Source: Halobaculum marinum (GTDB lineage: Archaea; Halobacteriota; Halobacteria; Halobacteriales; Haloferacaceae). Taken from it: a DNA stretch of 64,000 bases. Location: positions 2,232,001-2,296,000 of the forward strand of contig NZ_CP119989.1 of NCBI RefSeq assembly GCF_029338555.1. Reading direction: 5' to 3'. The translations under genes and the position numbers were made by a program. The notes beneath the pieces were generated by a model. That model worked only from the letters and a program-made list of their open reading frames with translations. It had not been told where the DNA came from and did not search any database. This document shows positions 1 through 64,000 of this stretch, piece after piece; within the stretch, counting starts at the first letter, position 1; each line of letters starts with the position of its first letter.

Positions 1-1236
1 GCGTCCATCGGGCGGGAGCCAAGCGCCGACAACACGCACCTCGTAAGCGCGATGCTCGCCAAGGATAAGGCGGACGCCGTTCCCCCACATCTCCGCGAAC
101 TCGACAGCTACGTCGACTACATCCTCGACCACGACAAGAGCCTGAAAAAACGGCCGAGCGTCTACTTCGATCACGTCTGTGAAATAACGCGGCGGCGGCG
201 CGACTTCGCCCGCGAAGCCTTCGACGAGTACGACCCCCGGTTCGGCTTCGTGCTGTTCTCGACCCCCGACTGGGCGGGCCACCTCCTCTCGAACTTCTCC
301 GACGACGCCGAGCGCGCGACGTACTACCGTCAGTTGCTCACGGTGGTCGACGAGTGTACGGCGGACCTCGCGGACCTCGCGGACAACGTCCTCTTGATGA
401 GCGACCACGGCTTCGAGAAGAAGACCCGAAACATCCACGTCAACGACTGGTTGGCCGACCGCGGCTACCTGCACGTCGAAGAGGAGCAAGTCACCCCACA
501 ACACCTGGCGGTCGCCGCAGCCAAGGCCGTTGGCAAGCGCTCCGATTGGGTGTACGAGCGGATCCGCCGGGTGTACAACTATATCATCGGCACCAGCGTC
601 GGACAGAGCCTCCAGGAGGCCGCCGAGTCGGAGGTGGACTACCCGAAGTCCCAAGCGTGGGAGCTACGCTACGGCTGTCTGTTCATCAACGACGACCGCT
701 TCGACCACCCGAACGTCGACGACCCAGACGCGCTGAAACGAGAACTCAAGGCGGAACTGGCGACGATAACCGGCCCAGACGGTGAGCCGGCGTTCCGTGA
801 CGTGCTGTTCGCCGAGGAGGCGTACGCCGACCCCGGCGAGTGGGCTCCCGACGTCATCGCCCGCCCCGCCCCCGGCGCGTATCCGACGATGCTCGACTCA
901 CCGACCGACGAGCCGGTGAGCAAGACCAACAACTACAACCACCGCTACCGCGGCCTCGTCGCCGCGGAGGGACCGGCGTTCCGCTCCGAGACCACCGTCG
1001 AAGGGCTCTCCATCGTCGACATCCTCCCGACACTGCTACACGTGCTGGGCGAGCCAGTGTCTCCGACGTTCGACGGACACGTCGCGCACGACCTCCTCGC
1101 CGACGAGCGCGACGTGGAGACGATGCCTACGGCGGACGTCCCGCGCCCGCGGCTCCGCACAGCCGACGAAACGTCCCAGAGCGAGCGCGACGAGGCTGTC
1201 GAGGAGCGACTCGCTGACCTGGGGTACATCGAGTGA
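1..1236 (+). CDS. AlkP-superfamily phosphodiesterase-like enzyme, 3' part (starts upstream of window)
   Basis: The frame is open from base 1, so the true start lies outside the window; 411 residues are visible up to a TGA. The alkaline-phosphatase superfamily core is shown by LLMSDHGF (visible residues 131-138, the metal-binding Asp-His pair) and by FSTPDWAGH (86-94). Members of this superfamily hydrolyse or transfer phosphate or sulfate esters with two metal ions. The gene ends 12 bp before a flippase, so I infer a role on a lipid-linked or surface glycan; the substrate is not shown. Its last residues (DLGYIE) match the tail of the AlkP-like gene at 3285-4655 (DLGYLE), which suggests the two are related paralogues in one locus. 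No signal peptide can be judged because the N-terminus is missing. Confidence 0.8.
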   Translation, partial: ASIGREPSADNTHLVSAMLAKDKADAVPPHLRELDSYVDYILDHDKSLKKRPSVYFDHVCEITRRRRDFAREAFDEYDPRFGFVLFSTPDWAGHLLSNFSDDAERATYYRQLLTVVDECTADLADLADNVLLMSDHGFEKKTRNIHVNDWLADRGYLHVEEEQVTPQHLAVAAAKAVGKRSDWVYERIRRVYNYIIGTSVGQSLQEAAESEVDYPKSQAWELRYGCLFINDDRFDHPNVDDPDALKRELKAELATITGPDGEPAFRDVLFAEEAYADPGEWAPDVIARPAPGAYPTMLDSPTDEPVSKTNNYNHRYRGLVAAEGPAFRSETTVEGLSIVDILPTLLHVLGEPVSPTFDGHVAHDLLADERDVETMPTADVPRPRLRTADETSQSERDEAVEERLADLGYIE

Positions 1237-1248
1237 CCGTCGACGAGG

Positions 1249-2703
1249 ATGTCTGAAAGCACCGCGGATCTGAGCATGAGCCGGGAGGCGCTCATCGCCA
1301 TTATCGCGAAGTTCGCACTCGCGGCGACGGGCTTCCTGGGCGTCGTCATCTTCTCCCGTGTGCTCGGCGTCAACGGCGTCGGGCGCTACTACGCACTGCT
1401 CGCGGCGGCGAACCTCGTCGCACAGATTTCCAGCGGGGTGAACGGCGCGATCAAAAAGCGCGTGAGCGAGGTGGAGACGCCCGTCCGCGAGTATGTCGGG
1501 CTGGGCGTGGTGTTCAACACTGGGTTCGTCGCGGTGTTGGCCGTACTCTTGCTCTTCACCTACCCCATTCTCCAGTCGTACATCGGTCCCTTCGCCTTCG
1601 GCATCGGCTTCATCGGTGTGGTCGCCAGCCTGAGTTACTTCGCGCTCGTCAACCGGGTGTACGCGGGCATCGGGAACACTGGGGCGTCGTTCTGGACAGA
1701 CACGCTCCGGAGTCTGCTCACCCTCGCTGCACAGGTGACACTGTTGTGGCTGGGATGGCACGTGCTCGGTCTCCTTATCGGATTCGTCGCCGCGACGGCA
1801 GCGACGGCCGTCGTCGTCTATCTCCTCTTGCGCCTCCGGCCGGAACTTCCCTCGCGGGAGACGGTGTCGCGCACCTACGAGTTCGCACGCTGGAACGTTC
1901 CGAACGGCCTCCTGCAGAACATGTACTCGCGGCTGGACGTGCTGTTGCTCTACGCTATCGTTGGGAGCTCTGCCGTGGGGCTGTATGAACCGGCACTTCG
2001 GTTGACGATTCCGGCGACGTTTATCTCCGCGAGTATCGGCGACTCGCTGGTGGTGAAGGCCAGCGGCCTCCACTCGATCGATCGGGACGTGGTCGACGAC
2101 CTGAAGAATGCTGTCTCCTACACGTGTCTCCTCTCGATTCCGATCTTCTTCGGAGTGGTGGCGATGCCCGCAGAGTTGATGACAGTCGTCTACGGTCCCG
2201 ACTTCGCCGCGGGCGCGTTGGCGCTCGTCGGGCTGGCGGCGTTCCAACTGTTCAACACCCTCCGGCTGCCGTTCGCGATGGTCATAAACGGGATCGACCG
2301 GCCCGACCTTGAGTTCCGGGTGAAGTTGCTCGTCCTCGTCATCCACGCACCGCTGGCAGTCGGATTGGGCCTGGAATACGGCCTCCTCGGCGTCATCGCC
2401 GCGACAGTCACGACCGAAGTCATCCGGGTCTTTCTCTACCTCTACGCGGCGCGCAGGCTGTTCGACGAACTCGTCCTCACGTGGCAACTGGGCAAACAGC
2501 TGCTGAGCGGGCTGGTGATGTTCGCTGCCGTCGCGTGGCTCGTGGACACCGTCGGAGTTACGGGGTGGTTCAGCTTGGTCGGCGTTGTTGGCGTCGGTGC
2601 CGTCGTTTACTTCGCGACGCTCGGAGGGATCAGTTCGCACTTCCGGTCGACCCTGGGACACGCAGTCACGAACGCAGTGCCTGAAGAGAGACAGTTCTGG
2701 TGA
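1249..2703 (+). CDS. Lipid-linked oligosaccharide flippase (MOP/Wzx-type)
   Basis: A 484-residue protein made almost entirely of hydrophobic segments, about 12 to 14 membrane helices, with the layout of MOP-superfamily polysaccharide flippases: an N-terminal SREALIAIIAKFALAATGF segment, a conserved-type NGAIKKRVSE loop near residue 65, and a second membrane bundle after a central loop near residue 270. Such proteins move polyprenyl- or dolichol-linked oligosaccharides from the inside to the outside of the cell membrane. It follows the AlkP-like gene by 12 bp on the same strand and probably shares its transcript. With AglB downstream it is a candidate AglR-like flippase for the N-glycan precursor, though a role in another surface polymer is possible. 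It ends 3 bp from the end of the convergent GT2 gene. Confidence 0.85.
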   Translation: MSESTADLSMSREALIAIIAKFALAATGFLGVVIFSRVLGVNGVGRYYALLAAANLVAQISSGVNGAIKKRVSEVETPVREYVGLGVVFNTGFVAVLAVLLLFTYPILQSYIGPFAFGIGFIGVVASLSYFALVNRVYAGIGNTGASFWTDTLRSLLTLAAQVTLLWLGWHVLGLLIGFVAATAATAVVVYLLLRLRPELPSRETVSRTYEFARWNVPNGLLQNMYSRLDVLLLYAIVGSSAVGLYEPALRLTIPATFISASIGDSLVVKASGLHSIDRDVVDDLKNAVSYTCLLSIPIFFGVVAMPAELMTVVYGPDFAAGALALVGLAAFQLFNTLRLPFAMVINGIDRPDLEFRVKLLVLVIHAPLAVGLGLEYGLLGVIAATVTTEVIRVFLYLYAARRLFDELVLTWQLGKQLLSGLVMFAAVAWLVDTVGVTGWFSLVGVVGVGAVVYFATLGGISSHFRSTLGHAVTNAVPEERQFW

Positions 2704-2706
2704 GTG

Positions 2707-3288
2707 CTACCTGAGCTTCTCGGCGAGTATCGCTGGAAGGCGAGGGGCAACCAGCCGCGGGTGGCGTCGCAGCAGCATTGCGAGCCACCGGAGGTTGTCT
2801 AGGAGGCTGTAGTGGTCCTCGTCGTTGTCTCGGTGTTCGAACTCGTGGTCGATGCCAACGACGGTGTAGCCCGCCTCGAACGCGCTCATCAGGAAGTCTG
2901 TGTCACCGCCGTGTGAGCAGGGAACCGGGAATCCACCCGTGTCCTGCCACGCCTCCTTCCGGAAGCCCATCACGCGGCCCATCCCCGGCGTGAACCCCTC
3001 GGGCCACGACACCTGCGGCAGAATACCGGTGCCCCTGACGGTGACGACGGTTCGCGGTTCTGCCGCGACCCGATCGACCACGCGGTCGAACCACGCCGTC
3101 TCGAAGATGAGGTCGTCGTCGAGGATCAACACAACGTCGTGGCTCGCGTTTGCCACGCCCGCGTTCCGGGCGCGGTTGAGTCCTTCATCACGGCGAACTT
3201 GCACTTCCACGTCGGGACGGTCGGGAATCGAGTCTGTCGTCAACACCCGTTCTCGGTTCGACGGGATGACGACGCTGACGGCAGTCAT
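2707..3288 (-). CDS. Family 2 glycosyltransferase
   Basis: A 193-residue GT-A fold glycosyltransferase. It opens with AVSVVIPSNRE, has the nucleotide-binding block RDEGLNRARNAG (33-44), the metal-binding acidic cluster LILDDD (54-59), and GGDTDF (127-132) where GT2 enzymes place their catalytic acid. It is short for the family (usually 230-330 residues) and has no C-terminal membrane helices, so it should be cytoplasmic or peripheral. Its ATG overlaps the stop of the preceding AlkP-like gene (ATGA at 3285-3288), making it the last gene of a three-gene minus-strand unit. The likely role is adding one sugar to a lipid-linked glycan; donor and acceptor cannot be read from the sequence. Confidence 0.82.
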   Translation of the reverse strand: MTAVSVVIPSNRERVLTTDSIPDRPDVEVQVRRDEGLNRARNAGVANASHDVVLILDDDLIFETAWFDRVVDRVAAEPRTVVTVRGTGILPQVSWPEGFTPGMGRVMGFRKEAWQDTGGFPVPCSHGGDTDFLMSAFEAGYTVVGIDHEFEHRDNDEDHYSLLDNLRWLAMLLRRHPRLVAPRLPAILAEKLR

Positions 3289-4655
3289 TCCAGATACCCG
3301 AGGTCTTTCATGTGCTGCTCGACCTGCAGGCTGTCGGGATCTATCGCCTTCGTGTCTGCTGCGAGTTCGGAGCAGGTCGCTAGTTGCTCCTGTACGAACG
3401 CGTCCAGTTCCTCGTGGCGTTCGTCACCGTCCACGATGCGCTCGTCGCCGTCTCCATACTCGGTGTTCAGGTAGGTGTCCTCGCCGACGGCCTCGGTGTT
3501 GAAGCGCTTGGCGACCTGGCCGCGTGCGCCGTGGAAGTCAAGGGTGCCGTCGTAGAACACTGGCTCCGTCTCCACCGGATCGTCGAGGAGCGACCGCCCC
3601 ATCAGAAGGTCCTCTGCAGGGGAGTCGATGCCACATAGATCCAGCAGGGTCGGCACCAAGTCGACGAGCGAGACCTGCCCGTCTCGCTCGCCAGATTCGA
3701 CGGGACCGTCTAAGATGAGCGGGACTCGGGTACACTCCTCGCAGAAGAAGTTGCCGTGGCCGAACTCCCCCCACGTCTCGTAGTCGTCGATGATCTCGCC
3801 GTGGTCACTCGTGATGACGAGGATATCGTCCTCGGTCAGCCAGCCCTCCGGCACGAGGTAGTCCTCGACGAACGACTCGATCTGCGTGTCTAGATACTCG
3901 CACTCGGCGTCGTAGAGGCGACCTGCGTCCCGGATCTCGGCGTCCGTACATCCCTCGCCGTCCTGCTTGCAAACTCGCCTAGTGACATTGTTCGCCTCGC
4001 TTCGATTGGACACCGTCTCGAGGTCGTCTGGCATCCAGTCGGCGGGCGGTTCGTACGGGTGGTGGGAGTCCATATAGTGGAGCCACAGGTGGACGGAATC
4101 GGAGTCTGGGTCGCGCTCTTCGAGCCACGACTGGGCCCGTCCGTTCAGGTCGGCCGCCGTGCTGTAATAGTGCGACTCGGTGAGTGCATTTTTGACGCGC
4201 TGCCAGATCTGCATGTATCCGAACTCCAACAGTGCGAATAGCCGGCTCGACTCGTCGACGTACTCCCGAACCTTGTCCCGGAGGCCGGCCTCGTAGCCGG
4301 AGCCGGTCGCGTACCCGCGGTCGTAGTTGTAATCGGGGCCGACGAACTTGTTGTCCGACCAGACGCCGCACTCGTAGCCCACCTCGGAGAGTTCCTCGGC
4401 GAGCGTCGTCACGCCACCCTCGGTGGGGATGCCGATGCCGTCGATACTACTCGGGTAGCGTGACGCCATCATCGAGGGGAACGACCCGGGAGTGAAGCCG
4501 GCGTTCGAAACTGCGTTCGAAAAGTGGAGTCCCTCGTCGGCCCGGCGCGTGAGGTACGGCATCACCTCCGGGTCAGTCGCCCTGTCGTAGCGGAGGCTGT
4601 CGCCCGAAATGATGATGACATTCCTGTCAGTCGTACCGGTTCCCGGGTCGCTCAT
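3285..4655 (-). CDS. Sulfatase-like AlkP-superfamily enzyme (Thr at the nucleophile position)
   Basis: A 456-residue protein. The start at 4655 is chosen because translation upstream turns into an Arg-rich non-coding pattern and because it lies 26 bp after the GT4 stop. Superfamily marks are IIISGDSLRYD (metal Asp19), GFTPGSFPSMMASRYPS (53-69), YMDSHHPYEPP (194-204), ITSDHGE (281-287) and FGHGN (299-303). True sulfatases have C/S-x-P-S-R to form formylglycine; here the equivalent place reads T-P-G-S, so I infer that Thr55 is the nucleophile, as in phosphoethanolamine or glycerophosphate transferases. There is no signal peptide or membrane helix, which implies a cytoplasmic site unless it is exported by a partner. 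Flanking glycosyltransferases suggest that it modifies or trims a glycan substituent. Confidence 0.8.
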   Translation of the reverse strand: MSDPGTGTTDRNVIIISGDSLRYDRATDPEVMPYLTRRADEGLHFSNAVSNAGFTPGSFPSMMASRYPSSIDGIGIPTEGGVTTLAEELSEVGYECGVWSDNKFVGPDYNYDRGYATGSGYEAGLRDKVREYVDESSRLFALLEFGYMQIWQRVKNALTESHYYSTAADLNGRAQSWLEERDPDSDSVHLWLHYMDSHHPYEPPADWMPDDLETVSNRSEANNVTRRVCKQDGEGCTDAEIRDAGRLYDAECEYLDTQIESFVEDYLVPEGWLTEDDILVITSDHGEIIDDYETWGEFGHGNFFCEECTRVPLILDGPVESGERDGQVSLVDLVPTLLDLCGIDSPAEDLLMGRSLLDDPVETEPVFYDGTLDFHGARGQVAKRFNTEAVGEDTYLNTEYGDGDERIVDGDERHEELDAFVQEQLATCSELAADTKAIDPDSLQVEQHMKDLGYLE

Positions 4656-4681
4656 CGGAGCGGAATATACCAGAAACCGGT

Positions 4682-5764
4682 TTAAATGGTTCGTTCCTCG
4701 CGGAGCGCCTCCCGGACCTCCGTCGCGAATCGATCTGCGCCGTAGCGCTGACGGGCGCTCGCCGCTATCGAGTTGGGGTCGAACGCGCCCGGGTCGAACT
4801 GTTTGATCGCCTCGGCGACGGCGTCGACGGTTGGCTCGACCCGATGTCCGTTCTCCGCATCGACCATGTACTTCGGGTTCGGCTCGTCTGTGACGACGAG
4901 CGGCGTTCCATAGCAGAGACACTCCGCGATGGCCATCCCGAAGTCTTCCTCGACGGGGATGAACACGCCGCCCTTCGCTTTCCGCATCGTCTCGACGACC
5001 GCTTCCTCGGGGACGAATCCGCGGAACTCGACGTTCGCACCCGTCTCCTCTGTGAGTTCTGTGAGCTCCTTCCTGAGCGGCCCGTCGCCACAGAGCACGA
5101 GGCGTTCGTCCGTCCGGGCGAACGCGCGGATGAGCGTCTCGAGGCGCTTTCGCTCACCAAGCCGGCCGGCGGAGAGGAAGTAGTCCTCACGGTGCTCGGT
5201 GTCGAGGACCGGCCGGTCGTCGTACTCGATTGGCGGGTTCACCACCGTCGCGTCCAGTCCGTAGTGGCGGTCGATGCGCTCTCTGGTCGTTCGGCTGTTG
5301 GCGAGTATCTTCCGGACCCGCTGCATCTCTATCCAGTCGGCGTACATGGCGGGTTTCCGGATGAGATAGCGGAAGTTCCCGAGTCCGGTGAGTTTGTCCC
5401 GCCCCAACCACTCCGTGTAGCGAAGCGGTGGATGGTGGGTGTAATGGTGGTGGAGCTGACGCGACTCTGGTTGGTAGAACTTCGCCGGAACACCCGTCGT
5501 GACAACCGTGTCGTACTCCGGGAGGTGGAGACGGCCTGTCTCGTAGGCCACCATCGCGTCCCTGAGCATCGTCGGGAGTGAGTTCGCCCTCTCGGCGTAA
5601 AGCGTCACCTCCCGCTCGACGCGCTCCTCGTACCACGCCGGTTTTCCGGCCCGGCCGGCGTAGAGGTCAGCGTCTAACGCCGCGGCGAGGGCAGTCGCCA
5701 CCTTCGCGGCACCCCCGGGAGTGTCCGCGAAGCCGTCGTGGACGATTGCGACGCGCTCGTTCAT
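4682..5764 (-). CDS. Family 4 (GT-B) glycosyltransferase
   Basis: A 360-residue GT-B glycosyltransferase. The N-terminal half has the glycine-rich loop FADTPGGAAKVA (12-23) used by GT4 enzymes; the C-terminal half carries the E-x7-E signature in EDFGMAIAECLCYGTPLV that binds the nucleotide sugar, preceded by a typical SAGRLGERKRLETLI block. The start at 5764 is preferred over the longer frame (5812) because it has a good Shine-Dalgarno GGAGG 7 nt upstream and because its ATG overlaps the stop of a 29-codon leaderless ORF. It is the first gene of the GT4-AlkP-GT2 unit and should transfer a sugar, with retention of configuration, to a lipid-linked glycan on the inner membrane face. Confidence 0.85.
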   Translation of the reverse strand: MNERVAIVHDGFADTPGGAAKVATALAAALDADLYAGRAGKPAWYEERVEREVTLYAERANSLPTMLRDAMVAYETGRLHLPEYDTVVTTGVPAKFYQPESRQLHHHYTHHPPLRYTEWLGRDKLTGLGNFRYLIRKPAMYADWIEMQRVRKILANSRTTRERIDRHYGLDATVVNPPIEYDDRPVLDTEHREDYFLSAGRLGERKRLETLIRAFARTDERLVLCGDGPLRKELTELTEETGANVEFRGFVPEEAVVETMRKAKGGVFIPVEEDFGMAIAECLCYGTPLVVTDEPNPKYMVDAENGHRVEPTVDAVAEAIKQFDPGAFDPNSIAASARQRYGADRFATEVREALREERTI

Positions 5765-5850
5765 TCGTCCGCCTCCCGGGACCGTCCGTCGAACTCCCAC
5801 CTTCCGCCCCACCGGCGCACGCGACGGTCGAGGCTGTGTCCATCGATCAT
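5761..5850 (-). CDS. Short leaderless ORF (29 aa) coupled to the GT4 gene
   Basis: ATG at 5850 opens a 29-codon frame (begins MIDGHSLDRR) that ends in TGA inside the ATGA start of the glycosyltransferase. A TATA-like TTATTTG is centred 27 bp upstream of its ATG, so a leaderless transcript would begin exactly at this codon. The GGAGG used by the GT4 start lies inside this ORF. The peptide is rich in Arg, Trp and Asp and has no recognisable family. I read it as a translated leader or a tiny protein; it may also be chance coding in a short 5' region. Confidence 0.4.
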   Translation of the reverse strand: MIDGHSLDRRVRRWGGRWEFDGRSREADE

Positions 5851-5873
5851 ACTCGCCGGTCGGGTTCGGGGGG

Positions 5874-5880
5874 CAAATAA
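5874..5880 (-). promoter_or_regulatory. TATA box for the GT4 operon
   Basis: TTATTTG on the minus strand, centred 27 bp before the ATG at 5850; it predicts a leaderless start there. Confidence 0.45.
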
Positions 5881-6328
5881 CCCTGCGGGCTCCCCAGAGG
5901 CGCCACGCAAGTGTGGTGAGAACCGACGAACACCGTCATCGAGCGTGACACACAACGGATACCCTCAACCAGAAGGTCGACAACACCTCGACGCATTGGC
6001 GAATCGCAGTGCAAGCCGCCAATTAGCTCCACAGAAGATCGAATTCTGATCAGAACTCACACACGAGACACGACCTGAGCCCATCCGCTCTCTCGTCTAG
6101 TCTCATGAGTACCTCAACTGCACCGCGTATGATCTGGTTGGCTCATTCCCATTGAACGTCACAACAGACAAACACACTCACGACCCCGTCTGGTCGGAAG
6201 ACCCCCTCAGAGCCGCCGCTCAGACGTGAAGTGTTCAGTCGGATCTCTGTGTCATTCAGAGGATGAAGTGGGCCCTCCAATTGTCATCTGAGTGTGATCC
6301 CGTTTCGAGAACAAAACCACTTCACAAG

Positions 6329-6337
6329 GCTTATCCT
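6329..6337 (+). promoter_or_regulatory. TATA box for aglB
   Basis: GCTTATCCT centred about 27 bp upstream of the aglB ATG at 6361, so the mRNA should be leaderless. Confidence 0.5.
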
Positions 6338-6360
6338 CGTTTTCCAAGTCCATCGATGCA

Positions 6361-9300
6361 ATGAGTCGAAGCGATAGCGACACGACCCCCGGCGGTGGGA
6401 ATCCCGCATCCACCGTTCAGGGGCTTGATTACTTCGAGGAGAAGTCGGTTACCGACGTCCTCCGGGACTTCTATCACGTCCCGGTGCTCCTCGCGGTCGT
6501 TGCGTTCATGCTGTGGGTCCGCCTCCAGTCCTACGGCAACTTCATCCGCGACGGCCAGGTGTACTTCTCCGGGAACGACGCGTGGTACCACCTCCGACAG
6601 GTTCGCTACACCGTGGCGAACTGGCCGTCGACGATGCCGTTCGACCCGTGGACGTACTACCCGTTCGGCACGGCTCAGGGGCAGTTCGGCACCCTCTACG
6701 ATCAACTCGTCGCCACGGCTGCCCTCGTTGTCGGTCTCGGCTCTCCCTCTGAGGCGCTTGTCGCGAAGACGCTTCTCGTCGCCCCCGCTGTCTTCGGCGC
6801 GCTGGTCGCGGTCCCCACCTACCTCATCGGTAAACGTCTCGGCGGGCGACTCGCCGGTCTCTTCAGTGCGGTCATCCTGATGCTCCTCCCCGGGACGTTC
6901 CTCCGCCGGGGCCTCGTTGGCTTCAGCGATCACAACATTGCCGAACCGTTCTTCCAGGCATTCGCCGTCGTCGCGCTGATGATCGCGCTCGCGGTCGCCC
7001 AGCGTGACCGCCCCATCTGGGAACTCGTTCAGGCGCGCGAGTGGAAAGAACTGAAACCAACTATGGTGTGGAGTACGGTCGCTGGGATCGCGGTTGGTCT
7101 GTACATCTGGACGTGGCCCCCAGGCGTCTTCCTGCTCGGACTATTCGCCGCCTACGTCGCATTCCAGTCGGTCTCGGATTACGCGGGCAACCGCTCTCCC
7201 GACCACGTCGCGTTCGTCGCGGTCGTCTCGATGACCGTGGCCGCACTGATGGCGTTGGTTCGCTTCCAGGTACCGTCGTTCAGCCCCGCGCAGTTCAGCC
7301 TCATCCAACCCCTATTCGCACTCGCGACGGCCGCAGGCGCGGCGTTCCTCGCGGTGCTGGCTCGACAGGTCGAGGCGCGCGGCTTCGCCGACGACCGCCT
7401 GAGCGAGTACGGCTTCGCGGGGATCGTGGGCCTCCTCGGGGCGGTCGGTATCTCCCTCATCATCTTCGTCGAGGCGACACCGTTCACGACGGTCGAGAAC
7501 AACCTCCTCCGCTTCGTAGGCTTCTCCGCGGGTGCGGCGACGCGCACCATCGGCGAGGCTCAGCCGTTCCTCCAGTCAGGTCTCGTCCAGTATTACGGCG
7601 GCTTCGGTGTCGTCATCGCGGAGTACGGCTTCGCATTCATTACGGCGTTGGCCGCTGCGGTGTGGCTCCTCGTCAAACCCCTCTGGAAGCGCGGTACCAC
7701 GGGTGACTACTACTACCTCGCGGGCGCGACCGTGGTCGTTCTGTTCATCTTCGTCGGGAAGGCGCTGTTCAACCCCCTCGCGGCGTCGCTCGGGTTCAAT
7801 CCCCAGGTGCTCGGCCTCGGTATCGTCGCGCTCCTCGTGTTCGGCGCCGCCGCCCGGGTGCGCTACGACGCCGAACACCTGTTCGTGTTCGTGTGGGCGG
7901 CGTTCATCACGGCCGCCGCGTTCACCCAGATTCGGTTCAACTACTACCTCGCGGTGGTCGTCGCCGGACTGAACGCGTACTTCCTCCGGGAGGTCCTCAG
8001 GGTCGTTGGGACGGACCTCGTATCCGATCTCTCGCTCGACGGGATCACCTGGCACCGCGTTCTCACTGTTGCCGCGGTGATCATGGTCGTCCTCGGTCCC
8101 GTGCTCGTCGTTCCGCTGTCGCTCGGCAACACCGGCTCGGTGTCCATCGACCGGACGAACAACGCCATCGGCGTCGGCAACAGCACGTCACCCGGCGAGG
8201 TCGTCTACTGGAACGAGAACCTCGAGTGGATGGCCGACAACACGCCCGCCGAGGGGAACCTCGGGGGCGCCGGCAACGGTGACTCGCTGGAGTACTACGG
8301 CACGTACCAGCGGCCCGCGGACGACGACTTCGACTACGAAGACGGCACCTACGGCGTGATGTCGTGGTGGGACTACGGCCACTTCATCACCACGCAAGGC
8401 GAGCGCATCCCGCACGCGAACCCGTTCCAGCAGGGTGCGACCTCGGCTGCGAACTACCTGCTCGCCCCAAGTGAAGACGACGCAGACGCCGTGCTCGCCG
8501 GTATCGACGACGACGGCGAGGCCGAGGACATGCGCTACGTCATGGTCAACTGGGAGATGGTGACCGTCGGCTCCGAGTTCGGCGCGCCGGTCGTCTTCGA
8601 CGACGACACGCAGGCGTCGGACTACTACTCGCCGACGCTCGCGGTCAACTCCGAGGGACAGCCCATCGGGCAGGTGGCGTTCTACTCGAAGGAGCAGCGC
8701 TACTACGAGAGCCTGATGGTGCGCCTGTACAAGTACCACGGGAGCCGAGCCGAGCCGAGCGTCAACACCCTGTTCGGCGAACGGGTCATCGTGTTCGACT
8801 ACGACACCGTCACCACCCGGGACGGCTCCACGACGTACAAGGTGATGCCCAGCGGCGAGAACGCGTCGGCCATCCGGACGTTCGGGAACATGAGTGCGGC
8901 ACAGCAGTTCGTCGAAGAGGACGGCACTGCCCAGATCGGTGGCGTCGGTGACTATCCGCGGGAGCCGGTGCCCGCACTCGAGCACTACCGCCTGGTGAGC
9001 ACCTCCGAGACGTCGTCGTACGTTTCGGGGTCGTACCAACGGAACGTGCTCCGCGAGTCGCGGTCGCTCGGGCTCCGTCCCTCGCTGCTCCAGCAGACCC
9101 AGCCGCAGTGGGTGAAGACGTTCGAGAAGGTGCCGGGCGCGACCATCGAAGGCTCGGGCGCCGAACCCGGTGAGACCGTGACGGCGAGCGTGCAGATGCA
9201 GGTGCCGTACGGTGGCACCGGCGGCAACGCCTCGACGTTCACCTACACGCAGGAGACGACCGCCGAGGACGACGGCACGTTCACGCTCACCGTCCCGTAC

Positions 9301-9714
9301 TCGACCACCGACTACGACGAGTACGGGCCCGAGAACGGCTACACCAACGTCAGCGTGCGGTCGGTCTCCGGCTACACCATCTCTGGCGAGGTTCGCTCGA
9401 ACGAGTCGGCGTACGTCGTCCGCAACCAGGGGACCGTCAACGTGAGCGAGGGGCTCGTCAACGGCGACCAAGACGGCGCGGCGACCGTGACGCTCTCCGA
9501 AGAGGTGCTCCAGGAGCCGGAGGGCGCACAGAACGGGTCGGAGACGAACACCTCCGAGAACAGCAGTTCGCTCGCCGGCGGACTCGACGCCCTCGACGGG
9601 TTCGACCAGACCGGACACCAGCCGAGCGGCGACGTGACTGTCGTCGCCGGCGACACGGGCGACGCGGTGGCACCGTCGATTCGAGCGCCCACCACAACGA
9701 TCACGGTTCCGTAG
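6361..9714 (+). CDS. aglB: Oligosaccharyltransferase AglB (STT3 family)
   Basis: A 1117-residue membrane enzyme that moves a glycan from a dolichyl phosphate carrier to Asn in N-x-S/T sequons of exported proteins, on the outer face of the membrane. Residues about 35-595 form the multi-helix membrane domain, with SGNDAWYHLR near residue 70 and SDHNIAEPFFQ near 188 as the conserved external-loop motifs. The STT3 signature WWDYG is at 669-673 at the start of the large soluble domain. The C-terminal 250 residues are beta-rich and Thr/Ser/Asn-rich, itself with several N-x-S/T sites. It ends in TAG directly against the ATG of the DUF368 gene, so the two are cotranscribed. Promoter spacing points to a leaderless message. 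Confidence 0.97.
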   Translation: MSRSDSDTTPGGGNPASTVQGLDYFEEKSVTDVLRDFYHVPVLLAVVAFMLWVRLQSYGNFIRDGQVYFSGNDAWYHLRQVRYTVANWPSTMPFDPWTYYPFGTAQGQFGTLYDQLVATAALVVGLGSPSEALVAKTLLVAPAVFGALVAVPTYLIGKRLGGRLAGLFSAVILMLLPGTFLRRGLVGFSDHNIAEPFFQAFAVVALMIALAVAQRDRPIWELVQAREWKELKPTMVWSTVAGIAVGLYIWTWPPGVFLLGLFAAYVAFQSVSDYAGNRSPDHVAFVAVVSMTVAALMALVRFQVPSFSPAQFSLIQPLFALATAAGAAFLAVLARQVEARGFADDRLSEYGFAGIVGLLGAVGISLIIFVEATPFTTVENNLLRFVGFSAGAATRTIGEAQPFLQSGLVQYYGGFGVVIAEYGFAFITALAAAVWLLVKPLWKRGTTGDYYYLAGATVVVLFIFVGKALFNPLAASLGFNPQVLGLGIVALLVFGAAARVRYDAEHLFVFVWAAFITAAAFTQIRFNYYLAVVVAGLNAYFLREVLRVVGTDLVSDLSLDGITWHRVLTVAAVIMVVLGPVLVVPLSLGNTGSVSIDRTNNAIGVGNSTSPGEVVYWNENLEWMADNTPAEGNLGGAGNGDSLEYYGTYQRPADDDFDYEDGTYGVMSWWDYGHFITTQGERIPHANPFQQGATSAANYLLAPSEDDADAVLAGIDDDGEAEDMRYVMVNWEMVTVGSEFGAPVVFDDDTQASDYYSPTLAVNSEGQPIGQVAFYSKEQRYYESLMVRLYKYHGSRAEPSVNTLFGERVIVFDYDTVTTRDGSTTYKVMPSGENASAIRTFGNMSAAQQFVEEDGTAQIGGVGDYPREPVPALEHYRLVSTSETSSYVSGSYQRNVLRESRSLGLRPSLLQQTQPQWVKTFEKVPGATIEGSGAEPGETVTASVQMQVPYGGTGGNASTFTYTQETTAEDDGTFTLTVPYSTTDYDEYGPENGYTNVSVRSVSGYTISGEVRSNESAYVVRNQGTVNVSEGLVNGDQDGAATVTLSEEVLQEPEGAQNGSETNTSENSSSLAGGLDALDGFDQTGHQPSGDVTVVAGDTGDAVAPSIRAPTTTITVP

Positions 9715-10722
9715 ATGACTGACGGGGAGGCCGACACGACTAGTCGGCTTGGGGGGGAACCCGTAGAGGAGGCGAGCGCCGTGGGTGACGACGACGACGT
9801 CGGCGCGCTCGGGGCGTACCTCCGCGGCGTCGCGATGGGGGCCGCCGACGCCGTCCCAGGCGTCTCCGGTGGGACCATCGCGTTGATCACCGGCATCTAC
9901 GACCGGCTGATAGCCGCGTTCACGTCCGCCTCGCCCGCGCTCGTCCGGCGGGTCCTCGCGGACCTCGTTCGCGACCGCGGCGACCTCCGGACGGTGTTCC
10001 GCGAGGTCGACGGCGCGTTCCTGCTCGCGCTCGGTGCTGGGATCGCGACCGCGATCCTCACCGTGACGCGCGCGCTCGACACCGCGTTGGAGACGATGCC
10101 GGTACTCACGTACGGCTTCTTCTTCGGCCTTATCGCGGCCTCCGCCGTCGTGCTGCGTGACGAGGTGTCCCTCGACACGCTCGGGCGCGCCGCCGCCGGG
10201 GTGACCGGCGTCGTCGTCGCGTTCGTCGCCTCCGGGAGCGCGAGCGCCGCCCTCGGCGAGTCACTCGCAGCGACGTTCCTGGCTGGCGCGGTCGCGGTGA
10301 GCGCGATGATCCTCCCGGGCATCTCCGGGTCGCTCCTGTTGGTCATCCTCGGCCAGTACGAGCGGATGACGGGGGCGCTGTCGGCGTTCGTCGACGCGCT
10401 GCTCGCGCTGGTCACCGGCGGGTCGGTCGCCACGGTCGTCGACACCGCCGGACCGGTCGTCGCGTTCCTTGCCGGCGGTGTCGTCGGCCTCCTGACGGTC
10501 GCGCACGCGATCCGGGCCGCGTTGGAGGCCCGGCGAGCCGCGACGCTCGCGTTCCTCGTCGGCCTCATCGTCGGGGCCCTGCGCGCGCCCGTCGCCCGCG
10601 TCACCGAGGAGGTCGGCGCGTGGACCGGCGGCGTGCTCGCGGAGTTCGCCGTCGCCGCCGTCGTCGGTGCCTTACTCGTCGCCGGCGTCGAGCGAGCGGC
10701 TGGCGGTATCGACCTCGACTGA
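9715..10722 (+). CDS. DUF368 (PopT-type) polyprenyl-phosphate transporter
   Basis: A 335-residue membrane protein with an acidic N-terminal tail (1-34) and two inverted-repeat signatures: GAADAVPGVSGGTIALITG (42-60) and SAMILPGISGSLLLVILG (around residue 195-212). These are the DUF368 marks; bacterial members (PopT) return undecaprenyl phosphate across the membrane. There is no gap at all after the aglB stop codon, which implies translational coupling. I infer that this archaeal member recycles dolichyl phosphate released by AglB; direct evidence for archaeal members is not visible here. About eight to ten helices. No promoter of its own is seen. Confidence 0.88.
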   Translation: MTDGEADTTSRLGGEPVEEASAVGDDDDVGALGAYLRGVAMGAADAVPGVSGGTIALITGIYDRLIAAFTSASPALVRRVLADLVRDRGDLRTVFREVDGAFLLALGAGIATAILTVTRALDTALETMPVLTYGFFFGLIAASAVVLRDEVSLDTLGRAAAGVTGVVVAFVASGSASAALGESLAATFLAGAVAVSAMILPGISGSLLLVILGQYERMTGALSAFVDALLALVTGGSVATVVDTAGPVVAFLAGGVVGLLTVAHAIRAALEARRAATLAFLVGLIVGALRAPVARVTEEVGAWTGGVLAEFAVAAVVGALLVAGVERAAGGIDLD

Positions 10723-10778
10723 GCACCACCGTTATCGGGGGCCACCGCGGGTCACGCCAGTCGTCCCCGACCCGCGGG

Positions 10779-10787
10779 CGTTTTGTC
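10779..10787 (+). promoter_or_regulatory. Weak TATA-like element for the DUF371 gene
   Basis: CGTTTTGTC centred 27 bp before the ATG at 10810; the match is weak but the spacing is right for a leaderless start. Confidence 0.3.
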
Positions 10788-10809
10788 GCTCCCCGTCCGA
10801 ACGCCATCA

Positions 10810-11256
10810 ATGAGTGACGAGGCCGCCGACCCCGCGGTTCGGACCGTGACGATCCGCGCGGAGGGACACGAGAACGTCAGCGCCGAACACGGGAGCACGT
10901 TCGAGGTGACCAGCGACGACTGGCTCACGCCCGCTGGGGACTGCATCCTCGCGGTCGAGGCCGACACGACGCCCGCGGACGTGCCGCGCTCGTTCGTCGA
11001 GGCGTGTCGCTCCACCGAGGCGACCATCGAGGCCGAGTTCGCCGCCGCCGACGCGACGGAGACGGTGACGGGTCGCGGCCACCCCGACCTCACGTACGAG
11101 GGCGACCGGAGCATGGTGGGCCGCACGAGCGACTACGTCGACGAGCGGACGATCATGGTCGGCGCCGACAAGGCCGCCGGCGAGTTCGACCGCCGACTCG
11201 TGACGGCGCTGGAGCGCGGCGCGCCGCTGACGGTGACGCTCCGAGTCGACCCGTAG
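10810..11256 (+). CDS. DUF371 family protein
   Basis: A 148-residue soluble acidic protein of the archaeal DUF371 family, recognised by the order HENVSAEHGSTFEVT (near residues 18-32), LTPAGDCILAVEAD (42-55) and a C-terminal VGADKAAGEFDRRLV stretch. The biochemical function of the family is unknown. The start at 10810 rather than 10783 is preferred because it fits the family N-terminus and the TATA spacing. It follows the DUF368 gene by 87 bp and is probably separately transcribed; the link to glycosylation is only positional. Confidence 0.78.
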   Translation: MSDEAADPAVRTVTIRAEGHENVSAEHGSTFEVTSDDWLTPAGDCILAVEADTTPADVPRSFVEACRSTEATIEAEFAAADATETVTGRGHPDLTYEGDRSMVGRTSDYVDERTIMVGADKAAGEFDRRLVTALERGAPLTVTLRVDP

Positions 11257-11332
11257 TCGAGTGGAGGTGGCCGCGGTCTGGGGCGACACAGACAGCCTGG
11301 GCCGACGCAGTCACGCGGTCAAAACGCGCACG

Positions 11333-11815
11333 TCAGTTCCCGTCGTCGCCGGTCGAACACTCCGCCTCGGGCACGCCCTCGACGGGCGCGTCGGCCTGTT
11401 CGTACGTCGTCTCGCCGGGGACGGCGTCGAACATCGGCAGCGAGAGCGTGTAATCGAACACGAGCGCGAACCGGGAGAACGGGTCCGCGAGGAACTCGCT
11501 CACGTCTCCGACACCGACGAACACGACCCCGACCTGCAGGTCGACGATGTCGGCGTCGCCGGTGGTACCGACCGCCGAGAGGCCGAACGCCCCCGCCGAG
11601 GTGAGGTTCGTGAACAGCGACGTGTGGATTGTGAGTTCGATCGTCGGCCCCTCAGTGCCGACGGTGAGGTCACGTCCGTCGCCGAAACAGTCGCCGGGAG
11701 CGGCGGCCGCCGGCAGCGACGCGACCCCCGCGACCGTCGCCAAACAGACGAGCGAGGCGAGCACCACCCGAGCGACCCGTGAGGACTGCACGGCTACCGG
11801 TCGGTTACCAGACAA
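11333..11815 (-). CDS. Secreted protein of unknown function
   Basis: A 160-residue protein with an N-terminal Arg-containing region followed by a hydrophobic stretch VVLASLVCLATVAGVASL and an Ala-rich cleavage region (AAAAPGD, near 36-42), a plausible Sec signal peptide. The mature part is acidic, with strongly alternating beta-type sequence and two cysteines (PGDCFGD near 43 and EAECSTGD near 153) that could form a disulfide. No family is recognised with confidence; it looks like a haloarchaea-restricted exported protein. It is followed on the same strand, further upstream, by the pilin-like gene but has its own start region. Confidence 0.6.
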   Translation of the reverse strand: MSGNRPVAVQSSRVARVVLASLVCLATVAGVASLPAAAAPGDCFGDGRDLTVGTEGPTIELTIHTSLFTNLTSAGAFGLSAVGTTGDADIVDLQVGVVFVGVGDVSEFLADPFSRFALVFDYTLSLPMFDAVPGETTYEQADAPVEGVPEAECSTGDDGN

Positions 11816-11858
11816 TAAAAAGCCGGGCGAACCGGCTATCGTTCGCGATACCGCCCGG

Positions 11859-12272
11859 TCAGACGCGGAACTTCGCCAGCGTCACCGGCCCGTCGGCGCC
11901 GTCGAACGCCACCTCGACGCTCGCTCCATCTTCAGCCGACACCTCGGCGGTGTCACCCTCGGCGACGCTGTCTGCCCCGGTGAGGGCTGCCCACGTCTGG
12001 GTGTCGCCGTCGACGGTGACGAGGAGCGCGGAGGCCTCGACGCTTTCGCCACCGACGTGCTGGATCACGAAGCCGGAGTCGGTCGCTTCACTGCTGAACG
12101 TTACGCTCGGCGTTGCCGTCGATACTGTCTGGTCGCCCGTGCCGAGCACGAACGACCCGAGAACTGCCGTACCGAGAACCGCAGCGATCAGGAGAACTGC
12201 ACCAACACCGATGACAGCGACGACGAGGAGCGGTGTGCTCGTGTCGTCGAGTGTTTCGCGGAGTGTCATCAT
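11859..12272 (-). CDS. Type IV pilin-like membrane-anchored protein
   Basis: A 137-residue protein with a single N-terminal helix (TPLLVVAVIGVGAVLLIAAV, near 12-31), then a beta-rich acidic domain with IQHVGGESVEASALLVTVDG, the order seen in haloarchaeal pilin-like (archaellin/type IV pilin N-terminal) proteins. The start at 12272 is chosen over 12302 because the TATA box overlaps the longer start. The helix does not carry the usual SPVIG-type prepilin processing site: a TSTPLL segment takes its place, so it may be an uncleaved pilin-like protein. No pilus assembly genes are nearby. Confidence 0.6.
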   Translation of the reverse strand: MMTLRETLDDTSTPLLVVAVIGVGAVLLIAAVLGTAVLGSFVLGTGDQTVSTATPSVTFSSEATDSGFVIQHVGGESVEASALLVTVDGDTQTWAALTGADSVAEGDTAEVSAEDGASVEVAFDGADGPVTLAKFRV

Positions 12273-12292
12273 CGACAGAGGAACAAATCTAG

Positions 12293-12299
12293 AAATAAA
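12293..12299 (-). promoter_or_regulatory. TATA box for the pilin-like gene
   Basis: TTTATTT on the minus strand preceded by a BRE-like CGAAAT, centred 24-27 bp before the paired ATGs at 12272/12269. Confidence 0.55.
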
Positions 12300-12368
12300 C
12301 ATTTCGCTTCGATTTTCACAATCGATAGCAGTCGTCGGGATCGTGGCTCGTTCGGGGGCCGACCCCCG

Positions 12369-12740
12369 TCACCGGCCCCGACCGATCCCTTCGACGAGGT
12401 GGGCCGCGCTCGCGGGGTTCGTCGCCAGCGGCACGTCGTGCACGTCGCAGATCCGCAATAGCGCCGAGATGTCCGGTTCGTGTGGCTGCGCGGTCAGCGG
12501 GTCCCGGAGGAACACGATGCCGTGGCAGTCACCGTTGGCGACCTCCGCACCGATCTGCATGTCGCCACCGAGCGGCCCCGACGACTTCCGCTCGACCGTG
12601 AGCGCAGTCTCCTCGTTCAGGCGCTTCCCGGTCGTCCCCGTGGCCAGCAGGTCGTGCGTCGACAGGAGGTCGACGTACTCGCGAGCGAACTCGACGAGGG
12701 TGTCCTTCTGTTCGTCGTGGGCGATGAGCGCGAGGCGCAT
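12369..12740 (-). CDS. mgsA: Methylglyoxal synthase
   Basis: A 123-residue enzyme that converts dihydroxyacetone phosphate to methylglyoxal and phosphate in the cytoplasm. Family residues are all present: ALIAHDEQKD (4-13, catalytic His8), TGTTG (34-38, phosphate binding), GPLGGDMQIGA (55-65, catalytic Asp60), FLRDPLTAQPHEPD (77-90, with Asp80, His87 and Asp90). The length is close to that of the bacterial enzyme but without its C-terminal tail. The gene lies 168 bp downstream of a GlcD-like flavoprotein gene on the same strand, which together could form a methylglyoxal-to-lactate-to-pyruvate route if a glyoxalase is encoded elsewhere. Confidence 0.93.
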   Translation of the reverse strand: MRLALIAHDEQKDTLVEFAREYVDLLSTHDLLATGTTGKRLNEETALTVERKSSGPLGGDMQIGAEVANGDCHGIVFLRDPLTAQPHEPDISALLRICDVHDVPLATNPASAAHLVEGIGRGR

Positions 12741-12908
12741 ACGAACTGTCGGCTCCGCCAGACCTTCACTGTACGGGCGGGCGGGCAGTCAGCGGTGGAA
12801 GCGGGGCCGCGGCGGCACGCGCCGACGTGGGGTCGGAAGGGTTCGTCGGACCGGTCGGACTGTCGGTTGGTCGGGCTGTCGGATCGACGGACAGACGGAC
12901 GCCTCCCG

Positions 12909-14282
12909 TCAGGGGAAGATCTTTCCGGGGTTGAGCGTTCCCGTCGGGTCCAGCGCGTCCTTGATCGCCTCCATCGCACGGACGCCAGTGTCGCCGTGCT
13001 CCGTCCGGAGGAACCCGCGTTTCCCGCGCCCGATGCCGTGCTCCCCGCTGGCGGTCCCCCCAAGATCGATCCCCGTCGTGACGATGTCGTCGTACACGCG
13101 CTCTGCGGTGTCGACCGCGTCGTCGTCCGTCGGGTCGACGAGCACGTCGAAGTGGACGTTCCCGTCTCCGGCGTGGCCGAACGTCGGGATCGGGATGTCG
13201 TGGCGCTCCGAGAGCGCACGGATCCGTTCGAGGAGCGTCGAGAACGAGCCGAGCGGCACCGCGACGTCGCCCGCGTGGAGCGACCGCCGGTCGGGGTAGT
13301 ACGCGCGGACGGCGTCGGCGAGTTCGCGTCGCGGCTCCCACACGTCCTCGCCGGCCGCCTCCTCGCCGAGGACGACCGTCGTCGGGTCGTGGGCCGCGAG
13401 TACTGCACGGCAGAAGTCGACCTCCTCGTCGACGCCGTGGTCGGCCTGGAACTCGAGGAACAACGTCGGTCGCTCCGGGAGGTCGGCGTCGATGTACGCG
13501 TTCACCATCCGCGCGCTCAGAGCGTCGACGAGTTCGACGGCGCTCACGTCGACGCCGGAGCCGACGATATCGGCGGCGGCGTCCGTCGCGTCCGCGAGCG
13601 TCGAGAAGGTGACGCGGCCGACGCGGGTCTGCTCGGGGCGACCCGCGAGCGCGAGCGTCGCCCGCGTCACGACGCCGAGTGTCCCCTCGCTTCCGACGAT
13701 CAGGTCCCGGATATTGTACCCCGAGGAGCTCTTGGCTGCCCTTGTCCCCGCCGTGAGCACGGAGCCGTCGGCGAGCACCACCTCGACCTCACGCACCCAG
13801 TCGCCCACCTCGCCGTACTTGACCGTCCGCTTCCCGCTGGCGTTCGTCGCGATCATGCCGCCGACGGTCGCCATGTCCGCGGACGTCGGCAGCGGCGGGA
13901 AGAACAGCCCGTGGGCCGCGACGGCCTCGTCGACCGCGGCGCCGACGACACCCGGTTCGACGTCGATCTGGGCGTCCTCGGGTCGGACCTCGAGGACCGT
14001 GTCCATCCGCGTCAGATCGAGACTGATGCCGCCCCGAACGGGGACCGCGTTTCCCTCGATGCCCGTCCCCGCCGCGAACGGTGTGACCGGGATGTCGCGC
14101 TCGGTCGCCGCGGCCAGCACCGCAGACACCTCCGCGGTCGATTCCGGCCAGACGACGACGTCGGGGGGTGCCGCCTCCTCGGGCGGCGTCCCCCAGTCGC
14201 GCCCGTGGTGGTCGCGGTCGGCGGTCGTCGTCGACACCCGGTCGGGCGAGAGGATCGAACTGAGAAACGCCGTGTCCGTCAT
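12909..14282 (-). CDS. FAD-binding oxidoreductase (GlcD / D-lactate dehydrogenase type)
   Basis: A 457-residue flavoprotein. The PCMH-type FAD domain covers about residues 35-215 (PESTAEVSAVLAAA, FAAGTGIEGN, LPTSADMATVGGM, SSGYNIRDLIVGSEG) and the FAD-oxidase C-terminal domain the rest, ending with TASGEHGIGRGKRGF and LNPGKIFP. Relatives oxidise D-lactate or glycolate and pass electrons to the respiratory chain or a partner Fe-S protein; none is encoded next to it, as the usual C-terminal or adjacent GlcF-like Fe-S subunit is missing. The next gene downstream is mgsA, which favours D-lactate as substrate (inference). It is transcribed divergently from the M20 peptidase gene. Confidence 0.88.
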   Translation of the reverse strand: MTDTAFLSSILSPDRVSTTTADRDHHGRDWGTPPEEAAPPDVVVWPESTAEVSAVLAAATERDIPVTPFAAGTGIEGNAVPVRGGISLDLTRMDTVLEVRPEDAQIDVEPGVVGAAVDEAVAAHGLFFPPLPTSADMATVGGMIATNASGKRTVKYGEVGDWVREVEVVLADGSVLTAGTRAAKSSSGYNIRDLIVGSEGTLGVVTRATLALAGRPEQTRVGRVTFSTLADATDAAADIVGSGVDVSAVELVDALSARMVNAYIDADLPERPTLFLEFQADHGVDEEVDFCRAVLAAHDPTTVVLGEEAAGEDVWEPRRELADAVRAYYPDRRSLHAGDVAVPLGSFSTLLERIRALSERHDIPIPTFGHAGDGNVHFDVLVDPTDDDAVDTAERVYDDIVTTGIDLGGTASGEHGIGRGKRGFLRTEHGDTGVRAMEAIKDALDPTGTLNPGKIFP

Positions 14283-14302
14283 GGGCGAGTCTCGCGAGTG
14301 GC

Positions 14303-14310
14303 GGTGAAAA
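14303..14310 (-). promoter_or_regulatory. Putative promoter element of the flavoprotein gene
   Basis: TTTTCACC on the minus strand, centred about 26 bp before the ATG at 14282. Confidence 0.3.
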
Positions 14311-14344
14311 CGGTTGCGACGGGGGTGCCCTGGGGGCCGAGAGG

Positions 14345-14405
14345 CGGTGGCTTGGCTGGGACGGTCGGTGGCGATGCGGGAGATGGCCGGTGGCTTGGCT
14401 GGGAC
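14345..14405. repeat. Two direct copies of an 18-bp sequence in a divergent promoter region
   Basis: CGGTGGCTTGGCTGGGAC occurs at 14345-14362 and again at 14388-14405, 43 bp apart, and a broken copy (CGGTGGCTCGGC) follows at 14409-14420. The repeats sit between the divergent flavoprotein and M20 peptidase genes, just upstream of the TATA-like element of the latter. They could be an operator with about four helical turns between copies, or a small local duplication. Confidence 0.6.
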
Positions 14406-14424
14406 GACCGGTGGCTCGGCAACG

Positions 14425-14431
14425 CTTTAGG
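14425..14431 (+). promoter_or_regulatory. TATA-like element for the M20 peptidase gene
   Basis: CTTTAGG centred 33 bp before the ATG at 14461, consistent with a very short leader. Confidence 0.35.
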
Positions 14432-14460
14432 AGCCGTTCGGAGTTGTCCCACCCGTTCCG

Positions 14461-15732
14461 ATGACCCGATTCGCGACGTACGACGACGAACTGCGCGAGT
14501 TCACCGCCACGCTGCTCGCGTTCGAGACGACCGACGGTCGCGAGCGGCCGGCCCAGGAGTGGCTGCTCGACCGCCTCGCGTCGTTCGGCTTCGACACCTA
14601 CGAGTGGACGGCCGACGCCGAGCGCCTCGCGGACCTCCACGAGTTCCCCGACGACCCCGACGCCATCCCGGTCGCCGACCGCCCGAGCGTCGCCGGCGTC
14701 GCCGAGTTCGGCGACCCCGACGCCGGGCCGACGGTCGTGCTCAACGGGCACGTGGACGTCGTCCCGGCTGACGAGGAGCTGTGGGAGACGGACCCGTTCG
14801 ACCCGGTGTGGGGCGAGACGGACGACGGCGCGGCGACGCTCACCGCCCGCGGGGCCGCCGACATGAAGGCCGGGACGGCGATGGGCGTGTTCGCCGGCCG
14901 GGCGCTCGCTGACGCGGCGGAGGACCTGTCGCTGAACGGTCGCGTCGTCGTCGAGAGCGTCGTTGGCGAGGAGGAGGGCGGCATCGGCGCGGCGGCGGCC
15001 GCCGTCGACAACCCGTACCCCTTCGAGCGCGACGCCGCCATCGTCACCGAGCCGACCGAGTTGACGCCCGTCACCGCGACCGAGGGCAGCCTGATGAAGC
15101 GACTCCACCTCGACGGCCGGTCGGCACACGCCGCGCGCCGGTGGAACGGGGAGTCGGTGTTGCCCCACTTCGAGCGAATCCGACGGGCGTTCGAGACGCT
15201 CGAAGCCGAGCGTGCCGAGCGCGTGAGCCACCCCCGATACGGACAGTTCTCGAACCCGTGGCCGGTGAACGTCGGCACCGTCCGCGCCGGCTCGTGGGCG
15301 TCGTCGGTGCCGGCGACGCTGGACGCGGAGGTTCGGATCGGCGTCGCGCCCGGTGAGACGCTCGAGGGAGTGGAGGCGGAGTTCGAGGCGGCGCTCGCGG
15401 ACGTGGTCGACGACGACGAGTGGCTCTCCGCGCACCCCCCGCGCTTCGAACGGTTCTCGGTGCAGTTCTCGCCATCGGAGATAGACCCCGACGAGCCGGT
15501 GGTGACCGCGCTCCGGGCGGCGATGGCGGAGGCGGGCTGTCCGAACACCGAGCCGATCGGGGAGACGTACGGTGCGGACTCGCGCCACTACATCGCGGCC
15601 GGGATCCCGACGGTCGTGTTCGGGCCGGGCGACATCGACGAGGCGCACTTCCCGAACGAGACCATCGTCTGGGAGGAGGTGTTGACCGCGGGCGAGGTCG
15701 TCACGGACACGGTCCGCCGGCTGCTGTCGTGA
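14461..15732 (+). CDS. M20 family metallopeptidase (ArgE/DapE-like)
   Basis: A 423-residue zinc hydrolase of the acetylornithine deacetylase/succinyl-diaminopimelate desuccinylase family. Metal and catalytic residues are in place: NGHVDVVP (95-102, His97 and Asp99), ARGAADMKAG (129-138, Asp134 bridging), VVGEEEGGIGA (168-178, catalytic Glu), followed by the EPT motif (TEPTEL) and the dimerisation domain, and a C-terminal GADSRHY with the last metal-type His. It removes N-acyl groups or cleaves small peptides in the cytoplasm; the exact substrate is not shown. It ends 15 bp from the end of the convergent aminotransferase gene. Confidence 0.87.
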   Translation: MTRFATYDDELREFTATLLAFETTDGRERPAQEWLLDRLASFGFDTYEWTADAERLADLHEFPDDPDAIPVADRPSVAGVAEFGDPDAGPTVVLNGHVDVVPADEELWETDPFDPVWGETDDGAATLTARGAADMKAGTAMGVFAGRALADAAEDLSLNGRVVVESVVGEEEGGIGAAAAAVDNPYPFERDAAIVTEPTELTPVTATEGSLMKRLHLDGRSAHAARRWNGESVLPHFERIRRAFETLEAERAERVSHPRYGQFSNPWPVNVGTVRAGSWASSVPATLDAEVRIGVAPGETLEGVEAEFEAALADVVDDDEWLSAHPPRFERFSVQFSPSEIDPDEPVVTALRAAMAEAGCPNTEPIGETYGADSRHYIAAGIPTVVFGPGDIDEAHFPNETIVWEEVLTAGEVVTDTVRRLLS

Positions 15733-15747
15733 GCGGCGCCTGGCGGG

Positions 15748-16917
15748 TTACTCCGCCCAGAAGCGGTAGTCGTCGAGGCGGGCGATAGCCCGGTCGATCG
15801 TCTCCTCGTTGCGCGAGAACGTGAAGCGGACCCAGTCCTCTCCCTCGTCGGTGTAGAAGCTACTCCCCGGCACCGCGGCGACGCCCGCCTCGCGGATGAG
15901 GCGGAGCGTGAACTCGGTGTCGGGCTCGTCGGTCGGGTAGCGCGTCAGCATGTAGTAGGCGCCGTCCGGCTTCACCGGGTCGAGCCCGACCGAGCGGAGC
16001 CCGTCGTACAGTTGGTCGCGGCGGCGCTCGTAGGAGTCGGAGAGGTCGCGGTAGTAGCTGTCGGGCAAGGACAGCGCCTCGACGCCGGCGCGCTGGAACG
16101 GCGTCGGCGCGCAGATGCTCGTGTAGTCGTGGAACTTCCGCAGTTCCGCCGAGAGCGGTTCGGGCGCGAGTACGAAGCCGACCCGCCACCCCGTCACCGA
16201 GTACGTCTTCGACATCCCCGTACAGACGACGGTCCGCTCGGCGAGGCCGTCGACCGTGACGGGGCTCCGGTAGTGGTCGGCGTAGACGATGTGCTCGTAG
16301 ATCTCGTCGGTGATGACGATCAGGTCCTCTTCGACGGCGACCTCCGCGAGGAGGTCCAGTTCCGCGGGCGTGAACACCTTCCCGGTCGGGTTCTGTGGGT
16401 GGTTCAAGATCAGGATCGACGCGTCGGCAGCGGCCTCGCGGAGCGCCTCCTCCTCGACGGCGAGGCCGTCGGTGATGTCAAGCGGGATCGGTCGCCCCTC
16501 GGCGAACTGGACGCCGGGGATGTAGCTCTCGTACGTCGGCTCGAAGTAGACGACGCCGTCGCCGGGGTCACACAGCGCCAGCAACGAGGACATGATCGCC
16601 TCGCTCGTGCCGCAAGTGACGGTGACCTCCGTCTCGGGGTCGTAGGCGACGCCCTTCCAGTCGGCGTAGCGCTCTGCCACGGCCTCCCGCAGCGCTGGGA
16701 GCCCCCAGGTGATCGTGTACTGGCTCGACCCGTCGATCGCGTCCCGGGCAGCCTGCTTCACCGACGGCGGCGTCTCGTCCTCGTCCGGGATGCCCTGCGA
16801 GAGGTTGATCGCTTCGTGGCGATGCGCCTCCCGCGTCATCTCCCGGATCACCGACTCGTTCATCCCCCGCACGCGACGGCTCCCGATCCGCCGGTCGAAC
16901 GCGTTGTCGAATCCCAT
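15748..16917 (-). CDS. Class I/II PLP-dependent aminotransferase
   Basis: A 389-residue fold-type I aminotransferase. The substrate-arm block INLSQGIPDEDETPP is near residue 33-47, VTCGTSEAI near 110, NHPQNPTGKVF near 185, TDEIYEH near 210, and the PLP lysine is Lys237 in SKTYSVTGWR. The C-terminal arginine that binds the substrate carboxylate is in WVRFTFSR. The start at 16917 is used because the frame upstream is Arg-rich and non-coding; a GGAGG sits only 1 nt before it, so its role is unclear. Likely substrates are aspartate, aromatic amino acids or 2-aminoadipate; I cannot choose. It is divergent from the polyamine transporter genes. Confidence 0.87.
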   Translation of the reverse strand: MGFDNAFDRRIGSRRVRGMNESVIREMTREAHRHEAINLSQGIPDEDETPPSVKQAARDAIDGSSQYTITWGLPALREAVAERYADWKGVAYDPETEVTVTCGTSEAIMSSLLALCDPGDGVVYFEPTYESYIPGVQFAEGRPIPLDITDGLAVEEEALREAAADASILILNHPQNPTGKVFTPAELDLLAEVAVEEDLIVITDEIYEHIVYADHYRSPVTVDGLAERTVVCTGMSKTYSVTGWRVGFVLAPEPLSAELRKFHDYTSICAPTPFQRAGVEALSLPDSYYRDLSDSYERRRDQLYDGLRSVGLDPVKPDGAYYMLTRYPTDEPDTEFTLRLIREAGVAAVPGSSFYTDEGEDWVRFTFSRNEETIDRAIARLDDYRFWAE

Positions 16918-17132
16918 ACCTCCACTTTCCGGGGGGACACATGAAGGGAGGCGGTGGTCGGGGTCGCGGTCGGGGTCGAAGCGGAGGCGAGCCGACGCAA
17001 CCGCGCGCGAGCGCCGGACATCGGTTCTTCCCCGACCACGTGTCACGTTCAGCCAGTTTTCGACCCGATCGGGGAACAAACGCCGCAGGAACCGTTCGAA
17101 GGTGTACTGTCTCACGCGAATCACCCGACACT

Positions 17133-17139
17133 CTTATGC
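17133..17139 (+). promoter_or_regulatory. TATA box for the polyamine transporter operon
   Basis: CTTATGC centred 27 bp before the ATG at 17163, not at the distance expected for the potD start itself. Confidence 0.45.
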
Positions 17140-17162
17140 TGGAAACCTATCGTTGGTATCAC

Positions 17163-17225
17163 ATGGCACACGTAGACGAAGCCGATGTGGCGACGACCGA
17201 CTCGACGGGTGAGCGCGATGCGTGA
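17163..17225 (+). CDS. Short leaderless ORF (20 aa) coupled to potD
   Basis: A 20-codon acidic frame (begins MAHVDEADVA) whose ATG lies exactly at the start point predicted from the TATA box at 17133-17139. Its TGA (17223-17225) lies just inside the potD coding region, overlapping it by 8 bp, so ribosomes finishing here are placed on the potD start. GGTGA, a partial Shine-Dalgarno for potD, is within the short ORF. The composition is that of a real haloarchaeal protein, but no family is recognised. Confidence 0.4.
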   Translation: MAHVDEADVATTDSTGERDA

Positions 17226-18339
17226 GTTCGACGACTCGCTCCCGAGCGTGAACCGGCGGAGCTTCCTCCAGGGGGCGTCCGCGGCGGGCATCACGGCCGC
17301 GGCCGGCTGTCTCGGCGGCGGCGGGGGCGGCGACGGCCGCGTCCCGATGGACGTCGAGGAGTGGCCGCCCGAGGACATCGGGGGGAGCCTCAACATGTGG
17401 AACTGGTACGATAGCTGGGCCGAGTGGGCGATGGAGGCCTTCGGCGAGGAGTTCGACGTGGAGGTGAGCAACACCGGCTACTCCTCCCCCGACCAGTGGT
17501 ACTCCCAACTGGAAGCCGGCAACAGCGACATCGACAACATCGCCGCGACGACGAACTGGGTGGAGCGCTCCATCGAGAACGACTTCCTCCACGAGCTGCC
17601 GGTCGACATCATGCCGGCGTGGGACAACATCACCGACCGCATCAAGGAGGCAAGCTCCTACCAGAAGGACGGGAGCGTGTACGCCGTCCCTGAGTCGCTG
17701 GTCCTCTACCCGCTCACGTACAACGACGAGTACTTCGACGAAGCCCCCAGCTCCTGGGGCGTCCTGTGGGACGAGGAGCACGAGGGGAACATCTGCATGT
17801 GGGACAACGCGACCGTCTCCTGCCAGATCGCCGCGATGTACACCGGGCAGGACCCGATCCAGCCCGACGACTACGAGGAGATCGAAGAGGTGCTGATCCA
17901 GCAGAAGCCACTCCTGCAGACGTACTGGGGCGACTACCAGCAGGGGATGAGCCTCTTCGTCAACGAGGACGTCGTGGCGGGGCCGCTCACGATGGGCCGG
18001 ACGTACACCGCCCGGTTCGGCGAGGGCGCGCCGGTCCACTACACCGCCCCCGAGGAGGGCGCGATGTACACGAGCGACCTGTTCGTCATCCCGAAAGGGT
18101 CGCCCAACCCGATCGCGAGCCTCCAGTTCACCAACTGGGCCACCGAGACGGAGAACGCGGCGAAGCTGTTCGAGACGATGGGCTACCAGCCCGCCGTCGA
18201 CATCAGCGACGAACTCTCCGAGGAGGACGCCGAGTTCACGAACTGGCCCGACGACTGGAACCTCATCTTCTCGGAGACGCTGTCGGACGAGGTCCGGTCG
18301 CGGTACGACGAGATCTGGACGGCGGTCAAGGCGGCGTAG
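17218..18339 (+). CDS. potD: Polyamine-type ABC transporter substrate-binding lipoprotein (PotD family)
   Basis: A 373-residue solute-binding protein. The N-terminus has a Tat signal (NRRSFLQGASAAG, 12-24) ending in a lipobox AAAGC with Cys31, followed by a glycine linker, so it is exported folded and anchored by lipid outside the cell. The mature part follows the PotD/PotF order: LNMWNWYDSWAEW, then a two-lobe domain with DNIAATTNWVER and a C-terminal FTNWATETENA segment. The substrate is probably spermidine or putrescine, but thiamine-type and other cationic ligands occur in the family. GTG at 17209 is an alternative start. First main gene of the potDABC operon. Confidence 0.85.
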   Translation: MREFDDSLPSVNRRSFLQGASAAGITAAAGCLGGGGGGDGRVPMDVEEWPPEDIGGSLNMWNWYDSWAEWAMEAFGEEFDVEVSNTGYSSPDQWYSQLEAGNSDIDNIAATTNWVERSIENDFLHELPVDIMPAWDNITDRIKEASSYQKDGSVYAVPESLVLYPLTYNDEYFDEAPSSWGVLWDEEHEGNICMWDNATVSCQIAAMYTGQDPIQPDDYEEIEEVLIQQKPLLQTYWGDYQQGMSLFVNEDVVAGPLTMGRTYTARFGEGAPVHYTAPEEGAMYTSDLFVIPKGSPNPIASLQFTNWATETENAAKLFETMGYQPAVDISDELSEEDAEFTNWPDDWNLIFSETLSDEVRSRYDEIWTAVKAA

Positions 18340-18340
18340 G

Positions 18341-19447
18341 ATGTCGCTGCTGAACGTTCGCGGGCTCACGAAGGAGTTCGGTGACCTCACGGCCGTCGAC
18401 GACGTCAGCTTCGACATCGAGGACGGGGAGTTCGTCTCCATCCTCGGCCCCAGCGGCTCCGGGAAGTCGACGGTGCTGCGGATGGTCGCCGGGTTCGAGG
18501 AGCCGACCGCCGGCGACATCGACCTCGACGGCGCGGGCATCGTCGGCTCGCCGCCGTTCGAGCGCGACGTGAACATGGTGTTCCAGAACCTCGCGCTGTT
18601 CCCGCACCTCACCGTCGCCGAGAACATCGGGTACGGACTGAAACAGTCCGGCGTCCCGGCGGACGAGCGGCGCGAGCGCACCGAGCGTATGCTGGAGATG
18701 GTCCGCCTCAGCGGCTACGGCGACCGGACGCCGTCGGAGCTGTCCGGCGGCGAACAGCAGCGCGTCGCGCTCGCGCGGGCGCTCGTCAACGAACCGGCGC
18801 TCGTGCTGTTCGACGAGCCGCTGTCCTCGCTGGACCGGAAGCTCCGCCAGCACATGCAGACGGAGCTCCAGCGCATCCAGGCGGAGACGGACACCACGTT
18901 CCTCTACGTCACGCACGACCAGGAGGTGGCGCTTGCCGTCTCCGACCGCCTCGTCGTGCTCGACGAGGGCCGGATCCAGCAGATCGGCACCGTCGAAGAC
19001 CTGTACGAGGCCCCCGAAAGCCGGTTCGTCGCGGACTTCATCGGCGACGTCAACGCCGTCGAGGCGCGAGTCACCGACGTCGGCGACGACGGCGTGACCG
19101 TCGACGCCGGAACCGGCCCGGTGTCGGTCCCCGCCGACGCCGCCGGCGACGTGGCAGTCGACGACCCCGTCGACGTCTGCGTCCGCCCGTTCCAGGTCGG
19201 CCTGGCCGACCCGCCGGCGGCCGCGGGCGAGGGGACGTTCTCCTCGACCGGCGTCGTGCGCAACCGCAGCTATCAGGGGAGCGACTCGCTGTACGGCGTC
19301 GACACCGACGCCTGGGGTCGCATCTCGGCCGAGGTCCGCGGCGGCTCCTTCGACATCGACGACGACGTCGCCGTCGAGTGGGACGCCGCCGACGTCCACG
19401 TCTACCGGCGCGAGGAGCGCCCCGAGGACGGGACGGAGGGCGCCTGA
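18341..19447 (+). CDS. potA: Polyamine-type ABC transporter ATPase (PotA family)
   Basis: A 368-residue ATPase that powers the importer from the cytoplasmic side. Walker A GPSGSGKST is at 36-44, the Q-loop FQNLALFPHL near 81-90, the ABC signature LSGGEQQRVALARAL at 134-148, Walker B VLFDEPLSSLD at 155-165 and the switch His in YVTHDQ near 193. The last 110 residues form the TOBE-type regulatory domain of PotA/UgpC-type ATPases. It starts 1 nt after the potD stop and its own stop overlaps the potB start (TGATG), so it is translated in a coupled series. Confidence 0.92.
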   Translation: MSLLNVRGLTKEFGDLTAVDDVSFDIEDGEFVSILGPSGSGKSTVLRMVAGFEEPTAGDIDLDGAGIVGSPPFERDVNMVFQNLALFPHLTVAENIGYGLKQSGVPADERRERTERMLEMVRLSGYGDRTPSELSGGEQQRVALARALVNEPALVLFDEPLSSLDRKLRQHMQTELQRIQAETDTTFLYVTHDQEVALAVSDRLVVLDEGRIQQIGTVEDLYEAPESRFVADFIGDVNAVEARVTDVGDDGVTVDAGTGPVSVPADAAGDVAVDDPVDVCVRPFQVGLADPPAAAGEGTFSSTGVVRNRSYQGSDSLYGVDTDAWGRISAEVRGGSFDIDDDVAVEWDAADVHVYRREERPEDGTEGA

Positions 19448-20373
19448 TGGCGGAGGCGTCCGGCGAGGGGGGTGCTTCCGACGCCGGCGCCCGCGCGGGC
19501 GACCGGACGGCCGCCCTCACGTCGTTCTTCCGGGACCACCCGCGACTGCGGACGCTCGCGGTCGCCGGGCCGCCGTACGCCGTCCTCCTGCTGTTCTTCG
19601 CCATCCCGCTGTTGGCGATGCTCGTCGTCTCGTTCCAGACGGGCGAGATCGGAGGGCCGTGGACGCTGCGCAACTACATGGACTTCCTCGGCTCGAGCAC
19701 GTATCTCACGGTGGTGTGGAAGACGCTGGTGATCAGCGTGCAGGTGACGTTCATCGTGGCCGTCATCGGCTACGCGCTGGCGTACAGCATCGTCCGGTTC
19801 TCTCGGCGCACGACGCTGTTGCTCCTGCTCGTCATCCTCCCGTTCTGGACCAGCTACATCATCCGGATGTACGCGTGGATCAACATCCTCCAGAGCGACG
19901 GGGTGCTCGACTCGACGCTGAACATGTTGGGGCTGCCCGCCGTAAGCCTCCTGTACAGCGATCCCGCCGTCCTCATCGGGTTCACGTACGTGTGGCTGCC
20001 GCTGGCCGTGCTGCCGTTCTACGCGTCGTTGACGAACCTGGACGGCGACCTCATCGAGGCGTCGAAAGACCTCGGCGCCGGGCCCGTTCGCACGTTCCTG
20101 TCGGTGACGCTCCCGATGACGATCAACGGGGTGGTCACCGGCGTCATCCTCGTGTTCATCCCGACGTTCGGCTCGTTCATCACGCCGCGGCTGCTGGGCG
20201 GGACGAACAACATCATGATCGGCATGGTGATCGAGAACCAGTTCAAGAGCGCGTTCAACTGGCCGTTCGGGGCGGCCATCGGGATGGTCATCTCGGTGGT
20301 CGTCGTGGCGTTGCTGGTGCTGGGGACGCGCCTCGGCGGCGGCCTGTTCGCCACCGGGGGTGAGGAGGCGTGA
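19447..20373 (+). CDS. potB: Polyamine-type ABC transporter permease (PotB family)
   Basis: A 308-residue permease with six membrane helices after an acidic, Ala-rich cytoplasmic tail (1-40). The EAA loop that docks on the ATPase reads EASKDLGAGPVRTFLSVTLP near residue 203-222. The start at 19447 is fixed by its overlap with the potA stop; the longer frame upstream is Arg-rich. It pairs with PotC, whose GTG start overlaps its stop. FTYVWLPLAVLPFYASL is typical of the PotB/PotH subgroup. Confidence 0.9.
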   Translation: MAEASGEGGASDAGARAGDRTAALTSFFRDHPRLRTLAVAGPPYAVLLLFFAIPLLAMLVVSFQTGEIGGPWTLRNYMDFLGSSTYLTVVWKTLVISVQVTFIVAVIGYALAYSIVRFSRRTTLLLLLVILPFWTSYIIRMYAWINILQSDGVLDSTLNMLGLPAVSLLYSDPAVLIGFTYVWLPLAVLPFYASLTNLDGDLIEASKDLGAGPVRTFLSVTLPMTINGVVTGVILVFIPTFGSFITPRLLGGTNNIMIGMVIENQFKSAFNWPFGAAIGMVISVVVVALLVLGTRLGGGLFATGGEEA

Positions 20374-21203
20374 GCGCCGCCGACGGACTCACGCGGCCGG
20401 TCGAGCGGTTCGTCCAGGCGTACGCCTCGCGGATGGCAGCGGCCGTCATCGCCCTCGTCATCGCGTTCCTGTGGGTGCCCATCGCCGTGCTTGTGTTCAT
20501 GTCGTTCGCCGACGGCGGGGTGCTGTCGTTCCCGCCGGACCAGCTCACGCTCCGGTGGTACCGCGTGTTCCTCTCAAACGACGCGGCGCTGGACGCCATC
20601 GTGACGACGCTGACTATCTCCGTCCCGGCGACGGCAATCAGCGTCGTCCTGTCGACGGCCATCGCGTACGCCGTCGACCGGTACGTGTTCCCCGGCCGCA
20701 GCTGGCTGCAGTTGCTGGCGACGCTGCCGATCATCGTGCCGCTGGTCGTGACCGGGGTCGCCATGGTGCTGTTCTTCAAGGGCGCCCTGGGCCTGCCGGG
20801 CTACGTCTCGGTGGTGGTCGCACACGTCGTGCGGACCATCCCGTTCGCGACGCTCGTCATCCTCCCGACGCTCCTGACGTTCGACAGAGGGCTCGAGGAG
20901 GCGTCGAAGGACCTGGGCGCCGACGAACTCCAGACGTTCCGGCAGGTCACCCTGCCAAACATCTTCCCCGGCATCGTCGCCGGCGGCCTGCTGGCGTTCA
21001 CGCTCTCGTTCAACGAGTTCGTGTTCACCTACTTCGTGAAGGGGTCGGGCGACCCGACCCTGCCGGTGTACATCTGGAACCAGATCCGCTACAACGTGAC
21101 GCCGGAGGTGAACGTCATCAGCGTCGTCTTCCTGGTGTTGGCGGTGACGATGGTGCTCGTGGCCGTCTCGCTCACGCGGGTCGAACTGCTCGCGCGGCGC
21201 TGA
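20370..21203 (+). CDS. potC: Polyamine-type ABC transporter permease (PotC family)
   Basis: A 277-residue second permease, starting with GTG in a GTGA overlap with the potB stop. Six membrane helices; the EAA loop reads EASKDLGADELQTFRQVTLP near residue 176-195; the conserved FTLSFNEFVFTYF segment near residue 210 marks the PotC/PotI subgroup. It closes the operon and ends 42 bp from the convergent aCPSF1 gene. No further pot gene follows. Confidence 0.9.
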   Translation: MSAADGLTRPVERFVQAYASRMAAAVIALVIAFLWVPIAVLVFMSFADGGVLSFPPDQLTLRWYRVFLSNDAALDAIVTTLTISVPATAISVVLSTAIAYAVDRYVFPGRSWLQLLATLPIIVPLVVTGVAMVLFFKGALGLPGYVSVVVAHVVRTIPFATLVILPTLLTFDRGLEEASKDLGADELQTFRQVTLPNIFPGIVAGGLLAFTLSFNEFVFTYFVKGSGDPTLPVYIWNQIRYNVTPEVNVISVVFLVLAVTMVLVAVSLTRVELLARR

Positions 21204-21245
21204 CGGGGGCCGAGGCGCCCTGCGCGGCGGCGCCCCGCGTCGCCC

Positions 21246-23171
21246 TCACTTGAACCGGAACGTCTCGAGGTTCTTCGGCGCGAACGTCCGCATGTTGTAG
21301 TCGTGGTACAGCGCCGACGAGAAGTCCTGCACGGAGCGCTCGTCGCCGTGCACGCACAGCACCTTCTCCGGGCGCGGGTTCATCGTCTTCACGAAGTTCT
21401 CCAGCCCCTGCCGGTCGGCGTGGCCGGAGAAGCCGTCGACCGTCTCGACTTGCATCTTCAGCGTGAGCGTCGAAGTTCGGCTCCGGTCTTGCGGGTCCTG
21501 CACGGGAATCTCGTCCCACCCGTTCTGGATGCGGCGCCCGAGCGTCCCCTGCGCTTGGTAGCCGACGAAGGTGAGTTGGGAGTCCTCCTCGGTGCCGAGG
21601 TGGCGCAGCCACGACATGATGGGACCGCCAGTCATCATCCCGGAGGTCGAGAGGATGATGCAGGGGCCGCCGTCGGCGACCTCTTGGCGCTCCTCTTCGC
21701 CGCCGTCGATGTGGTTGAACTGGTCGGCGAGGAACGGGTTCTCGTCCTCGTGGAAGATGCGGTCGCGCAGGTCGTCGCGGAGGTACTCGGGGTATGTGGT
21801 GTGGATTGCCGTCGCCTCCCAGATCATCCCGTCGAGGTGGACCGGCATCTCGGGGATCTTGTCGGTGCGCATCGCCTCCTCGAGCACCATCATGATCTCC
21901 TGAGAGCGTCCGACGGCGAACGCCGGGATGAGCACCTTCCCGTCGCGCTCGTACGTCTCGTTGATCGTCTCGATCAGTTTGCGCTCGGAGTCTTCCTGGT
22001 CCGTCTGGTAGTCGTTGCGACCGCCGTACGTCGACTCCATCACGAGCGTCTCGACGCGCGGGAAGTCGTTGACGGCGCCGTTGAACAGGCGCGTGTCGTC
22101 GTAGTGGATGTCGCCCGAGAAGCAGACGTTGTACAGGCCGTCGCCGATGTGGAAGTGCGAGACGGCCGACCCGAGGATGTGGCCCGCGTTGTGGAACGTG
22201 AGCTTCACGTCGGGCGCGATGTCGGTCACGTCGCCGTACTCCAGCGGGATGGTGTGTTTGATCGCCTCGCGCACCTGCGCCGACTCGTACGGCGGCGTAC
22301 GCCCCTCTTTGCTCGCCACGTCGAGATAGTCGAGCGTGAGCAGACCCATCAGGTCGCGCGTCGGCTCCGTGCAGTAGATGGGGCCGTCGTAGCCGTACTT
22401 GAACAGCAGCGGGATGAGCGCGGAGTGGTCGAGGTGGGCGTGGGTGAGCACGACCGCGTCGAGGTTCTGCGCGCCCGCGCCGAGTGCTTCGGGGACTTGG
22501 AGGTACGGCACCTCACCCTCGGCACCGGGCTTGTCGCCGCAGTCGATGAGGATGCGCGTCTCGGCGGTGTTGAGGATGAACGAGGCGCGACCGACCTCGC
22601 GACAGCAGCCGAGGGTGGTGATGCGGACCCACTGCTCGTCGGCCATCTCCTCGCGGTGGATGGTTCGCCCGACGCGTTCGAGGATGTCGCGGCGCTCCTC
22701 ACGCTCTTGCTTCAGGAAGTTGCGGACGTTCGAGACGGTGGAGGACTCGATGGGGGGCGTGCGGACGACTTCGGGCGTCCAGCCGACTTCGCGCGTGATC
22801 TCACGGAGGGTGGAGCCGCGGCGACCGATGACCATGCCGGGCTTCTCCGCCTCGATGACGACCTCACCGGTGTCTTCGTGGAAGTCGAGGTCGGTGACGC
22901 CGGCGTCCTCGGGGATGATGTCGCGGATGGTCGACTCCGCCTCCCGAGGGTCAGAGAGCACGTCGGGGTGGGGACGGACGGTGATTCGCTTGCGGAGTTT
23001 GGAGGCGAGGCGACGGACCAGGTCGCCGTTCTGGGCGAACTCCTTGGGGTGACGCGTGTAGATGACCAGCTCCGGCCCTTCGTACTTGACGTCGGTGACG
23101 GAGATGTCGTTCGGGATCTCGGATTCGATCTGTGCTTTCGTCTGTTCCAGTTGTTTCTCGACTTGGCTCAT
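21246..23171 (-). CDS. fttA: aCPSF1/FttA: KH-domain beta-CASP nuclease and transcription termination factor
   Basis: A 641-residue protein of the universally conserved archaeal aCPSF1 group. Residues 1 to about 150 are the tandem KH region with the GxxG-type loop MVIGRRGST; then the metallo-beta-lactamase core with HAHLDH at 244-249 (zinc ligands), followed by the beta-CASP cap and the C-terminal SGHADRQGL and LCVHGDE blocks. Family knowledge: it is a 5'-3' exo/endonuclease that cleaves nascent RNA at U-rich tracts and causes factor-dependent termination in archaea. The start at 23171 gives the family N-terminus (MSQVEKQLEQTKAQIESEIP). The nearest good TATA is far upstream (23330-23338), implying a leader of roughly 130 nt unless a weaker promoter is used. 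Confidence 0.96.
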   Translation of the reverse strand: MSQVEKQLEQTKAQIESEIPNDISVTDVKYEGPELVIYTRHPKEFAQNGDLVRRLASKLRKRITVRPHPDVLSDPREAESTIRDIIPEDAGVTDLDFHEDTGEVVIEAEKPGMVIGRRGSTLREITREVGWTPEVVRTPPIESSTVSNVRNFLKQEREERRDILERVGRTIHREEMADEQWVRITTLGCCREVGRASFILNTAETRILIDCGDKPGAEGEVPYLQVPEALGAGAQNLDAVVLTHAHLDHSALIPLLFKYGYDGPIYCTEPTRDLMGLLTLDYLDVASKEGRTPPYESAQVREAIKHTIPLEYGDVTDIAPDVKLTFHNAGHILGSAVSHFHIGDGLYNVCFSGDIHYDDTRLFNGAVNDFPRVETLVMESTYGGRNDYQTDQEDSERKLIETINETYERDGKVLIPAFAVGRSQEIMMVLEEAMRTDKIPEMPVHLDGMIWEATAIHTTYPEYLRDDLRDRIFHEDENPFLADQFNHIDGGEEERQEVADGGPCIILSTSGMMTGGPIMSWLRHLGTEEDSQLTFVGYQAQGTLGRRIQNGWDEIPVQDPQDRSRTSTLTLKMQVETVDGFSGHADRQGLENFVKTMNPRPEKVLCVHGDERSVQDFSSALYHDYNMRTFAPKNLETFRFK

Positions 23172-23329
23172 AACTGAGAGGATCGTCGCGGGTACCGTGG
23201 GGCGCGGCTGTCGGACGCTACGCCCTCGGGTCGACTGTGAGTGGAAGACTGCATGAGTACGGGACGCTCCGTTGTAGCTGCCCGCGTGGGCGACGGAAAA
23301 CCCGCTTGAACGGACGTAACTGCCCCGTG

Positions 23330-23338
23330 CTATAAAAC
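23330..23338. promoter_or_regulatory. TATA box usable in both directions between aCPSF1 and the 23380 gene
   Basis: CTATAAAAC reads as a consensus TATA box on the plus strand (predicted start about 23361, 19 nt before the ATG at 23380) and as GTTTTATAG on the minus strand toward aCPSF1, about 160 bp from that gene. Confidence 0.5.
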
Positions 23339-23379
23339 GCTTCGCAAACCACTACCAGGGACCGGTTCCTACGGCCCGT

Positions 23380-23883
23380 ATGCGACTGACACCTGCCGCC
23401 GTCGCCGCAGAGCGCGACCGGTTACGTGAGCGGTCCCCCGTGGTGGTCCCACTCCTCAACGACACTCGCGACGCGCTGGGCGAGTTGTTCGACACGGACG
23501 TGGACACGGTGAGCGACGCGCAGTACCGTCGGGAGGTCGACCGCGTGTTCGCCGTCGGCGACCGCGCCGTGAACGTCGCCGCGCTCGCGGGCCTCCTACG
23601 CGAGTTGGACGTGGAGGGCGACTACCCGGGGTTCGTCGTCGACGAACTGCTCGGTCGTCGCCTCGCCGCGACCATCGCCGGCGGCCAGCCGCTCCAACTG
23701 CTCGCGGAGGCGACGTTCCACTTCGCGGACACCCGGTCGCAGGGCGCCGAGGGCGACCCCGCGGGCACCGACGACCTCGACGCCGCGCTCGCGGCGGGCG
23801 TACAGACGCGGCTGCCCGGGTGGTCGTGGCGCGAGTCGAAGAGTCCGTTCGCGGTCGACCCGGTCGGGGGTGACGACGAATGA
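23380..23883 (+). CDS. Haloarchaeal protein of unknown function
   Basis: A 167-residue acidic, mostly helical soluble protein with no cysteines, no signal peptide and no membrane helix. Sequence blocks that look conserved in kind are LTPAAVAAERDRLRERSP at the start, YPGFVVDELLGRRLAATIAG (near 80-100) and the C-terminal LPGWSWRESKSPFAVDP. I do not recognise the family. Its stop overlaps the ATG of the Nudix gene (ATGA at 23880-23883), so the two are coupled, and it faces the aCPSF1 gene across a shared promoter region. Confidence 0.7.
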   Translation: MRLTPAAVAAERDRLRERSPVVVPLLNDTRDALGELFDTDVDTVSDAQYRREVDRVFAVGDRAVNVAALAGLLRELDVEGDYPGFVVDELLGRRLAATIAGGQPLQLLAEATFHFADTRSQGAEGDPAGTDDLDAALAAGVQTRLPGWSWRESKSPFAVDPVGGDDE

Positions 23884-24407
23884 CCGGCGTGCCCGGTCCC
23901 ACAGCCGCCCGCGAACAGCTCCCGGAGGCGACGCTGTGTCACCTCGTCGACGGCGACCGAACCCTGCTCATCCGCAAGCAGCGCGGGGTCGGCCAGGGGA
24001 ACCTCGTCGGTCCCGGTGGGAAACTGGAGGCGGGGGAGACGCCGCGCGAGTGCGTCGTCCGCGAGGTGCGCGAAGAGGTCGGCATCGACGTCGCCGACCC
24101 GGAGCGTGCGGGCGCGTTCGCCTACTGGGCAGACGACTGGTCCGCGGTCGTCCACGTGTTCCGGGCGACCGCCTACGAGGGGACGCCGACGGCGTCCGCG
24201 GAGGCCGACCCGGTGTGGGTCCCCGTCGACGACGTGCCGTTCGACGAGATGTGGGCGACCGACCGCACGTGGCTCCCGACGGTGCTCGACGGCGGGACGT
24301 TCCGGGGCACGTTCGTGTTCCACGCGGACGAGCCCCGGTACGTCGACGTCGACCGCGGCGTGAACGTTCCCGAACGCGGCGACGTGTCTGCGACGGGTCG
24401 CCGGTGA
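23880..24407 (+). CDS. Nudix hydrolase (MutT/MTH1-like)
   Basis: A 175-residue enzyme with a complete Nudix box from Gly47 to Ile69 (G-x5-E-x7-REVREEVGI), the metal site for hydrolysing nucleoside diphosphate-X bonds. The region before it, TLLIRKQRGVGQGNLVGPGG, resembles 8-oxo-dGTP diphosphatases of the MTH1 kind, so oxidised-nucleotide clean-up is the likely role; other nucleotides are possible. It is 25-30 residues longer than minimal MutT at the C-terminus. Coupled to the preceding unknown gene by an ATGA overlap. Confidence 0.88.
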   Translation: MTGVPGPTAAREQLPEATLCHLVDGDRTLLIRKQRGVGQGNLVGPGGKLEAGETPRECVVREVREEVGIDVADPERAGAFAYWADDWSAVVHVFRATAYEGTPTASAEADPVWVPVDDVPFDEMWATDRTWLPTVLDGGTFRGTFVFHADEPRYVDVDRGVNVPERGDVSATGRR

Positions 24408-24575
24408 CCCGCTGGCGTGGGTTGCCGTCCCACGGTGGGGGAACGCTCATTGTCCCCCGACTGGTTCCTCCGGTCGTGAACGCCGCTGGCCGCTCCCGTG
24501 TTCGCTCGCCGCTGCCGCCGCGTGGCGCGTAGCCACGCCACCACTTCTCACCTCGTCGCCGACCGAACGCACCGA

Positions 24576-24582
24576 GTTTAAG
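24576..24582 (+). promoter_or_regulatory. TATA box for proS
   Basis: GTTTAAG centred 27 bp before the ATG at 24606; a leaderless message is predicted. Confidence 0.55.
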
Positions 24583-24605
24583 ACGGCAGTCCGAAATCAA
24601 CGCAC

Positions 24606-26096
24606 ATGAGCGAAGACGACACCGGCTCCGACGCACAGGAGTTGGGTATCACGAAATCGAAGGAGTACGAGACCGGCGAGTGGTACGCCGAGGTAGTCCA
24701 GAAGGCGAAGCTGGCGAACTACGCACCCGAGGGGATGTCCGGGTTCATCATCACCCGCCCCCGCGGCTACGCGCTGTGGGAGCGCCTGCAGAACTTCCTC
24801 GACGCGAAGTTCAAGGCGACCGGCGCGCAGAACGCCTACTTCCCCCTGTTCATCCCCGAGTCGTACCTCGAAGCCGAGAAGGACATCGTCGAGGGGTTCG
24901 ACCCCGAGGTGGCGTGGGTGACGCACGGTGGCCACGAGGAGTTGGAGGAGCGCCTCGCCGTCCGCCCCACCTCCGAGTCGATCATCGCCCCCTACATGGC
25001 CCAGTGGGTGCGGAGCCACCGCGACCTGCCCCTCCGCTTGAACCAGTGGGCGTCGGTCGTGCGCTGGGAGGCGACGGACACGAAGCCGTTCTTCCGCACG
25101 AAGGAGTTCCTCTGGCAGGAGGGTCACACCGCCCACGCCGACCGCGAGGGCGCGTGGGAGGAGACGATGACTCGCCTCGACCAGTACGAGTCGGCGTACC
25201 AGGACTTCCTCGCCATCCCCGTCCTGCGGGGGCAGAAGCCCGACCACGACAAGTTCCCCGGCGCCGACACCACGACGACCGTCGAGGCGCTGATGCCCGA
25301 CGGGAAGTCGGTGCAGGGCGGCACCTCCCACTACCTCGGCACGAGCTTCGCGGAGGCGTTCGACATCACGTTCTCCGACGAGGACGAGGCCGACCGCGTG
25401 GCCCACACGACGTCGTGGGGGCTGTCGTGGCGTGCGCTCGGCGCGCTGATCATGACCCACTCCGACGACCAAGGGCTCGTCCTTCCCCCCACCGTCGCGC
25501 CCACCCAGGTCGCCATCGTCCCCATCTGGCAGGAGGACACCAAGGACGACGTGCTCGAGTACGCCGAGGAGGTCGCCGAGGAGTTGGAGGAGGCGGGCGT
25601 CCGCGTCGAACTCGACGACCGCGACACGCGCAATCCCGGCTTCAAGTTCAACGAACACGAGCTCAACGGCGTCCCCGTCCGCTTCGAGATCGGTCCCTAC
25701 GAGGTCGACGACGAGGAGGTCACCGTCGTCCACCGGCCCGACGGCGAGGAGACGACCGTCGACCGCGACGACATCGCCGAGACGACGCAGGAGCACCTCG
25801 ACGAGGTGTACGCGAAACTGTACGCCGCCGCCGAGGAGAACCTCGAAGGCGAGGTGCGCGAGGCCGACTCTCGGAACGAGATCCTCGGCACCATCGGCCA
25901 GCACGGCGGGTACGTGAAGGCGCCGTGGTGTGGCGACGAGGCGTGTGAAACCGAAGTGAAAGACCAGATCGCCGCCGAGATCGTGATGGTCCCCTTCGAG
26001 GAGGAGGACGACCTCCACGGCGACGACCACGACGAGACGTGTGCGATCTGCGACGACGACGCGACCCGCACCGCGTACTTCGCGAAGTCGTACTGA
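24606..26096 (+). CDS. proS: Prolyl-tRNA synthetase (archaeal/eukaryal type)
   Basis: A 496-residue class II synthetase that charges tRNA-Pro. Class II motifs are recognisable: LRLNQWASVVRWE and PFFRTKEFLWQEGHTAH (motif 2 region, near residues 142-178), and GLSWRALGALIMTHSDDQG with LPPTVAPTQVAI leading into the anticodon-binding domain. The C-terminal archaeal extension has a zinc-type set CGDEAC and CAICDD and ends in a Lys-Ser-Tyr, the terminal tyrosine typical of this ProRS type. It lacks the bacterial editing insertion. Single gene with its own promoter. Confidence 0.96.
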   Translation: MSEDDTGSDAQELGITKSKEYETGEWYAEVVQKAKLANYAPEGMSGFIITRPRGYALWERLQNFLDAKFKATGAQNAYFPLFIPESYLEAEKDIVEGFDPEVAWVTHGGHEELEERLAVRPTSESIIAPYMAQWVRSHRDLPLRLNQWASVVRWEATDTKPFFRTKEFLWQEGHTAHADREGAWEETMTRLDQYESAYQDFLAIPVLRGQKPDHDKFPGADTTTTVEALMPDGKSVQGGTSHYLGTSFAEAFDITFSDEDEADRVAHTTSWGLSWRALGALIMTHSDDQGLVLPPTVAPTQVAIVPIWQEDTKDDVLEYAEEVAEELEEAGVRVELDDRDTRNPGFKFNEHELNGVPVRFEIGPYEVDDEEVTVVHRPDGEETTVDRDDIAETTQEHLDEVYAKLYAAAEENLEGEVREADSRNEILGTIGQHGGYVKAPWCGDEACETEVKDQIAAEIVMVPFEEEDDLHGDDHDETCAICDDDATRTAYFAKSY

Positions 26097-26152
26097 GCGC
26101 GTCGACGCCAGCCGCCTCTCCCGCGTGCCGGGGACTGCTGGAGTCCAGATCG

Positions 26153-26218
26153 CTACTCGGATCTGAGTCCGTCGGCGTCGTCACCGACTTCTAGTTCTTC
26201 ACGGTCGTCCGAGAACAT
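26153..26218 (-). CDS. Possible 21-residue acidic micro-ORF
   Basis: ATG at 26218 opens a 21-codon frame (MFSDDREELEVGDDADG...) that is strongly acidic, as expected for a haloarchaeal protein. TATA-like CATATTAGG and TTATTGG lie about 23-32 bp upstream on the same strand. There is no family evidence; it may be chance. It is antisense to nothing and fills the proS-gltB gap. Confidence 0.2.
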   Translation of the reverse strand: MFSDDREELEVGDDADGLRSE

Positions 26219-26280
26219 AGGGTGGTCCTCATACAACCTAATATGCCAATAACACACCCTTAGCCGTTTAGGGTCAACCC

Positions 26281-26286
26281 TTTACC
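26281..26286 (+). promoter_or_regulatory. TATA-like element for gltB
   Basis: TTTACC centred 25-26 bp before the ATG at 26309. Several other A/T-rich boxes (26237-26270) precede it, so the true box is uncertain. Confidence 0.4.
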
Positions 26287-26308
26287 CGGGTGGCCTGAAT
26301 TGTCACAC

Positions 26309-29300
26309 ATGACTGAGCCGGACGTATCGGCGCGCGTCGGGGGCCTGGCGGACCCCACGGACGAGCGCTCGAACTGTGGTGTGGGTGCCGTCGTCGACCT
26401 CGACGGCGGGCGCTCGCACGACGTGGTATCGGACGCACTCGACCTCCTCGAGAATCTCGAACACCGGGGGACGACGGGCGCGGAGCAGAACACCGGCGAC
26501 GGCGCCGGGATCATGATCGAACGGCCAGACGAGTTCTTCGAGGCGGTTGTGGGGAGCCTCCCGGAGACGTACGCGGTCGCCTCGCTGTTCATGCCGACCG
26601 ACGACGCCGCCCGCGGCGACCTGGAATCGCTGTTCGAGTCGACGCTCGCGGAGTACGACCTCGACGTGGTCGCCTGGCGCGACGTGCCGACGGACGCCGC
26701 CGAGGCCGACCTGGGGAAGACGGCGCTCGACTCCGAACCGGACGTGTGGCAGGCGTTCGTCGCGCCCGTCGACAGCGCCGGACTCGACCAAGCGACGTTC
26801 GACCGACGGCTGTACGTCACCCGACGCGCGCTCGAGACGGCCGCCGAGGACGTCGCCGGCGGCGAGCGCTTCTACGTCTGCTCGCTCGACCGTCGCCGCG
26901 TCGTGTACAAGGGCCTGCTGAAAGCCGACCAGATCGACGCGTACTACCCCGACCTGCGCGACGACAGACTCACCTCCGGCGTGGCGCTGGTCCACGCGCG
27001 CTTCTCGACGAACACGCTGGGCGCGTGGCACCTCGCGCACCCGTACCGCAACGTCGTCCACAACGGCGAGTTCAACACCATCCAGGGGAACGTCAACTGG
27101 ATGCGCGCCCGCCAGTCCGACCTCGCGGACGGCGGCTTCACCGACGAGGAACTCGACGCGATCCGACCGGTCATCTCCGACCCGAACCAGTCGGACACCG
27201 CCTCCGTCGACGAGACGCTCGACCTCCTGCTCCAGGGGGGACGCGACCTCCCGCACGCGCTGCGCATGATGATCCCGGAGGCGTACCGGAAGGACGACGC
27301 GATGAGCGCCGAGCGCCGCGACTTCTACGACTACCACGCGTCGCTCGTCGAACCGTGGGACGGCCCCGCGCTCGTCATCGGCTTCGACGGCGACCGCGTC
27401 GCGGGCGTCCTCGACCGCAACGGCCTGCGGCCGTGTCGCTACGACGTGACGACCGACAACCGCCTCGTGATGGGCAGTGAGGTCGGCGCGCTCGAACACG
27501 ACCCCAGCGAGGTGCGCGAGCGCGGGCGCCTCCGCCCGGGCGAGACGTTCGTCGCCGACCGTTCCGAGGGGCGCGTCCTCGACGACAAAGAGGTGTTCGC
27601 CGACCTCACCGACGAGAAGTACGGCGAGTGGGTCGACGGCGAACAGCGGGACCTGGCAGACGTGACGACCGCCGCGGATCCGTCACCCGAGACGGGGCCG
27701 GACGACGCCCTCCGGAGCAAGCAGGCCGCCTTCGGCTACACCACCGACCAGTTGAACCACCTCATCGGTCCGATGGCCGAGCAGGGGAAGGACCCGGTCG
27801 GGTCGATGGGCGACGACACGCCGCTGTCGGTCCTCTCGGAGTTCGACCGCCCGCTGTTCACCTACTTCAAACAGCTGTTCGCGCAGGTGTCGAACCCGCC
27901 GATCGACTACATCCGCGAGGAGTTGGTCACGTCGATGGAGACGCGACTCGGCCCCCAGCGCAACCTCCTCGGTGAGACGCCCGAACACGCCCGGCAAGTA
28001 GTAAACGACTCGCCAATCTTGACGGAGGCGGAGACGGCGACGATCCGCGAGTTGGGCGACGCCACCGACGACGCGCTCTCGTCGGTCACGCTGGACATGA
28101 CGTTCGACCCCGACGACTCCCTGCAGGAGGCCGTCGAGGACCTCCGGGCCGCCGCCGCCGACGCGGTACGCGACGGCGCGGACGTCGTCGTCCTCTCGGA
28201 CCGCGAGATGGGCGCCGACCGCTTCCACGTCCCGAGCCTGCTGGCGACGGGTGCGGTCCACCACCACCTCGTGCGCGAGGGACTGCGCGCTCGCGCCGGC
28301 CTCGTCGTCGAGTCGGGCGACCCGCGTGAGGTCCACCACGTCGCGTGTCTCGTCGGCTACGGCGCCGGCGCGGTGTGCCCGTACCTCGCGTACGACACCG
28401 TCCGCGACATCGTGGCCGGCCCCGACGGCGCCGACGAGGACAAGGCGCTGGCCTCCTACCGCGCGGCGCTGGAGCAGGGCCTGCTGAAGACGATGGCGAA
28501 GATGGGCATCTCGACGGTCGAGTCGTACCAGGGCGCGCAGATCTTCGAGGCCGTCGGCCTCGACTCCGACCTCGTGCGCGAGTACTTCGAGGGCACCGAG
28601 ATCCGGACCGAGGGGATCGGCCTCCCGGAAATCGAATCGGACCTGCGCGAGCGCTACGCGGTCGGCTTCGGCGAGGACCCGAAGTTGGAGACGCAAGGCG
28701 AGTACGAGCACCGCTCGACGGGGATCAAACACGGGTGGAACCCCCACTCGGTGAACGCGCTCCACCGCGCGGTCCGCGAAGGCGACCGCGAGGCGTGGGA
28801 CGAGTTCGCCGAGCAGGTGAACGACCCGGACACGCCCGCGGAGTTGCGGAACCTCCTCGACATCTCCTCAGAGCGCGACCCCGTCCCGCTGGAGGAGGTC
28901 GAGTCGATCGACGAAATCGCGAAGCGCTTCTCGACCGCCGCAATGAGCCTCGGGAGCCTCTCCCCCGAGCAACACGAGAACAACGCCATCGCGATGAACC
29001 GCATCGGGGCCAAGTCGAACACCGGGGAGGGCGGTGAACCCCCCGAGCGGTTCGGCACGGAGAAGAACTGCAACGTGAAGCAGGTCGCCTCCGGCCGCTT
29101 CGGCGTCACCTCGAACTACCTCACGAACGCCGAGGAGATCCAGATCAAAATGGCGCAGGGCTCCAAGCCCGGCGAGGGCGGCCACCTGCCCGGCCCGAAG
29201 GTGAACGAGTACATCGCCCACGTGCGCTTCTCGACGCCGGGCGTCGGGCTCATCTCGCCGCCGCCGCTCCACGACATATACTCCATCGAGGACCTCAAAC

Positions 29301-30856
29301 AGCTGATCTACGACCTGAAGGCGGCCAACCCCGAGGCCGACATCAACGTGAAACTCGTCTCGGAGGCCGGCATCGGCACCATCGCCGCCGGCGTCGCGAA
29401 GGCGGAGGCCGACGTGGTCCACATCTCGGGCCACTCCGGCGGGACCGGTGCCTCGCCGAAGACCTCGATCAAGAACGCGGGCCTCCCGTGGGAGCTCGGC
29501 GTCGCCGAAGCGAACCAGATGCTTCGCGCGACGGGCCTGCGCGACCGGATCACCGTCACGACGGACGGCGGGCTGAAGACCGGGCGCGACGTGGCCGTCG
29601 CCGCCCTGCTCGGCGCCGAGGAGTACTCCTTCGGCACCGGCGCGCTCGTCTCCTCTGGCTGTGTGATGGCCCGCCAGTGCCACCAGAACACCTGCCCCGT
29701 CGGCGTCGCCACCCAGCGCGAGGACCTTCGCGACCGTTTCCCCGGCGAGCCCGAACACGTCATCAACTACATGCACTTCATCGCGCAGGAACTGCGCGAG
29801 ATCATGGCGGATCTGGGCTTCCGGACGGTCGACGAGATGGTCGGTCGCGTCGAGTGTCTCTCCCAGCGCGAGACGGACCACCCGAAAGCGAGCAAACTCG
29901 ACCTGTCGGCGCTCATCGCCGAACCCGGCGACGACGGCCCGCGCCACAAGGTACGCGAGCAGGACCACCCGGACCTCGATGACGCGCTCGACTGGGACCT
30001 CTTGGAAGAACTGGGCGACGCCATCGAGCGCGCCGAACCCGCCACCCTCTCGGCGGACGTGGACAACACGAACCGCGCGGTCGGGGCGACGCTGTCCCAC
30101 CGCATCTCGACGGCCCACGGCGAGGACGGCCTCCCGGCGGGCACGCTCGACCTGGACTTCCGGGGCGAGGCGGGGCAGTCGTTCGGCGCGTTCCTCGCAG
30201 ACGGCGTGGACGCCCACCTCGTGGGCGCAGCGAACGACTACGTCGGCAAGGGCCTCTCCGGCGGGACGGTCGTCGTCCAGACGCCCGAGGACGCCGCCTT
30301 CGAGGCCGACGAGAACATCCTCGTCGGCAACGTCGCGCTGTACGGCGCGACCGACGGCGAGGCGTACGTCAACGGGATGGCCGGCGAGCGCTTCGCCGTC
30401 CGCAACTCCGGCGTGAAGGCGGTCGTCGAGGGCGTCGGCGACCACGGCTGTGAGTACATGACCGGCGGCGTCGTCGCGGTGCTCGGTGAGGTCGGTCGCA
30501 ACTTCGCCGCAGGTATGTCCGGCGGCGTCGCGTACGTCCACGACCCCGACGACGAACTGGCCGCGAAGACGAACCACGGCATGGTGAGCCTCAGCGACGA
30601 CCTCACCGACCAAGACGAGGCGATGCTGCGCCGCCTCGTCGAGAACCACCTCGCGCGCACCGACAGCGAGCGCGCGGCGGAACTGCTCGCCGACTGGGAG
30701 TCGGTCATCTCGGAGTTCACGCGCGTCCTGCCCGATGCCTACGCGGAGGTCATCGCGGAGGGTCGCGGCGAGGACGTCCGCGAGGAGCTCCCCGAGGTCG
30801 CGGATGGTGGTGCCGCGACCGCGGAGTTCGGTGCGGGCGCCGTCGGCGACGACTAA
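26309..30856 (+). CDS. gltB: Glutamate synthase, large subunit
   Basis: A 1515-residue enzyme that transfers the glutamine amide nitrogen to 2-oxoglutarate, giving two glutamates. Four parts are visible in order: the Ntn glutaminase domain, whose nucleophile is Cys23 in ERSNCGVGAV after a short propeptide; the central domain; the FMN-binding synthase domain (LSPEQHENNAIAMNRIGAKSNTGEGG, then GGTGASPKTSIKNAG); and the C-terminal beta-helix GXGXG domain. The 3Fe-4S cluster cysteines are Cys1118, Cys1124 and Cys1129 (C-x5-C-x4-C). ATG at 26309 is preferred to the TTG at 26300. No GltD-type small subunit is next to it, so it may use ferredoxin. Confidence 0.96.
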   Translation: MTEPDVSARVGGLADPTDERSNCGVGAVVDLDGGRSHDVVSDALDLLENLEHRGTTGAEQNTGDGAGIMIERPDEFFEAVVGSLPETYAVASLFMPTDDAARGDLESLFESTLAEYDLDVVAWRDVPTDAAEADLGKTALDSEPDVWQAFVAPVDSAGLDQATFDRRLYVTRRALETAAEDVAGGERFYVCSLDRRRVVYKGLLKADQIDAYYPDLRDDRLTSGVALVHARFSTNTLGAWHLAHPYRNVVHNGEFNTIQGNVNWMRARQSDLADGGFTDEELDAIRPVISDPNQSDTASVDETLDLLLQGGRDLPHALRMMIPEAYRKDDAMSAERRDFYDYHASLVEPWDGPALVIGFDGDRVAGVLDRNGLRPCRYDVTTDNRLVMGSEVGALEHDPSEVRERGRLRPGETFVADRSEGRVLDDKEVFADLTDEKYGEWVDGEQRDLADVTTAADPSPETGPDDALRSKQAAFGYTTDQLNHLIGPMAEQGKDPVGSMGDDTPLSVLSEFDRPLFTYFKQLFAQVSNPPIDYIREELVTSMETRLGPQRNLLGETPEHARQVVNDSPILTEAETATIRELGDATDDALSSVTLDMTFDPDDSLQEAVEDLRAAAADAVRDGADVVVLSDREMGADRFHVPSLLATGAVHHHLVREGLRARAGLVVESGDPREVHHVACLVGYGAGAVCPYLAYDTVRDIVAGPDGADEDKALASYRAALEQGLLKTMAKMGISTVESYQGAQIFEAVGLDSDLVREYFEGTEIRTEGIGLPEIESDLRERYAVGFGEDPKLETQGEYEHRSTGIKHGWNPHSVNALHRAVREGDREAWDEFAEQVNDPDTPAELRNLLDISSERDPVPLEEVESIDEIAKRFSTAAMSLGSLSPEQHENNAIAMNRIGAKSNTGEGGEPPERFGTEKNCNVKQVASGRFGVTSNYLTNAEEIQIKMAQGSKPGEGGHLPGPKVNEYIAHVRFSTPGVGLISPPPLHDIYSIEDLKQLIYDLKAANPEADINVKLVSEAGIGTIAAGVAKAEADVVHISGHSGGTGASPKTSIKNAGLPWELGVAEANQMLRATGLRDRITVTTDGGLKTGRDVAVAALLGAEEYSFGTGALVSSGCVMARQCHQNTCPVGVATQREDLRDRFPGEPEHVINYMHFIAQELREIMADLGFRTVDEMVGRVECLSQRETDHPKASKLDLSALIAEPGDDGPRHKVREQDHPDLDDALDWDLLEELGDAIERAEPATLSADVDNTNRAVGATLSHRISTAHGEDGLPAGTLDLDFRGEAGQSFGAFLADGVDAHLVGAANDYVGKGLSGGTVVVQTPEDAAFEADENILVGNVALYGATDGEAYVNGMAGERFAVRNSGVKAVVEGVGDHGCEYMTGGVVAVLGEVGRNFAAGMSGGVAYVHDPDDELAAKTNHGMVSLSDDLTDQDEAMLRRLVENHLARTDSERAAELLADWESVISEFTRVLPDAYAEVIAEGRGEDVREELPEVADGGAATAEFGAGAVGDD

Positions 30857-31079
30857 GGCGAGGCCGACCGGAGGGAGGCCTCGGAAAATCGGCGGCGAGG
30901 TCGTCTGGCCGAGCCGCCCACGAATGCGATGAACACGACCGCAAGTAGCGTGAACGGCGAGGTCCGGAGACCGCGCCGCCAATCGGTTCTACGCCACCCA
31001 CCGTCTCGGTGCCGCCCACCGAATCCGAGCCCCAGACTGTACCGATGCCGAGCGACGCGACCGGCTCGACAAGACCGAG

Positions 31080-31086
31080 TTTAACC
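31080..31086 (+). promoter_or_regulatory. TATA box for mch
   Basis: TTTAACC centred 26 bp before the ATG at 31109, predicting a leaderless message. Confidence 0.5.
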
Positions 31087-31108
31087 CACAGGCCGTCCAA
31101 GCCCGCCC

Positions 31109-32044
31109 ATGGACAGCCTCAATCGCATGGCGGTGGAGTTGGTGGACGAGGCGCTCGACTTCGCGGACGAACTCAACATCGCAGGCTACGAACTCGACTC
31201 CGGCGCGACGGTCGTCGACTTCGGCGTCGACGCCGACGGCGGCCTGGAGGCGGGCCTGCTCCTCGCTGAGATCCAGACCGCGGGACTCGCCACCCTCCAG
31301 ACCGGGATGGGTCGCGTCGACGGGTCGCCGACGCCGTACGTCGAGTTGACGACCGACCACCCCGGCGTCGCGCTCCTCGGCTCGCAGAAGGCCGGGTGGG
31401 AACTCGACATGCCCGGCTTCGCGGGACTGGGCTCCGGGCCGGCCCGCGCGCTCGTCGGCGAAGAGCGGGAGTTCCAGGCGCTCGGCTACTACGACGAGTT
31501 CGACCTCACCGTGCTGTGCGTCGAGAGCGCCACGCTCCCGGGTGACGACGTGGTCGAACACGTCGCCGAGAAGGCGAACGTGAACGAGCCGGCGGTGTTC
31601 CTCCCGACAACCGCGCTCGGCTCCACGGCGGGGAGCGTCACCGCCGCCGCGCGCGCCGCCGAACTCGCCGTCTTCCGGCTGTTCGAGTTGGGATACGACC
31701 CCGAGAACCTCCAGTCGGTCGCGGGGTCGGCGCCGGTCGCGCCGGTCAGCTACGACGAGACCGAGGCGATGGGGCGCACGAACGACGCGCTGGCGTACGG
31801 CGGCGAGGTCCACCTCACCGTCGCGGAGGACTTCGACCGCTTCGACGAGGTCCCCTCCAGTGCCGCCGACGAGTACGGGCGCCCGTTCGCCGATGTGTTC
31901 GCCGACGCGGAGTACGACTTCTACGAGTTGGACGAGTCGGTGTTCGCACCCGCCGCCGTCACCGTCGACGTGCTTGACGGCCCCACGTACGCCCTCGGCG
32001 ACACGCGGGAGGACCTGCTCGCCGAGTCGTTCGACTACCAGTGA
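31109..32044 (+). CDS. mch: Methenyltetrahydromethanopterin cyclohydrolase-type protein
   Basis: A 311-residue protein of the Mch family, which interconverts methenyl- and formyl-tetrahydromethanopterin in C1 metabolism. Family blocks are LDSGATVVDFGVDADGGLEAG, TLQTGMGRVDGSPTPYVELTTDHP (near 70-93), LLGSQKAGWELD (near 90-102) and GFAGLGSGPARAL. Haloarchaea are not methanogens; their Mch presumably works on folate-type or modified pterin C1 carriers (inference from metabolism, not from this sequence). First gene of a three-gene set with the unknown gene 3 bp downstream and a HAD hydrolase. Confidence 0.93.
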   Translation: MDSLNRMAVELVDEALDFADELNIAGYELDSGATVVDFGVDADGGLEAGLLLAEIQTAGLATLQTGMGRVDGSPTPYVELTTDHPGVALLGSQKAGWELDMPGFAGLGSGPARALVGEEREFQALGYYDEFDLTVLCVESATLPGDDVVEHVAEKANVNEPAVFLPTTALGSTAGSVTAAARAAELAVFRLFELGYDPENLQSVAGSAPVAPVSYDETEAMGRTNDALAYGGEVHLTVAEDFDRFDEVPSSAADEYGRPFADVFADAEYDFYELDESVFAPAAVTVDVLDGPTYALGDTREDLLAESFDYQ

Positions 32045-32047
32045 GCG

Positions 32048-32563
32048 ATGAAGTTCAAGCTCGTCCCGGCACCGCCCGACCACGTCGGGTTCGTCGCCGA
32101 CGCACAGGCCGCCGTCCCGCTCGTCCCCGGTAGCGAGGACGACTGCTGCGCCCGCCTGATGCGACGGCTGGGGTTCCGCTCGCGCGACGTGGCCCGGACG
32201 TGGCTCACGTTCCTCCGAGCGCTCGACCTTGCTACGGAGACGCCTGAGGGGTTCAAGCGACTGCGGACGGAGCCGACGCCCGCGTCCCTCCGCGAGAACC
32301 TGATCTCGGGCGTGTACGGCGCCACCGACGTTGCCGACGCCCTGGTCGCGAGCGCTGATCCCCTCACCGTCGACGAGGCGTTCGACGGCTTCGCGGACCG
32401 CGTCCCCGACTGGGAGCGCTACCGGACGAGCGACTGGGAGGGTGTGTGGCGCGAGCGCGTCGGACACCTGCTCGGCTGGTTCGTCCTGCTCGACCTCGCC
32501 GAAGAACGGGACGGGGGGTACGTCGCGACCGACGATCTCAGTGATCTGCGCGCCGATGCCTGA
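32048..32563 (+). CDS. Haloarchaeal protein of unknown function (DNA-binding-like composition)
   Basis: A 171-residue soluble, helical protein. It starts MKFKLVPAPPD, contains a tandem cysteine (DDCCARLMRRLGF, near 36-48) and a block RTWLTFLRALDLATETPEGFKR whose helix-turn-helix pattern resembles a small winged-helix domain, with Trp-rich segments in the second half (DWERYRTSDWEGVWRER). I cannot name the family. It starts 3 bp after mch and overlaps the HAD gene by 8 bp, so the three are coupled and probably expressed together. Confidence 0.7.
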   Translation: MKFKLVPAPPDHVGFVADAQAAVPLVPGSEDDCCARLMRRLGFRSRDVARTWLTFLRALDLATETPEGFKRLRTEPTPASLRENLISGVYGATDVADALVASADPLTVDEAFDGFADRVPDWERYRTSDWEGVWRERVGHLLGWFVLLDLAEERDGGYVATDDLSDLRADA

Positions 32564-33251
32564 CTCCGCTCATCAGCTTACGGGTCCGCTCGCCGACGCC
32601 GCCGGGGTGACGCTCGACCTCGACGACACGCTCGTCTCGTACCGTCGGTCACCGGGAGAACTGCTCGCGGCCGCCTTCGAGTCGGTCGGCGTCGAGCCGC
32701 TGTTCCCGGTCGAGGCGTACTTCGACCGCTTCGCCGAGTTCAACGACCGGACCGGCTCGATGGACGAACTTCGCGCGGCGTGTTTCGCGGCGTTGGCCGA
32801 GGAGCGCGGAGCAGACGGCGAAGTCGGACGTGCCGTCGCCGACGCGTTCGCCGCCGAGCGCGACCACGCGAACGTCGAGTGGTGTCCCGGCGCCCCCGCC
32901 TTCCTCAACGCGCTCGACGAGTCCGGCGTCCCGTACGCGGTGGTGACGAACGGGCCACCGGACGCGCAGGCCGCGAAGGCGGGCGCGGTCGGTGTTGACG
33001 AGCGCGCCGTCGACGTGGTGTACGCCGGGCACGACACGCCCGCGAAGCCCGCCGCCGCCGCGTTCGAGGCCGGACTGTCGGCGCTCGGCGTCGACGCCGC
33101 GGCGGCGGTCCACGTCGGTGATTCGCCCGAGTCGGACGCGCGAGGCGCCCTCGACGCGGGGGTGGGTGCGGTGCTCGTCGGCGACCGCGAGCCGTGTCCC
33201 GACGGCGCCGTTCGAGTGTCGTCGCTGGCGGCGTTACACAACACGAACTAG
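32556..33251 (+). CDS. HAD-superfamily hydrolase
   Basis: A 231-residue phosphatase-like enzyme. HAD motif I is TLDLDDTLVSY (near residues 18-28, nucleophile Asp), motif II is VVTNGPPD, motif III lies in the HDTPAKPAAAAF stretch (Lys) and motif IV is VHVGDSPESDARGA. A cap of about 75 helical residues lies between motifs I and II, the subclass I pattern. The start at 32556 is used; it overlaps the preceding gene. It hydrolyses a small phosphate ester, substrate unknown. Confidence 0.88.
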   Translation: MPDSAHQLTGPLADAAGVTLDLDDTLVSYRRSPGELLAAAFESVGVEPLFPVEAYFDRFAEFNDRTGSMDELRAACFAALAEERGADGEVGRAVADAFAAERDHANVEWCPGAPAFLNALDESGVPYAVVTNGPPDAQAAKAGAVGVDERAVDVVYAGHDTPAKPAAAAFEAGLSALGVDAAAAVHVGDSPESDARGALDAGVGAVLVGDREPCPDGAVRVSSLAALHNTN

Positions 33252-33281
33252 TGTGGTCGAGGGACGGTCCGCTGGACTACC

Positions 33282-34904
33282 CTACTCGTCGGCGTACCGC
33301 ACGCCCGTCACGGTGCCGACGCCTTTGCTGCGCCCCTCGCGGAAGACGAAGCGCTGTCCCTCCTCGACGAGGTACGGTTGGAACTTGAAGCGGACCTCCG
33401 TCTCGCCGGTGTCGCCCGGGAGCAGGCGGCCTCCCTGGGGGTAGAACACGGCGGCCTCGCTGACCGTCTCCAGGTGGACGACCGGTTCGTACCCCTCCTG
33501 GATCCGCGTCGGGTGGTTCAGCACCATCACCTCGGCGTCGAACGAGCGGACCGGTCTGGGGTCGGCGTCGCGGGGGACCAGCGCCATCCCGCGGCTGATC
33601 TCGGTTTCCTTCACGCCTTTGAGCGCGATGCCGACGATTCGACCCGCTCGCGCCTTGTCGACGCGGTGGTAGTGCATCTCGATGGAGCGCACCTCCACCT
33701 CGCGGAACTGTCCGTCGGGCATCGGTCCGACCAGCAGTTCGTCGCCCGCCTCCACCTCGCCCGAGCGAATGGTGCCGGAGGCGACCGCGCCGACGCCCTT
33801 CACGTCGTACGTGCGGTCGATGTACATCCTGAAGTCCGCGTCGGCGTCGTCGGCGCGCTTCGGCAGGGTCTCCAGCATCTGGTCGAGTTCCGGGAGTCCC
33901 TGACGGGTCACCGCAGAGGTGAGGAGGACCGGGACGACACCGTCGCCGATCTCCTCGACCGCGGTGGCGACGCCGTGGCGCTCGACCCGCAGTGGGGTCT
34001 TCCCTACGTCGCGCAACATCGACTCCACCTCGCGTTCGACTTCCTCGACGCGGTCGTCCGTGGCGGCGTCGACTTTCGTGATGGCGACGACGGTCGGGAG
34101 TTCCATCGCCAGCAGGATGCCCAGGTGCTCGCGGGTGGTCTTCGTCGGCCCGTCGTCGGCGGCGACGACGATCAGGCCGTAGTCGAGTTTCTGCCCGACG
34201 AGCCCGCGGATCGTCGTGCGGAGCCACGGCTCGTGCCCGACGGTGTCGACGAACGAGACGAGGCGGTCGGCCTCTTCGACGATGCGCGCCCGGTCGGACT
34301 TCCGGTCCGGGTTGTCCGTGCGGACGGGGCCGTCGTCGTCGAAGCCGTACACGCCGTAGCTGAGGTCCGCCGACAGGCCGCGCTCCACCTCGTGTGGCTG
34401 GACGTCGAGGTACGAGCGGGTGCCGCCGTCACCGTCGTCGGCCTGTCCGGTGACGAGCGTGCCGACGAGCGTCGACTTCCCGTGGTCGACGTGCCCCGCG
34501 GTGCCGACGACGATGTGGTCGTCCTCGCCGGCGAACGCCGCGCCCTCGCGTACCGTCGCCAGGCCGACGAGGCCGCCCTCGGCCTCGCCGGTGCCGGCGG
34601 CCCACGTCTCGACCTCGTGGATGTGGGCGTCTGCCTCCTCGGCCAGCAGCGAGAGCACGTCCATCGACTCGGAGAACGCCGCCGGCGAGATGCCCGCGAT
34701 GCCGCCGTCGTCTGTGACGCCGACGACGTACAGTGCCTCCCCGTCGCCCGAGAGCACGCGGTGGCGTAGCTGTGCCGCCAGCGACTCCATGCGGCCCTCC
34801 GCGAGGTGGACCGCCCGGGTGAGGCGGGTCTTGAACTCGATGTTGCCGCCTTCCTCCTCGCCGCGCTCGATGGTCCGTGTGAGCACGGCCCGGTCAGCGC
34901 CCAT
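33282..34904 (-). CDS. GTPBP1-type translational GTPase
   Basis: A 540-residue GTPase of the elongation-factor-like group. After an N-terminal region (1-130) with EEGGNIEFKTRLTR come G1 GHVDHGKST (137-145), G3 in DTVGHEPWLRTT, G4 in AITKVD, and then EF-Tu-like beta-barrel domains (YDVKGVGAVASGTIRSGEVEAGDELLVGP). Eukaryal GTPBP1/2 relatives act in ribosome rescue and mRNA decay; the archaeal role is less defined. The start at 34904 is supported by a TATA box 27 bp upstream, which excludes the longer frame from 34964. Confidence 0.88.
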   Translation of the reverse strand: MGADRAVLTRTIERGEEEGGNIEFKTRLTRAVHLAEGRMESLAAQLRHRVLSGDGEALYVVGVTDDGGIAGISPAAFSESMDVLSLLAEEADAHIHEVETWAAGTGEAEGGLVGLATVREGAAFAGEDDHIVVGTAGHVDHGKSTLVGTLVTGQADDGDGGTRSYLDVQPHEVERGLSADLSYGVYGFDDDGPVRTDNPDRKSDRARIVEEADRLVSFVDTVGHEPWLRTTIRGLVGQKLDYGLIVVAADDGPTKTTREHLGILLAMELPTVVAITKVDAATDDRVEEVEREVESMLRDVGKTPLRVERHGVATAVEEIGDGVVPVLLTSAVTRQGLPELDQMLETLPKRADDADADFRMYIDRTYDVKGVGAVASGTIRSGEVEAGDELLVGPMPDGQFREVEVRSIEMHYHRVDKARAGRIVGIALKGVKETEISRGMALVPRDADPRPVRSFDAEVMVLNHPTRIQEGYEPVVHLETVSEAAVFYPQGGRLLPGDTGETEVRFKFQPYLVEEGQRFVFREGRSKGVGTVTGVRYADE

Positions 34905-34927
34905 GCCCGTCGGGTAGTGGTCGGTGA

Positions 34928-34934
34928 GTATAAC
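34928..34934 (-). promoter_or_regulatory. TATA box for the GTPBP1-type gene
   Basis: GTTATAC on the minus strand, centred 27 bp before the ATG at 34904. Confidence 0.6.
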
Positions 34935-35045
34935 GGTTTTCACGAGTATGCCTATCAATACCACACTACCGCTCGAGATCGATGGCTCCGACGTTCGGTC
35001 GCGACATCGTCCACACGTCGACCGCCACGCCGACGGATCCGGGCG

Positions 35046-35600
35046 TCAGCGCTCCTTGAGCGTCTCGTAGGCACGGTTGACGCGCTTGAACTCGTCCTCG
35101 TCGCCACCGGAGTCTGGGTGCGTCTCCTTCACTCGGTCGCGGTATGCGGACTTCACCTCCGACTGGGACGCCCCGGGGTCGACCCCGAGCGTCCGCCGGG
35201 CGTCGCCGCGCGGCATCCCGGCGTCCGTCCCCACCGTCGCACCGCCGGTCGTCCCCCGTCCGCGCGTTCGACCGCTGGTGGCTCTCCGGCCCCCGTCGGC
35301 GCCGACGCGACCTCCGTCGCCCATCCGAGCGCGGGCGCGCTCCCGTGCCTCGCGGGCGAACCGGGAGTCGCCGCCGGGCGTCCGGCGCTCGCCCGCGCTG
35401 GCCCGCTCGCGGGCGGCACGCGCACGGAGGTCCTCCTTCATCCTGCCGGACGCCTGGTACCACATGAAGTAGGCGGCGGCGCCGGTCGGGATGGCCGCCA
35501 CGAGCACGAACAGCGACTGCGTGATGCCGAGCATCACGAGCGTCGCTGTCAGGCCGGCGAGCACGGCGGCGATCCCCAGCAGCAGTACGTCGCGGTCCAC
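35046..35600 (-). CDS. Membrane-anchored J-domain protein
   Basis: A 184-residue protein read from a GTG start at 35600 (upstream translation is Arg/Pro-rich and non-coding). Residues 4-24 and 28-46 are membrane helices in a hairpin; 55-130 is a long Arg/Gly-rich charged linker, unusually basic for a halophile; 132-184 is a C-terminal J domain with the HPD triad at 161-163 and DEFKRVNRAYETL at the end. J domains stimulate the ATPase of DnaK (Hsp70). Here the topology would hold the J domain at the inner membrane face, like TIM14/DjlA-type recruiters. Start codon is an inference. Confidence 0.72.
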   Translation of the reverse strand: MDRDVLLLGIAAVLAGLTATLVMLGITQSLFVLVAAIPTGAAAYFMWYQASGRMKEDLRARAARERASAGERRTPGGDSRFAREARERARARMGDGGRVGADGGRRATSGRTRGRGTTGGATVGTDAGMPRGDARRTLGVDPGASQSEVKSAYRDRVKETHPDSGGDEDEFKRVNRAYETLKER

Positions 35601-35737
35601 ACGCTGGATCGGCGGTGCGCGACCGTAAACCCCTCGCCGCCCGGGCGGTTCGCCGGACGGAGGAGACGGCCGAGCGCGTCGGGTCGGTCGGTGGAACGAA
35701 GACGGTGGCGTGCGTATCCGTGACACAGTGATTCCGT

Positions 35738-35878
35738 GTGAGCGTCTCCGGACTCTGCCACCTGTGTGAACGCGCCGCCGCGGTCGCGTCGTGCGACCGG
35801 TGTGGCGCGCTGGCGTGTGCTGACCACTTCGACCGCGAGCGAGGGCTGTGTAGCGACTGCGCTGTCGACGCGGAGTGA
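35738..35878 (+). CDS. 46-residue zinc-finger microprotein
   Basis: A GTG-started frame of 46 residues; an in-frame TGA lies three codons upstream, so this is the only start. It has the regular set C7-x2-C10, C19-x2-C22, C27-x2-H30, C38-x2-C41, enough for two zinc ions in a cross-brace or B-box-like fold. Four evenly spaced pairs in so short an ORF are very unlikely by chance. Function is unknown; such small haloarchaeal zinc fingers may bind nucleic acid or protein partners. It lies between the divergent J-domain gene and the convergent histidine kinase gene. Confidence 0.75.
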   Translation: MSVSGLCHLCERAAAVASCDRCGALACADHFDRERGLCSDCAVDAE

Positions 35879-35904
35879 CGGGTACCGACGACGGGTGGAG
35901 GCGG

Positions 35905-37620
35905 TCAGTCGGTCGCTCCGGCTGTCGCTCCGCCGTCGACGACCGCGCTCGGCGGGAGCGTCACGGTCACGGTGGTGCCCGTCGGGTCGCGGTCGGCGAA
36001 CGACAGTTCTGCGCCGATCAGGCGGGTCCCCCACCGCACGACCCACAGGCCGAGGCCGCTCCCGTGTGAGAGTGCGGTCTCCGTGCCCGCCCGGATGCTC
36101 TCCAGTTCCGCGTCGGGGATGCCCGGGCCGTCGTCGGCGACGACGAATCGGACGCCGCCGTCGTCCTCGCGTCGGATCGTCAGTCGGACGGCGGCGCCGT
36201 CGCCGTGTTCGAGGGCGTTCTCCACGAGGTTCCACAGCACGACCCGGAGCACCTGCTCCCTGACGGTCACGACGAGGTCGTCCGGCGCGTCGATTGCCAC
36301 CGTTCGCTCGGGGTACGCTTCGCGCGTGCGCCGGACCACGTTTCGACAGAGGTCCGTCACGGGCACCTCTCGCGCCCCGTCGGCGTCGTCGAGCACCGTC
36401 TCGACGTCGCGGGCCTTCTCCCCGAGGCGCTGGAGCGCGCGGCCGCGCCGCCGGATGGCGTCGGCGAGCGGTTCGTCGTCCTCGTCGACGCGCTCGGCCA
36501 GCAGGTCGGCGTTGCCGACGACGACCGTCATGTCGTTGCGGAGATTGTGTCTGAGCACGCGGTTCAGGACTTCGAGTCGCTGTCTGCGCGCCTCGCGGTC
36601 AGTCACGTCCGCGAAGGTGACCGTGTAGCCGACGGCGCGGTCGTGGTGGTCGCCGATGTCCGAGACGGTCGCCTCGTACACGCGGTAGCCGCTGTCGTCC
36701 GTCTGTTCGATCCGCTGTGGGGCGTCGGTCGACAGGTCGACGTCTGGGACGAACTCGCCGACGTGCGTCCCCGCGACCGCCGAATCTGCCTCGGTAACCC
36801 CCAAGACGGGACCTGCGGCGGCGTTGAACTCGATGACGAGGCCCTCGGCGTTGACGACGACGAGGCCGACGCCCACGTCCTCGATGGCGGCCCGCCGCCC
36901 GAGCACCTGCGTCGCCGGGAGGAGTCCCTGAAGTTCGAACCTGAACAGCGCGAAACCGAACAGGACGCCGGTTATCGCGAGCGTCAGGGGCGTGAGGTCG
37001 AGCGCGGGCACCGGGGGGAGGAAGAACGTCGCCTTCACGTGCGCCACGAAACTGACGGCGGCCCCGACGATGAGCGCGATGCCCTGGTCGCGGTACAGCG
37101 CACCGTACGACAACACCGGCTCCAGCAGGAACACCATCCCCGCCCCGATGACCGCCCAGCCGAATGCCGCGTGGACGTAGAACCAGACTCCCGGGTCGAA
37201 CACCACCGTCGCCGCGCCGAACGTCGGAGCGACCCGGTAGTCGGTCCACATCAGCCCGTGTGCGGGCGCCGTCGCCACCAGGGCCATCGTCACCGCCGGC
37301 ACCACTGCCAGCGCGACGATCAGGCGGCGACTGACGTACTCTCCCCGCCCGGTGTACCCGAGCGCGAACAACAGCCACGCCGGCGCGACGATTGCCTTGC
37401 CGACCTCCAGCGGCACCTCCAGCAACTCGCGAGCGCCGGGGTCGAACACCGACAACGCGACCGCGTACGACACCGACCACACCGCGACCCCCGCCATCAG
37501 CGCGGCGAAGGAGGCCGCACCCGGTTCGCCGCGGTTCTGCCACGCGTACGTCCCGACGGCTATCGCGGTGCCGCCCGCGAGGAGCGCGAGGAATACGACG
37601 ACCGCGCCCCCAGTCAGCAT
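35905..37620 (-). CDS. 7TM sensor histidine kinase with PAS domain
   Basis: A 571-residue membrane kinase. Residues 1 to about 220 form seven or so helices of the histidine-kinase N-terminal 7TM type; about 225-355 is a PAS-like domain (AIEDVGVGLVVVNAEGLVIEFN) ending in FADVTDREARR; then the H-box LNRVLRHNLRNDM with the phospho-acceptor His, the N-box NLVENALEHGDG, G1 DDGPGIP and G2 GSGLGLWVV. No response regulator gene is adjacent, which is common for halobacterial orphans. A TATA box exactly 27 bp before the ATG at 37620 fixes the start against the GTG at 37629. The ligand is unknown. Confidence 0.9.
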   Translation of the reverse strand: MLTGGAVVVFLALLAGGTAIAVGTYAWQNRGEPGAASFAALMAGVAVWSVSYAVALSVFDPGARELLEVPLEVGKAIVAPAWLLFALGYTGRGEYVSRRLIVALAVVPAVTMALVATAPAHGLMWTDYRVAPTFGAATVVFDPGVWFYVHAAFGWAVIGAGMVFLLEPVLSYGALYRDQGIALIVGAAVSFVAHVKATFFLPPVPALDLTPLTLAITGVLFGFALFRFELQGLLPATQVLGRRAAIEDVGVGLVVVNAEGLVIEFNAAAGPVLGVTEADSAVAGTHVGEFVPDVDLSTDAPQRIEQTDDSGYRVYEATVSDIGDHHDRAVGYTVTFADVTDREARRQRLEVLNRVLRHNLRNDMTVVVGNADLLAERVDEDDEPLADAIRRRGRALQRLGEKARDVETVLDDADGAREVPVTDLCRNVVRRTREAYPERTVAIDAPDDLVVTVREQVLRVVLWNLVENALEHGDGAAVRLTIRREDDGGVRFVVADDGPGIPDAELESIRAGTETALSHGSGLGLWVVRWGTRLIGAELSFADRDPTGTTVTVTLPPSAVVDGGATAGATD

Positions 37621-37643
37621 TGTCCCCACTCGTCGTTCGAGAC

Positions 37644-37650
37644 GTAAATA
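37644..37650 (-). promoter_or_regulatory. TATA box for the 7TM histidine kinase gene
   Basis: TATTTAC on the minus strand, centred 27 bp before the ATG at 37620. Confidence 0.6.
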
Positions 37651-37705
37651 CGGCCACCCTCTCGTATCTGCCCGGAGAACGCCAGCGGGCGGCGAGGCGA
37701 CGACG

Positions 37706-38518
37706 CTACTCGCGGTGGCGGTTCAGCCGGTCGCGGAGGCGCTTGGCCGCCTGGCCGGACGCCTTCGCGAAGTTCTCGCCGGCGTCTTCGCCCGCAAAGA
37801 TGATCCCACGCGAGGAGTTGACGAGGCCGACGCCGTCGGCGAGGCCGTACTCGACCGCCGCCTCGGCGTCACCGCCCTGGGCGCCGACGCCCGGGACGAG
37901 GAACGGGAGGTCGGGGACCTCCGCGCGGAGTTCCTCCAGCTCCTCGGGGACGGTCGCGCCGACCACGAGGCCGACGTTGCCCCGTTCGTTCCACAGGTCC
38001 GCGACGGCGGCGACGCGGCGGTACAGCGGTTCGCCCGAGGCGAGTTCCAGATCCTGCAGGTCCGACCCGCCCGGGTTCGAGGTGCGACACAGCACGAACA
38101 CGCCCTTGTCCGCCTTCGAGAGGAACGGCTCCAGCGAATCGCGCCCCATGTACGGGTTCGCGGTGATTGCGTCGACGTGCTCCAGCAGTTCGGCGTACTT
38201 GCGCGCGGTGTTGCCGATGTCGCCGCGCTTGGCGTCGAGGAGCACTGGCACGCCCTTCCCGTGGGCGTACGCGACCGTCTCGCGGAGGCTCCGCCAGCCG
38301 TCGGCGTCCTCGTAGAACGCGGCGTTCGGCTTGTAGCAGGCGGCGTACTCGTGGGTGGCGTCGATGATCCGCCGGTTGAACGCCCACCGCGGCAGGTCCT
38401 TGTCGAGCAGGTGCTCGGGGATGCGGTCGATGTCGGCGTCCAACCCCACGGAGACGAGGGAGTCGGTCGCGTCGATGCGGTCGCGGAGTCGCTCGAAGAA
38501 GGCGTTGAACTCGGGCAT
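37706..38518 (-). CDS. pyrF: Orotidine 5'-phosphate decarboxylase (type 2)
   Basis: A 270-residue enzyme for the last step of UMP synthesis. It has the type 2 (longer) layout: LVSVGLDADIDRIP near 20-33, YKPNAAFYE near 60, and the catalytic Lys-Asp array in VLLDAKRGDIGNTA (near 90-103), then LVVGATVPEEL and LVPGVGAQGGD for phosphate binding. A single gene with a TATA box 26 bp before the ATG. It follows the P1B ATPase gene on the same strand with a 43 bp gap but has its own promoter. Confidence 0.96.
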   Translation of the reverse strand: MPEFNAFFERLRDRIDATDSLVSVGLDADIDRIPEHLLDKDLPRWAFNRRIIDATHEYAACYKPNAAFYEDADGWRSLRETVAYAHGKGVPVLLDAKRGDIGNTARKYAELLEHVDAITANPYMGRDSLEPFLSKADKGVFVLCRTSNPGGSDLQDLELASGEPLYRRVAAVADLWNERGNVGLVVGATVPEELEELRAEVPDLPFLVPGVGAQGGDAEAAVEYGLADGVGLVNSSRGIIFAGEDAGENFAKASGQAAKRLRDRLNRHRE

Positions 38519-38540
38519 ACACCGCGGTTCGCGGCGTCCC

Positions 38541-38548
38541 GGATAATG
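38541..38548 (-). promoter_or_regulatory. TATA box for pyrF
   Basis: CATTATCC on the minus strand, centred 26-27 bp before the ATG at 38518, in the short gap after the ATPase gene. Confidence 0.5.
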
Positions 38549-38561
38549 GTTCCCGGTTCCG

Positions 38562-41153
38562 TCAGGCGTCGGTCGTGGCGGCGGGAGCGTCCGCCTCGGT
38601 CGCCTCGGGGTCGGCGGGCGACACGCGCGCCAGTCGACTCGCGTTCGCCGTCACCCCCACCGTCATCCCGGCGTCGCCCGCCAGCACCGCGAACCAGATG
38701 GGGACGAGGCCGAACGGCACCGCCGCCGCCAGTACCGCCTTCGCTGCGAGGCTCGTCCAGACGTTCTGCCGGATGACACCGTTGGCGCGCTCGGCGAGCG
38801 TCCGGAGGTACGGGAGCGTCGAGAGGTCGTCAGCCAGCAGCGCCACGTCCGCCGTCTCCAGCGCCGTGTCGGTGCCCGCCGCGCCCATCGCGATGCCGAC
38901 GGTCGCCGTCGCCAGCGCGGGTGCGTCGTTGACGCCGTCGCCGACCATGGCGACGCCGTCGTGCTCGGCGAGCAGTTCCTCGACGGCGGTCACCTTCTCG
39001 TCGGGGAGCAGTTCCGCGCGTACCTCGTCGACGCCGACCGTCTCGCCGACTGCGCGGGCGGTGCGCTCGTTGTCGCCGGTGAGCATCACCGTGCGCACGC
39101 CCGCCTCGCGCAGGCGCTCGACGGTGCGGGCGGCCTCGGGGCGCACCTCGTCGGCGACGGCGATGACGCCCTCGAGGTCGTCCTCCGTGCCGACGAGAAC
39201 CACCGTCTTCCCCTCGGACTGGAGTTCCGGCACCGTGTCCGAGAGGAGGTCGAGGCAGTTGTTCCGCTCGCAGATGGCGCGGGAGGTCCGCGTGACGACG
39301 CCGCCGTCGGTCGCGGCGTGGACGTGCGAGAGGTCGAAGCCGAGGTCGTCGAACAGCCCCGGCTTGCCCGCGTAGTGGGGCGTGCCGTCGAGCGTCGCGG
39401 TGACGCCTTTCCCGGTGACGGCCTCGAAGTCCTCGACCGAGCGGTCGGCGACGCCGGCCGAGTCGGCGTGGGCGACGATGGCGTCGCCGATGGGGTGCTC
39501 CGAGCGCAGTTCCAGCCCCCGGGCACACCGGAGGACGTCTTCCTCGGTGTTGTCGCCGAGGGGGACCACGTCGGTGACGGTCAGTTCCCCCTTGGTGAGC
39601 GTGCCGGTCTTGTCGAAGGCGACGGCGTCCACGTCGCCCATCGCCTCCAGGTACGTCCCGCCTTTGATCAGCACGCCGTTGCGCGCGGCGGCGGTGATAC
39701 CCGAGACGACCGTGACCGGCGTCGAGATGACGAACGCGCACGGGCACGCGAGGACGAGCAGGGTGAGCCCGTAGAGGACGAACTCCTCCCACGCCGCGCC
39801 GAGCGCCAGCGGCGGGCCGACCGCGACGATCAGCGCGAAGCCGACGACGACCGGCGTGTAGTAGCTGGCGAACCGCTCGACGAACTGCTCGCGCTCGGAG
39901 CGCTCGCTCTGTGCGGCCTCCACCATGTCGACGACGCGCGACAGGGTGTCCTCGCCGGCGGGCGTCGTCACCTCGACTTCGAGGTAGCCGCCCTCGACGA
40001 TGGTGCCCGCGAACACCTCGTCGCCGGGCGCCTTGTCGACTGGGACGGACTCGCCGGTGACGGGCGCCTGGTTCACCGCGCTCGCGCCGTCCGTGACCGT
40101 GCCGTCTCGGGGGACGCGGTCGCCGGGCCGAACGACGACAGTCTCGCCCACGTCGACGGCGTCGGCAGGGACCGTCTCCTCTGCGCCATCCCGCAGGACG
40201 GTCGCCTCCGTCGGCGACAGTTCCATCAATTCGCGCAAGGAGTTGCGCGCGCGGTCCATCGCCGCCCCCTCCAGCAGTTCGGAGACAGAGAACAGCGTCG
40301 TCAACGTCGCGGCCTCGAAGTACAGCGGCTCGTCGAAGCCGACGCCGGCGGCGACGGCGCCGAGGATGGCGACGCTCATCAGCAGGTCGATGTCGAGGCT
40401 GCGTTGGCGGAGCGAGTAGTAGCCGTTGCGGAACACCGCGAGGCCGCCGACGGCGACGGCGCCGAGGTACGCGAGGTCGCCGACGCGAACCGCGCGGCCC
40501 AGGATGTCCACGGTCGGTCCGGTGGCCGCGGTGAGGGGGTTCGCGAGGACGAGACCGATCAGCGTCAGCAGGCCCGCCGTGTACGTCGCGTACGCGCGGC
40601 GACTGCGCCAGATCGATCGCTCGTCGCCGCCGCCGTCCCCGTCCTCGTCGAGCGAGGTGGAGACGACCTCGTAGCCGGCGGACTCGACCGCCGAGACGAG
40701 CGCCGCGAGCGTCGTCGCGTCGGGGTCGAAGCGGAGCACCACGTCGCCCGTCGTCGGGCGGGTGTCGATGTCGCGGACGCCGTCGACGCGCTCCAGCGCG
40801 CCGGTCACCTTCCCCGCACAGGAGGCGCAGTCCATGTCGGGCACCGTGAGCGTCACCGATTCGAGGTCGTCGTCCACGTCGTATCCCGCGGACTCGATGG
40901 CGGCGACCACGTCGTCGCGGTCGGTCGAGCCGTCGGTCGCGACCGACAACGTCCCCGTGGTCGGGCGGGGGTCGACACCGGTGACGCCCCCGACGCCGGA
41001 GACGCTCCGCTCGACTTTCGCGGCGCAGGAGGCGCAGTCCATCCCCGGCACCGAGAGAGAGATGTCCGCCGCCGTCGCGGGCACGGCGTCCTCGTCGGGA
41101 GCACACCCGCTGTCGTTGCACCCGCCGGCCCCGGCGGAGTCATCGTGCGTCAT
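38562..41153 (-). CDS. P1B-type heavy-metal ATPase, probably Zn/Cd/Pb export
   Basis: An 863-residue metal pump. Two N-terminal HMA domains carry GMDCASC (Cys40/Cys43) and DMDCASC (Cys109/Cys112), with an extra Cys pair at 12 and 17. The membrane metal site is Cys470-Pro-Cys472 in LACPCAFVISTPVTVVSGI, which follows the ZntA (P1B-2) pattern rather than CopA; the phosphorylated Asp514 is in DKTGTLTKG; HP is in RSEHPIGDA; GDGVNDAPAL forms the hinge; and the last helix carries a GDAG (DxG) element, as in Zn/Cd pumps. Start at 41153. Expression is likely metal-controlled, but no operator is obvious. Confidence 0.92.
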   Translation of the reverse strand: MTHDDSAGAGGCNDSGCAPDEDAVPATAADISLSVPGMDCASCAAKVERSVSGVGGVTGVDPRPTTGTLSVATDGSTDRDDVVAAIESAGYDVDDDLESVTLTVPDMDCASCAGKVTGALERVDGVRDIDTRPTTGDVVLRFDPDATTLAALVSAVESAGYEVVSTSLDEDGDGGGDERSIWRSRRAYATYTAGLLTLIGLVLANPLTAATGPTVDILGRAVRVGDLAYLGAVAVGGLAVFRNGYYSLRQRSLDIDLLMSVAILGAVAAGVGFDEPLYFEAATLTTLFSVSELLEGAAMDRARNSLRELMELSPTEATVLRDGAEETVPADAVDVGETVVVRPGDRVPRDGTVTDGASAVNQAPVTGESVPVDKAPGDEVFAGTIVEGGYLEVEVTTPAGEDTLSRVVDMVEAAQSERSEREQFVERFASYYTPVVVGFALIVAVGPPLALGAAWEEFVLYGLTLLVLACPCAFVISTPVTVVSGITAAARNGVLIKGGTYLEAMGDVDAVAFDKTGTLTKGELTVTDVVPLGDNTEEDVLRCARGLELRSEHPIGDAIVAHADSAGVADRSVEDFEAVTGKGVTATLDGTPHYAGKPGLFDDLGFDLSHVHAATDGGVVTRTSRAICERNNCLDLLSDTVPELQSEGKTVVLVGTEDDLEGVIAVADEVRPEAARTVERLREAGVRTVMLTGDNERTARAVGETVGVDEVRAELLPDEKVTAVEELLAEHDGVAMVGDGVNDAPALATATVGIAMGAAGTDTALETADVALLADDLSTLPYLRTLAERANGVIRQNVWTSLAAKAVLAAAVPFGLVPIWFAVLAGDAGMTVGVTANASRLARVSPADPEATEADAPAATTDA

Positions 41154-41180
41154 GTTCGTGTCGACGCTAGTCGACGGGGG

Positions 41181-41190
41181 TGTATTAACC
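41181..41190 (-). promoter_or_regulatory. TATA box for the P1B ATPase gene
   Basis: GGTTAATACA on the minus strand, centred about 32 bp before the ATG at 41153; a leader of about 5 nt is predicted. Confidence 0.45.
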
Positions 41191-41246
41191 CACCTACCAA
41201 CGATCCGGGGTAAGATGGTTGTTCCTAGTAACGAACGCACGCTGAG

Positions 41247-41254
41247 TTATTATC
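41247..41254 (+). promoter_or_regulatory. TATA box for the 41308 gene
   Basis: TTATTATC on the plus strand; predicted start near 41277, which excludes the upstream in-frame ATG at 41215. Confidence 0.45.
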
Positions 41255-41307
41255 TCGGCCCGCTCCGTGCAGCGCAGACGAGTTCGCGTCCACCCGCGCC
41301 GCTGGAA

Positions 41308-41640
41308 ATGAGAAGCGACTACCCGCCGCCGCCGACTGGTTCGAGCGTGTACCTGAGTCACCCAGTCCGGCAGATGTGCGACGACCCGGTTCCCGGTGAG
41401 CGGGCGACGCTCGTGGTCGAACTCGCCGACGGCGCCGACGACGCCGCGTTCGCCGATGCGGTCGCGGACCTCGGCGGTGCGGTGGAGGCGGAACTGCGCT
41501 TCGACTCCTACCGGATCGTCGTCGACGAGACGGCGGTCGCACAGTTGTGTGCGCTCTCGGGGCTGGCAGTCGTAGAGACGGACAACGCCGTCGGGTACGG
41601 CGGCGACGCCGGAGAAGACGTGGACGGCGGCGTCGACTGA
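41308..41640 (+). CDS. Small haloarchaeal protein of unknown function
   Basis: A 110-residue acidic protein, divergent from the metal pump. Residues about 30-95 alternate beta and helix (ATLVVELADGADDAAFADAVADLGG, then FDSYRIVVDETAVAQLC) in the manner of a ferredoxin-like fold, as in protease propeptides. Two cysteines only. Start at 41308 is chosen from the TATA position; ATG at 41215 or Met at codon 23 are alternatives. I do not recognise the family. The 5' leader would be about 30 nt. Confidence 0.55.
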   Translation: MRSDYPPPPTGSSVYLSHPVRQMCDDPVPGERATLVVELADGADDAAFADAVADLGGAVEAELRFDSYRIVVDETAVAQLCALSGLAVVETDNAVGYGGDAGEDVDGGVD

Positions 41641-41662
41641 GTCGCCGTGGGCGAACGCCGAC

Positions 41663-42061
41663 TCAGGCGCGCAGCGACGACAGGTACGCCGTGAGGTCGG
41701 TCGTCGAGACGACGCCCACGACGCCGTCCTCGCCGTCCGTGACGGGCATGTGGTGGAACCCCTCGTCGAGCATCGTCCGCGACACCGACGACAGGGAGTC
41801 GCCGGGGTCCGCGGTCACGAGGTCCGTGCTCATGTACTCGGAGACCGGCGTCTGGTCTTTCGGCTGTCGCTCCGCGACGATCTGTACGAAGTCGGTGTTG
41901 GTGAGGATCCCCCGCAACTCCCCGTTCTCGACGACGATCACCGACCCGATTCCGCGTTGCATCATCCCCTTCGCGGCGTCCTCGACGAGGGTGTCGGGGG
42001 TCACGGTGTAGAGGTCTTCGGACATCACCTGCGCGACGAATACGTCGTCGATATCGTGCAT
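41663..42061 (-). CDS. CBS-domain protein
   Basis: A 132-residue protein made of a tandem CBS pair and little else. CBS1 covers about 10-65 (VAQVMSEDLYTVTPDTLVEDAAKGM, then GSVIVVENGELRGILTNTD) and CBS2 about 75-130 (VSEYMSTDLVTADPGDSLSSV, then GVVGVVSTTDL). Such pairs bind adenine nucleotides and signal energy state to partner enzymes or act in small-molecule sensing. Start at 42061 fits a TATA box about 30 bp upstream. Confidence 0.9.
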   Translation of the reverse strand: MHDIDDVFVAQVMSEDLYTVTPDTLVEDAAKGMMQRGIGSVIVVENGELRGILTNTDFVQIVAERQPKDQTPVSEYMSTDLVTADPGDSLSSVSRTMLDEGFHHMPVTDGEDGVVGVVSTTDLTAYLSSLRA

Positions 42062-42088
42062 GGGTACTCCGGGGATGCGCGGGCGGCC

Positions 42089-42095
42089 GAATAAG
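42089..42095 (-). promoter_or_regulatory. TATA box for the CBS gene
   Basis: CTTATTC on the minus strand, centred 31 bp before the ATG at 42061. Confidence 0.45.
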
Positions 42096-42264
42096 CGTTG
42101 GTGTCGCCCGCACTCCACCCGCCGTCGCACGGCCGCCACCGGACCGCCGTTCGGTAGCCACGATGGCCTCGATCGGCGCAACCGCGCACCTGAACGAGAT
42201 TAATAACAGACGAATTCCGAAGGAAGCGACCCCAAACCACCCAAAAACAGTCGCGTCGGGCGCC

Positions 42265-42274
42265 ACATACATAC
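42265..42274 (+). promoter_or_regulatory. TATA-like element for the amphi-Trp operon
   Basis: ACATACATAC centred about 31 bp before the ATG at 42301. Confidence 0.4.
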
Positions 42275-42300
42275 GTCAGCTCGGCGACGTGACGCCTGTT

Positions 42301-42570
42301 ATGGCCGAGACGACCTCCCACGAACGGGAACTGAGTCGCGACGAGACGGCCTCGTACCTGCGACGCATCGCCGAGGAGTTGGAGTCCGACGTGGCGACGG
42401 TGCGCGTGCCGGTCGGGAACAAGGCGGTGCGGCTGTCACCGCCGGACCGGCTGAACACCGAGGTGACGGTCGTCGAGCGCTCGCGCAGGCTCCGGCGCGA
42501 CGTGGAGTCGCTGGAACTGGCGCTGGAGTGGAACCCGACGAAGCGCGGCCGCACCGAGGGCGACGGGTGA
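42301..42570 (+). CDS. Amphi-Trp domain protein
   Basis: An 89-residue protein with the amphi-Trp domain order: an amphipathic start (LSRDETASYLRRIAEELES), a central beta part (VRVPVGNKAVRLSPPDRLNTEVTVVER) and the terminal LELALEWNP. Found mainly in haloarchaea and some bacteria; the molecular role is unknown, thought to involve protein or membrane contacts. Its stop overlaps the GTG start of a small membrane protein gene (GTGA). Confidence 0.82.
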   Translation: MAETTSHERELSRDETASYLRRIAEELESDVATVRVPVGNKAVRLSPPDRLNTEVTVVERSRRLRRDVESLELALEWNPTKRGRTEGDG

Positions 42571-42986
42571 CGCTCGTCGCTTCGCTCGCGGGGGCGGCCC
42601 CCCTCCAGACAGAACTCACCCCCTCGTTCGTCGTCAACGCCGCGCTCGTGTTCCTCGTCAGTCTCCTCGTCGGCACGGTGGCGATCCGACTCGGCGCGCA
42701 GGTGCTCGTCGACCGAGATACGGGGAACCGCCGCGCGCTAGCGACGGCGCTGATCGGTGCCGCGGCGTACGCGCTCGTCGGCTACCTCCTCGGCTGGGTG
42801 CCGGTGCTCGGGCCGCTGCTGATGCTGCTCGCGTGGGTGGGGGTCATCAACTGGCAGTACCCGGGCGGGTGGGGAACGGCGGCGGGGATCGGTGTGACGG
42901 CGTGGCTCGTCGCCGTCGGGGTGCTGTTCGGACTCGCACAGGTGGGGATCGTCTCGGCCCAGGCGGTCGGCGTCCCGGGGGCGTAG
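42567..42986 (+). CDS. Small membrane protein of unknown function
   Basis: A 139-residue protein read from GTG in the GTGA overlap with the amphi-Trp gene. After a short hydrophobic segment it has about four membrane helices (VVNAALVFLVSLLVGTVAI, ALIGAAAYALVGYLLG, LLMLLAWVGVINW and GIGVTAWLVAVGVLFGL) with short charged loops such as VDRDTGNRRA. No family is recognised; the coupling suggests that it acts with the amphi-Trp protein at the membrane. Confidence 0.7.
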   Translation: MTLVASLAGAAPLQTELTPSFVVNAALVFLVSLLVGTVAIRLGAQVLVDRDTGNRRALATALIGAAAYALVGYLLGWVPVLGPLLMLLAWVGVINWQYPGGWGTAAGIGVTAWLVAVGVLFGLAQVGIVSAQAVGVPGA

Positions 42987-43090
42987 CCGAACTGCCAAGC
43001 GTCGCCGCACTTGCGGCCGGCCAGCGGTCACGACCGGGCGTGTGGAACCCGAAGCCTGCGACTCGGCGAAGGTGAGTCGACGGAAGAAGA

Positions 43091-43161
43091 TGCACTGGCT
43101 GGGATTTGAACCCAGGTTGTGACCATGGCAAGGTCACGTGATACCACTACACTACCAGTGC
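43091..43161 (-). tRNA. tRNA-Gly (anticodon GCC)
   Basis: Read on the minus strand: acceptor stem GCACTGG/CCAGTGC, a D arm with GTG/CAC and loop AGTGGTA, anticodon stem TGACC/GGTCA around loop TTGCCAT (anticodon GCC), T arm CTGGG-TTCAAAT-CCCAG and discriminator A. All stems pair. CCA is not encoded and there is no intron. A T-rich tract follows the 3' end. Confidence 0.97.
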
Positions 43162-43225
43162 GTACCTGCATCCGAGCGCCGTCTCCGGCTTTCTCCCGGT
43201 GCGCATTCTCCACTAACGGCAGGGT

Positions 43226-43236
43226 GATATATAAAT
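43226..43236 (-). promoter_or_regulatory. TATA box for tRNA-Gly
   Basis: ATTTATATATC on the minus strand, a strong TATA box about 70 bp before the mature 5' end, leaving a leader of about 40 nt for RNase P. Confidence 0.6.
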
Positions 43237-43382
43237 CCGTTCCTCCGGCGGCGCTTTGGGAGTCCGTATCGTGACAGTCGCCCACAGCCGAACGGTGCGA
43301 CGTGGTATGTGAACTGCCCACACCCGAAACGCCCGTGGACGGGTGTGTGAAGCCGTCACGCCGCCACGGACGATTCAATACC

Positions 43383-43390
43383 CTTTTACG
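43383..43390 (+). promoter_or_regulatory. Putative promoter of the SPOUT/ribosomal protein operon
   Basis: CTTTTACG centred about 47 bp before the ATG at 43433, predicting a leader of about 20 nt. A second A/T-rich box, TCAATAC, is at 43375. Confidence 0.4.
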
Positions 43391-43432
43391 GGGCGACCGA
43401 GGATCGTATCGATACAGTCCGGTGTAGCGACA

Positions 43433-44266
43433 ATGAACGGAACGACGCTCGACGTGCTCGTTCCGTCGTCGCTCGTCCGGGAGGCCGAGGACGGCCGCGA
43501 GGCCACACGGAAACTCGGCTACGTCGCCCGCGCGGCGACGATCTTCCGGGCGGACCGGTTGGTCGTCTTCCCAGACGGGGAAGGCGAACGCCGCAGAGGC
43601 AGCGAGTACGTGCAGACGGTGCTGGAGTACTGCGCGACTCCCTCCTACCTCCGACGCGAGGTGTGGGGGAAGCGCGACGAACTCCGACACGTCGGCGTGC
43701 TCCCGCCGATGCGGCCCGCTCGATCCGGCCCCGACGGGTCGGAACTACGAGAGGGAATCGTGACCGAGGTCGGACCTGAAGGCCGCGTTCGGGTCAATTG
43801 CGGAATGCAACACCCGATCTCCCTGCACGCGTCTCCCGGACGGGAGTACGTGGAGGGGGAGCGCGTCACCGTCAGGGTCTCTTCGAGAGAACCGGTTCGT
43901 GCCCGCCTCACCGACGACCCCGCACCGGGGTTCCGGGTGGTGGGTGCGACCTTGGAGGACGCCCTCGCCGAGGCCGAAACCGCGATCGCCACGTCGCGAC
44001 ACGGACGCGAACTGTCGGTGTCCCGACTGGCGGACGTGCGTACACGCACGCGCGACACACACGTCGCCGTCGCGTTCGGCTCACCCGGCAGGGGGCTCCC
44101 GGCCATCCTCGGCATGGACACCGAGGATGTCCCGGTCGACCCCGACGCCACGGACGGCTCGGGGTTCGACCTCTGGCTGAACGCGATTCCGCGACAAGGC
44201 AGTGAGGTGGTGCGGACCGAAGAAGCGATCTTCGCCGCGCTCTCGCTGCTCACGCTCACGGAGTAA
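43433..44266 (+). CDS. SPOUT-class putative RNA uridine N3-methyltransferase (COG2106)
   Basis: A 277-residue protein of the SPOUT group that archaea keep just upstream of rpl3. Its Rossmann-like start is LDVLVPSSLVREAEDGREATRKLG, an OB-type insertion lies near 95-160 (REGIVTEVGPEGRVRVNCGM), and the knot-forming C-terminal region contains VAVAFGSPGRGLPAILG and LWLNAIPRQGSEVVRTEEAI, the SAM-binding loop and trefoil helix. It probably methylates rRNA. Start at 43433 matches the family; the frame upstream to 43343 does not look coding. It ends 8 bp before rpl3. Confidence 0.85.
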   Translation: MNGTTLDVLVPSSLVREAEDGREATRKLGYVARAATIFRADRLVVFPDGEGERRRGSEYVQTVLEYCATPSYLRREVWGKRDELRHVGVLPPMRPARSGPDGSELREGIVTEVGPEGRVRVNCGMQHPISLHASPGREYVEGERVTVRVSSREPVRARLTDDPAPGFRVVGATLEDALAEAETAIATSRHGRELSVSRLADVRTRTRDTHVAVAFGSPGRGLPAILGMDTEDVPVDPDATDGSGFDLWLNAIPRQGSEVVRTEEAIFAALSLLTLTE

Positions 44267-44274
44267 GCAAACAC

Positions 44275-45291
44275 ATGCCACAACCAAGCAGACCACGCAA
44301 GGGTTCGCTGGGCTTCGGCCCGCGCAAGCGCGCGAGCAGTGAAGTCCCCCGCATCCGCTCGTGGCCCGAGGACGACGGCGCCGCCGGCGTCCAGGGCTTC
44401 GCGGGCTACAAGGCGGGCATGACCCACGTCGTGATGGTGAACGACGAATCCAACTCCCCGCGCGAGGGGATGGAGGAGTCGGTCCCCGTCACCGTCGTGG
44501 AGGTGCCGCCGATGCGAGCAGTCGCACTGCGAGCCTACGAAGACACGCCGTACGGACAGAAGCCGGTCACCGAGGTCTGGGCCACCGAGTTCCACGACGA
44601 ACTCGACCGCACCCTCGACCTGCCGGCGGAGAACACCTTCGAGGAGGACGCTGCGGAGCTTCGCGAACTGGTCGACGACGGCGTCGTCGACGACCTCCGG
44701 TTCATCACGCACACCGAGCCGGCGAAGCTCGCGAACGTCCCCAAGAAGAAGCCCGACGTGATGGAGACGCGTGTCGGCGGCTCGTCGATGGACGAGCGGC
44801 TCGACTACGCGCTCGACCTGGTCGAGGACGGCGGCGAACACGAGTTCGGCGACGTCTTCCGCGCCGGCGAGTACGCCGACGTCTCGGGCATCACGAAGGG
44901 GAAGGGCACCCAGGGCCCCGTCAAGCGCTGGGGCGTCCAGAAGCGGAAGGGCAAGCACGCACGACAGGGCTGGCGGCGCCGGATCGGTAACCTCGGCCCG
45001 TGGAACCCGTCGCGCGTTCGCTCGACCGTCCCCCAGCAGGGGCAGACCGGCTACCACCAGCGCACGGAGCTCAACAAGCGGCTCATCGACTTCGGCGAGG
45101 GCGACGACGCCTCCGTCGAGGGCGGCTTCAAGGGCTACGGCGAGGTGGACGGCCACTACGCGCTCGTGAAGGGCTCGCTCCCGGGTCCGTCCCAGCGCCT
45201 CCTGCGCTTCCGCCCGGCCATCCGGCCGAACGACCAGCCGCGCCTCGACCCCGAGGTGCGCTACGTCTCCACTGAGTCGAACCAAGGATAA
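44275..45291 (+). CDS. rpl3: Ribosomal protein L3 (uL3)
   Basis: A 338-residue archaeal/eukaryal-type L3. It starts PQPSRPRKGSLGFGPRKRA, has GFAGYKAGMTHVV for rRNA contacts, an acidic halophilic insertion around residues 105-160, and the core KRWGVQKRKGKHARQGW. It belongs near the peptidyl-transferase centre and is an early assembly protein. First ribosomal gene of the operon; its TAA shares an A with the ATG of rpl4. Confidence 0.98.
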   Translation: MPQPSRPRKGSLGFGPRKRASSEVPRIRSWPEDDGAAGVQGFAGYKAGMTHVVMVNDESNSPREGMEESVPVTVVEVPPMRAVALRAYEDTPYGQKPVTEVWATEFHDELDRTLDLPAENTFEEDAAELRELVDDGVVDDLRFITHTEPAKLANVPKKKPDVMETRVGGSSMDERLDYALDLVEDGGEHEFGDVFRAGEYADVSGITKGKGTQGPVKRWGVQKRKGKHARQGWRRRIGNLGPWNPSRVRSTVPQQGQTGYHQRTELNKRLIDFGEGDDASVEGGFKGYGEVDGHYALVKGSLPGPSQRLLRFRPAIRPNDQPRLDPEVRYVSTESNQG

Positions 45292-46037
45292 TGAAGGCAA
45301 CAGTACGCGACCTGAACGGTGACGACACGGGCGAGGTCGACCTCCCCGACGTCTTCGAGACGGAGTTCCGCTCGGACCTGATCCAGCGAGCCGTCGTCGC
45401 CGCGCAGGCCAACCGGAAACAGGCGTACGGCGCTGACGAGTTCGCCGGCCTCCGCACTCCCGCGGAGTCGTTCGGCTCCGGCCGCGGTATGGCCCACGTG
45501 CCCCGACAGAACGGGCAGGGTCGCCGCGTGCCGCAGACCGTCAAGGGTCGCAAGGCCCACCCGCCGAAGGCCGAGAAGGACCAGACCAAGAAGGTGAACG
45601 ACAAGGAGCGCAAGCTCGCGACGCGGTCGGCCATCGCGGCCACCGCCGACGCCGAGCTCGTCTCCGAGCGCGGCCACGTGTTCGACGAGGACACGGAGCT
45701 GCCGCTCGTCGTCTCCGACGAGTTCGAGGACCTCGTGAAGACGAAGGAGGTCGTCTCCTTCCTCGAGGCCGTCGGCATCGACGGCGACATCGAGCGCGCC
45801 GACGAGGGGCGCACGATCCGCGCCGGGCGCGGGACGACCCGCGGCCGCAAGACGCAGGAGCCGAAGTCGGTCCTGTTCGTCACCAGCGGCGAGCCGTCGA
45901 AGGCTGCCCGCAACCTCGCGGGCGCCGACGTGACGACCGGCCGTGAGGTCAACGTCGAAGACCTGGCGCCCGGCACCCACGCTGGCCGCCTGACCGTCTT
46001 CACCGAGAGTGCGCTGGAGGAGGTGGCCGAGCGATGA
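45291..46037 (+). CDS. rpl4: Ribosomal protein L4 (uL4)
   Basis: A 248-residue L4. The exit-tunnel extension is the basic loop [18 protein letters not shown] and [12 protein letters not shown] (near 65-100), set between acidic globular parts. ATG overlaps the rpl3 stop, and its own stop overlaps rpl23 by 4 bp. In bacteria L4 can control its operon; no such attenuator is evident here. Confidence 0.98.
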
Positions 46038-46288
46038 GTTCGGTCATCCACCACCCGCTCGTGACCGAGAAGGCGATGGACGAGATGGACTTCAACAACA
46101 AGCTCCAGTTCATCGTCGACATCGACGCGAACAAGCCGGAGATCGCAGAGGCGGTCGCCGCGCAGTTCGACGTCGGCGTCGAGTCGGTCCGGACCCAGGT
46201 GACTCCCCAGGGCAAGAAGAAGGCAACCGTCGAACTCGGCGAGGACGACGACGCGCAGGAAGTCGCCTCCCGTATTGGGGTGTTCTGA
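46034..46288 (+). CDS. rpl23: Ribosomal protein L23 (uL23)
   Basis: An 84-residue L23, starting [22 protein letters not shown] and ending in an acidic tail [15 protein letters not shown]. It lines the tunnel exit and is a docking site for SRP and chaperones. ATGA overlap with rpl4; rpl2 begins 2 bp later. Confidence 0.97.
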
Positions 46289-46290
46289 CA

Positions 46291-47019
46291 ATGGGACGCA
46301 GAATTCAGGGACAACGACGCGGGCGCGGCACCTCGACGTTCCGAGCGCCGTCGCACCGCTACAAGTCGGACAAGCAGCACAAGAAGATCGAAGAGGACGA
46401 CGCCAACACCGTCCACGGCGAGGTCGTCGGCATCGAGCACGACCCCGCGCGCTCCGCCCCGCTGGCGGACGTGGAGTTCGAGGACGGCGATCGTCGCCTC
46501 GTGCTGGCGCCGGAGGGCGTCACCGTCGGCGAGACGCTGTCGGTCGGCGTCTCCGCGGAGATCAAGCCCGGCAACACGCTCCCCATCTCGGAGATTCCCG
46601 AGGGGGTTCCGGTGTGTAACGTCGAGTCCAAGCCCGGCGACGGCGGCAAGTTCGCCCGCGCCTCGGGCGTCAGCGCGACGCTGCTCACCCACGACCGCGA
46701 CGTCGCGGTCGTCCAACTCCCCTCCGGCGAGGTCAAGCGCCTCAACCCGGACTGCCGAGCCACCGTCGGCGTCGTCGCCGGCGGCGGACGGACGGAGAAG
46801 CCGTTCGTGAAGGCGGGGAAGAAGTACCACAAGATGCGCAGTCGCGGGACGAAGTACCCGCGCGTCCGTGGCGTCGCGATGAACGCCGTCGACCACCCGT
46901 TCGGTGGCGGTGGCCGCCAGCACCCCGGACAGCCGAAGTCCGTCTCGCGGAACGCACCGCCGGGCCGGAAGGTCGGCGACATCGCCTCCAAGCGGACGGG
47001 CCGCGGAGGGAACAAGTAG
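46291..47019 (+). CDS. rpl2: Ribosomal protein L2 (uL2)
   Basis: A 242-residue L2, opening [16 protein letters not shown] (the start at 46291 excludes a 94-codon upstream run in frame). The conserved peptidyl-transferase-associated histidine is in [18 protein letters not shown] near residue 200, with a Phe after Pro where bacteria have His. It joins 23S rRNA domains at the subunit interface. Confidence 0.98.
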
Positions 47020-47022
47020 ATC

Positions 47023-47445
47023 ATGAGTTCGGAATACCGCACCGGCCGCGAGGGTGAGTTCACCTACCGCGGTCACACGCTCGACGAGCTCCAGTCGATG
47101 GAGCTCGACGAGGTCGCTGAACTGCTCCCCGCCCGCGCGCGGCGAAGTATCACTCGAGGACTCGGCGTCGAGAAGCAGAAGCTGCTCGAAGACGCCCGCG
47201 AGGCCACCGAGGAGGAGACGGCCAACGACCCGCTCCGCACCCACCTGCGCGACATGCCGGTGGTGCCGGAGTTCGTCGGCCTCACGTTCGAGGTGTACGA
47301 CGGCAGCCACTTCGAGCGCGTCGTCGTCGAACCCGAGATGATCGGGCACTACCTCGGCGAGTTCAACCTCACACGGAACTCCGTGGAACACGGTCAGGCC
47401 GGTATCGGCGCGACCCGGTCCTCGAAGTTCGTGCCCCTCAAGTAA
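47023..47445 (+). CDS. rps19: Ribosomal protein S19 (uS19)
   Basis: A 140-residue S19 with an acidic N-terminal extension ([18 protein letters not shown]) typical of archaea. The C-terminal core reads [19 protein letters not shown] and [20 protein letters not shown], the head-binding part of the small subunit. Separated by 3 bp from both neighbours. Confidence 0.98.
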
Positions 47446-47448
47446 TCC

Positions 47449-47910
47449 ATGGGAATCAACTACAGCGTCGACGCCGACCCGGAGACCACCGCCAAGGGGA
47501 TGCTCCGCGAGCGGCAGATCAGCTTCAAGCACAGCAAGGCCATCGCCCGCGAAATCAAGGGCGAGACGGTCGCCGACGCTCGCGAGTACCTGCACGCGGT
47601 CATCGACGGAGAGCGCTCCGTCCCGTTCCGCAAGCACAACACTGGCGTCGGTCACCGCTCGGACATCGACGGCTGGGACGCCGGCCGCTACCCCGAGAAG
47701 GCCTCCAAGGACTTCCTGAAGCTCCTGGAGAACGTCGCGAACAACGCCGACGAGCAGGGCTTCGAGGGACAGTCCATGACGATCAAACACGTCGCCGCCC
47801 ACAAGGTCGGCGAACAGCAGGGCCGCAAGCCCCGAGCGATGGGTCGCGCGAGCGCCTGGAACACTCCGCAAGTGGACGTCGAAATGATCATCGAGGAGGA
47901 GGATAACTAA
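47449..47910 (+). CDS. rpl22: Ribosomal protein L22 (uL22)
   Basis: A 153-residue L22, opening GINYSVDADPETTAKGML. The tunnel-reaching beta hairpin lies around the segment HKVGEQQGRKPRAMGRAS (near 122-140). The TAA shares a base with the rps3 ATG at 47910. Confidence 0.98.
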   Translation: MGINYSVDADPETTAKGMLRERQISFKHSKAIAREIKGETVADAREYLHAVIDGERSVPFRKHNTGVGHRSDIDGWDAGRYPEKASKDFLKLLENVANNADEQGFEGQSMTIKHVAAHKVGEQQGRKPRAMGRASAWNTPQVDVEMIIEEEDN

Positions 47911-48851
47911 TGGCGGACGAGCACCAGTTCATCGAGGACGGGCTCCAGCGGAGCCAGATCAACGAGTTCTTCGAGGACGAGCTCGGTCGCGCCGGCTACG
48001 GCGGGATGGAGGTCGCGAAGACGCCCATGGGCACCCAGATCGTGCTCAAGGCCGAGAAGCCCGGGATGGTGATCGGCAAGGGCGGGAAGAACATCCGCAA
48101 GGTCACCACCGAGCTCGAGGAGCGCTTCGACATGGACGACCCGCAGATCGACGTGCAGGAGGTCGACGAACCCGACCTCAACGCGAAGATCGTCGCGGAC
48201 CGTCTCGCGAACGCGCTCGAGCGCGGCTGGTACTTCCGCCGTGCGGGCCACACGACGATCGACCGGATCATGGACGCGGGCGCCCTCGGCGCCGAGATCG
48301 TCCTCTCCGGGAAGGTCACCGGTGCCCGCTCGCGCGTGGAGAAGTTCAACCGCGGCTACATCAAGCACAACGGCGAGCCCGCCGAGGACGTCGTCGACGA
48401 GGGCCAAGGTGTGGCCGTCATGAAGCTCGGCACCATCGGCGTGACCGTCAAGATCATCCCGCCGGGTGCGGAGCTGCCCGACGACTTCGAGATCGCCGAG
48501 GACGCCGACGCGCCCGAGGTCGAGCAGGCCGCCCCCGCCAGCGAGGGCGTGGAGGACCTGCTCGCCGACGTGGACGACGAGGAGATTCCGGAGGCAGACG
48601 ACGTCGACGCCGAGTTCGACGAGCCGGAGATCCCCGAGGGCGAGCCCGAGGACGTCATCGACGAGGAGGTCGTCGAGGAGGTCATCGAGGCAGACGAGGA
48701 CGACGACGAGGACGAGGAATCGACCGCCGACGACGACGAGGAGCCCGAACTCGACGACCTCGACGAGGACGTCGAGGCCGAGGCCGAGGACCTGGTCGCC
48801 GAGATGGAGGCGGACGACGAAGACGACGCGGACGACGAGGAGGAGGAGTAA
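47910..48851 (+). CDS. rps3: Ribosomal protein S3 (uS3) with long acidic tail
   Basis: A 313-residue S3. The KH type II domain contains KPGMVIGKGGKNIRKV (50-65), followed by the C-terminal S3 domain up to about residue 205 (GTIGVTVKIIPPGAELPDDF). The last 105 residues are almost all Asp, Glu, Ala and Val, a haloarchaeal extension that bacteria lack and that is expected to be disordered. S3 forms part of the mRNA entry channel. Confidence 0.97.
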   Translation: MADEHQFIEDGLQRSQINEFFEDELGRAGYGGMEVAKTPMGTQIVLKAEKPGMVIGKGGKNIRKVTTELEERFDMDDPQIDVQEVDEPDLNAKIVADRLANALERGWYFRRAGHTTIDRIMDAGALGAEIVLSGKVTGARSRVEKFNRGYIKHNGEPAEDVVDEGQGVAVMKLGTIGVTVKIIPPGAELPDDFEIAEDADAPEVEQAAPASEGVEDLLADVDDEEIPEADDVDAEFDEPEIPEGEPEDVIDEEVVEEVIEADEDDDEDEESTADDDEEPELDDLDEDVEAEAEDLVAEMEADDEDDADDEEEE

Positions 48852-48854
48852 TCC

Positions 48855-49073
48855 ATGGCGATTCTCCACGTCCAGGAAGTCCGCGACATGACGCCTGCCG
48901 AGCGTGAGGCCGAACTCGAGGAGCTCGAGACCGAGCTGCTCAACATGAAGGCCGTCCAGGCAGCCGGCGGTGCCCCGGAGAACCCGGGCCGCGTCGGCGA
49001 GCTCAAGCGCACCATCGCGCGGATCAAGACGGTCCAGCGCGAGGAAGGCGACCTCGACGACAGCGACGAGTAA
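48855..49073 (+). CDS. rpl29: Ribosomal protein L29 (uL29)
   Basis: A 72-residue two-helix protein ([22 protein letters not shown], then [17 protein letters not shown]) at the tunnel exit next to L23. It is 6 bp upstream of the Rpp29 gene; no SUI1/eIF1 gene intervenes, unlike in many other archaea. Confidence 0.97.
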
Positions 49074-49079
49074 CCACAC

Positions 49080-49556
49080 ATGGCACGCACCCCCGAGACG
49101 CTCACGCGACACGAACTCCGCGGCCTCCCCGTACGGGTGGTCGCCGCCGCCAGCGACGCCCACGTCGGGCTCGCGGGCGTCGTCGTGTCCGAGAGCATGC
49201 GCACCCTGACGGTGCGCACCTCGGGGGGTGACAAGCGCGTGCCGAAGGAGGGGACGACGTTCCGGTTCGCCCTCTCCGCGCAGGAATCGGGAGCCGGCGT
49301 GGGCCGCCGGCACTCCCAGCCCATAGATGAAGCCGCGGGGGACCGCAAGGCCCCCGGGTCCGCGTTCGAACTTCCGTCGTCTGGGCTCCCCACACTGGCC
49401 GGGGAGCACGGACAGTACGATACTACCGGCGTCAGAACCGGTCAGTCGGACGGTTGCGAGGACGTGGTCTCCGTTACGGTGGATGGGGCCAGACTGCTCT
49501 CACGACCCGCCTTCCGCACGGAACGTGCGGGTGATCACCAATGGCAATCGGACTGA
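49080..49556 (+). CDS. rnp1: RNase P protein component 1 (Rpp29/Pop4) with a central insertion
   Basis: A 158-residue protein subunit of RNase P. The barrel-type core reads [23 protein letters not shown] (11-33), [32 protein letters not shown] (to about 69) and, after a gap, [23 protein letters not shown] (near 129-151). Between them lie about 55 residues (72-127) that the family core does not have, rich in Gly, Ser, Pro and Arg instead of the usual Asp/Glu. The DNA coding this part forms three hairpins (49336-49442). It overlaps the rps17 start by 16 bp. It binds RNase P RNA with Rpp21 to help 5' processing of tRNA. Confidence 0.9.
49336..49442 (+). other. Three consecutive hairpins inside the rnp1 coding region
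   Basis: Hairpin 1 (49336-49356): CGGGGG, a bulged A and CC close a GCAA tetraloop with GG and CCCCCG, 8 bp in all. Hairpin 2 (49379-49413): GTCTG and GCTCCCC pair with GGGGAGC and CGGAC, 12 bp with one G-A mismatch and a 9-nt loop. Hairpin 3 (49425-49442): ACCGG pairs with CCGGT around 8 nt. The run lies wholly in the insertion that interrupts the Rpp29 core. It looks like a structured RNA element kept in frame or a decayed mobile-element end. Confidence 0.55.
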
Positions 49557-49873
49557 ACGTAACAGAACCGGAGGAGGCCTGCTCCGACGAGAACTGCCCG
49601 TTCCACGGATCGCTTTCCGTGCGCGGACAGACGCTCGAAGGGACGGTCGCCTCCACAGCGATGGACAAGACGGTCGTCGTCGAGCGCGAATACGACGTAT
49701 TCGTGCCGAAGTACGACCGGTACATGAAGCGACGCAGCCGCGTCCCGGCGCACTGCTCGCCCTGCCTCGACGTCGAGGAGGGCGACCGCGTGCGCATCGC
49801 AGAGACGCGGCCGCTGTCGAAAACGAAGAGCCACGTCGTCGTCGAGACGCTCGACACGGAGGGTGATGCCTGA
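49541..49873 (+). CDS. rps17: Ribosomal protein S17 (uS17)
   Basis: A 110-residue S17 with an archaeal N-terminal extension containing Cys13 and Cys18 ([15 protein letters not shown]), then the OB-fold core [20 protein letters not shown] and [19 protein letters not shown]-type region. Four cysteines (13, 18 and the pair in HCSPC) could bind zinc. The stop shares a base with the rpl14 ATG. Confidence 0.96.
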
Positions 49874-50271
49874 TGGAGGCCCTGAAGGCCGACGTCACGC
49901 AGGGCCTCGAGAAAGGCTCCCTGATCACGTGCGCCGACAACACCGGCGCGCGTGAGCTGAAGGTCATCTCCGTGTCCGGCTACTCGGGGACGAAGAACCG
50001 ACACCCCAAGGCGGGCGTCGCCGACAAGGTCACCGTCTCGGTGACCAAGGGCACGCCCGAGATGCGGCGCCAGGTGCTGGAGGCCGTCGTGGTCCGCCAG
50101 CGCAAGCCCATCCGTCGTCCCGACGGCACCCGCGTGAAGTTCGCGGACAACGCCGCCGTCGTGATCGACGACATGGAGGAGCCGCGTGGGACCGAGATCA
50201 AGGGTCCCATCGCGCGCGAGGTCGCCGAACGCTTCGGGAGTATCGCATCCACTGCGACGCAGATCGTATGA
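49873..50271 (+). CDS. rpl14: Ribosomal protein L14 (uL14)
   Basis: A 132-residue L14 with [20 protein letters not shown] and the conserved [19 protein letters not shown] segment; it forms an intersubunit bridge and is an early contact of translation factors. Overlaps rpl24 by 4 bp (ATGA). Confidence 0.98.
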
Positions 50272-50630
50272 CTGAGCAACCACGCAAACAGCGCACTCGG
50301 ACCCGGAACGCGCCGCTCCACGAGCGGCAGAAGTTCGTCCGCGCGACCCTGTCGGCCGACCTCCGCGAGGAGTACGGCCAGCGGAACGTCCGCGTCAACG
50401 CGGGCGACACCGTCGAGGTCATGCGCGGCGACTTCGCGGGCGAGGAGGGCGAGGTCATCGACGTCGACCTCCGCCGCTCGACGATCCACGTCGAGGACGT
50501 CGTCGTCGAGAAGGCCGACGGGGAGGAGACCCCGCGCCCGCTCGACGCCTCGAACGTCCGCGTCGTCGACCTCGACCTCGAGGACGACGTCCGGGAGGCG
50601 CGACTGGAGTCCGACGAGGAGGCTGCATAA
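50268..50630 (+). CDS. rpl24: Ribosomal protein L24 (uL24)
   Basis: A 120-residue L24. After a basic start ([20 protein letters not shown]) comes the KOW motif in [24 protein letters not shown] (near 44-67), which binds 23S rRNA. Acidic tail. It ends 1 bp before rps4e. Confidence 0.97.
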
Positions 50631-50631
50631 C

Positions 50632-51330
50632 ATGAGTAACCACCAGAAGCGACTGTCGGCCCCGAACTCGTGGCCGATCGAGCGGAAGGAAGAGACGTTC
50701 ACCGTGAAGGCGGGCGCGGGCCCGCACGGCGAGTCGGGTGTGCCCCTGCTCATCGTCCTTCGGGACGTGCTGGGCTACGTCGACTCGCGCAAGGAAGCGC
50801 GCTACGCGCTCGACCACGGCTCCGTGCTCGTGAACGGCAAGGCGGTCTCTGACGAGGCCCGCCCCGTCGGGATGTTCGACATCCTGGCGTTCACCGAGCG
50901 CGAGGAGTACTACCGGGTGTTCCCCGGGGAAGGCGGTCGGCTCTCGCTGACCCCCATCGACGAGGAGGCCGCCTCCTCGCGCCTCGGGAAGGTCGTCGGC
51001 AAGACGCAGGTCACCGGCGGCGACTTCCAGTACACGCTGCACGACGGCACGACGCTCGTCACCGACGAGGGCTCGTACGCCGGCAGCGACTCGCTGGTCG
51101 TCGACAACGACACCAAAGAGGTCGTCGCGCACTTCCCCTTCGAGGAGGGCGCGCTCGTCACCGCCGTCGCTGGCTCGCACGCAGGCGAGATCGGCACGGT
51201 CGACGAGATCACCGTCACCGCCGGCTCCGGCGACAACGCCGTCGACGTGAGCCAGGAGGAGGGCGGCTTCGAGACCATCGCCGACTACGTCGTCGTCATC
51301 GACGAGAACTTCACGGGTGATGACGAATGA
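50632..51330 (+). CDS. rps4e: Ribosomal protein S4e (eS4)
   Basis: A 232-residue archaeal/eukaryal S4e, absent from bacteria. The S4 RNA-binding domain is near 40-105 ([20 protein letters not shown]), the central domain follows, and the KOW motif is in [20 protein letters not shown] near 182-200. Overlaps rpl5 by 4 bp. Confidence 0.97.
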
Positions 51331-51845
51331 GCGAGGCCGAGTTCCACGAGATGCGCGCACCGCGCATCGAGAAGGTCGTCGTCCACATGGGCGTCGGTCA
51401 GGGTGGGCGCGAGCTCGCAAACGGCGAGGACATCCTCGAGGAGATCACCGGTCAGGAGACCGTTCGCACGACGGCCAAGCGCGCCATCGGCGAGTTCGGC
51501 ATCCGACCCGGCGACCCCATCGGGGCGAAGGTCACGCTGCGTGACGAGGACGCCGACGAGTTCCTGCACACGGCGCTGGAACTGGTCGACCTCAAGAAGG
51601 CGCAGTTCGACGACACGGGCAACTTCAGCTTCGGCGTCGCCGAACACACCGAGTTCCCGAGTCAGGAGTACGACCCGCAGATCGGCATCTACGGGCTCGA
51701 CGTCACCGTGACGCTCACGCGTCCGGGCTACCGCGTCTCCCAGCGGGACAAGGTGACCCGATCGATCCCGAACGCCCACCGAATGACCGTCGAGGACGCC
51801 GTCGCGTACCTCGAGCGCGAGTTCGACGTGGAGGTCAACGAATGA
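51327..51845 (+). CDS. rpl5: Ribosomal protein L5 (uL5)
   Basis: A 172-residue L5, opening [19 protein letters not shown] and containing [22 protein letters not shown]; it binds 5S rRNA and touches the P-site tRNA. Overlaps both neighbours by 4 bp. Confidence 0.97.
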
Positions 51846-52033
51846 GCGACGCAGACACAGACACGACCGGATCCGAGGAGACGGGCGAGCACGCCGCAAA
51901 GCGCACGGGCCAGGAGGTCGCGTGCCGGCGGTGTGAGCGCAAGCAGGGCCTGGTTGGCAAGTACGACATCAACCTCTGCCGCCAGTGCTTCCGCGAGGTC
52001 GCCCGCGACATGGGGTTCCGGAAGTACCGATAA
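51842..52033 (+). CDS. rps14: Ribosomal protein S14 (uS14), zinc form
   Basis: A 63-residue S14. Zinc ligands are Cys28, Cys31, Cys46 and Cys49 ([12 protein letters not shown], then LCRQCFRE), with a 26-residue acidic N-terminal extension. It sits in the small-subunit head. Confidence 0.97.
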
Positions 52034-52035
52034 CA

Positions 52036-52428
52036 ATGGCAGGTAACGACCCACTCGCCGACGCCCTCGCCGGTCTCGACAACGCCGAGGACGTCGGTCA
52101 TCTGGAACACACGGTCCAGCCCGCCTCGAACATCATCGGCTCCACGCTCGAAGTGCTGTACGACAGCGGCTACGTCGACGGCTTCGAGTTCGTGGACGAC
52201 GGCCGAGCGGGAACGTTCGAGGTCGAACTGAAGGGCGCCATCAACGAGTGCGGCGCCGTCAAGCCGCGTTACTCCGTGGCCGCGGACGGCTACGAGAAGT
52301 GGGAGAAGCGGTTCCTCCCCGCGCGTGACTACGGCGCACTCATCGTGACGACGAGTCACGGCGTCATGAGCCACTACGAGGCCCGCGAACAGGGCATCGG
52401 TGGCCAGGTAATCGCATACGTCTACTGA
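52036..52428 (+). CDS. rps8: Ribosomal protein S8 (uS8)
   Basis: A 130-residue S8, start at 52036 (AGNDPLADALAGLDNAE), 2 bp after rps14. The C-terminal signature LIVTTSHGVMSHYEAREQGIGG binds 16S rRNA helix 21. Confidence 0.98.
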   Translation: MAGNDPLADALAGLDNAEDVGHLEHTVQPASNIIGSTLEVLYDSGYVDGFEFVDDGRAGTFEVELKGAINECGAVKPRYSVAADGYEKWEKRFLPARDYGALIVTTSHGVMSHYEAREQGIGGQVIAYVY

Positions 52429-52429
52429 T

Positions 52430-52963
52430 ATGGAACGAGACATCGAACTACCCGAGGACGTCTCCGCCGACCTCGACCACCTCGACCTCACCGTCGAGGG
52501 GCCGAACGGCTCGGTGACGCGCCGCCTGTGGTACCCGGACGTCAGCGTCTCCACCGAGGACGACGCCGTCGTCATCGCGTACCCGGACGACGCCGACCGC
52601 CAGACCAAAGCGACCGTCGGAACCTTCGCGAGCCACGTGACCAACATGGTTCACGGGGTCACCGAAGGGTGGGAGTACGAGATGGAGGTCTTCTACGCTC
52701 ACTTCCCGATGGACGTGTCCGTCGAGGGCGACGAAGTCGTCATCACGAACTTCCTCGGCGAGACGGCACCCCGCCGCACGCAGATCCGCGGCGACACGGA
52801 CGTACAGATCGACGGCGAGGCGCTCACCCTGACCGGCCCCTCGAAAGAGGACGTCGGCCAGACGGCCGCCAGCATCGAACAGCTCACCCGCGTGACCGAC
52901 AAGGACACGCGCGTCTTCCAGGACGGCGTGTACATCACGCGCAAGCCCACGGGGGGTGCCTAA
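52430..52963 (+). CDS. rpl6: Ribosomal protein L6 (uL6)
   Basis: A 177-residue L6 made of two homologous halves; the second holds GETAPRRTQIRGDTDVQIDGE and TGPSKEDVGQTAASIEQLT, the rRNA-binding face near the factor-binding site. Its TAA directly abuts the rpl32e ATG. Confidence 0.97.
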   Translation: MERDIELPEDVSADLDHLDLTVEGPNGSVTRRLWYPDVSVSTEDDAVVIAYPDDADRQTKATVGTFASHVTNMVHGVTEGWEYEMEVFYAHFPMDVSVEGDEVVITNFLGETAPRRTQIRGDTDVQIDGEALTLTGPSKEDVGQTAASIEQLTRVTDKDTRVFQDGVYITRKPTGGA

Positions 52964-53674
52964 ATGAGCGACGACGTCGAGTCGCTCGAGGACATCTCCG
53001 GTGTCGGCCCGTCGAAGGCCGACGCGCTGCGTGAGGCCGGCTACGAGTCCGTCGAGGACGTCAAGGCCGCCTCGCAGGGCGAACTGGCAGAGGTCGACGG
53101 CATCGGGAACGCCCTCGCCGCCCGCATCAAGGCGGACGTCGGCGGACTCGAAGTCGAAGAGGAGACCGACGCCGAGATCGAAGAGGAAGAGTCCGAAGCC
53201 GAGGCCGAGGAGGCCGAGGAGGAGGACGTCGAGACCGAACTGCGTCCGCGCGGTCACGCGGACAAGACCCCGGAGCTGGACGAGGAGCGCGCCCGTGCGC
53301 TCGGCAAGAAGCTCCGCGAGGGCAAGCCGCAGTTCAACCGCGCCGACTACCACAAGAAGAAGCGCGTGCCGACGTCGTGGCGACGTCCGCGCGGGCAGCT
53401 GTCGAAGCAGCGCAAGTCGATCAAGGGCAAGGGCCCGAAGGTCGAGGCGGGCTTCCGCTCGCCGAAGGCCGCCCGCGGCCTGCACCCGAGCGGCTTCGAG
53501 GAGGTCCGTGTGTTCAACACGGACGACCTCGAGGGCGTCGACGGTGACACGCAGGCGGTCCGCATCGCGTCGACCGTCGGTGGTCGCAAGCGCGAGGCGA
53601 TCGAGGACGAGTGTGAGGACCGCGAGATCCGCGTCCTCAACCCGACCTACGTCGAAGTGGAGGTTGACCAATGA
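52964..53674 (+). CDS. rpl32e: Ribosomal protein L32e (eL32) with N-terminal HhH domain
   Basis: A 236-residue protein, far longer than the usual 130. Residues about 5-55 form a helix-hairpin-helix domain ([19 protein letters not shown], then [16 protein letters not shown]), then an acidic linker (about 58-90), then the L32e core ([19 protein letters not shown] and [12 protein letters not shown]-type region near 165-185). The extra domain probably contacts rRNA; such fusions are known in haloarchaea. Confidence 0.95.
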
Positions 53675-54132
53675 GCGACCTGGCAGCACAGCGCCGGCTC
53701 GCCGCCGACGAACTCGACGTCGGCAAGAGCCGCGTGTGGCTCAACCCGGAGGCACAGGACGAGCTCGCGGACGCAATCACGCGTGAGGACATCCGCGAGC
53801 AGATCGAACAGGGCAACATCCGCGCCCAAGACGCCAAGGGGAACTCCCGCGGCCGGGCCCGCGAGCGCGACGCGAAACGCGCCTACGGCCACCGCAAGGG
53901 CGCCGGCACCCGCAAAGGGAAGGCCGGCGGCCGGCAGAACACCAAGGACGACTGGATCGCGCGGATCCGCGCCCAGCGCGCACGCCTCAAGGAGCTTCGC
54001 GACGACGGCCCCCTGAACAGCACGCAGTACCGCGAGCTGTACAACAAGGCCTCCGGCGGGGAGTTCGAGGACGTGCGACGACTCGACTCGTACATCGTGA
54101 ACAACTACGACGTTACTCTGGAGGACGACTGA
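53671..54132 (+). CDS. rpl19e: Ribosomal protein L19e (eL19)
   Basis: A 153-residue L19e, opening [21 protein letters not shown] with the basic core [21 protein letters not shown] and a long C-terminal helix. Archaeal/eukaryal only. Overlaps rpl32e by 4 bp and shares a base with rpl18. Confidence 0.97.
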
Positions 54133-54695
54133 TGGCGACCGGACCACGCTACAAGGTACCGATGCGTCGCCGCCGGGAAGTCCGGACGGACTACCATCAG
54201 AGGTTGCGCCTGCTGAAATCCGGCAAGCCGCGCCTCGTCGCGCGCCTGTCGAACAAGCACGTCAGGGCGCAGCTGGTTTCCCCCGGACCCGACGGTGACA
54301 TCACACACGCGGCCGCGTCCAGTGAGGACCTCGCCGAGTACGGCTGGGAGGCCCCGACGGCCAATCTCCCCAGCGCGTACCTGACGGGCTACCTCGCGGG
54401 ACTGCGGGCGGTCGAGGCGGGCCTCGAAGAGGCCGTCCTCGACATCGGCCTGAACACGGCGACGCCTGGCAACAAGGCGTTCGCGGTGCAGGAAGGAGCG
54501 ATCGACGCCGGGCTCGAGATTCCCCACAACGACAGCGTCCTCGCCGACTGGTCGCGCAACCGCGGCGAGCACATCGCCGAGTACGCCGAGCAGCTCGACG
54601 AGCCGCTGTACAGCGGGGAGTTCGACGCGGCGGACCTGCCCGAGCACTTCGACGAGCTTCGGGAGACCCTGACGGAGGAATTCGACAATGAGTAG
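54132..54695 (+). CDS. rpl18: Ribosomal protein L18 (uL18)
   Basis: A 187-residue archaeal L18 (longer than the bacterial form), opening [23 protein letters not shown], the 5S rRNA-binding arm, with [18 protein letters not shown] following. It overlaps the rps5 start by 8 bp. Confidence 0.97.
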
Positions 54696-55335
54696 AAACG
54701 GCGGCTGGGAGCCGCGCACGCGGCTCGGCCGGAAGGTACAGGAGGGCGACATCACCACGATGGAGCAGGCGCTCGACTCCGGGCTCCCGCTGAAGGAGCA
54801 CCAGCTGGTCGACCAGCTGCTCCCCGACCTGGAGGACGAGGTGCTGGACATCAACATGGTCCAGCGCATGACCGACTCCGGGCGTCGTGTGAAGTTCCGC
54901 TGTGTCGTCGCCATCGGTAACAACGACGGCTTCCTCGGCTACGCCGAGGGCCGCGACGACCAGGTCGGCGGCGCGATTCAGAAGGCGATCGAGGTCGCCA
55001 AGCTGAACATGATCAAAGTCGACCGCGGCTCGGGCTCGTGGGAGGACTCCGCCGGTGGGGTCAACTCGCTCACCCGGACGGCGACCGGCAAGGCCGGCTC
55101 CGTCGAGGTCGAGATCAAGCCCGCCCCGCAGGGGCTGGGCCTCGCGGCGGCGCCGACCGTCCGCAACATCCTCGAACTCGCGGGTGTCCAGGACGCCTGG
55201 ACGTCCTCGAACGGGAACACGCGGACGACGGTCAACCTCGCCAAGGCGACGTTCAACGCCCTGAAGAACGCCTCGCAGGCGCGCACGCCCGACCGGGCGC
55301 GGCGCATCCAGCGCGAAGCGGAGGGTGAGAACTGA
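54688..55335 (+). CDS. rps5: Ribosomal protein S5 (uS5)
   Basis: A 215-residue S5. The dsRBD-like part contains [20 protein letters not shown] near 68-88, and the second domain has [19 protein letters not shown]. It helps decoding accuracy and lines the mRNA entry. Overlaps rpl18 by 8 bp and shares a base with rpl30. Confidence 0.97.
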
Positions 55336-55793
55336 TGCAGGCTGTCGTCCAACTGCGCGGCGAGATCGACATGTCCGCCGCCCAGCGCGACACCCTGAAG
55401 ATGCTCAACATCCACGCGATCAACCACTGCGCGCTGGTGCCCGAGGAGGACACCTACCGCGGGATGATCGCGAAGGTGAACGACTTCGTCGCGTTCGGTG
55501 AGCCGGACGTCGAGACGGTCGAACTGCTCATCGCACGTCGCGCCGAGCCCCTCGAGGGCGACGCCGACGTCGACGACGAGTGGGTCTCGGACAACACCGA
55601 GTACTCGGACATCGAGGCGCTCGCAGAAGCACTCGTGGACGAGGAGACGACCCTGCGCGAGCAGGGGCTGTCCCCGGTCCTGCGGCTGCACGCTCCGCGC
55701 GGCGGCCACAAGGGCATCAAGCACGCCGTCAAGAACGGCGGCGAGCTGGGTCACCACGACGACATCGACACGCTCCTGGAGGCGATGCGATAA
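55335..55793 (+). CDS. rpl30: Ribosomal protein L30 (uL30)
   Basis: A 152-residue archaeal-type L30, more than twice the bacterial length because of a C-terminal extension. It begins QAVVQLRGEIDMSAAQRDTLK and includes LRLHAPRGGHKGIKHAVK near 115-132. The TAA shares a base with the rpl15 ATG. Confidence 0.96.
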   Translation: MQAVVQLRGEIDMSAAQRDTLKMLNIHAINHCALVPEEDTYRGMIAKVNDFVAFGEPDVETVELLIARRAEPLEGDADVDDEWVSDNTEYSDIEALAEALVDEETTLREQGLSPVLRLHAPRGGHKGIKHAVKNGGELGHHDDIDTLLEAMR

Positions 55794-56287
55794 TGACGAG
55801 TAAGAAGCGACGCCAGCGCGGTTCGCGCACGCACGGCGGCGGCTCCCACAAGAACCGGCGTGGTGCCGGTCACCGGGGCGGTCGCGGTGCCGCCGGCCGC
55901 AAGAAGCACGAACGGCAGCTGTACGGTCCGCTCGGCAAGCACGGCTTCAAGCGCCCCCAGGGCGTGCAGGAGGAGGTCGCAGAGGTCTCCGTCCAGAAGC
56001 TCGACGAGGACGCCGGGCTGCTGGCCGCCGAGGGTGTCGCGAGCGAGGAGGGCGACGGCTACGCCCTCGACGCCCGCGACGTCGCCGAGGACGGTCACGA
56101 GGTCGACGTGGTGAAGGTGCTCGGCGACGGGCAGGTTCGCGGCGAACTCCACGTCACCGCCGACGCGTTCACCGCCGAGGCCCGCCGCCTCATCGAGGAG
56201 GCCGGCGGCTCCGCGGAGCTGACCGAGCGCGCACAGCAGGCCCAGGCCGACGACGACGAGTCTGACGCCGACGCCGACGACGAGTAA
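55793..56287 (+). CDS. rpl15: Ribosomal protein L15 (uL15)
   Basis: A 164-residue L15 starting at 55793 (TSKKRRQRGSRTHGGGSHKN), with the Gly/Arg-rich tail GAGHRGGRGAAGRKKHERQ reaching into rRNA and an acidic C-terminus. Last ribosomal gene of the operon; a T-rich tract follows. Confidence 0.97.
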   Translation: MTSKKRRQRGSRTHGGGSHKNRRGAGHRGGRGAAGRKKHERQLYGPLGKHGFKRPQGVQEEVAEVSVQKLDEDAGLLAAEGVASEEGDGYALDARDVAEDGHEVDVVKVLGDGQVRGELHVTADAFTAEARRLIEEAGGSAELTERAQQAQADDDESDADADDE

Positions 56288-56312
56288 CGCTCCCGCCACG
56301 TCACGGCGGTTC

Positions 56313-56330
56313 GCGGTTTCCGTTTCTTCG
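56313..56330 (+). terminator. T-rich tract after the ribosomal operon
   Basis: GCGGTTTCCGTTTCTTCG follows the rpl15 stop by about 25 bp. Pyrimidine-rich T runs are the usual archaeal termination signal; no hairpin is needed. Confidence 0.35.
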
Positions 56331-56412
56331 CACCCGACCCGAGAGCCGCCGCGCCGTCGCTCGGTGTGGCGCCGACGCTGCCAGCGGCCGTCGCTGGGCG
56401 AACCCAATCGAA

Positions 56413-56421
56413 GCGTTAAGG
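56413..56421 (+). promoter_or_regulatory. TATA box for secY
   Basis: GCGTTAAGG centred 32 bp before the secY ATG, giving secY its own promoter after the ribosomal operon. Confidence 0.5.
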
Positions 56422-56448
56422 TGTGCCGGCCAACCAGACACAGCCAAT

Positions 56449-57915
56449 ATGGGTTGGAAAGAGACCGCAGAACCCCTCCTCACACGGATGCCGTCCGTCG
56501 TGCGTCCGGAGGGGCACGTGCCCTTCAAGCGGAAGCTCGCTTGGACGGCCGGTATCCTCGTGATGTACTTCTTCCTGACGAATATCACGATGTTCGGGCT
56601 CGCGACGACCGGGGCCGAGGGTGACTTCTACGGCCGGTTCCGGTCGATCCTCGCCGGCTCGCAGGGGTCGATCCTGCAGCTCGGTATCGGTCCGATCGTC
56701 ACGGCGTCAATCGTCCTCCAACTGCTGGGCGGCGCGAACCTGCTGGGGCTCGACACGGACGACCCCCGCGACCAGGTGCTGTACCAGGGCCTCCAGAAGT
56801 TGCTCGTCCTCGTGATGATCTGTCTGACGGGGCTGCCGATGGTGTTCGCCGGGAACTTCCTGCCCGTCGACGGGCAGTTGGCGACCCAACTCGGCGTCGG
56901 CGTCACCGGCCTGAAGACGCTCCTGTTCGCCCAGATGTTCGTCGGGGGCGTCCTCATCCTGTTCATGGACGAGGTCATCTCGAAGTGGGGCGTCGGCTCC
57001 GGGATCGGACTGTTCATCATCGCCGGCGTGAGCCAACAGCTCGTCGCCGGGCTGTTCGCCATCCCCGCGCTCGGGACGCAGGTGACCGGCTTCTTCCCCG
57101 CGTGGTTCGGCATCATCACCGGGAGCATCCAGCTGGACCCGTTCATCCAGTCGCTGCTGTTCGACCCCGGTAACATCCTCGCGCTGTTCACGACCGTCCT
57201 CATCTTCGCGGTCGTCGTGTACACCGAGTCCGTCCGCGTCGAGATTCCGCTGAGCCACGCCCGCGTCAAGGGCGCCCGCGGTCGCTTCCCCGTGAAGCTC
57301 ATCTACGCGTCCGTCCTCCCGATGATCCTCGTTCGCGCGCTGCAGGCGAACATCCAGTTCCTCGGGCAGATCCTCAACAACTACGTGACGCTGCCGGCGT
57401 TCCTCGGCGTCTACTCGCAGGGACAGCCCGTGAGCGGGCTATTCTACTACCTCGCGCCGATCCAGTCGCGCAGCGACTGGATGTGGTTCTCCGGGGCGTT
57501 CACCGTCGCCGCCGAGCCGTGGCAGATCATCATCCGGGTGCTCGTCGACCTCACGTTCATGATCGTCGGCGGCGCCATCTTCGCGGTGTTCTGGGTCGAG
57601 ACGACCGGCATGGGGCCGGAGTCGACCGCCCGTCAGATCCAGAACTCCGGGATGCAGATCCCCGGCTTCCGGAAGAACCCGCAGGTGATCGAGAAGGTGA
57701 TGGAGCGGTACATCCCACAAGTGACCGTCATCGGCGGCGCGCTCGTCGGCGCACTCGCAGTGCTGGCGAACATGCTCGGCACCCTCGGTGGCGTCTCCGG
57801 GACGGGCCTGCTGCTGACTGTGTCGATCACCTACAAGCTGTACGAAGAGATCGCAGAGGAACAGCTCATGGAGATGCACCCCATGATGCGGCAGATGTTC
57901 GGCTCCGACGACTGA
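56449..57915 (+). CDS. secY: Protein translocase channel subunit SecY
   Basis: A 488-residue protein with ten membrane helices, the pore of the Sec translocon that exports or inserts unfolded proteins. Archaeal features are the start GWKETAEPLLTRMPSVVRPEGHVPFKRKLAWT, the plug region after helix 1 (GRFRSILAGSQGSILQLGIGP), and the ribosome-binding loop SVRVEIPLSHARVKGARGRF (near 262-281). It is separated from rpl15 by 161 bp with its own TATA box, rather than being fused to the operon. Confidence 0.98.
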   Translation: MGWKETAEPLLTRMPSVVRPEGHVPFKRKLAWTAGILVMYFFLTNITMFGLATTGAEGDFYGRFRSILAGSQGSILQLGIGPIVTASIVLQLLGGANLLGLDTDDPRDQVLYQGLQKLLVLVMICLTGLPMVFAGNFLPVDGQLATQLGVGVTGLKTLLFAQMFVGGVLILFMDEVISKWGVGSGIGLFIIAGVSQQLVAGLFAIPALGTQVTGFFPAWFGIITGSIQLDPFIQSLLFDPGNILALFTTVLIFAVVVYTESVRVEIPLSHARVKGARGRFPVKLIYASVLPMILVRALQANIQFLGQILNNYVTLPAFLGVYSQGQPVSGLFYYLAPIQSRSDWMWFSGAFTVAAEPWQIIIRVLVDLTFMIVGGAIFAVFWVETTGMGPESTARQIQNSGMQIPGFRKNPQVIEKVMERYIPQVTVIGGALVGALAVLANMLGTLGGVSGTGLLLTVSITYKLYEEIAEEQLMEMHPMMRQMFGSDD

Positions 57916-57940
57916 GCCGGGGTTCTACCGCACCACGCGA

Positions 57941-57955
57941 CCGGTTTTTGCGTTC
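57941..57955 (+). terminator. T-run downstream of secY
   Basis: CCGGTTTTTGCGTTC, five T residues about 30 bp after the stop; a plausible termination site. Confidence 0.35.
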
Positions 57956-58100
57956 TGCGTCCGCAGTCGCGGTGACGAGGGCGTCGTCAGTTCTCGTGCC
58001 GTACCGGTGGGCTCCGTCCTCGTCAGCGTCGGAACCGATCAGCACTTCGGCCGAACCGACGTCAATGAGTACCGCTGTGGTGCGAGCGTCTTCGGTGTGA

Positions 58101-58114
58101 CGAAACGCTTAACG
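58101..58114 (+). promoter_or_regulatory. BRE and TATA for the PAS histidine kinase gene
   Basis: CGAAACGCTTAACG, with a BRE-like CGAAA followed by CTTAAC, centred about 30 bp before the ATG at 58140. Confidence 0.6.
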
Positions 58115-58139
58115 CCAACTTCCGTATACCTCCGGTTAG

Positions 58140-59528
58140 ATGAATTCTCGGGGGCCGAGTGATGCCATCTCGTCACAGACGCTGTGTGACACTATCCCCG
58201 ATGCGATCGTTATCGTTGACGAGGCGGGGGCCGTCACCTACGCCAACTCACGGGTGACGGACCTCTTCGGATACGCCCCCGAGGAACTGGTCGGAGAGGC
58301 GGTCGAGGTGCTGGTCCCCGACGGCATCGCCGAGGCGCACGTCGACAAACGGGAATCCTACATGGCGGACCCGCAGACCCGTCCGATGGGGGTGGGGCTG
58401 GACCTGGTCGGGCAACGGAAGGACGGAAGCCAGTTCCCCGTTGCGATCAGTTTGAGCCCGGTCGATACGGACGACGACAACGCCGTCGTGGCGACCGTCC
58501 GTGACGTCTCCGATCAGGAGACGCTCCGGAACAAGTACCGGTCGCTGCTGGAGACCGCGCCAGACGCGTTCCTCCTCGCCGACGCGTCCTCCGGCGAACT
58601 CGTCGAGGTCAACGAACAGGCGGTCGAGCTAACCGGGTACTCCCAGGAGGAACTCCAGGCGATGGACCAGCGCGACCTCCACCCGAGCGGCCACGAGGAG
58701 GGCTACCGGAAGTTGTTCGAAGAGCACGTGCGCTCGGAGGGGATTCGCTCGACGCTGCCGGACGGCACGCCGATATTCGTCGAGACGAAGGACGGAGACA
58801 AGGTCCCCGTCGAAATTAACGCCAGGATCATCGAGGTCGACGACCGACGCCTCATCGCCGGGTCGTTTCGAGACATCTCCGAACGACACGAGTACGAACG
58901 CCGACTAGAACGACGGAACGAACGACTCGACGAGTTCGCAAGTCTCGTCACCCACGACCTGCGAAACCCCCTGAACGTCGCGAGCGGCTATCTCGATCTC
59001 ATCGCCGAGGAACTCGACAGCGAGTACGTCGACCACGTCGAGTCGTCACACGATCGAATGAAGGCGATCATCGATGGAACGCTCGCCCTCGCTCGGGAGG
59101 GAGACGCCGCCTACGAAGAGGGGCCAGTCGACCTCGCCTCGTTGGCAGAGCAGTGTTGGCGCAACGTCGAGGGAGAGCGGGCATCCCTCCACGTCGCCTC
59201 GACGGCGGTCTTGTCGGTCGATTCCCGTCGCCTCGAACGAGTGTTCGAGAACCTCTACCGGAACGCAATCGAACACGGCGGCCCAGCCGTTACCATCGAG
59301 GTCGGGATGCTCGACAACGGGTTCTACGTGGAAGACGATGGCCCGGGTGTTCCCGAGTCGGGCCGCGACGACGTGTTTCAAGCCGGGCAGTCCTCGACGG
59401 CGACCGGGACCGGGCTCGGGCTGGCTATCGTTCGACGGATCGTCGAGGGACACGGCTGGGCCATCGACGTGACCGACGGAGCCGTCGGCGGAGCACGCTT
59501 CGAAATCACGGGCGTCGAGGAGCCGTGA
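58140..59528 (+). CDS. PAS-PAS sensor histidine kinase (soluble)
   Basis: A 462-residue cytoplasmic kinase with no membrane helix. PAS1 spans about 14-125 (LCDTIPDAIVIVDEAGAVTYAN, GVGLDLVGQRKDGSQFPV), PAS2 about 132-250 (LLETAPDAFLLADASSGELVEVN, GDKVPVEINARIIE). Then comes the H-box with His272 in VTHDLRNPLNVASGY, the N-box NLYRNAIEHGG, G1 DDGPGVP and G2 GTGLGLAIVRRIVEGHGW. It senses a small molecule, redox or light signal through the PAS domains. No response regulator is next to it. Its PAS domain starts with a single Cys (LCDT) but no flavin-binding set is evident. Confidence 0.92.
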   Translation: MNSRGPSDAISSQTLCDTIPDAIVIVDEAGAVTYANSRVTDLFGYAPEELVGEAVEVLVPDGIAEAHVDKRESYMADPQTRPMGVGLDLVGQRKDGSQFPVAISLSPVDTDDDNAVVATVRDVSDQETLRNKYRSLLETAPDAFLLADASSGELVEVNEQAVELTGYSQEELQAMDQRDLHPSGHEEGYRKLFEEHVRSEGIRSTLPDGTPIFVETKDGDKVPVEINARIIEVDDRRLIAGSFRDISERHEYERRLERRNERLDEFASLVTHDLRNPLNVASGYLDLIAEELDSEYVDHVESSHDRMKAIIDGTLALAREGDAAYEEGPVDLASLAEQCWRNVEGERASLHVASTAVLSVDSRRLERVFENLYRNAIEHGGPAVTIEVGMLDNGFYVEDDGPGVPESGRDDVFQAGQSSTATGTGLGLAIVRRIVEGHGWAIDVTDGAVGGARFEITGVEEP

Positions 59529-59604
59529 TCGCCACGGCGGGGAGTGCGAGGCGAGCGGTGACCGGGTGAGCGTCGTAGTAATTCGAGTGAGTGGTAGACG
59601 GAAG

Positions 59605-59614
59605 CTATTATAAG
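59605..59614 (+). promoter_or_regulatory. TATA box for the DNA methyltransferase gene
   Basis: CTATTATAAG centred 27-28 bp before the GTG at 59638; predicts a leaderless start on GTG. Confidence 0.6.
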
Positions 59615-59637
59615 TCAGAACGGGAGCGTTCAGACAC

Positions 59638-61770
59638 GTGCTGGAATCGGATACCGAACTCCCACCGTCGTCGGCTATCGAGTCCGATTTCCCCTATCGA
59701 GAGGTCAATCGGCTGGCCGCGTCGGAGGCGTACAACAAGCATCACTACCGCCCCACGAACTACCAACACAAGTGGTGGGCGCGCCGTCTCGGGAGCGTCT
59801 TTCGGACGATCTGTCTGTCTGCGCTGAGCGACGCCGACACGACCGCCGCCGAGGTTTGGGAGATGTACGCGGAGGCGAACGACTTCGAGGACGCGGTCGT
59901 TCTCGACCCGTTCATGGGCGGTGGAACGACCGGCCAAGAGGCCACGCGCGTCGGGGCGAAGTTCATCGGCTCCGATCTAAACCCGGTGGCGTGGTTCATC
60001 TCGCGGATGGGGCTGGCACCCCAGACGTCGATGCTGGAGACGTACTTCCGTCGCGTGATGAACCGGTCACGCGAGGAGATCCGGCCGTACTACCAGACGG
60101 AGTGTCCAGAGTGCGGCGACGAGACCGGCGCCCAGTTCTACCTGTGGGTGGAGTTGGTCGAATCCGAGGACGGGGGGATGGAGCGCGAGTACGACGTGCT
60201 CGTCGTCGACTACAAGCGCGACGGCGGGGCGACCGTCGTCTGTCCCCAGTGTCACCGCCTCTCCGACGTGGCCGAGCCCACCGAATCCGAGTGTGGCAAC
60301 TGTGCTCACGAGTTCGACGCCACACGGGAGGACGTTCGCGTCGCCGTCGACTCGCCGAACGCCGTGTTCAACGGCGGGGAGCGGCCGGCGTACGAGCCGT
60401 ACGCGGTCAAGTACGACTGCGACTGCGGGAGCGGGTTCACGGCGTTCGACGAGTTCGACGTGGGGAAGTTGGAAGCCGCGCGAGCGCGGTTTGCGGAGGT
60501 CGAATCCGACCTCCCGCTCCCCGAGCAGTCCATCCCCGAGGGGGGCGAGAAGACTCGTGACCTCCACAACCGGAACTACACCGAGTGGACACAGCTGTTC
60601 AACGCGCGCCAACTGCTCGCACTCGGGACGCTCCTGCGTCACATCACTGACGTCGACGACGAGTTGGCCCGTCACTACCTCACGCTGACGTTCTCGGCGA
60701 CGCTGGAGTTCAACAACATGTTCTGCTCGTACAAGGGGGCGGACCCGCGCGGGCCGGGTGCAGTGCGTCACATCTTCTCTCACCACGCGTACGTCCATCC
60801 CGGCGAGCCGCTGGAGAACAACCCGCTGGGGACGAAGCCTCGCCAGAGCGGGACGTTCCGGTACCTGTACGAGTACCGGCTGAGCAAGGCGCTCGAGTTC
60901 CAGAACACGCCGGTCGAACGCGTCCTCGGCGACGACGGAACCGTCGACCGGAAGGAGCCGATAGGGGGAGAGACAATCGGCGGGAAGCCAGCCGAGTCCG
61001 TGGCGGACCTCGCCGAGGGCGACAAGTCCCACTACCTCCACTGCGGCGACAGCGCGTCGCTTTCGATGCCGGACGGGTTCGAGGTGGACGCGGTCATCAC
61101 GGACCCCCCGTACTACGACTCCGTACAGTACAGCGAGTTGGCCGACTTCTTCTACGTCTGGCTGAAGCAGAGTCTCGAACGGGACTTCCCCGATATCTTC
61201 AGGGCTGACTCGGTGGTGTCGGAGGCCGAAGCGGTCGGGAACAGCACCCGGGAGAAGTCGCTCGACGACTACGAACGCCTGATGGAGGGCGTGTTCTCCT
61301 CGGCGAACGAGGCGCTGACGGAGGACGGGCCGATGGTGTTCACCTTCCACCACAAGAAGCCGGACGCGTGGGGTGCGATCCTCGAAGCCATCGACGGTGC
61401 GAACTTCAGGGTGGTGAACACGTACCCCGTTCGGGGCGAGAACCGACTCTCCGTCCACATCAACGGGCAGCGCGCGATCCAACTCGACAGTGCGATCGTC
61501 TGTCGGAAGGGGCACAAACGGGAGGAGGGCCGGTGGGAGGACGTCGCCGACCGCATCGAAGCGGAGTCTCGCGAACGCCTCTCGCAGTTCCACGAGTCAG
61601 ACGACGACGACCTCTCACTCCTCGACGCCTCCGTCGTCGTCAGAGGCGCGTGCATGACCCACTTCTCGGCGTACGAACGCGTCCTCGACGACGGCGAAGA
61701 AGTGTCCGAACGAGAGGCGTTGAATCGCGTGGAAGCGATCACCAAGCGACTCAACGCCGAGGAGTTCTGA
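59638..61770 (+). CDS. Zn-ribbon DNA methyltransferase (COG1743-type), likely modification partner
   Basis: A 710-residue SAM-dependent DNA amino-methyltransferase. Residues 1-60 (YREVNRLAASEAYNKHHYRP) match the DUF1156-type start; SAM motif DPFMGGGTT is at 90-98; a zinc-ribbon insertion holds CPEC (near 157), CPQC (near 202) and CGNC (near 219); the catalytic DPPY is at 489-492. Motif I before DPPY gives the alpha/gamma order. It reads from GTG at 59638, fixed by the TATA spacing. The next gene is a convergent NotI-family endonuclease 47 bp away, so I infer that this methylates and protects the endonuclease sites; N6-adenine or N4-cytosine cannot be settled here. Confidence 0.85.
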   Translation: MLESDTELPPSSAIESDFPYREVNRLAASEAYNKHHYRPTNYQHKWWARRLGSVFRTICLSALSDADTTAAEVWEMYAEANDFEDAVVLDPFMGGGTTGQEATRVGAKFIGSDLNPVAWFISRMGLAPQTSMLETYFRRVMNRSREEIRPYYQTECPECGDETGAQFYLWVELVESEDGGMEREYDVLVVDYKRDGGATVVCPQCHRLSDVAEPTESECGNCAHEFDATREDVRVAVDSPNAVFNGGERPAYEPYAVKYDCDCGSGFTAFDEFDVGKLEAARARFAEVESDLPLPEQSIPEGGEKTRDLHNRNYTEWTQLFNARQLLALGTLLRHITDVDDELARHYLTLTFSATLEFNNMFCSYKGADPRGPGAVRHIFSHHAYVHPGEPLENNPLGTKPRQSGTFRYLYEYRLSKALEFQNTPVERVLGDDGTVDRKEPIGGETIGGKPAESVADLAEGDKSHYLHCGDSASLSMPDGFEVDAVITDPPYYDSVQYSELADFFYVWLKQSLERDFPDIFRADSVVSEAEAVGNSTREKSLDDYERLMEGVFSSANEALTEDGPMVFTFHHKKPDAWGAILEAIDGANFRVVNTYPVRGENRLSVHINGQRAIQLDSAIVCRKGHKREEGRWEDVADRIEAESRERLSQFHESDDDDLSLLDASVVVRGACMTHFSAYERVLDDGEEVSEREALNRVEAITKRLNAEEF

Positions 61771-61817
61771 TCTGGGGCCGAGACGGTCGTGCGACCGTCG
61801 CGACTGGTCGGTCCGGG

Positions 61818-62678
61818 CTACAGTTCGCGACCGAGTTTGCGTTCGAGTTCCGCGAGGAACTCCGCTCGGTCCGGTGCCATCGATTCGCCGACGGCCCTGT
61901 CGACCTCCTCGAACGTGGTGGGGTACAGTTCGTCCAGTTCCAGGCGGTACTGTGGCGTGTCCTCGACGTACTCGTAGACGAAGAAGAAGAACGTCGCTTC
62001 GTCCTCGGGGACACGACTGATCCGTCGGACGATGTTCGAGTTCTCGAAGGCGATTTTCTGGAGGACGACGCCGAAGTCCTTCCCCCACGCTTCGACGGTT
62101 TCGGCCTTCTCTTCGAGTTGGGGGAGGAGTCGCTTGTCGAGACAACTCCGATAGTCCATCTGGCGCGACCCCACCGGCGGGTCGGGTGGGTGGCCGTCGT
62201 CGATTTCGTCCATGTACTCGTTGAACTCCTCGCGGATGCTCCCCCCCGAGAAGTAGGAGGACTGGATCTCGACGGCCGCGAAGTCGGTGATCTCGCCGTC
62301 GCGGTGGATCACCGGGATGAGGTCTATCCGCCCGGCCTCGCCGAGCGTGCGCTCTTCGAGGACGAAGAAGGACCCGTCGGCGTCGGGGAAGAGGTGTTCG
62401 CGCATGTCGTCCCAGACGACGTCGGACTTGAACCGCTCGGGACAGGTGATGACGGCGTTGCCGTCGGGCCCGGAAGCACTACACACGCCGAGCGGGCGAG
62501 TCTCTCCGTGCTCCTCGCTCACGTCGGTGGCTTTCGTGCACGCGTAGCCGTTGAACGGGCACGTCGACGAGTAGATGGGGCGCCCGCTTTTGGTCTCCAT
62601 CACCTGTTCGCGACGCTCGGGGATGTCGTGTGTCGAGTTGAACCCGTACACTTCGCGAAACAGCGGTGTATCCGGCAT
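61818..62678 (-). CDS. NotI-family restriction endonuclease (Cys4 type)
   Basis: A 286-residue protein. Residues 1-30 (DTPLFREVYGFN) fit the NotI-family opening; the four cysteines Cys40, Cys47, Cys66 and Cys79 (TCPFNGYACTK, LGVCSA, VITCPERF) match the Cys4 iron site of NotI; and the PD-(D/E)xK-type core is Asp119 in RIDLIPVI with Glu137-Ile-Gln139 in AAVEIQSSYFSGG, the E-x-Q variation reported for NotI. It should cut DNA at a long GC-rich site. The start at 62678 is supported by a TATA box 28 bp upstream. It is convergent with the methyltransferase gene. The target sequence is inferred, not shown. Confidence 0.82.
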   Translation of the reverse strand: MPDTPLFREVYGFNSTHDIPERREQVMETKSGRPIYSSTCPFNGYACTKATDVSEEHGETRPLGVCSASGPDGNAVITCPERFKSDVVWDDMREHLFPDADGSFFVLEERTLGEAGRIDLIPVIHRDGEITDFAAVEIQSSYFSGGSIREEFNEYMDEIDDGHPPDPPVGSRQMDYRSCLDKRLLPQLEEKAETVEAWGKDFGVVLQKIAFENSNIVRRISRVPEDEATFFFFVYEYVEDTPQYRLELDELYPTTFEEVDRAVGESMAPDRAEFLAELERKLGREL

Positions 62679-62702
62679 CGGTGACGATTTTGACGTGGTT
62701 CT

Positions 62703-62709
62703 GATAAGT
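62703..62709 (-). promoter_or_regulatory. TATA box for the endonuclease gene
   Basis: ACTTATC on the minus strand, centred 28 bp before the ATG at 62678. Confidence 0.5.
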
Positions 62710-62784
62710 GTACTGTCCCGACTGTGGCGCCCGTCCAGTGGACGTAGCGCCCCCAATCTCATCGCGGATAACTGGGGAGTCACT

Positions 62785-62795
62785 CGTAAGTAACC
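62785..62795 (+). promoter_or_regulatory. TATA-like element for the 62814 gene
   Basis: CGTAAGTAACC centred 25 bp before the ATG at 62814; a leaderless message is predicted. Confidence 0.35.
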
Positions 62796-62813
62796 GAACG
62801 TCAAGGTGGGAGT

Positions 62814-63005
62814 ATGCACACGAACGACCGGCGTACCCAACTGGAGGGGGAGCGGCTCGAGGACCTGCCCGAGTTCGAGCTTCGGTACCTCTTCGACGAC
62901 GGGGAGCGGCCGAGTTCGGTGACGATCTACGCGCCCGAGTCGCTGGAGACGACGTGGCTCACCGCCGACGCCGACGTGGCAGTGTCACTCGACGAACTCC
63001 GCTGA
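62814..63005 (+). CDS. Small haloarchaeal protein of unknown function
   Basis: A 63-residue acidic protein. The middle FELRYLFDDGERPSSVTIYAPESLETTWLTADADVAVSL has a beta-rich pattern ending in VSLDELR, of a kind seen in several short haloarchaeal proteins that end in a TTW-x-AD-type motif (possible DUF7511 relative; not certain). No cysteine, signal or membrane segment. It lies in the gap between the endonuclease and the stress-protein operon, with its own promoter. Confidence 0.55.
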   Translation: MHTNDRRTQLEGERLEDLPEFELRYLFDDGERPSSVTIYAPESLETTWLTADADVAVSLDELR

Positions 63006-63086
63006 GCAGACGGTAAGAGACGACGACCTGCCCGTCGGGAGGGCCGGTGACAGCGGAACCGCGAGACGCGGGCGCGAGGGGGAGCG

Positions 63087-63093
63087 CTTAATC
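63087..63093 (+). promoter_or_regulatory. TATA box for the stress-protein operon
   Basis: CTTAATC centred 27 bp before the ATG of the short ORF at 63117. Confidence 0.5.
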
Positions 63094-63116
63094 CGCCTCG
63101 GTGAGTGCGGGGCCGT

Positions 63117-63224
63117 ATGGACGAACACGACGTCAGCGGTGCGACCGGGTATCGGCCCGGTCGCCTGCATACGCCGCCGCGACGCAGTGCAACCAGCGAT
63201 CCCGGCGGAGGTGGTCGCCAATGA
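63117..63224 (+). CDS. Short leaderless ORF (35 aa) coupled to the stress-protein gene
   Basis: ATG at 63117 opens a 35-codon frame (begins MDEHDVSGATGYRP) that ends in TGA within the ATGA start of the next gene. TATA is centred 27 bp before this ATG, so the mRNA should begin here. GGAGGTGG, a strong Shine-Dalgarno for the main gene, lies inside the short ORF. The peptide is rich in Gly, Pro and Arg at its end and has no family. Confidence 0.45.
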   Translation: MDEHDVSGATGYRPGRLHTPPRRSATSDPGGGGRQ

Positions 63225-63646
63225 CCGGACTGCTCGCCCGCGCCGTCGTCCCCGTCGCCTCCGAGAAGGACGCCACCGCGACGGCTTCGGCGCTGGCGGC
63301 TCACGACGCCGAAGTCGGTGACGTGACGCTCGTGTACGTCGTCGAGAAGGCCGGCGGCGCCGCGGACAAGGCGGGTGTCGAACAGCGCGAGGAGGCCGCC
63401 CGGGAGGCGTTCGACGCTTTCGACGCCGTGCTCGGAGGCGCGGCCACCGACCATCGGATCGCGTACCACACCGACATCGTCGACGGGATTCTCGGCGTGG
63501 CCGACGACGTCGACGCCACGGCGGTCGTGTTCACGCCTCGCGATGGCGGTCGATTCATCCGTCTGCTCACCGGCGACGTGGCACTACGTCTCGTCACCGA
63601 CGCCGACCGACCCGTCGTGAGCCTCCCCCGGCACGTGGACGAATGA
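63221..63646 (+). CDS. Universal stress protein-like domain protein
   Basis: A 141-residue protein with the UspA-like alpha/beta pattern: [22 protein letters not shown] at the start, [14 protein letters not shown], then [24 protein letters not shown] at the end. The usual glycine-rich ATP loop is only partly kept ([14 protein letters not shown]), so nucleotide binding is uncertain. It is coupled to the amino acid permease gene (ATGA at 63643-63646); such domains often accompany APC permeases in haloarchaea and may regulate them. Confidence 0.8.
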
Positions 63647-64000
63647 GCGGCGACGAGGAACTCGCGAAGGACCTCGGCCTGCTGTCGGCGCTGACCATCG
63701 GCGTCGGGACGATGATCGGCGCCGGCATCTTCGTGTTGCCCGGGCAAGCGGCCGCCGCCGCGGGCCCGGCCGTGGCGCTGTCGTTCGTCATCGGGGGCGT
63801 CATCTCGCTGTTCACGGCGCTGTCCGCCAGCGAGTTGGGGACAGCGATGCCGAAAGCGGGCGGCAGCTACTACTACGTCAACCACGCGCTCGGGCCGGTG
63901 TTCGGCTCCGTCGCGGGCTGGGGCAACTGGATGGGGCTGGCGTTCGCCTCGGCGTTCTACACACTCGGATTCGGCGAGTACCTCGCGACGTTCCTCCCGA
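63643..64000 (+). CDS. APC-family amino acid permease, 5' part
   Basis: The first 119 residues of a permease run off the window. The start [32 protein letters not shown] has the APC helix-1 GxG(T)MIGAGIF substrate-binding turn, and a second helix with [16 protein letters not shown] and [11 protein letters not shown] follow. It imports amino acids using an ion gradient. The ATG overlaps the stress-protein stop. Substrate and any C-terminal Usp domains lie outside the window. Confidence 0.9.

Follow-up and report, generated by a model that had tools for sequence, protein, structure and literature searches.

Results

The window analyzed here, a stretch of 64,000 nucleotides from Halobaculum marinum, carries on its plus strand the gene aglB, which encodes the archaeal oligosaccharyltransferase (STT3 family, archaeosortase-A-associated subfamily) and spans positions 6361 to 9714 (ATG to TAG, 1,117 residues). 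Its product matches TIGR04154 with 868.7 bits, against a cut-off of 450, over positions 1 to 830 of the 831 in the profile, and Pfam places in it the STT3 domain (PF02516), the AglB core (PF22627) and AglB_L1 (PF18079). The next gene on the same strand, at positions 9715 to 10722 (ATG to TGA, 335 residues), is a popT-like member of the DUF368 family (VCA0040-like), scoring 213.8 bits against PF04018 (gathering cut-off 26) over positions 1 to 228 of 246; the current name of this Pfam entry is "undecaprenyl phosphate translocase-like". Each of the two genes has a single match in the 3.5-Mb genome. The original prediction, that the TAG of aglB at 9712 to 9714 is followed by the DUF368 start at 9715, proved exact, the stop and start forming one TAG-ATG junction (9712 to 9717, plus strand) with zero intergenic bases, and both family assignments were confirmed by the profile matches above. 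A junction this tight leaves no space for a promoter of its own in front of DUF368, so the two genes are likely to share one transcript, and the junction makes translational coupling possible. A start at 9715 gives the DUF368 protein an N-terminal tail of about 26 to 34 residues, of low confidence; this start is supported by a locus in a sister genus (L078), where an ATG likewise follows aglB with zero gap and yields a comparable tail.

Upstream of aglB lies a surface-glycan cluster. It comprises a MOP/Wzx-type polysaccharide flippase on the plus strand (1249 to 2703; PF13440/PF01943, with a weak NCBIfam MOP flippase match), a candidate for the outward flippase of the N-glycosylation cycle, and three agl-cluster genes on the minus strand, encoding a short family-2 glycosyltransferase (GT2; 2707 to 3288, PF00535), a sulfatase-fold protein (3285 to 4922, PF00884) and a GT4 glycosyltransferase (4682 to 5812, PF00534). 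In Hbt. salinarum, the alkaline-phosphatase-like proteins VNG1056C and VNG1057C of the aglB cluster sulfate the N-glycan (PMC11980604), and by analogy the sulfatase-fold protein may be involved in N-glycan sulfation. Downstream of the DUF368 gene, a DUF371 gene (10810 to 11256, plus strand) recurs in just a few of the loci under comparison, and the genes that come after it have no evident link to the pair.

We aligned 47 DUF368 proteins from haloarchaea, other archaea and bacteria. The first signature motif is nearly invariant among them and corresponds to residues 41 to 54 of the window protein (MGAADAVPGVSGGT; 9835 to 9876, plus strand). The second, MILPGISG (residues 198 to 205; 10306 to 10329, plus strand), includes M198, L200, P201, G202, S204 and G205, which are invariant in all 47 sequences, and resembles the first as an internal repeat. 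Both halves of the paired family signature, MG.AD..PG.SGGT and M.LPG.SGS, are therefore present in the window protein. The AlphaFold2 model is confident (mean pLDDT of 89.2) and all-helical, with both motifs sitting at helix breaks. None of the positively charged residues is conserved throughout the family (the closest, position 37, has K or R in 89% of sequences), and hence no phosphate-binding residue can be named.

A sequence search returned no solved DUF368 structure, Foldseek gave no match to the model at an E value of ≤0.001, and the viral structure library had none. The best VIA-align hit (Z score of 10.2, rmsd of 4.0, 162 residues) was to a ZIP transporter; the ZIP and MFS matches both covered part of the model only, and BacA appeared in Foldseek with values that carry no meaning (E value of 2.1, TM score of 0.25 to 0.30), so that these searches gave no confident fold relative. 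Against the NCBIfam PopT equivalogs NF052564 and NF052563, the protein scored 190.6 and 84.3 bits, below the cut-off of 400, and it is therefore filed only as a PF04018 protein, although it probably works like the PopT proteins that these models describe.

Across the class, in a sample of 391 haloarchaeal genomes, PF04018 was matched in 386, usually by one copy, and AglB in 387. The gene order was surveyed by listing the matches to both families in a single haloarchaeal genome for each of 80 genera, from 10 families. In most genera (52 of 80), DUF368 immediately follows aglB in the same orientation, its domain starting 137 to 716 nucleotides past the end of the AglB domain. The two genes are within 3 kb of each other in 57 genera, and in all of these DUF368 comes after aglB and is read in the same direction; the link is found in 9 of the 10 families and is absent in 23 genera. 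Adjacency across genera had been set beforehand as a check on the original prediction, and these counts pass that check strongly. The pair occurs, for instance, in Haloferax mucosum, Haloferax sp. Q22, two Halorubrum genomes, Halolamina salifodinae, Haladaptatus salinisoli, Halostagnicola sp., Haloglomus irregulare and Halorhabdus amylolytica. At 32 of the 57 junctions, a candidate ATG or GTG start, the first available and not necessarily the one in use, falls at −4 to +9 nucleotides of the aglB stop, and 11 of these starts overlap it.

Under random gene order, the pair would be expected in about 0.01 of 80 genomes, as against the 52 seen, a figure that illustrates the scale and is not a P value, as the genomes are related. 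A better control is how constant the other neighbors of the linked pair are. Of these, a divergent GT2 gene upstream of aglB comes closest (20 of 57 loci), the second gene downstream is the same in at most 7, and no other gene within 7 kb is linked to aglB to a comparable degree in these loci. Five loci have 1.6 to 2.5 kb between aglB and DUF368: three of these gaps hold a UDP-glucose dehydrogenase gene, joined in one of them by a nucleotidyltransferase gene, and these are AglM- and AglF-like N-glycosylation genes, while the gaps of L046 and L065 gave no family match.

Few haloarchaeal genomes appear to lack DUF368. The one credible exception is G021 (family f5), a genome that is 98% complete and has an AglB match with no DUF368 match. 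Neither gene was matched in G187, G206 and G306, all of genus g2; the pattern resembled a natural double loss but was set aside as evidence, since the G306 contig with the expected flank is 8.6 kb long and ends before the aglB-DUF368 site, so that the absence in G306 is best read as an assembly gap.

The original prediction also called for a family tree of archaeal DUF368, and the link does follow the tree, with losses inside the class. On a tree of 82 haloarchaeal DUF368 proteins labeled as linked or unlinked, the linked state changes 5 times, compared with 21.8 in shuffles. One clade (support of 99/98), drawn from families f4, f3 and f11, holds 21 of the 25 unlinked rows, and the remaining four are scattered. 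A wider tree with bacterial and other archaeal members, built by a quick method, separates the haloarchaeal proteins from the rest by a long, fully supported branch, with the exception of L236, a very long row whose place is unreliable, and the rows beside that branch are linked ones. Given this placement and the single unlinked clade, the simplest history has the link present in the ancestor of Halobacteria and lost in one derived clade, with single losses elsewhere. Two genomes carry two copies, one behind aglB and the other elsewhere: G344 (L049 and L108) and G231 (L050 and L055). The second copy of G344 is a member of the unlinked clade, which stands alone in many relatives; where it is the sole copy, it presumably does the same job.

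Beyond the class, DUF368 is patchy and does not adjoin aglB. It was found in 44 of 148 genomes sampled phylum-wide, 21 of them outside Halobacteria, and none of 20 loci from outside the class had AglB within about 7 kb of DUF368. AglB was matched in all 25 non-haloarchaeal genomes tested (23 over the cut-off), eight of which have no DUF368. Since AglB outside Halobacteria occurs mostly without DUF368, the latter is not obligatory for archaeal N-glycosylation: it is a solution of the haloarchaea and not of archaea in general. Family f30, which lies outside Halobacteria, has three genera with the two genes 12 to 14 kb apart; we did not count these as linked, as the intervening genes are mostly housekeeping ones and include a chaperonin, TiaS, a histidine kinase and an asparagine synthase besides one GT2, which is ordinary synteny. 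Separately, in the small archaeal genome G396, the aglB match (C1:555434-557785) reads through one in-frame TAA.

Discussion

Every N-glycosylating cell must return its spent lipid carrier, and the flippases that do so in bacteria came to light as late as 2022 to 2023. Haloarchaeal N-glycans are assembled on dolichyl phosphate (Dol-P), moved outward and transferred by AglB, with AglR, Agl15 and Agl29 implicated in the outward step (PMC3871713, PMC5867893, PMC11980604). The haloarchaeal pathway papers cited here name these outward flippases but give no gene that brings the carrier back. In bacteria, undecaprenyl phosphate (C55-P) depends on DUF368 proteins to leave the outer leaflet for the inner one, especially at alkaline pH and with sodium, and the loss of DUF368 in S. 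aureus leaves more C55-P in the outer leaflet (PMC9876793). In the same study, the H. volcanii DUF368 protein expressed in V. cholerae partially rescued a Δvca0040 mutant, Halobacteria were named as enriched in DUF368, and an archaeal role was proposed (Sit et al. 2022, PMC9876793). The view that the carrier step has lacked a clear archaeal gene is thus only partly true and, given that proposal and rescue, too strong.

We consider it probable that DUF368 serves haloarchaeal N-glycosylation as the return translocase of its carrier cycle. Dol-P would be loaded with sugars on the cytoplasmic face and flipped outwards by a Wzx-type flippase; AglB would unload the glycan onto protein on the outer face, freeing Dol-P; and DUF368 would move the freed carrier back to the inner leaflet, making a small carrier pool reusable. 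A single aglB-DUF368 transcript would match the return capacity to the rate of release. The original prediction left open whether the carrier is released as phosphate or diphosphate. The phosphate, which fits PopT better, is favored, as the haloarchaeal AglB donor is mainly a dolichyl monophosphate (PMC3871713, PMC11980604). On this chemistry, AglB of the present species should release Dol-P directly, with no phosphatase step, and its product would directly be a PopT-type molecule. Together with the donor chemistry, the bacterial PopT role, the H. volcanii rescue and the conserved motifs make the return of Dol-P after use by AglB the most likely function of DUF368, and the constancy of the pairing favors AglB as the main supplier. 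We infer Dol-P as the substrate, the inward direction in archaea, the single transcript and the place of AglB as main supplier. The recycler role put forward originally is accordingly the best-supported function and came through the adjacency survey; it stays a prediction, and the link behind it is not universal. A more ambitious version, in which the aglB-linked DUF368 is a dedicated Dol-P return flippase, coupled to AglB from the origin of Halobacteria onwards, the first gene assigned to the closing step of the archaeal N-glycosylation carrier cycle and possibly a physical partner of AglB, seems to us evenly balanced.

DUF368 could instead be a general polyprenyl-phosphate recycler serving all Dol-P pathways, including Dol-P-mannose from AglD/AglS, the low-salt glycan and exopolysaccharide, its place behind aglB being a convenient inherited operon. 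This is a variant of the explanation that we prefer, and the two overlap and are hard to separate; we hold it to be possible, if clearly less likely. It is consistent with the use of Dol-P by several haloarchaeal pathways (PMC3871713; AepG) and with the many genomes whose sole DUF368 gene lies far from aglB, but the adjacency is kept in 9 of 10 families while other neighbors change, which suggests selection for pairing with AglB. Another family might also do the main work. DedA/VTT proteins, three of which exceed the cut-off in this genome (one is UptA-like, scoring 55.7 bits where the cut-off is 250), also occur in all four archaeal controls, H. volcanii among them, and might be the main Dol-P recyclers, leaving DUF368 a conditional back-up at high pH or high sodium or another role. 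The conditional action of bacterial DUF368 at alkaline pH with sodium (PMC9876793) agrees with this proposal; we nonetheless find it unlikely, as the DedA genes are not near aglB here, whereas DUF368 adjoins it.

The archaeosortase link raises the question of another substrate, such as an archaeal phospholipid precursor, whose movement would be tied to archaeosortase S-layer anchoring. TIGR04154 is indeed described as archaeosortase A system-associated, yet the known substrate of the DUF368 family is polyprenyl phosphate (PMC9876793) and its signature motifs are kept, so that we give this idea very little credence. Slighter still is the chance that the adjacency is accidental or a purely inherited order with no functional meaning. 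The genera are related, so the counts are not independent, and the linked label clusters on the tree; moreover, plain synteny does occur, as the f30 loci with their intervening housekeeping genes illustrate. Such an origin is hard to reconcile with the excess over random order, with the failure of any other gene near aglB to keep its place, and with the aglB stops and DUF368 starts that touch or overlap in many genera.

The DUF368 family is already known, and so is the proposal that its proteins, an archaeal member included, are polyprenyl-phosphate translocases. What we add is the breadth, the direction and the apparently ancestral history of a class-wide coupling to the oligosaccharyltransferase. 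Our literature search found no paper joining DUF368 and AglB; the paper that named PopT lay outside this search and may treat synteny. The abstract of that companion paper reportedly mentions syntenic analyses, and part of the linkage may already be in print. With the class-wide coupling, what was a plausible guess becomes a precise hypothesis that can be tested, in which DUF368 is a candidate for the return step that archaeal N-glycosylation has been missing. The gene is nearly universal in haloarchaea and sits behind aglB in almost every family, which allows a direct test in two species with good genetics and routine measurement of both Dol-P-bound and protein-bound glycans.

The bacterial PopT proteins VCA0040 and SAOUHSC_00846 share with the window protein the Pfam family, both signature motifs and an all-helical membrane architecture, and bacterial members align with it at mostly 33 to 42% identity. 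Their carrier is undecaprenyl phosphate, used for peptidoglycan and teichoic acid, whereas haloarchaea lack peptidoglycan and rely on dolichyl phosphate. The H. volcanii protein (HVO_RS12060) very probably belongs to the same orthologous group as the window protein; its activity was tested only in a bacterium, in a report that does not mention AglB (PMC9876793). UptA and other DedA proteins return C55-P to the inner leaflet, as proposed for DUF368, but form another Pfam family (PF09335) and are encoded elsewhere in this genome, not beside aglB. Lastly, AglR, Agl15 and Agl29 move Dol-P carriers across the same membrane for N-glycosylation, as DUF368 is proposed to do; they are assigned to the outward step with loaded carriers, whereas DUF368 would bring the empty carrier inwards.
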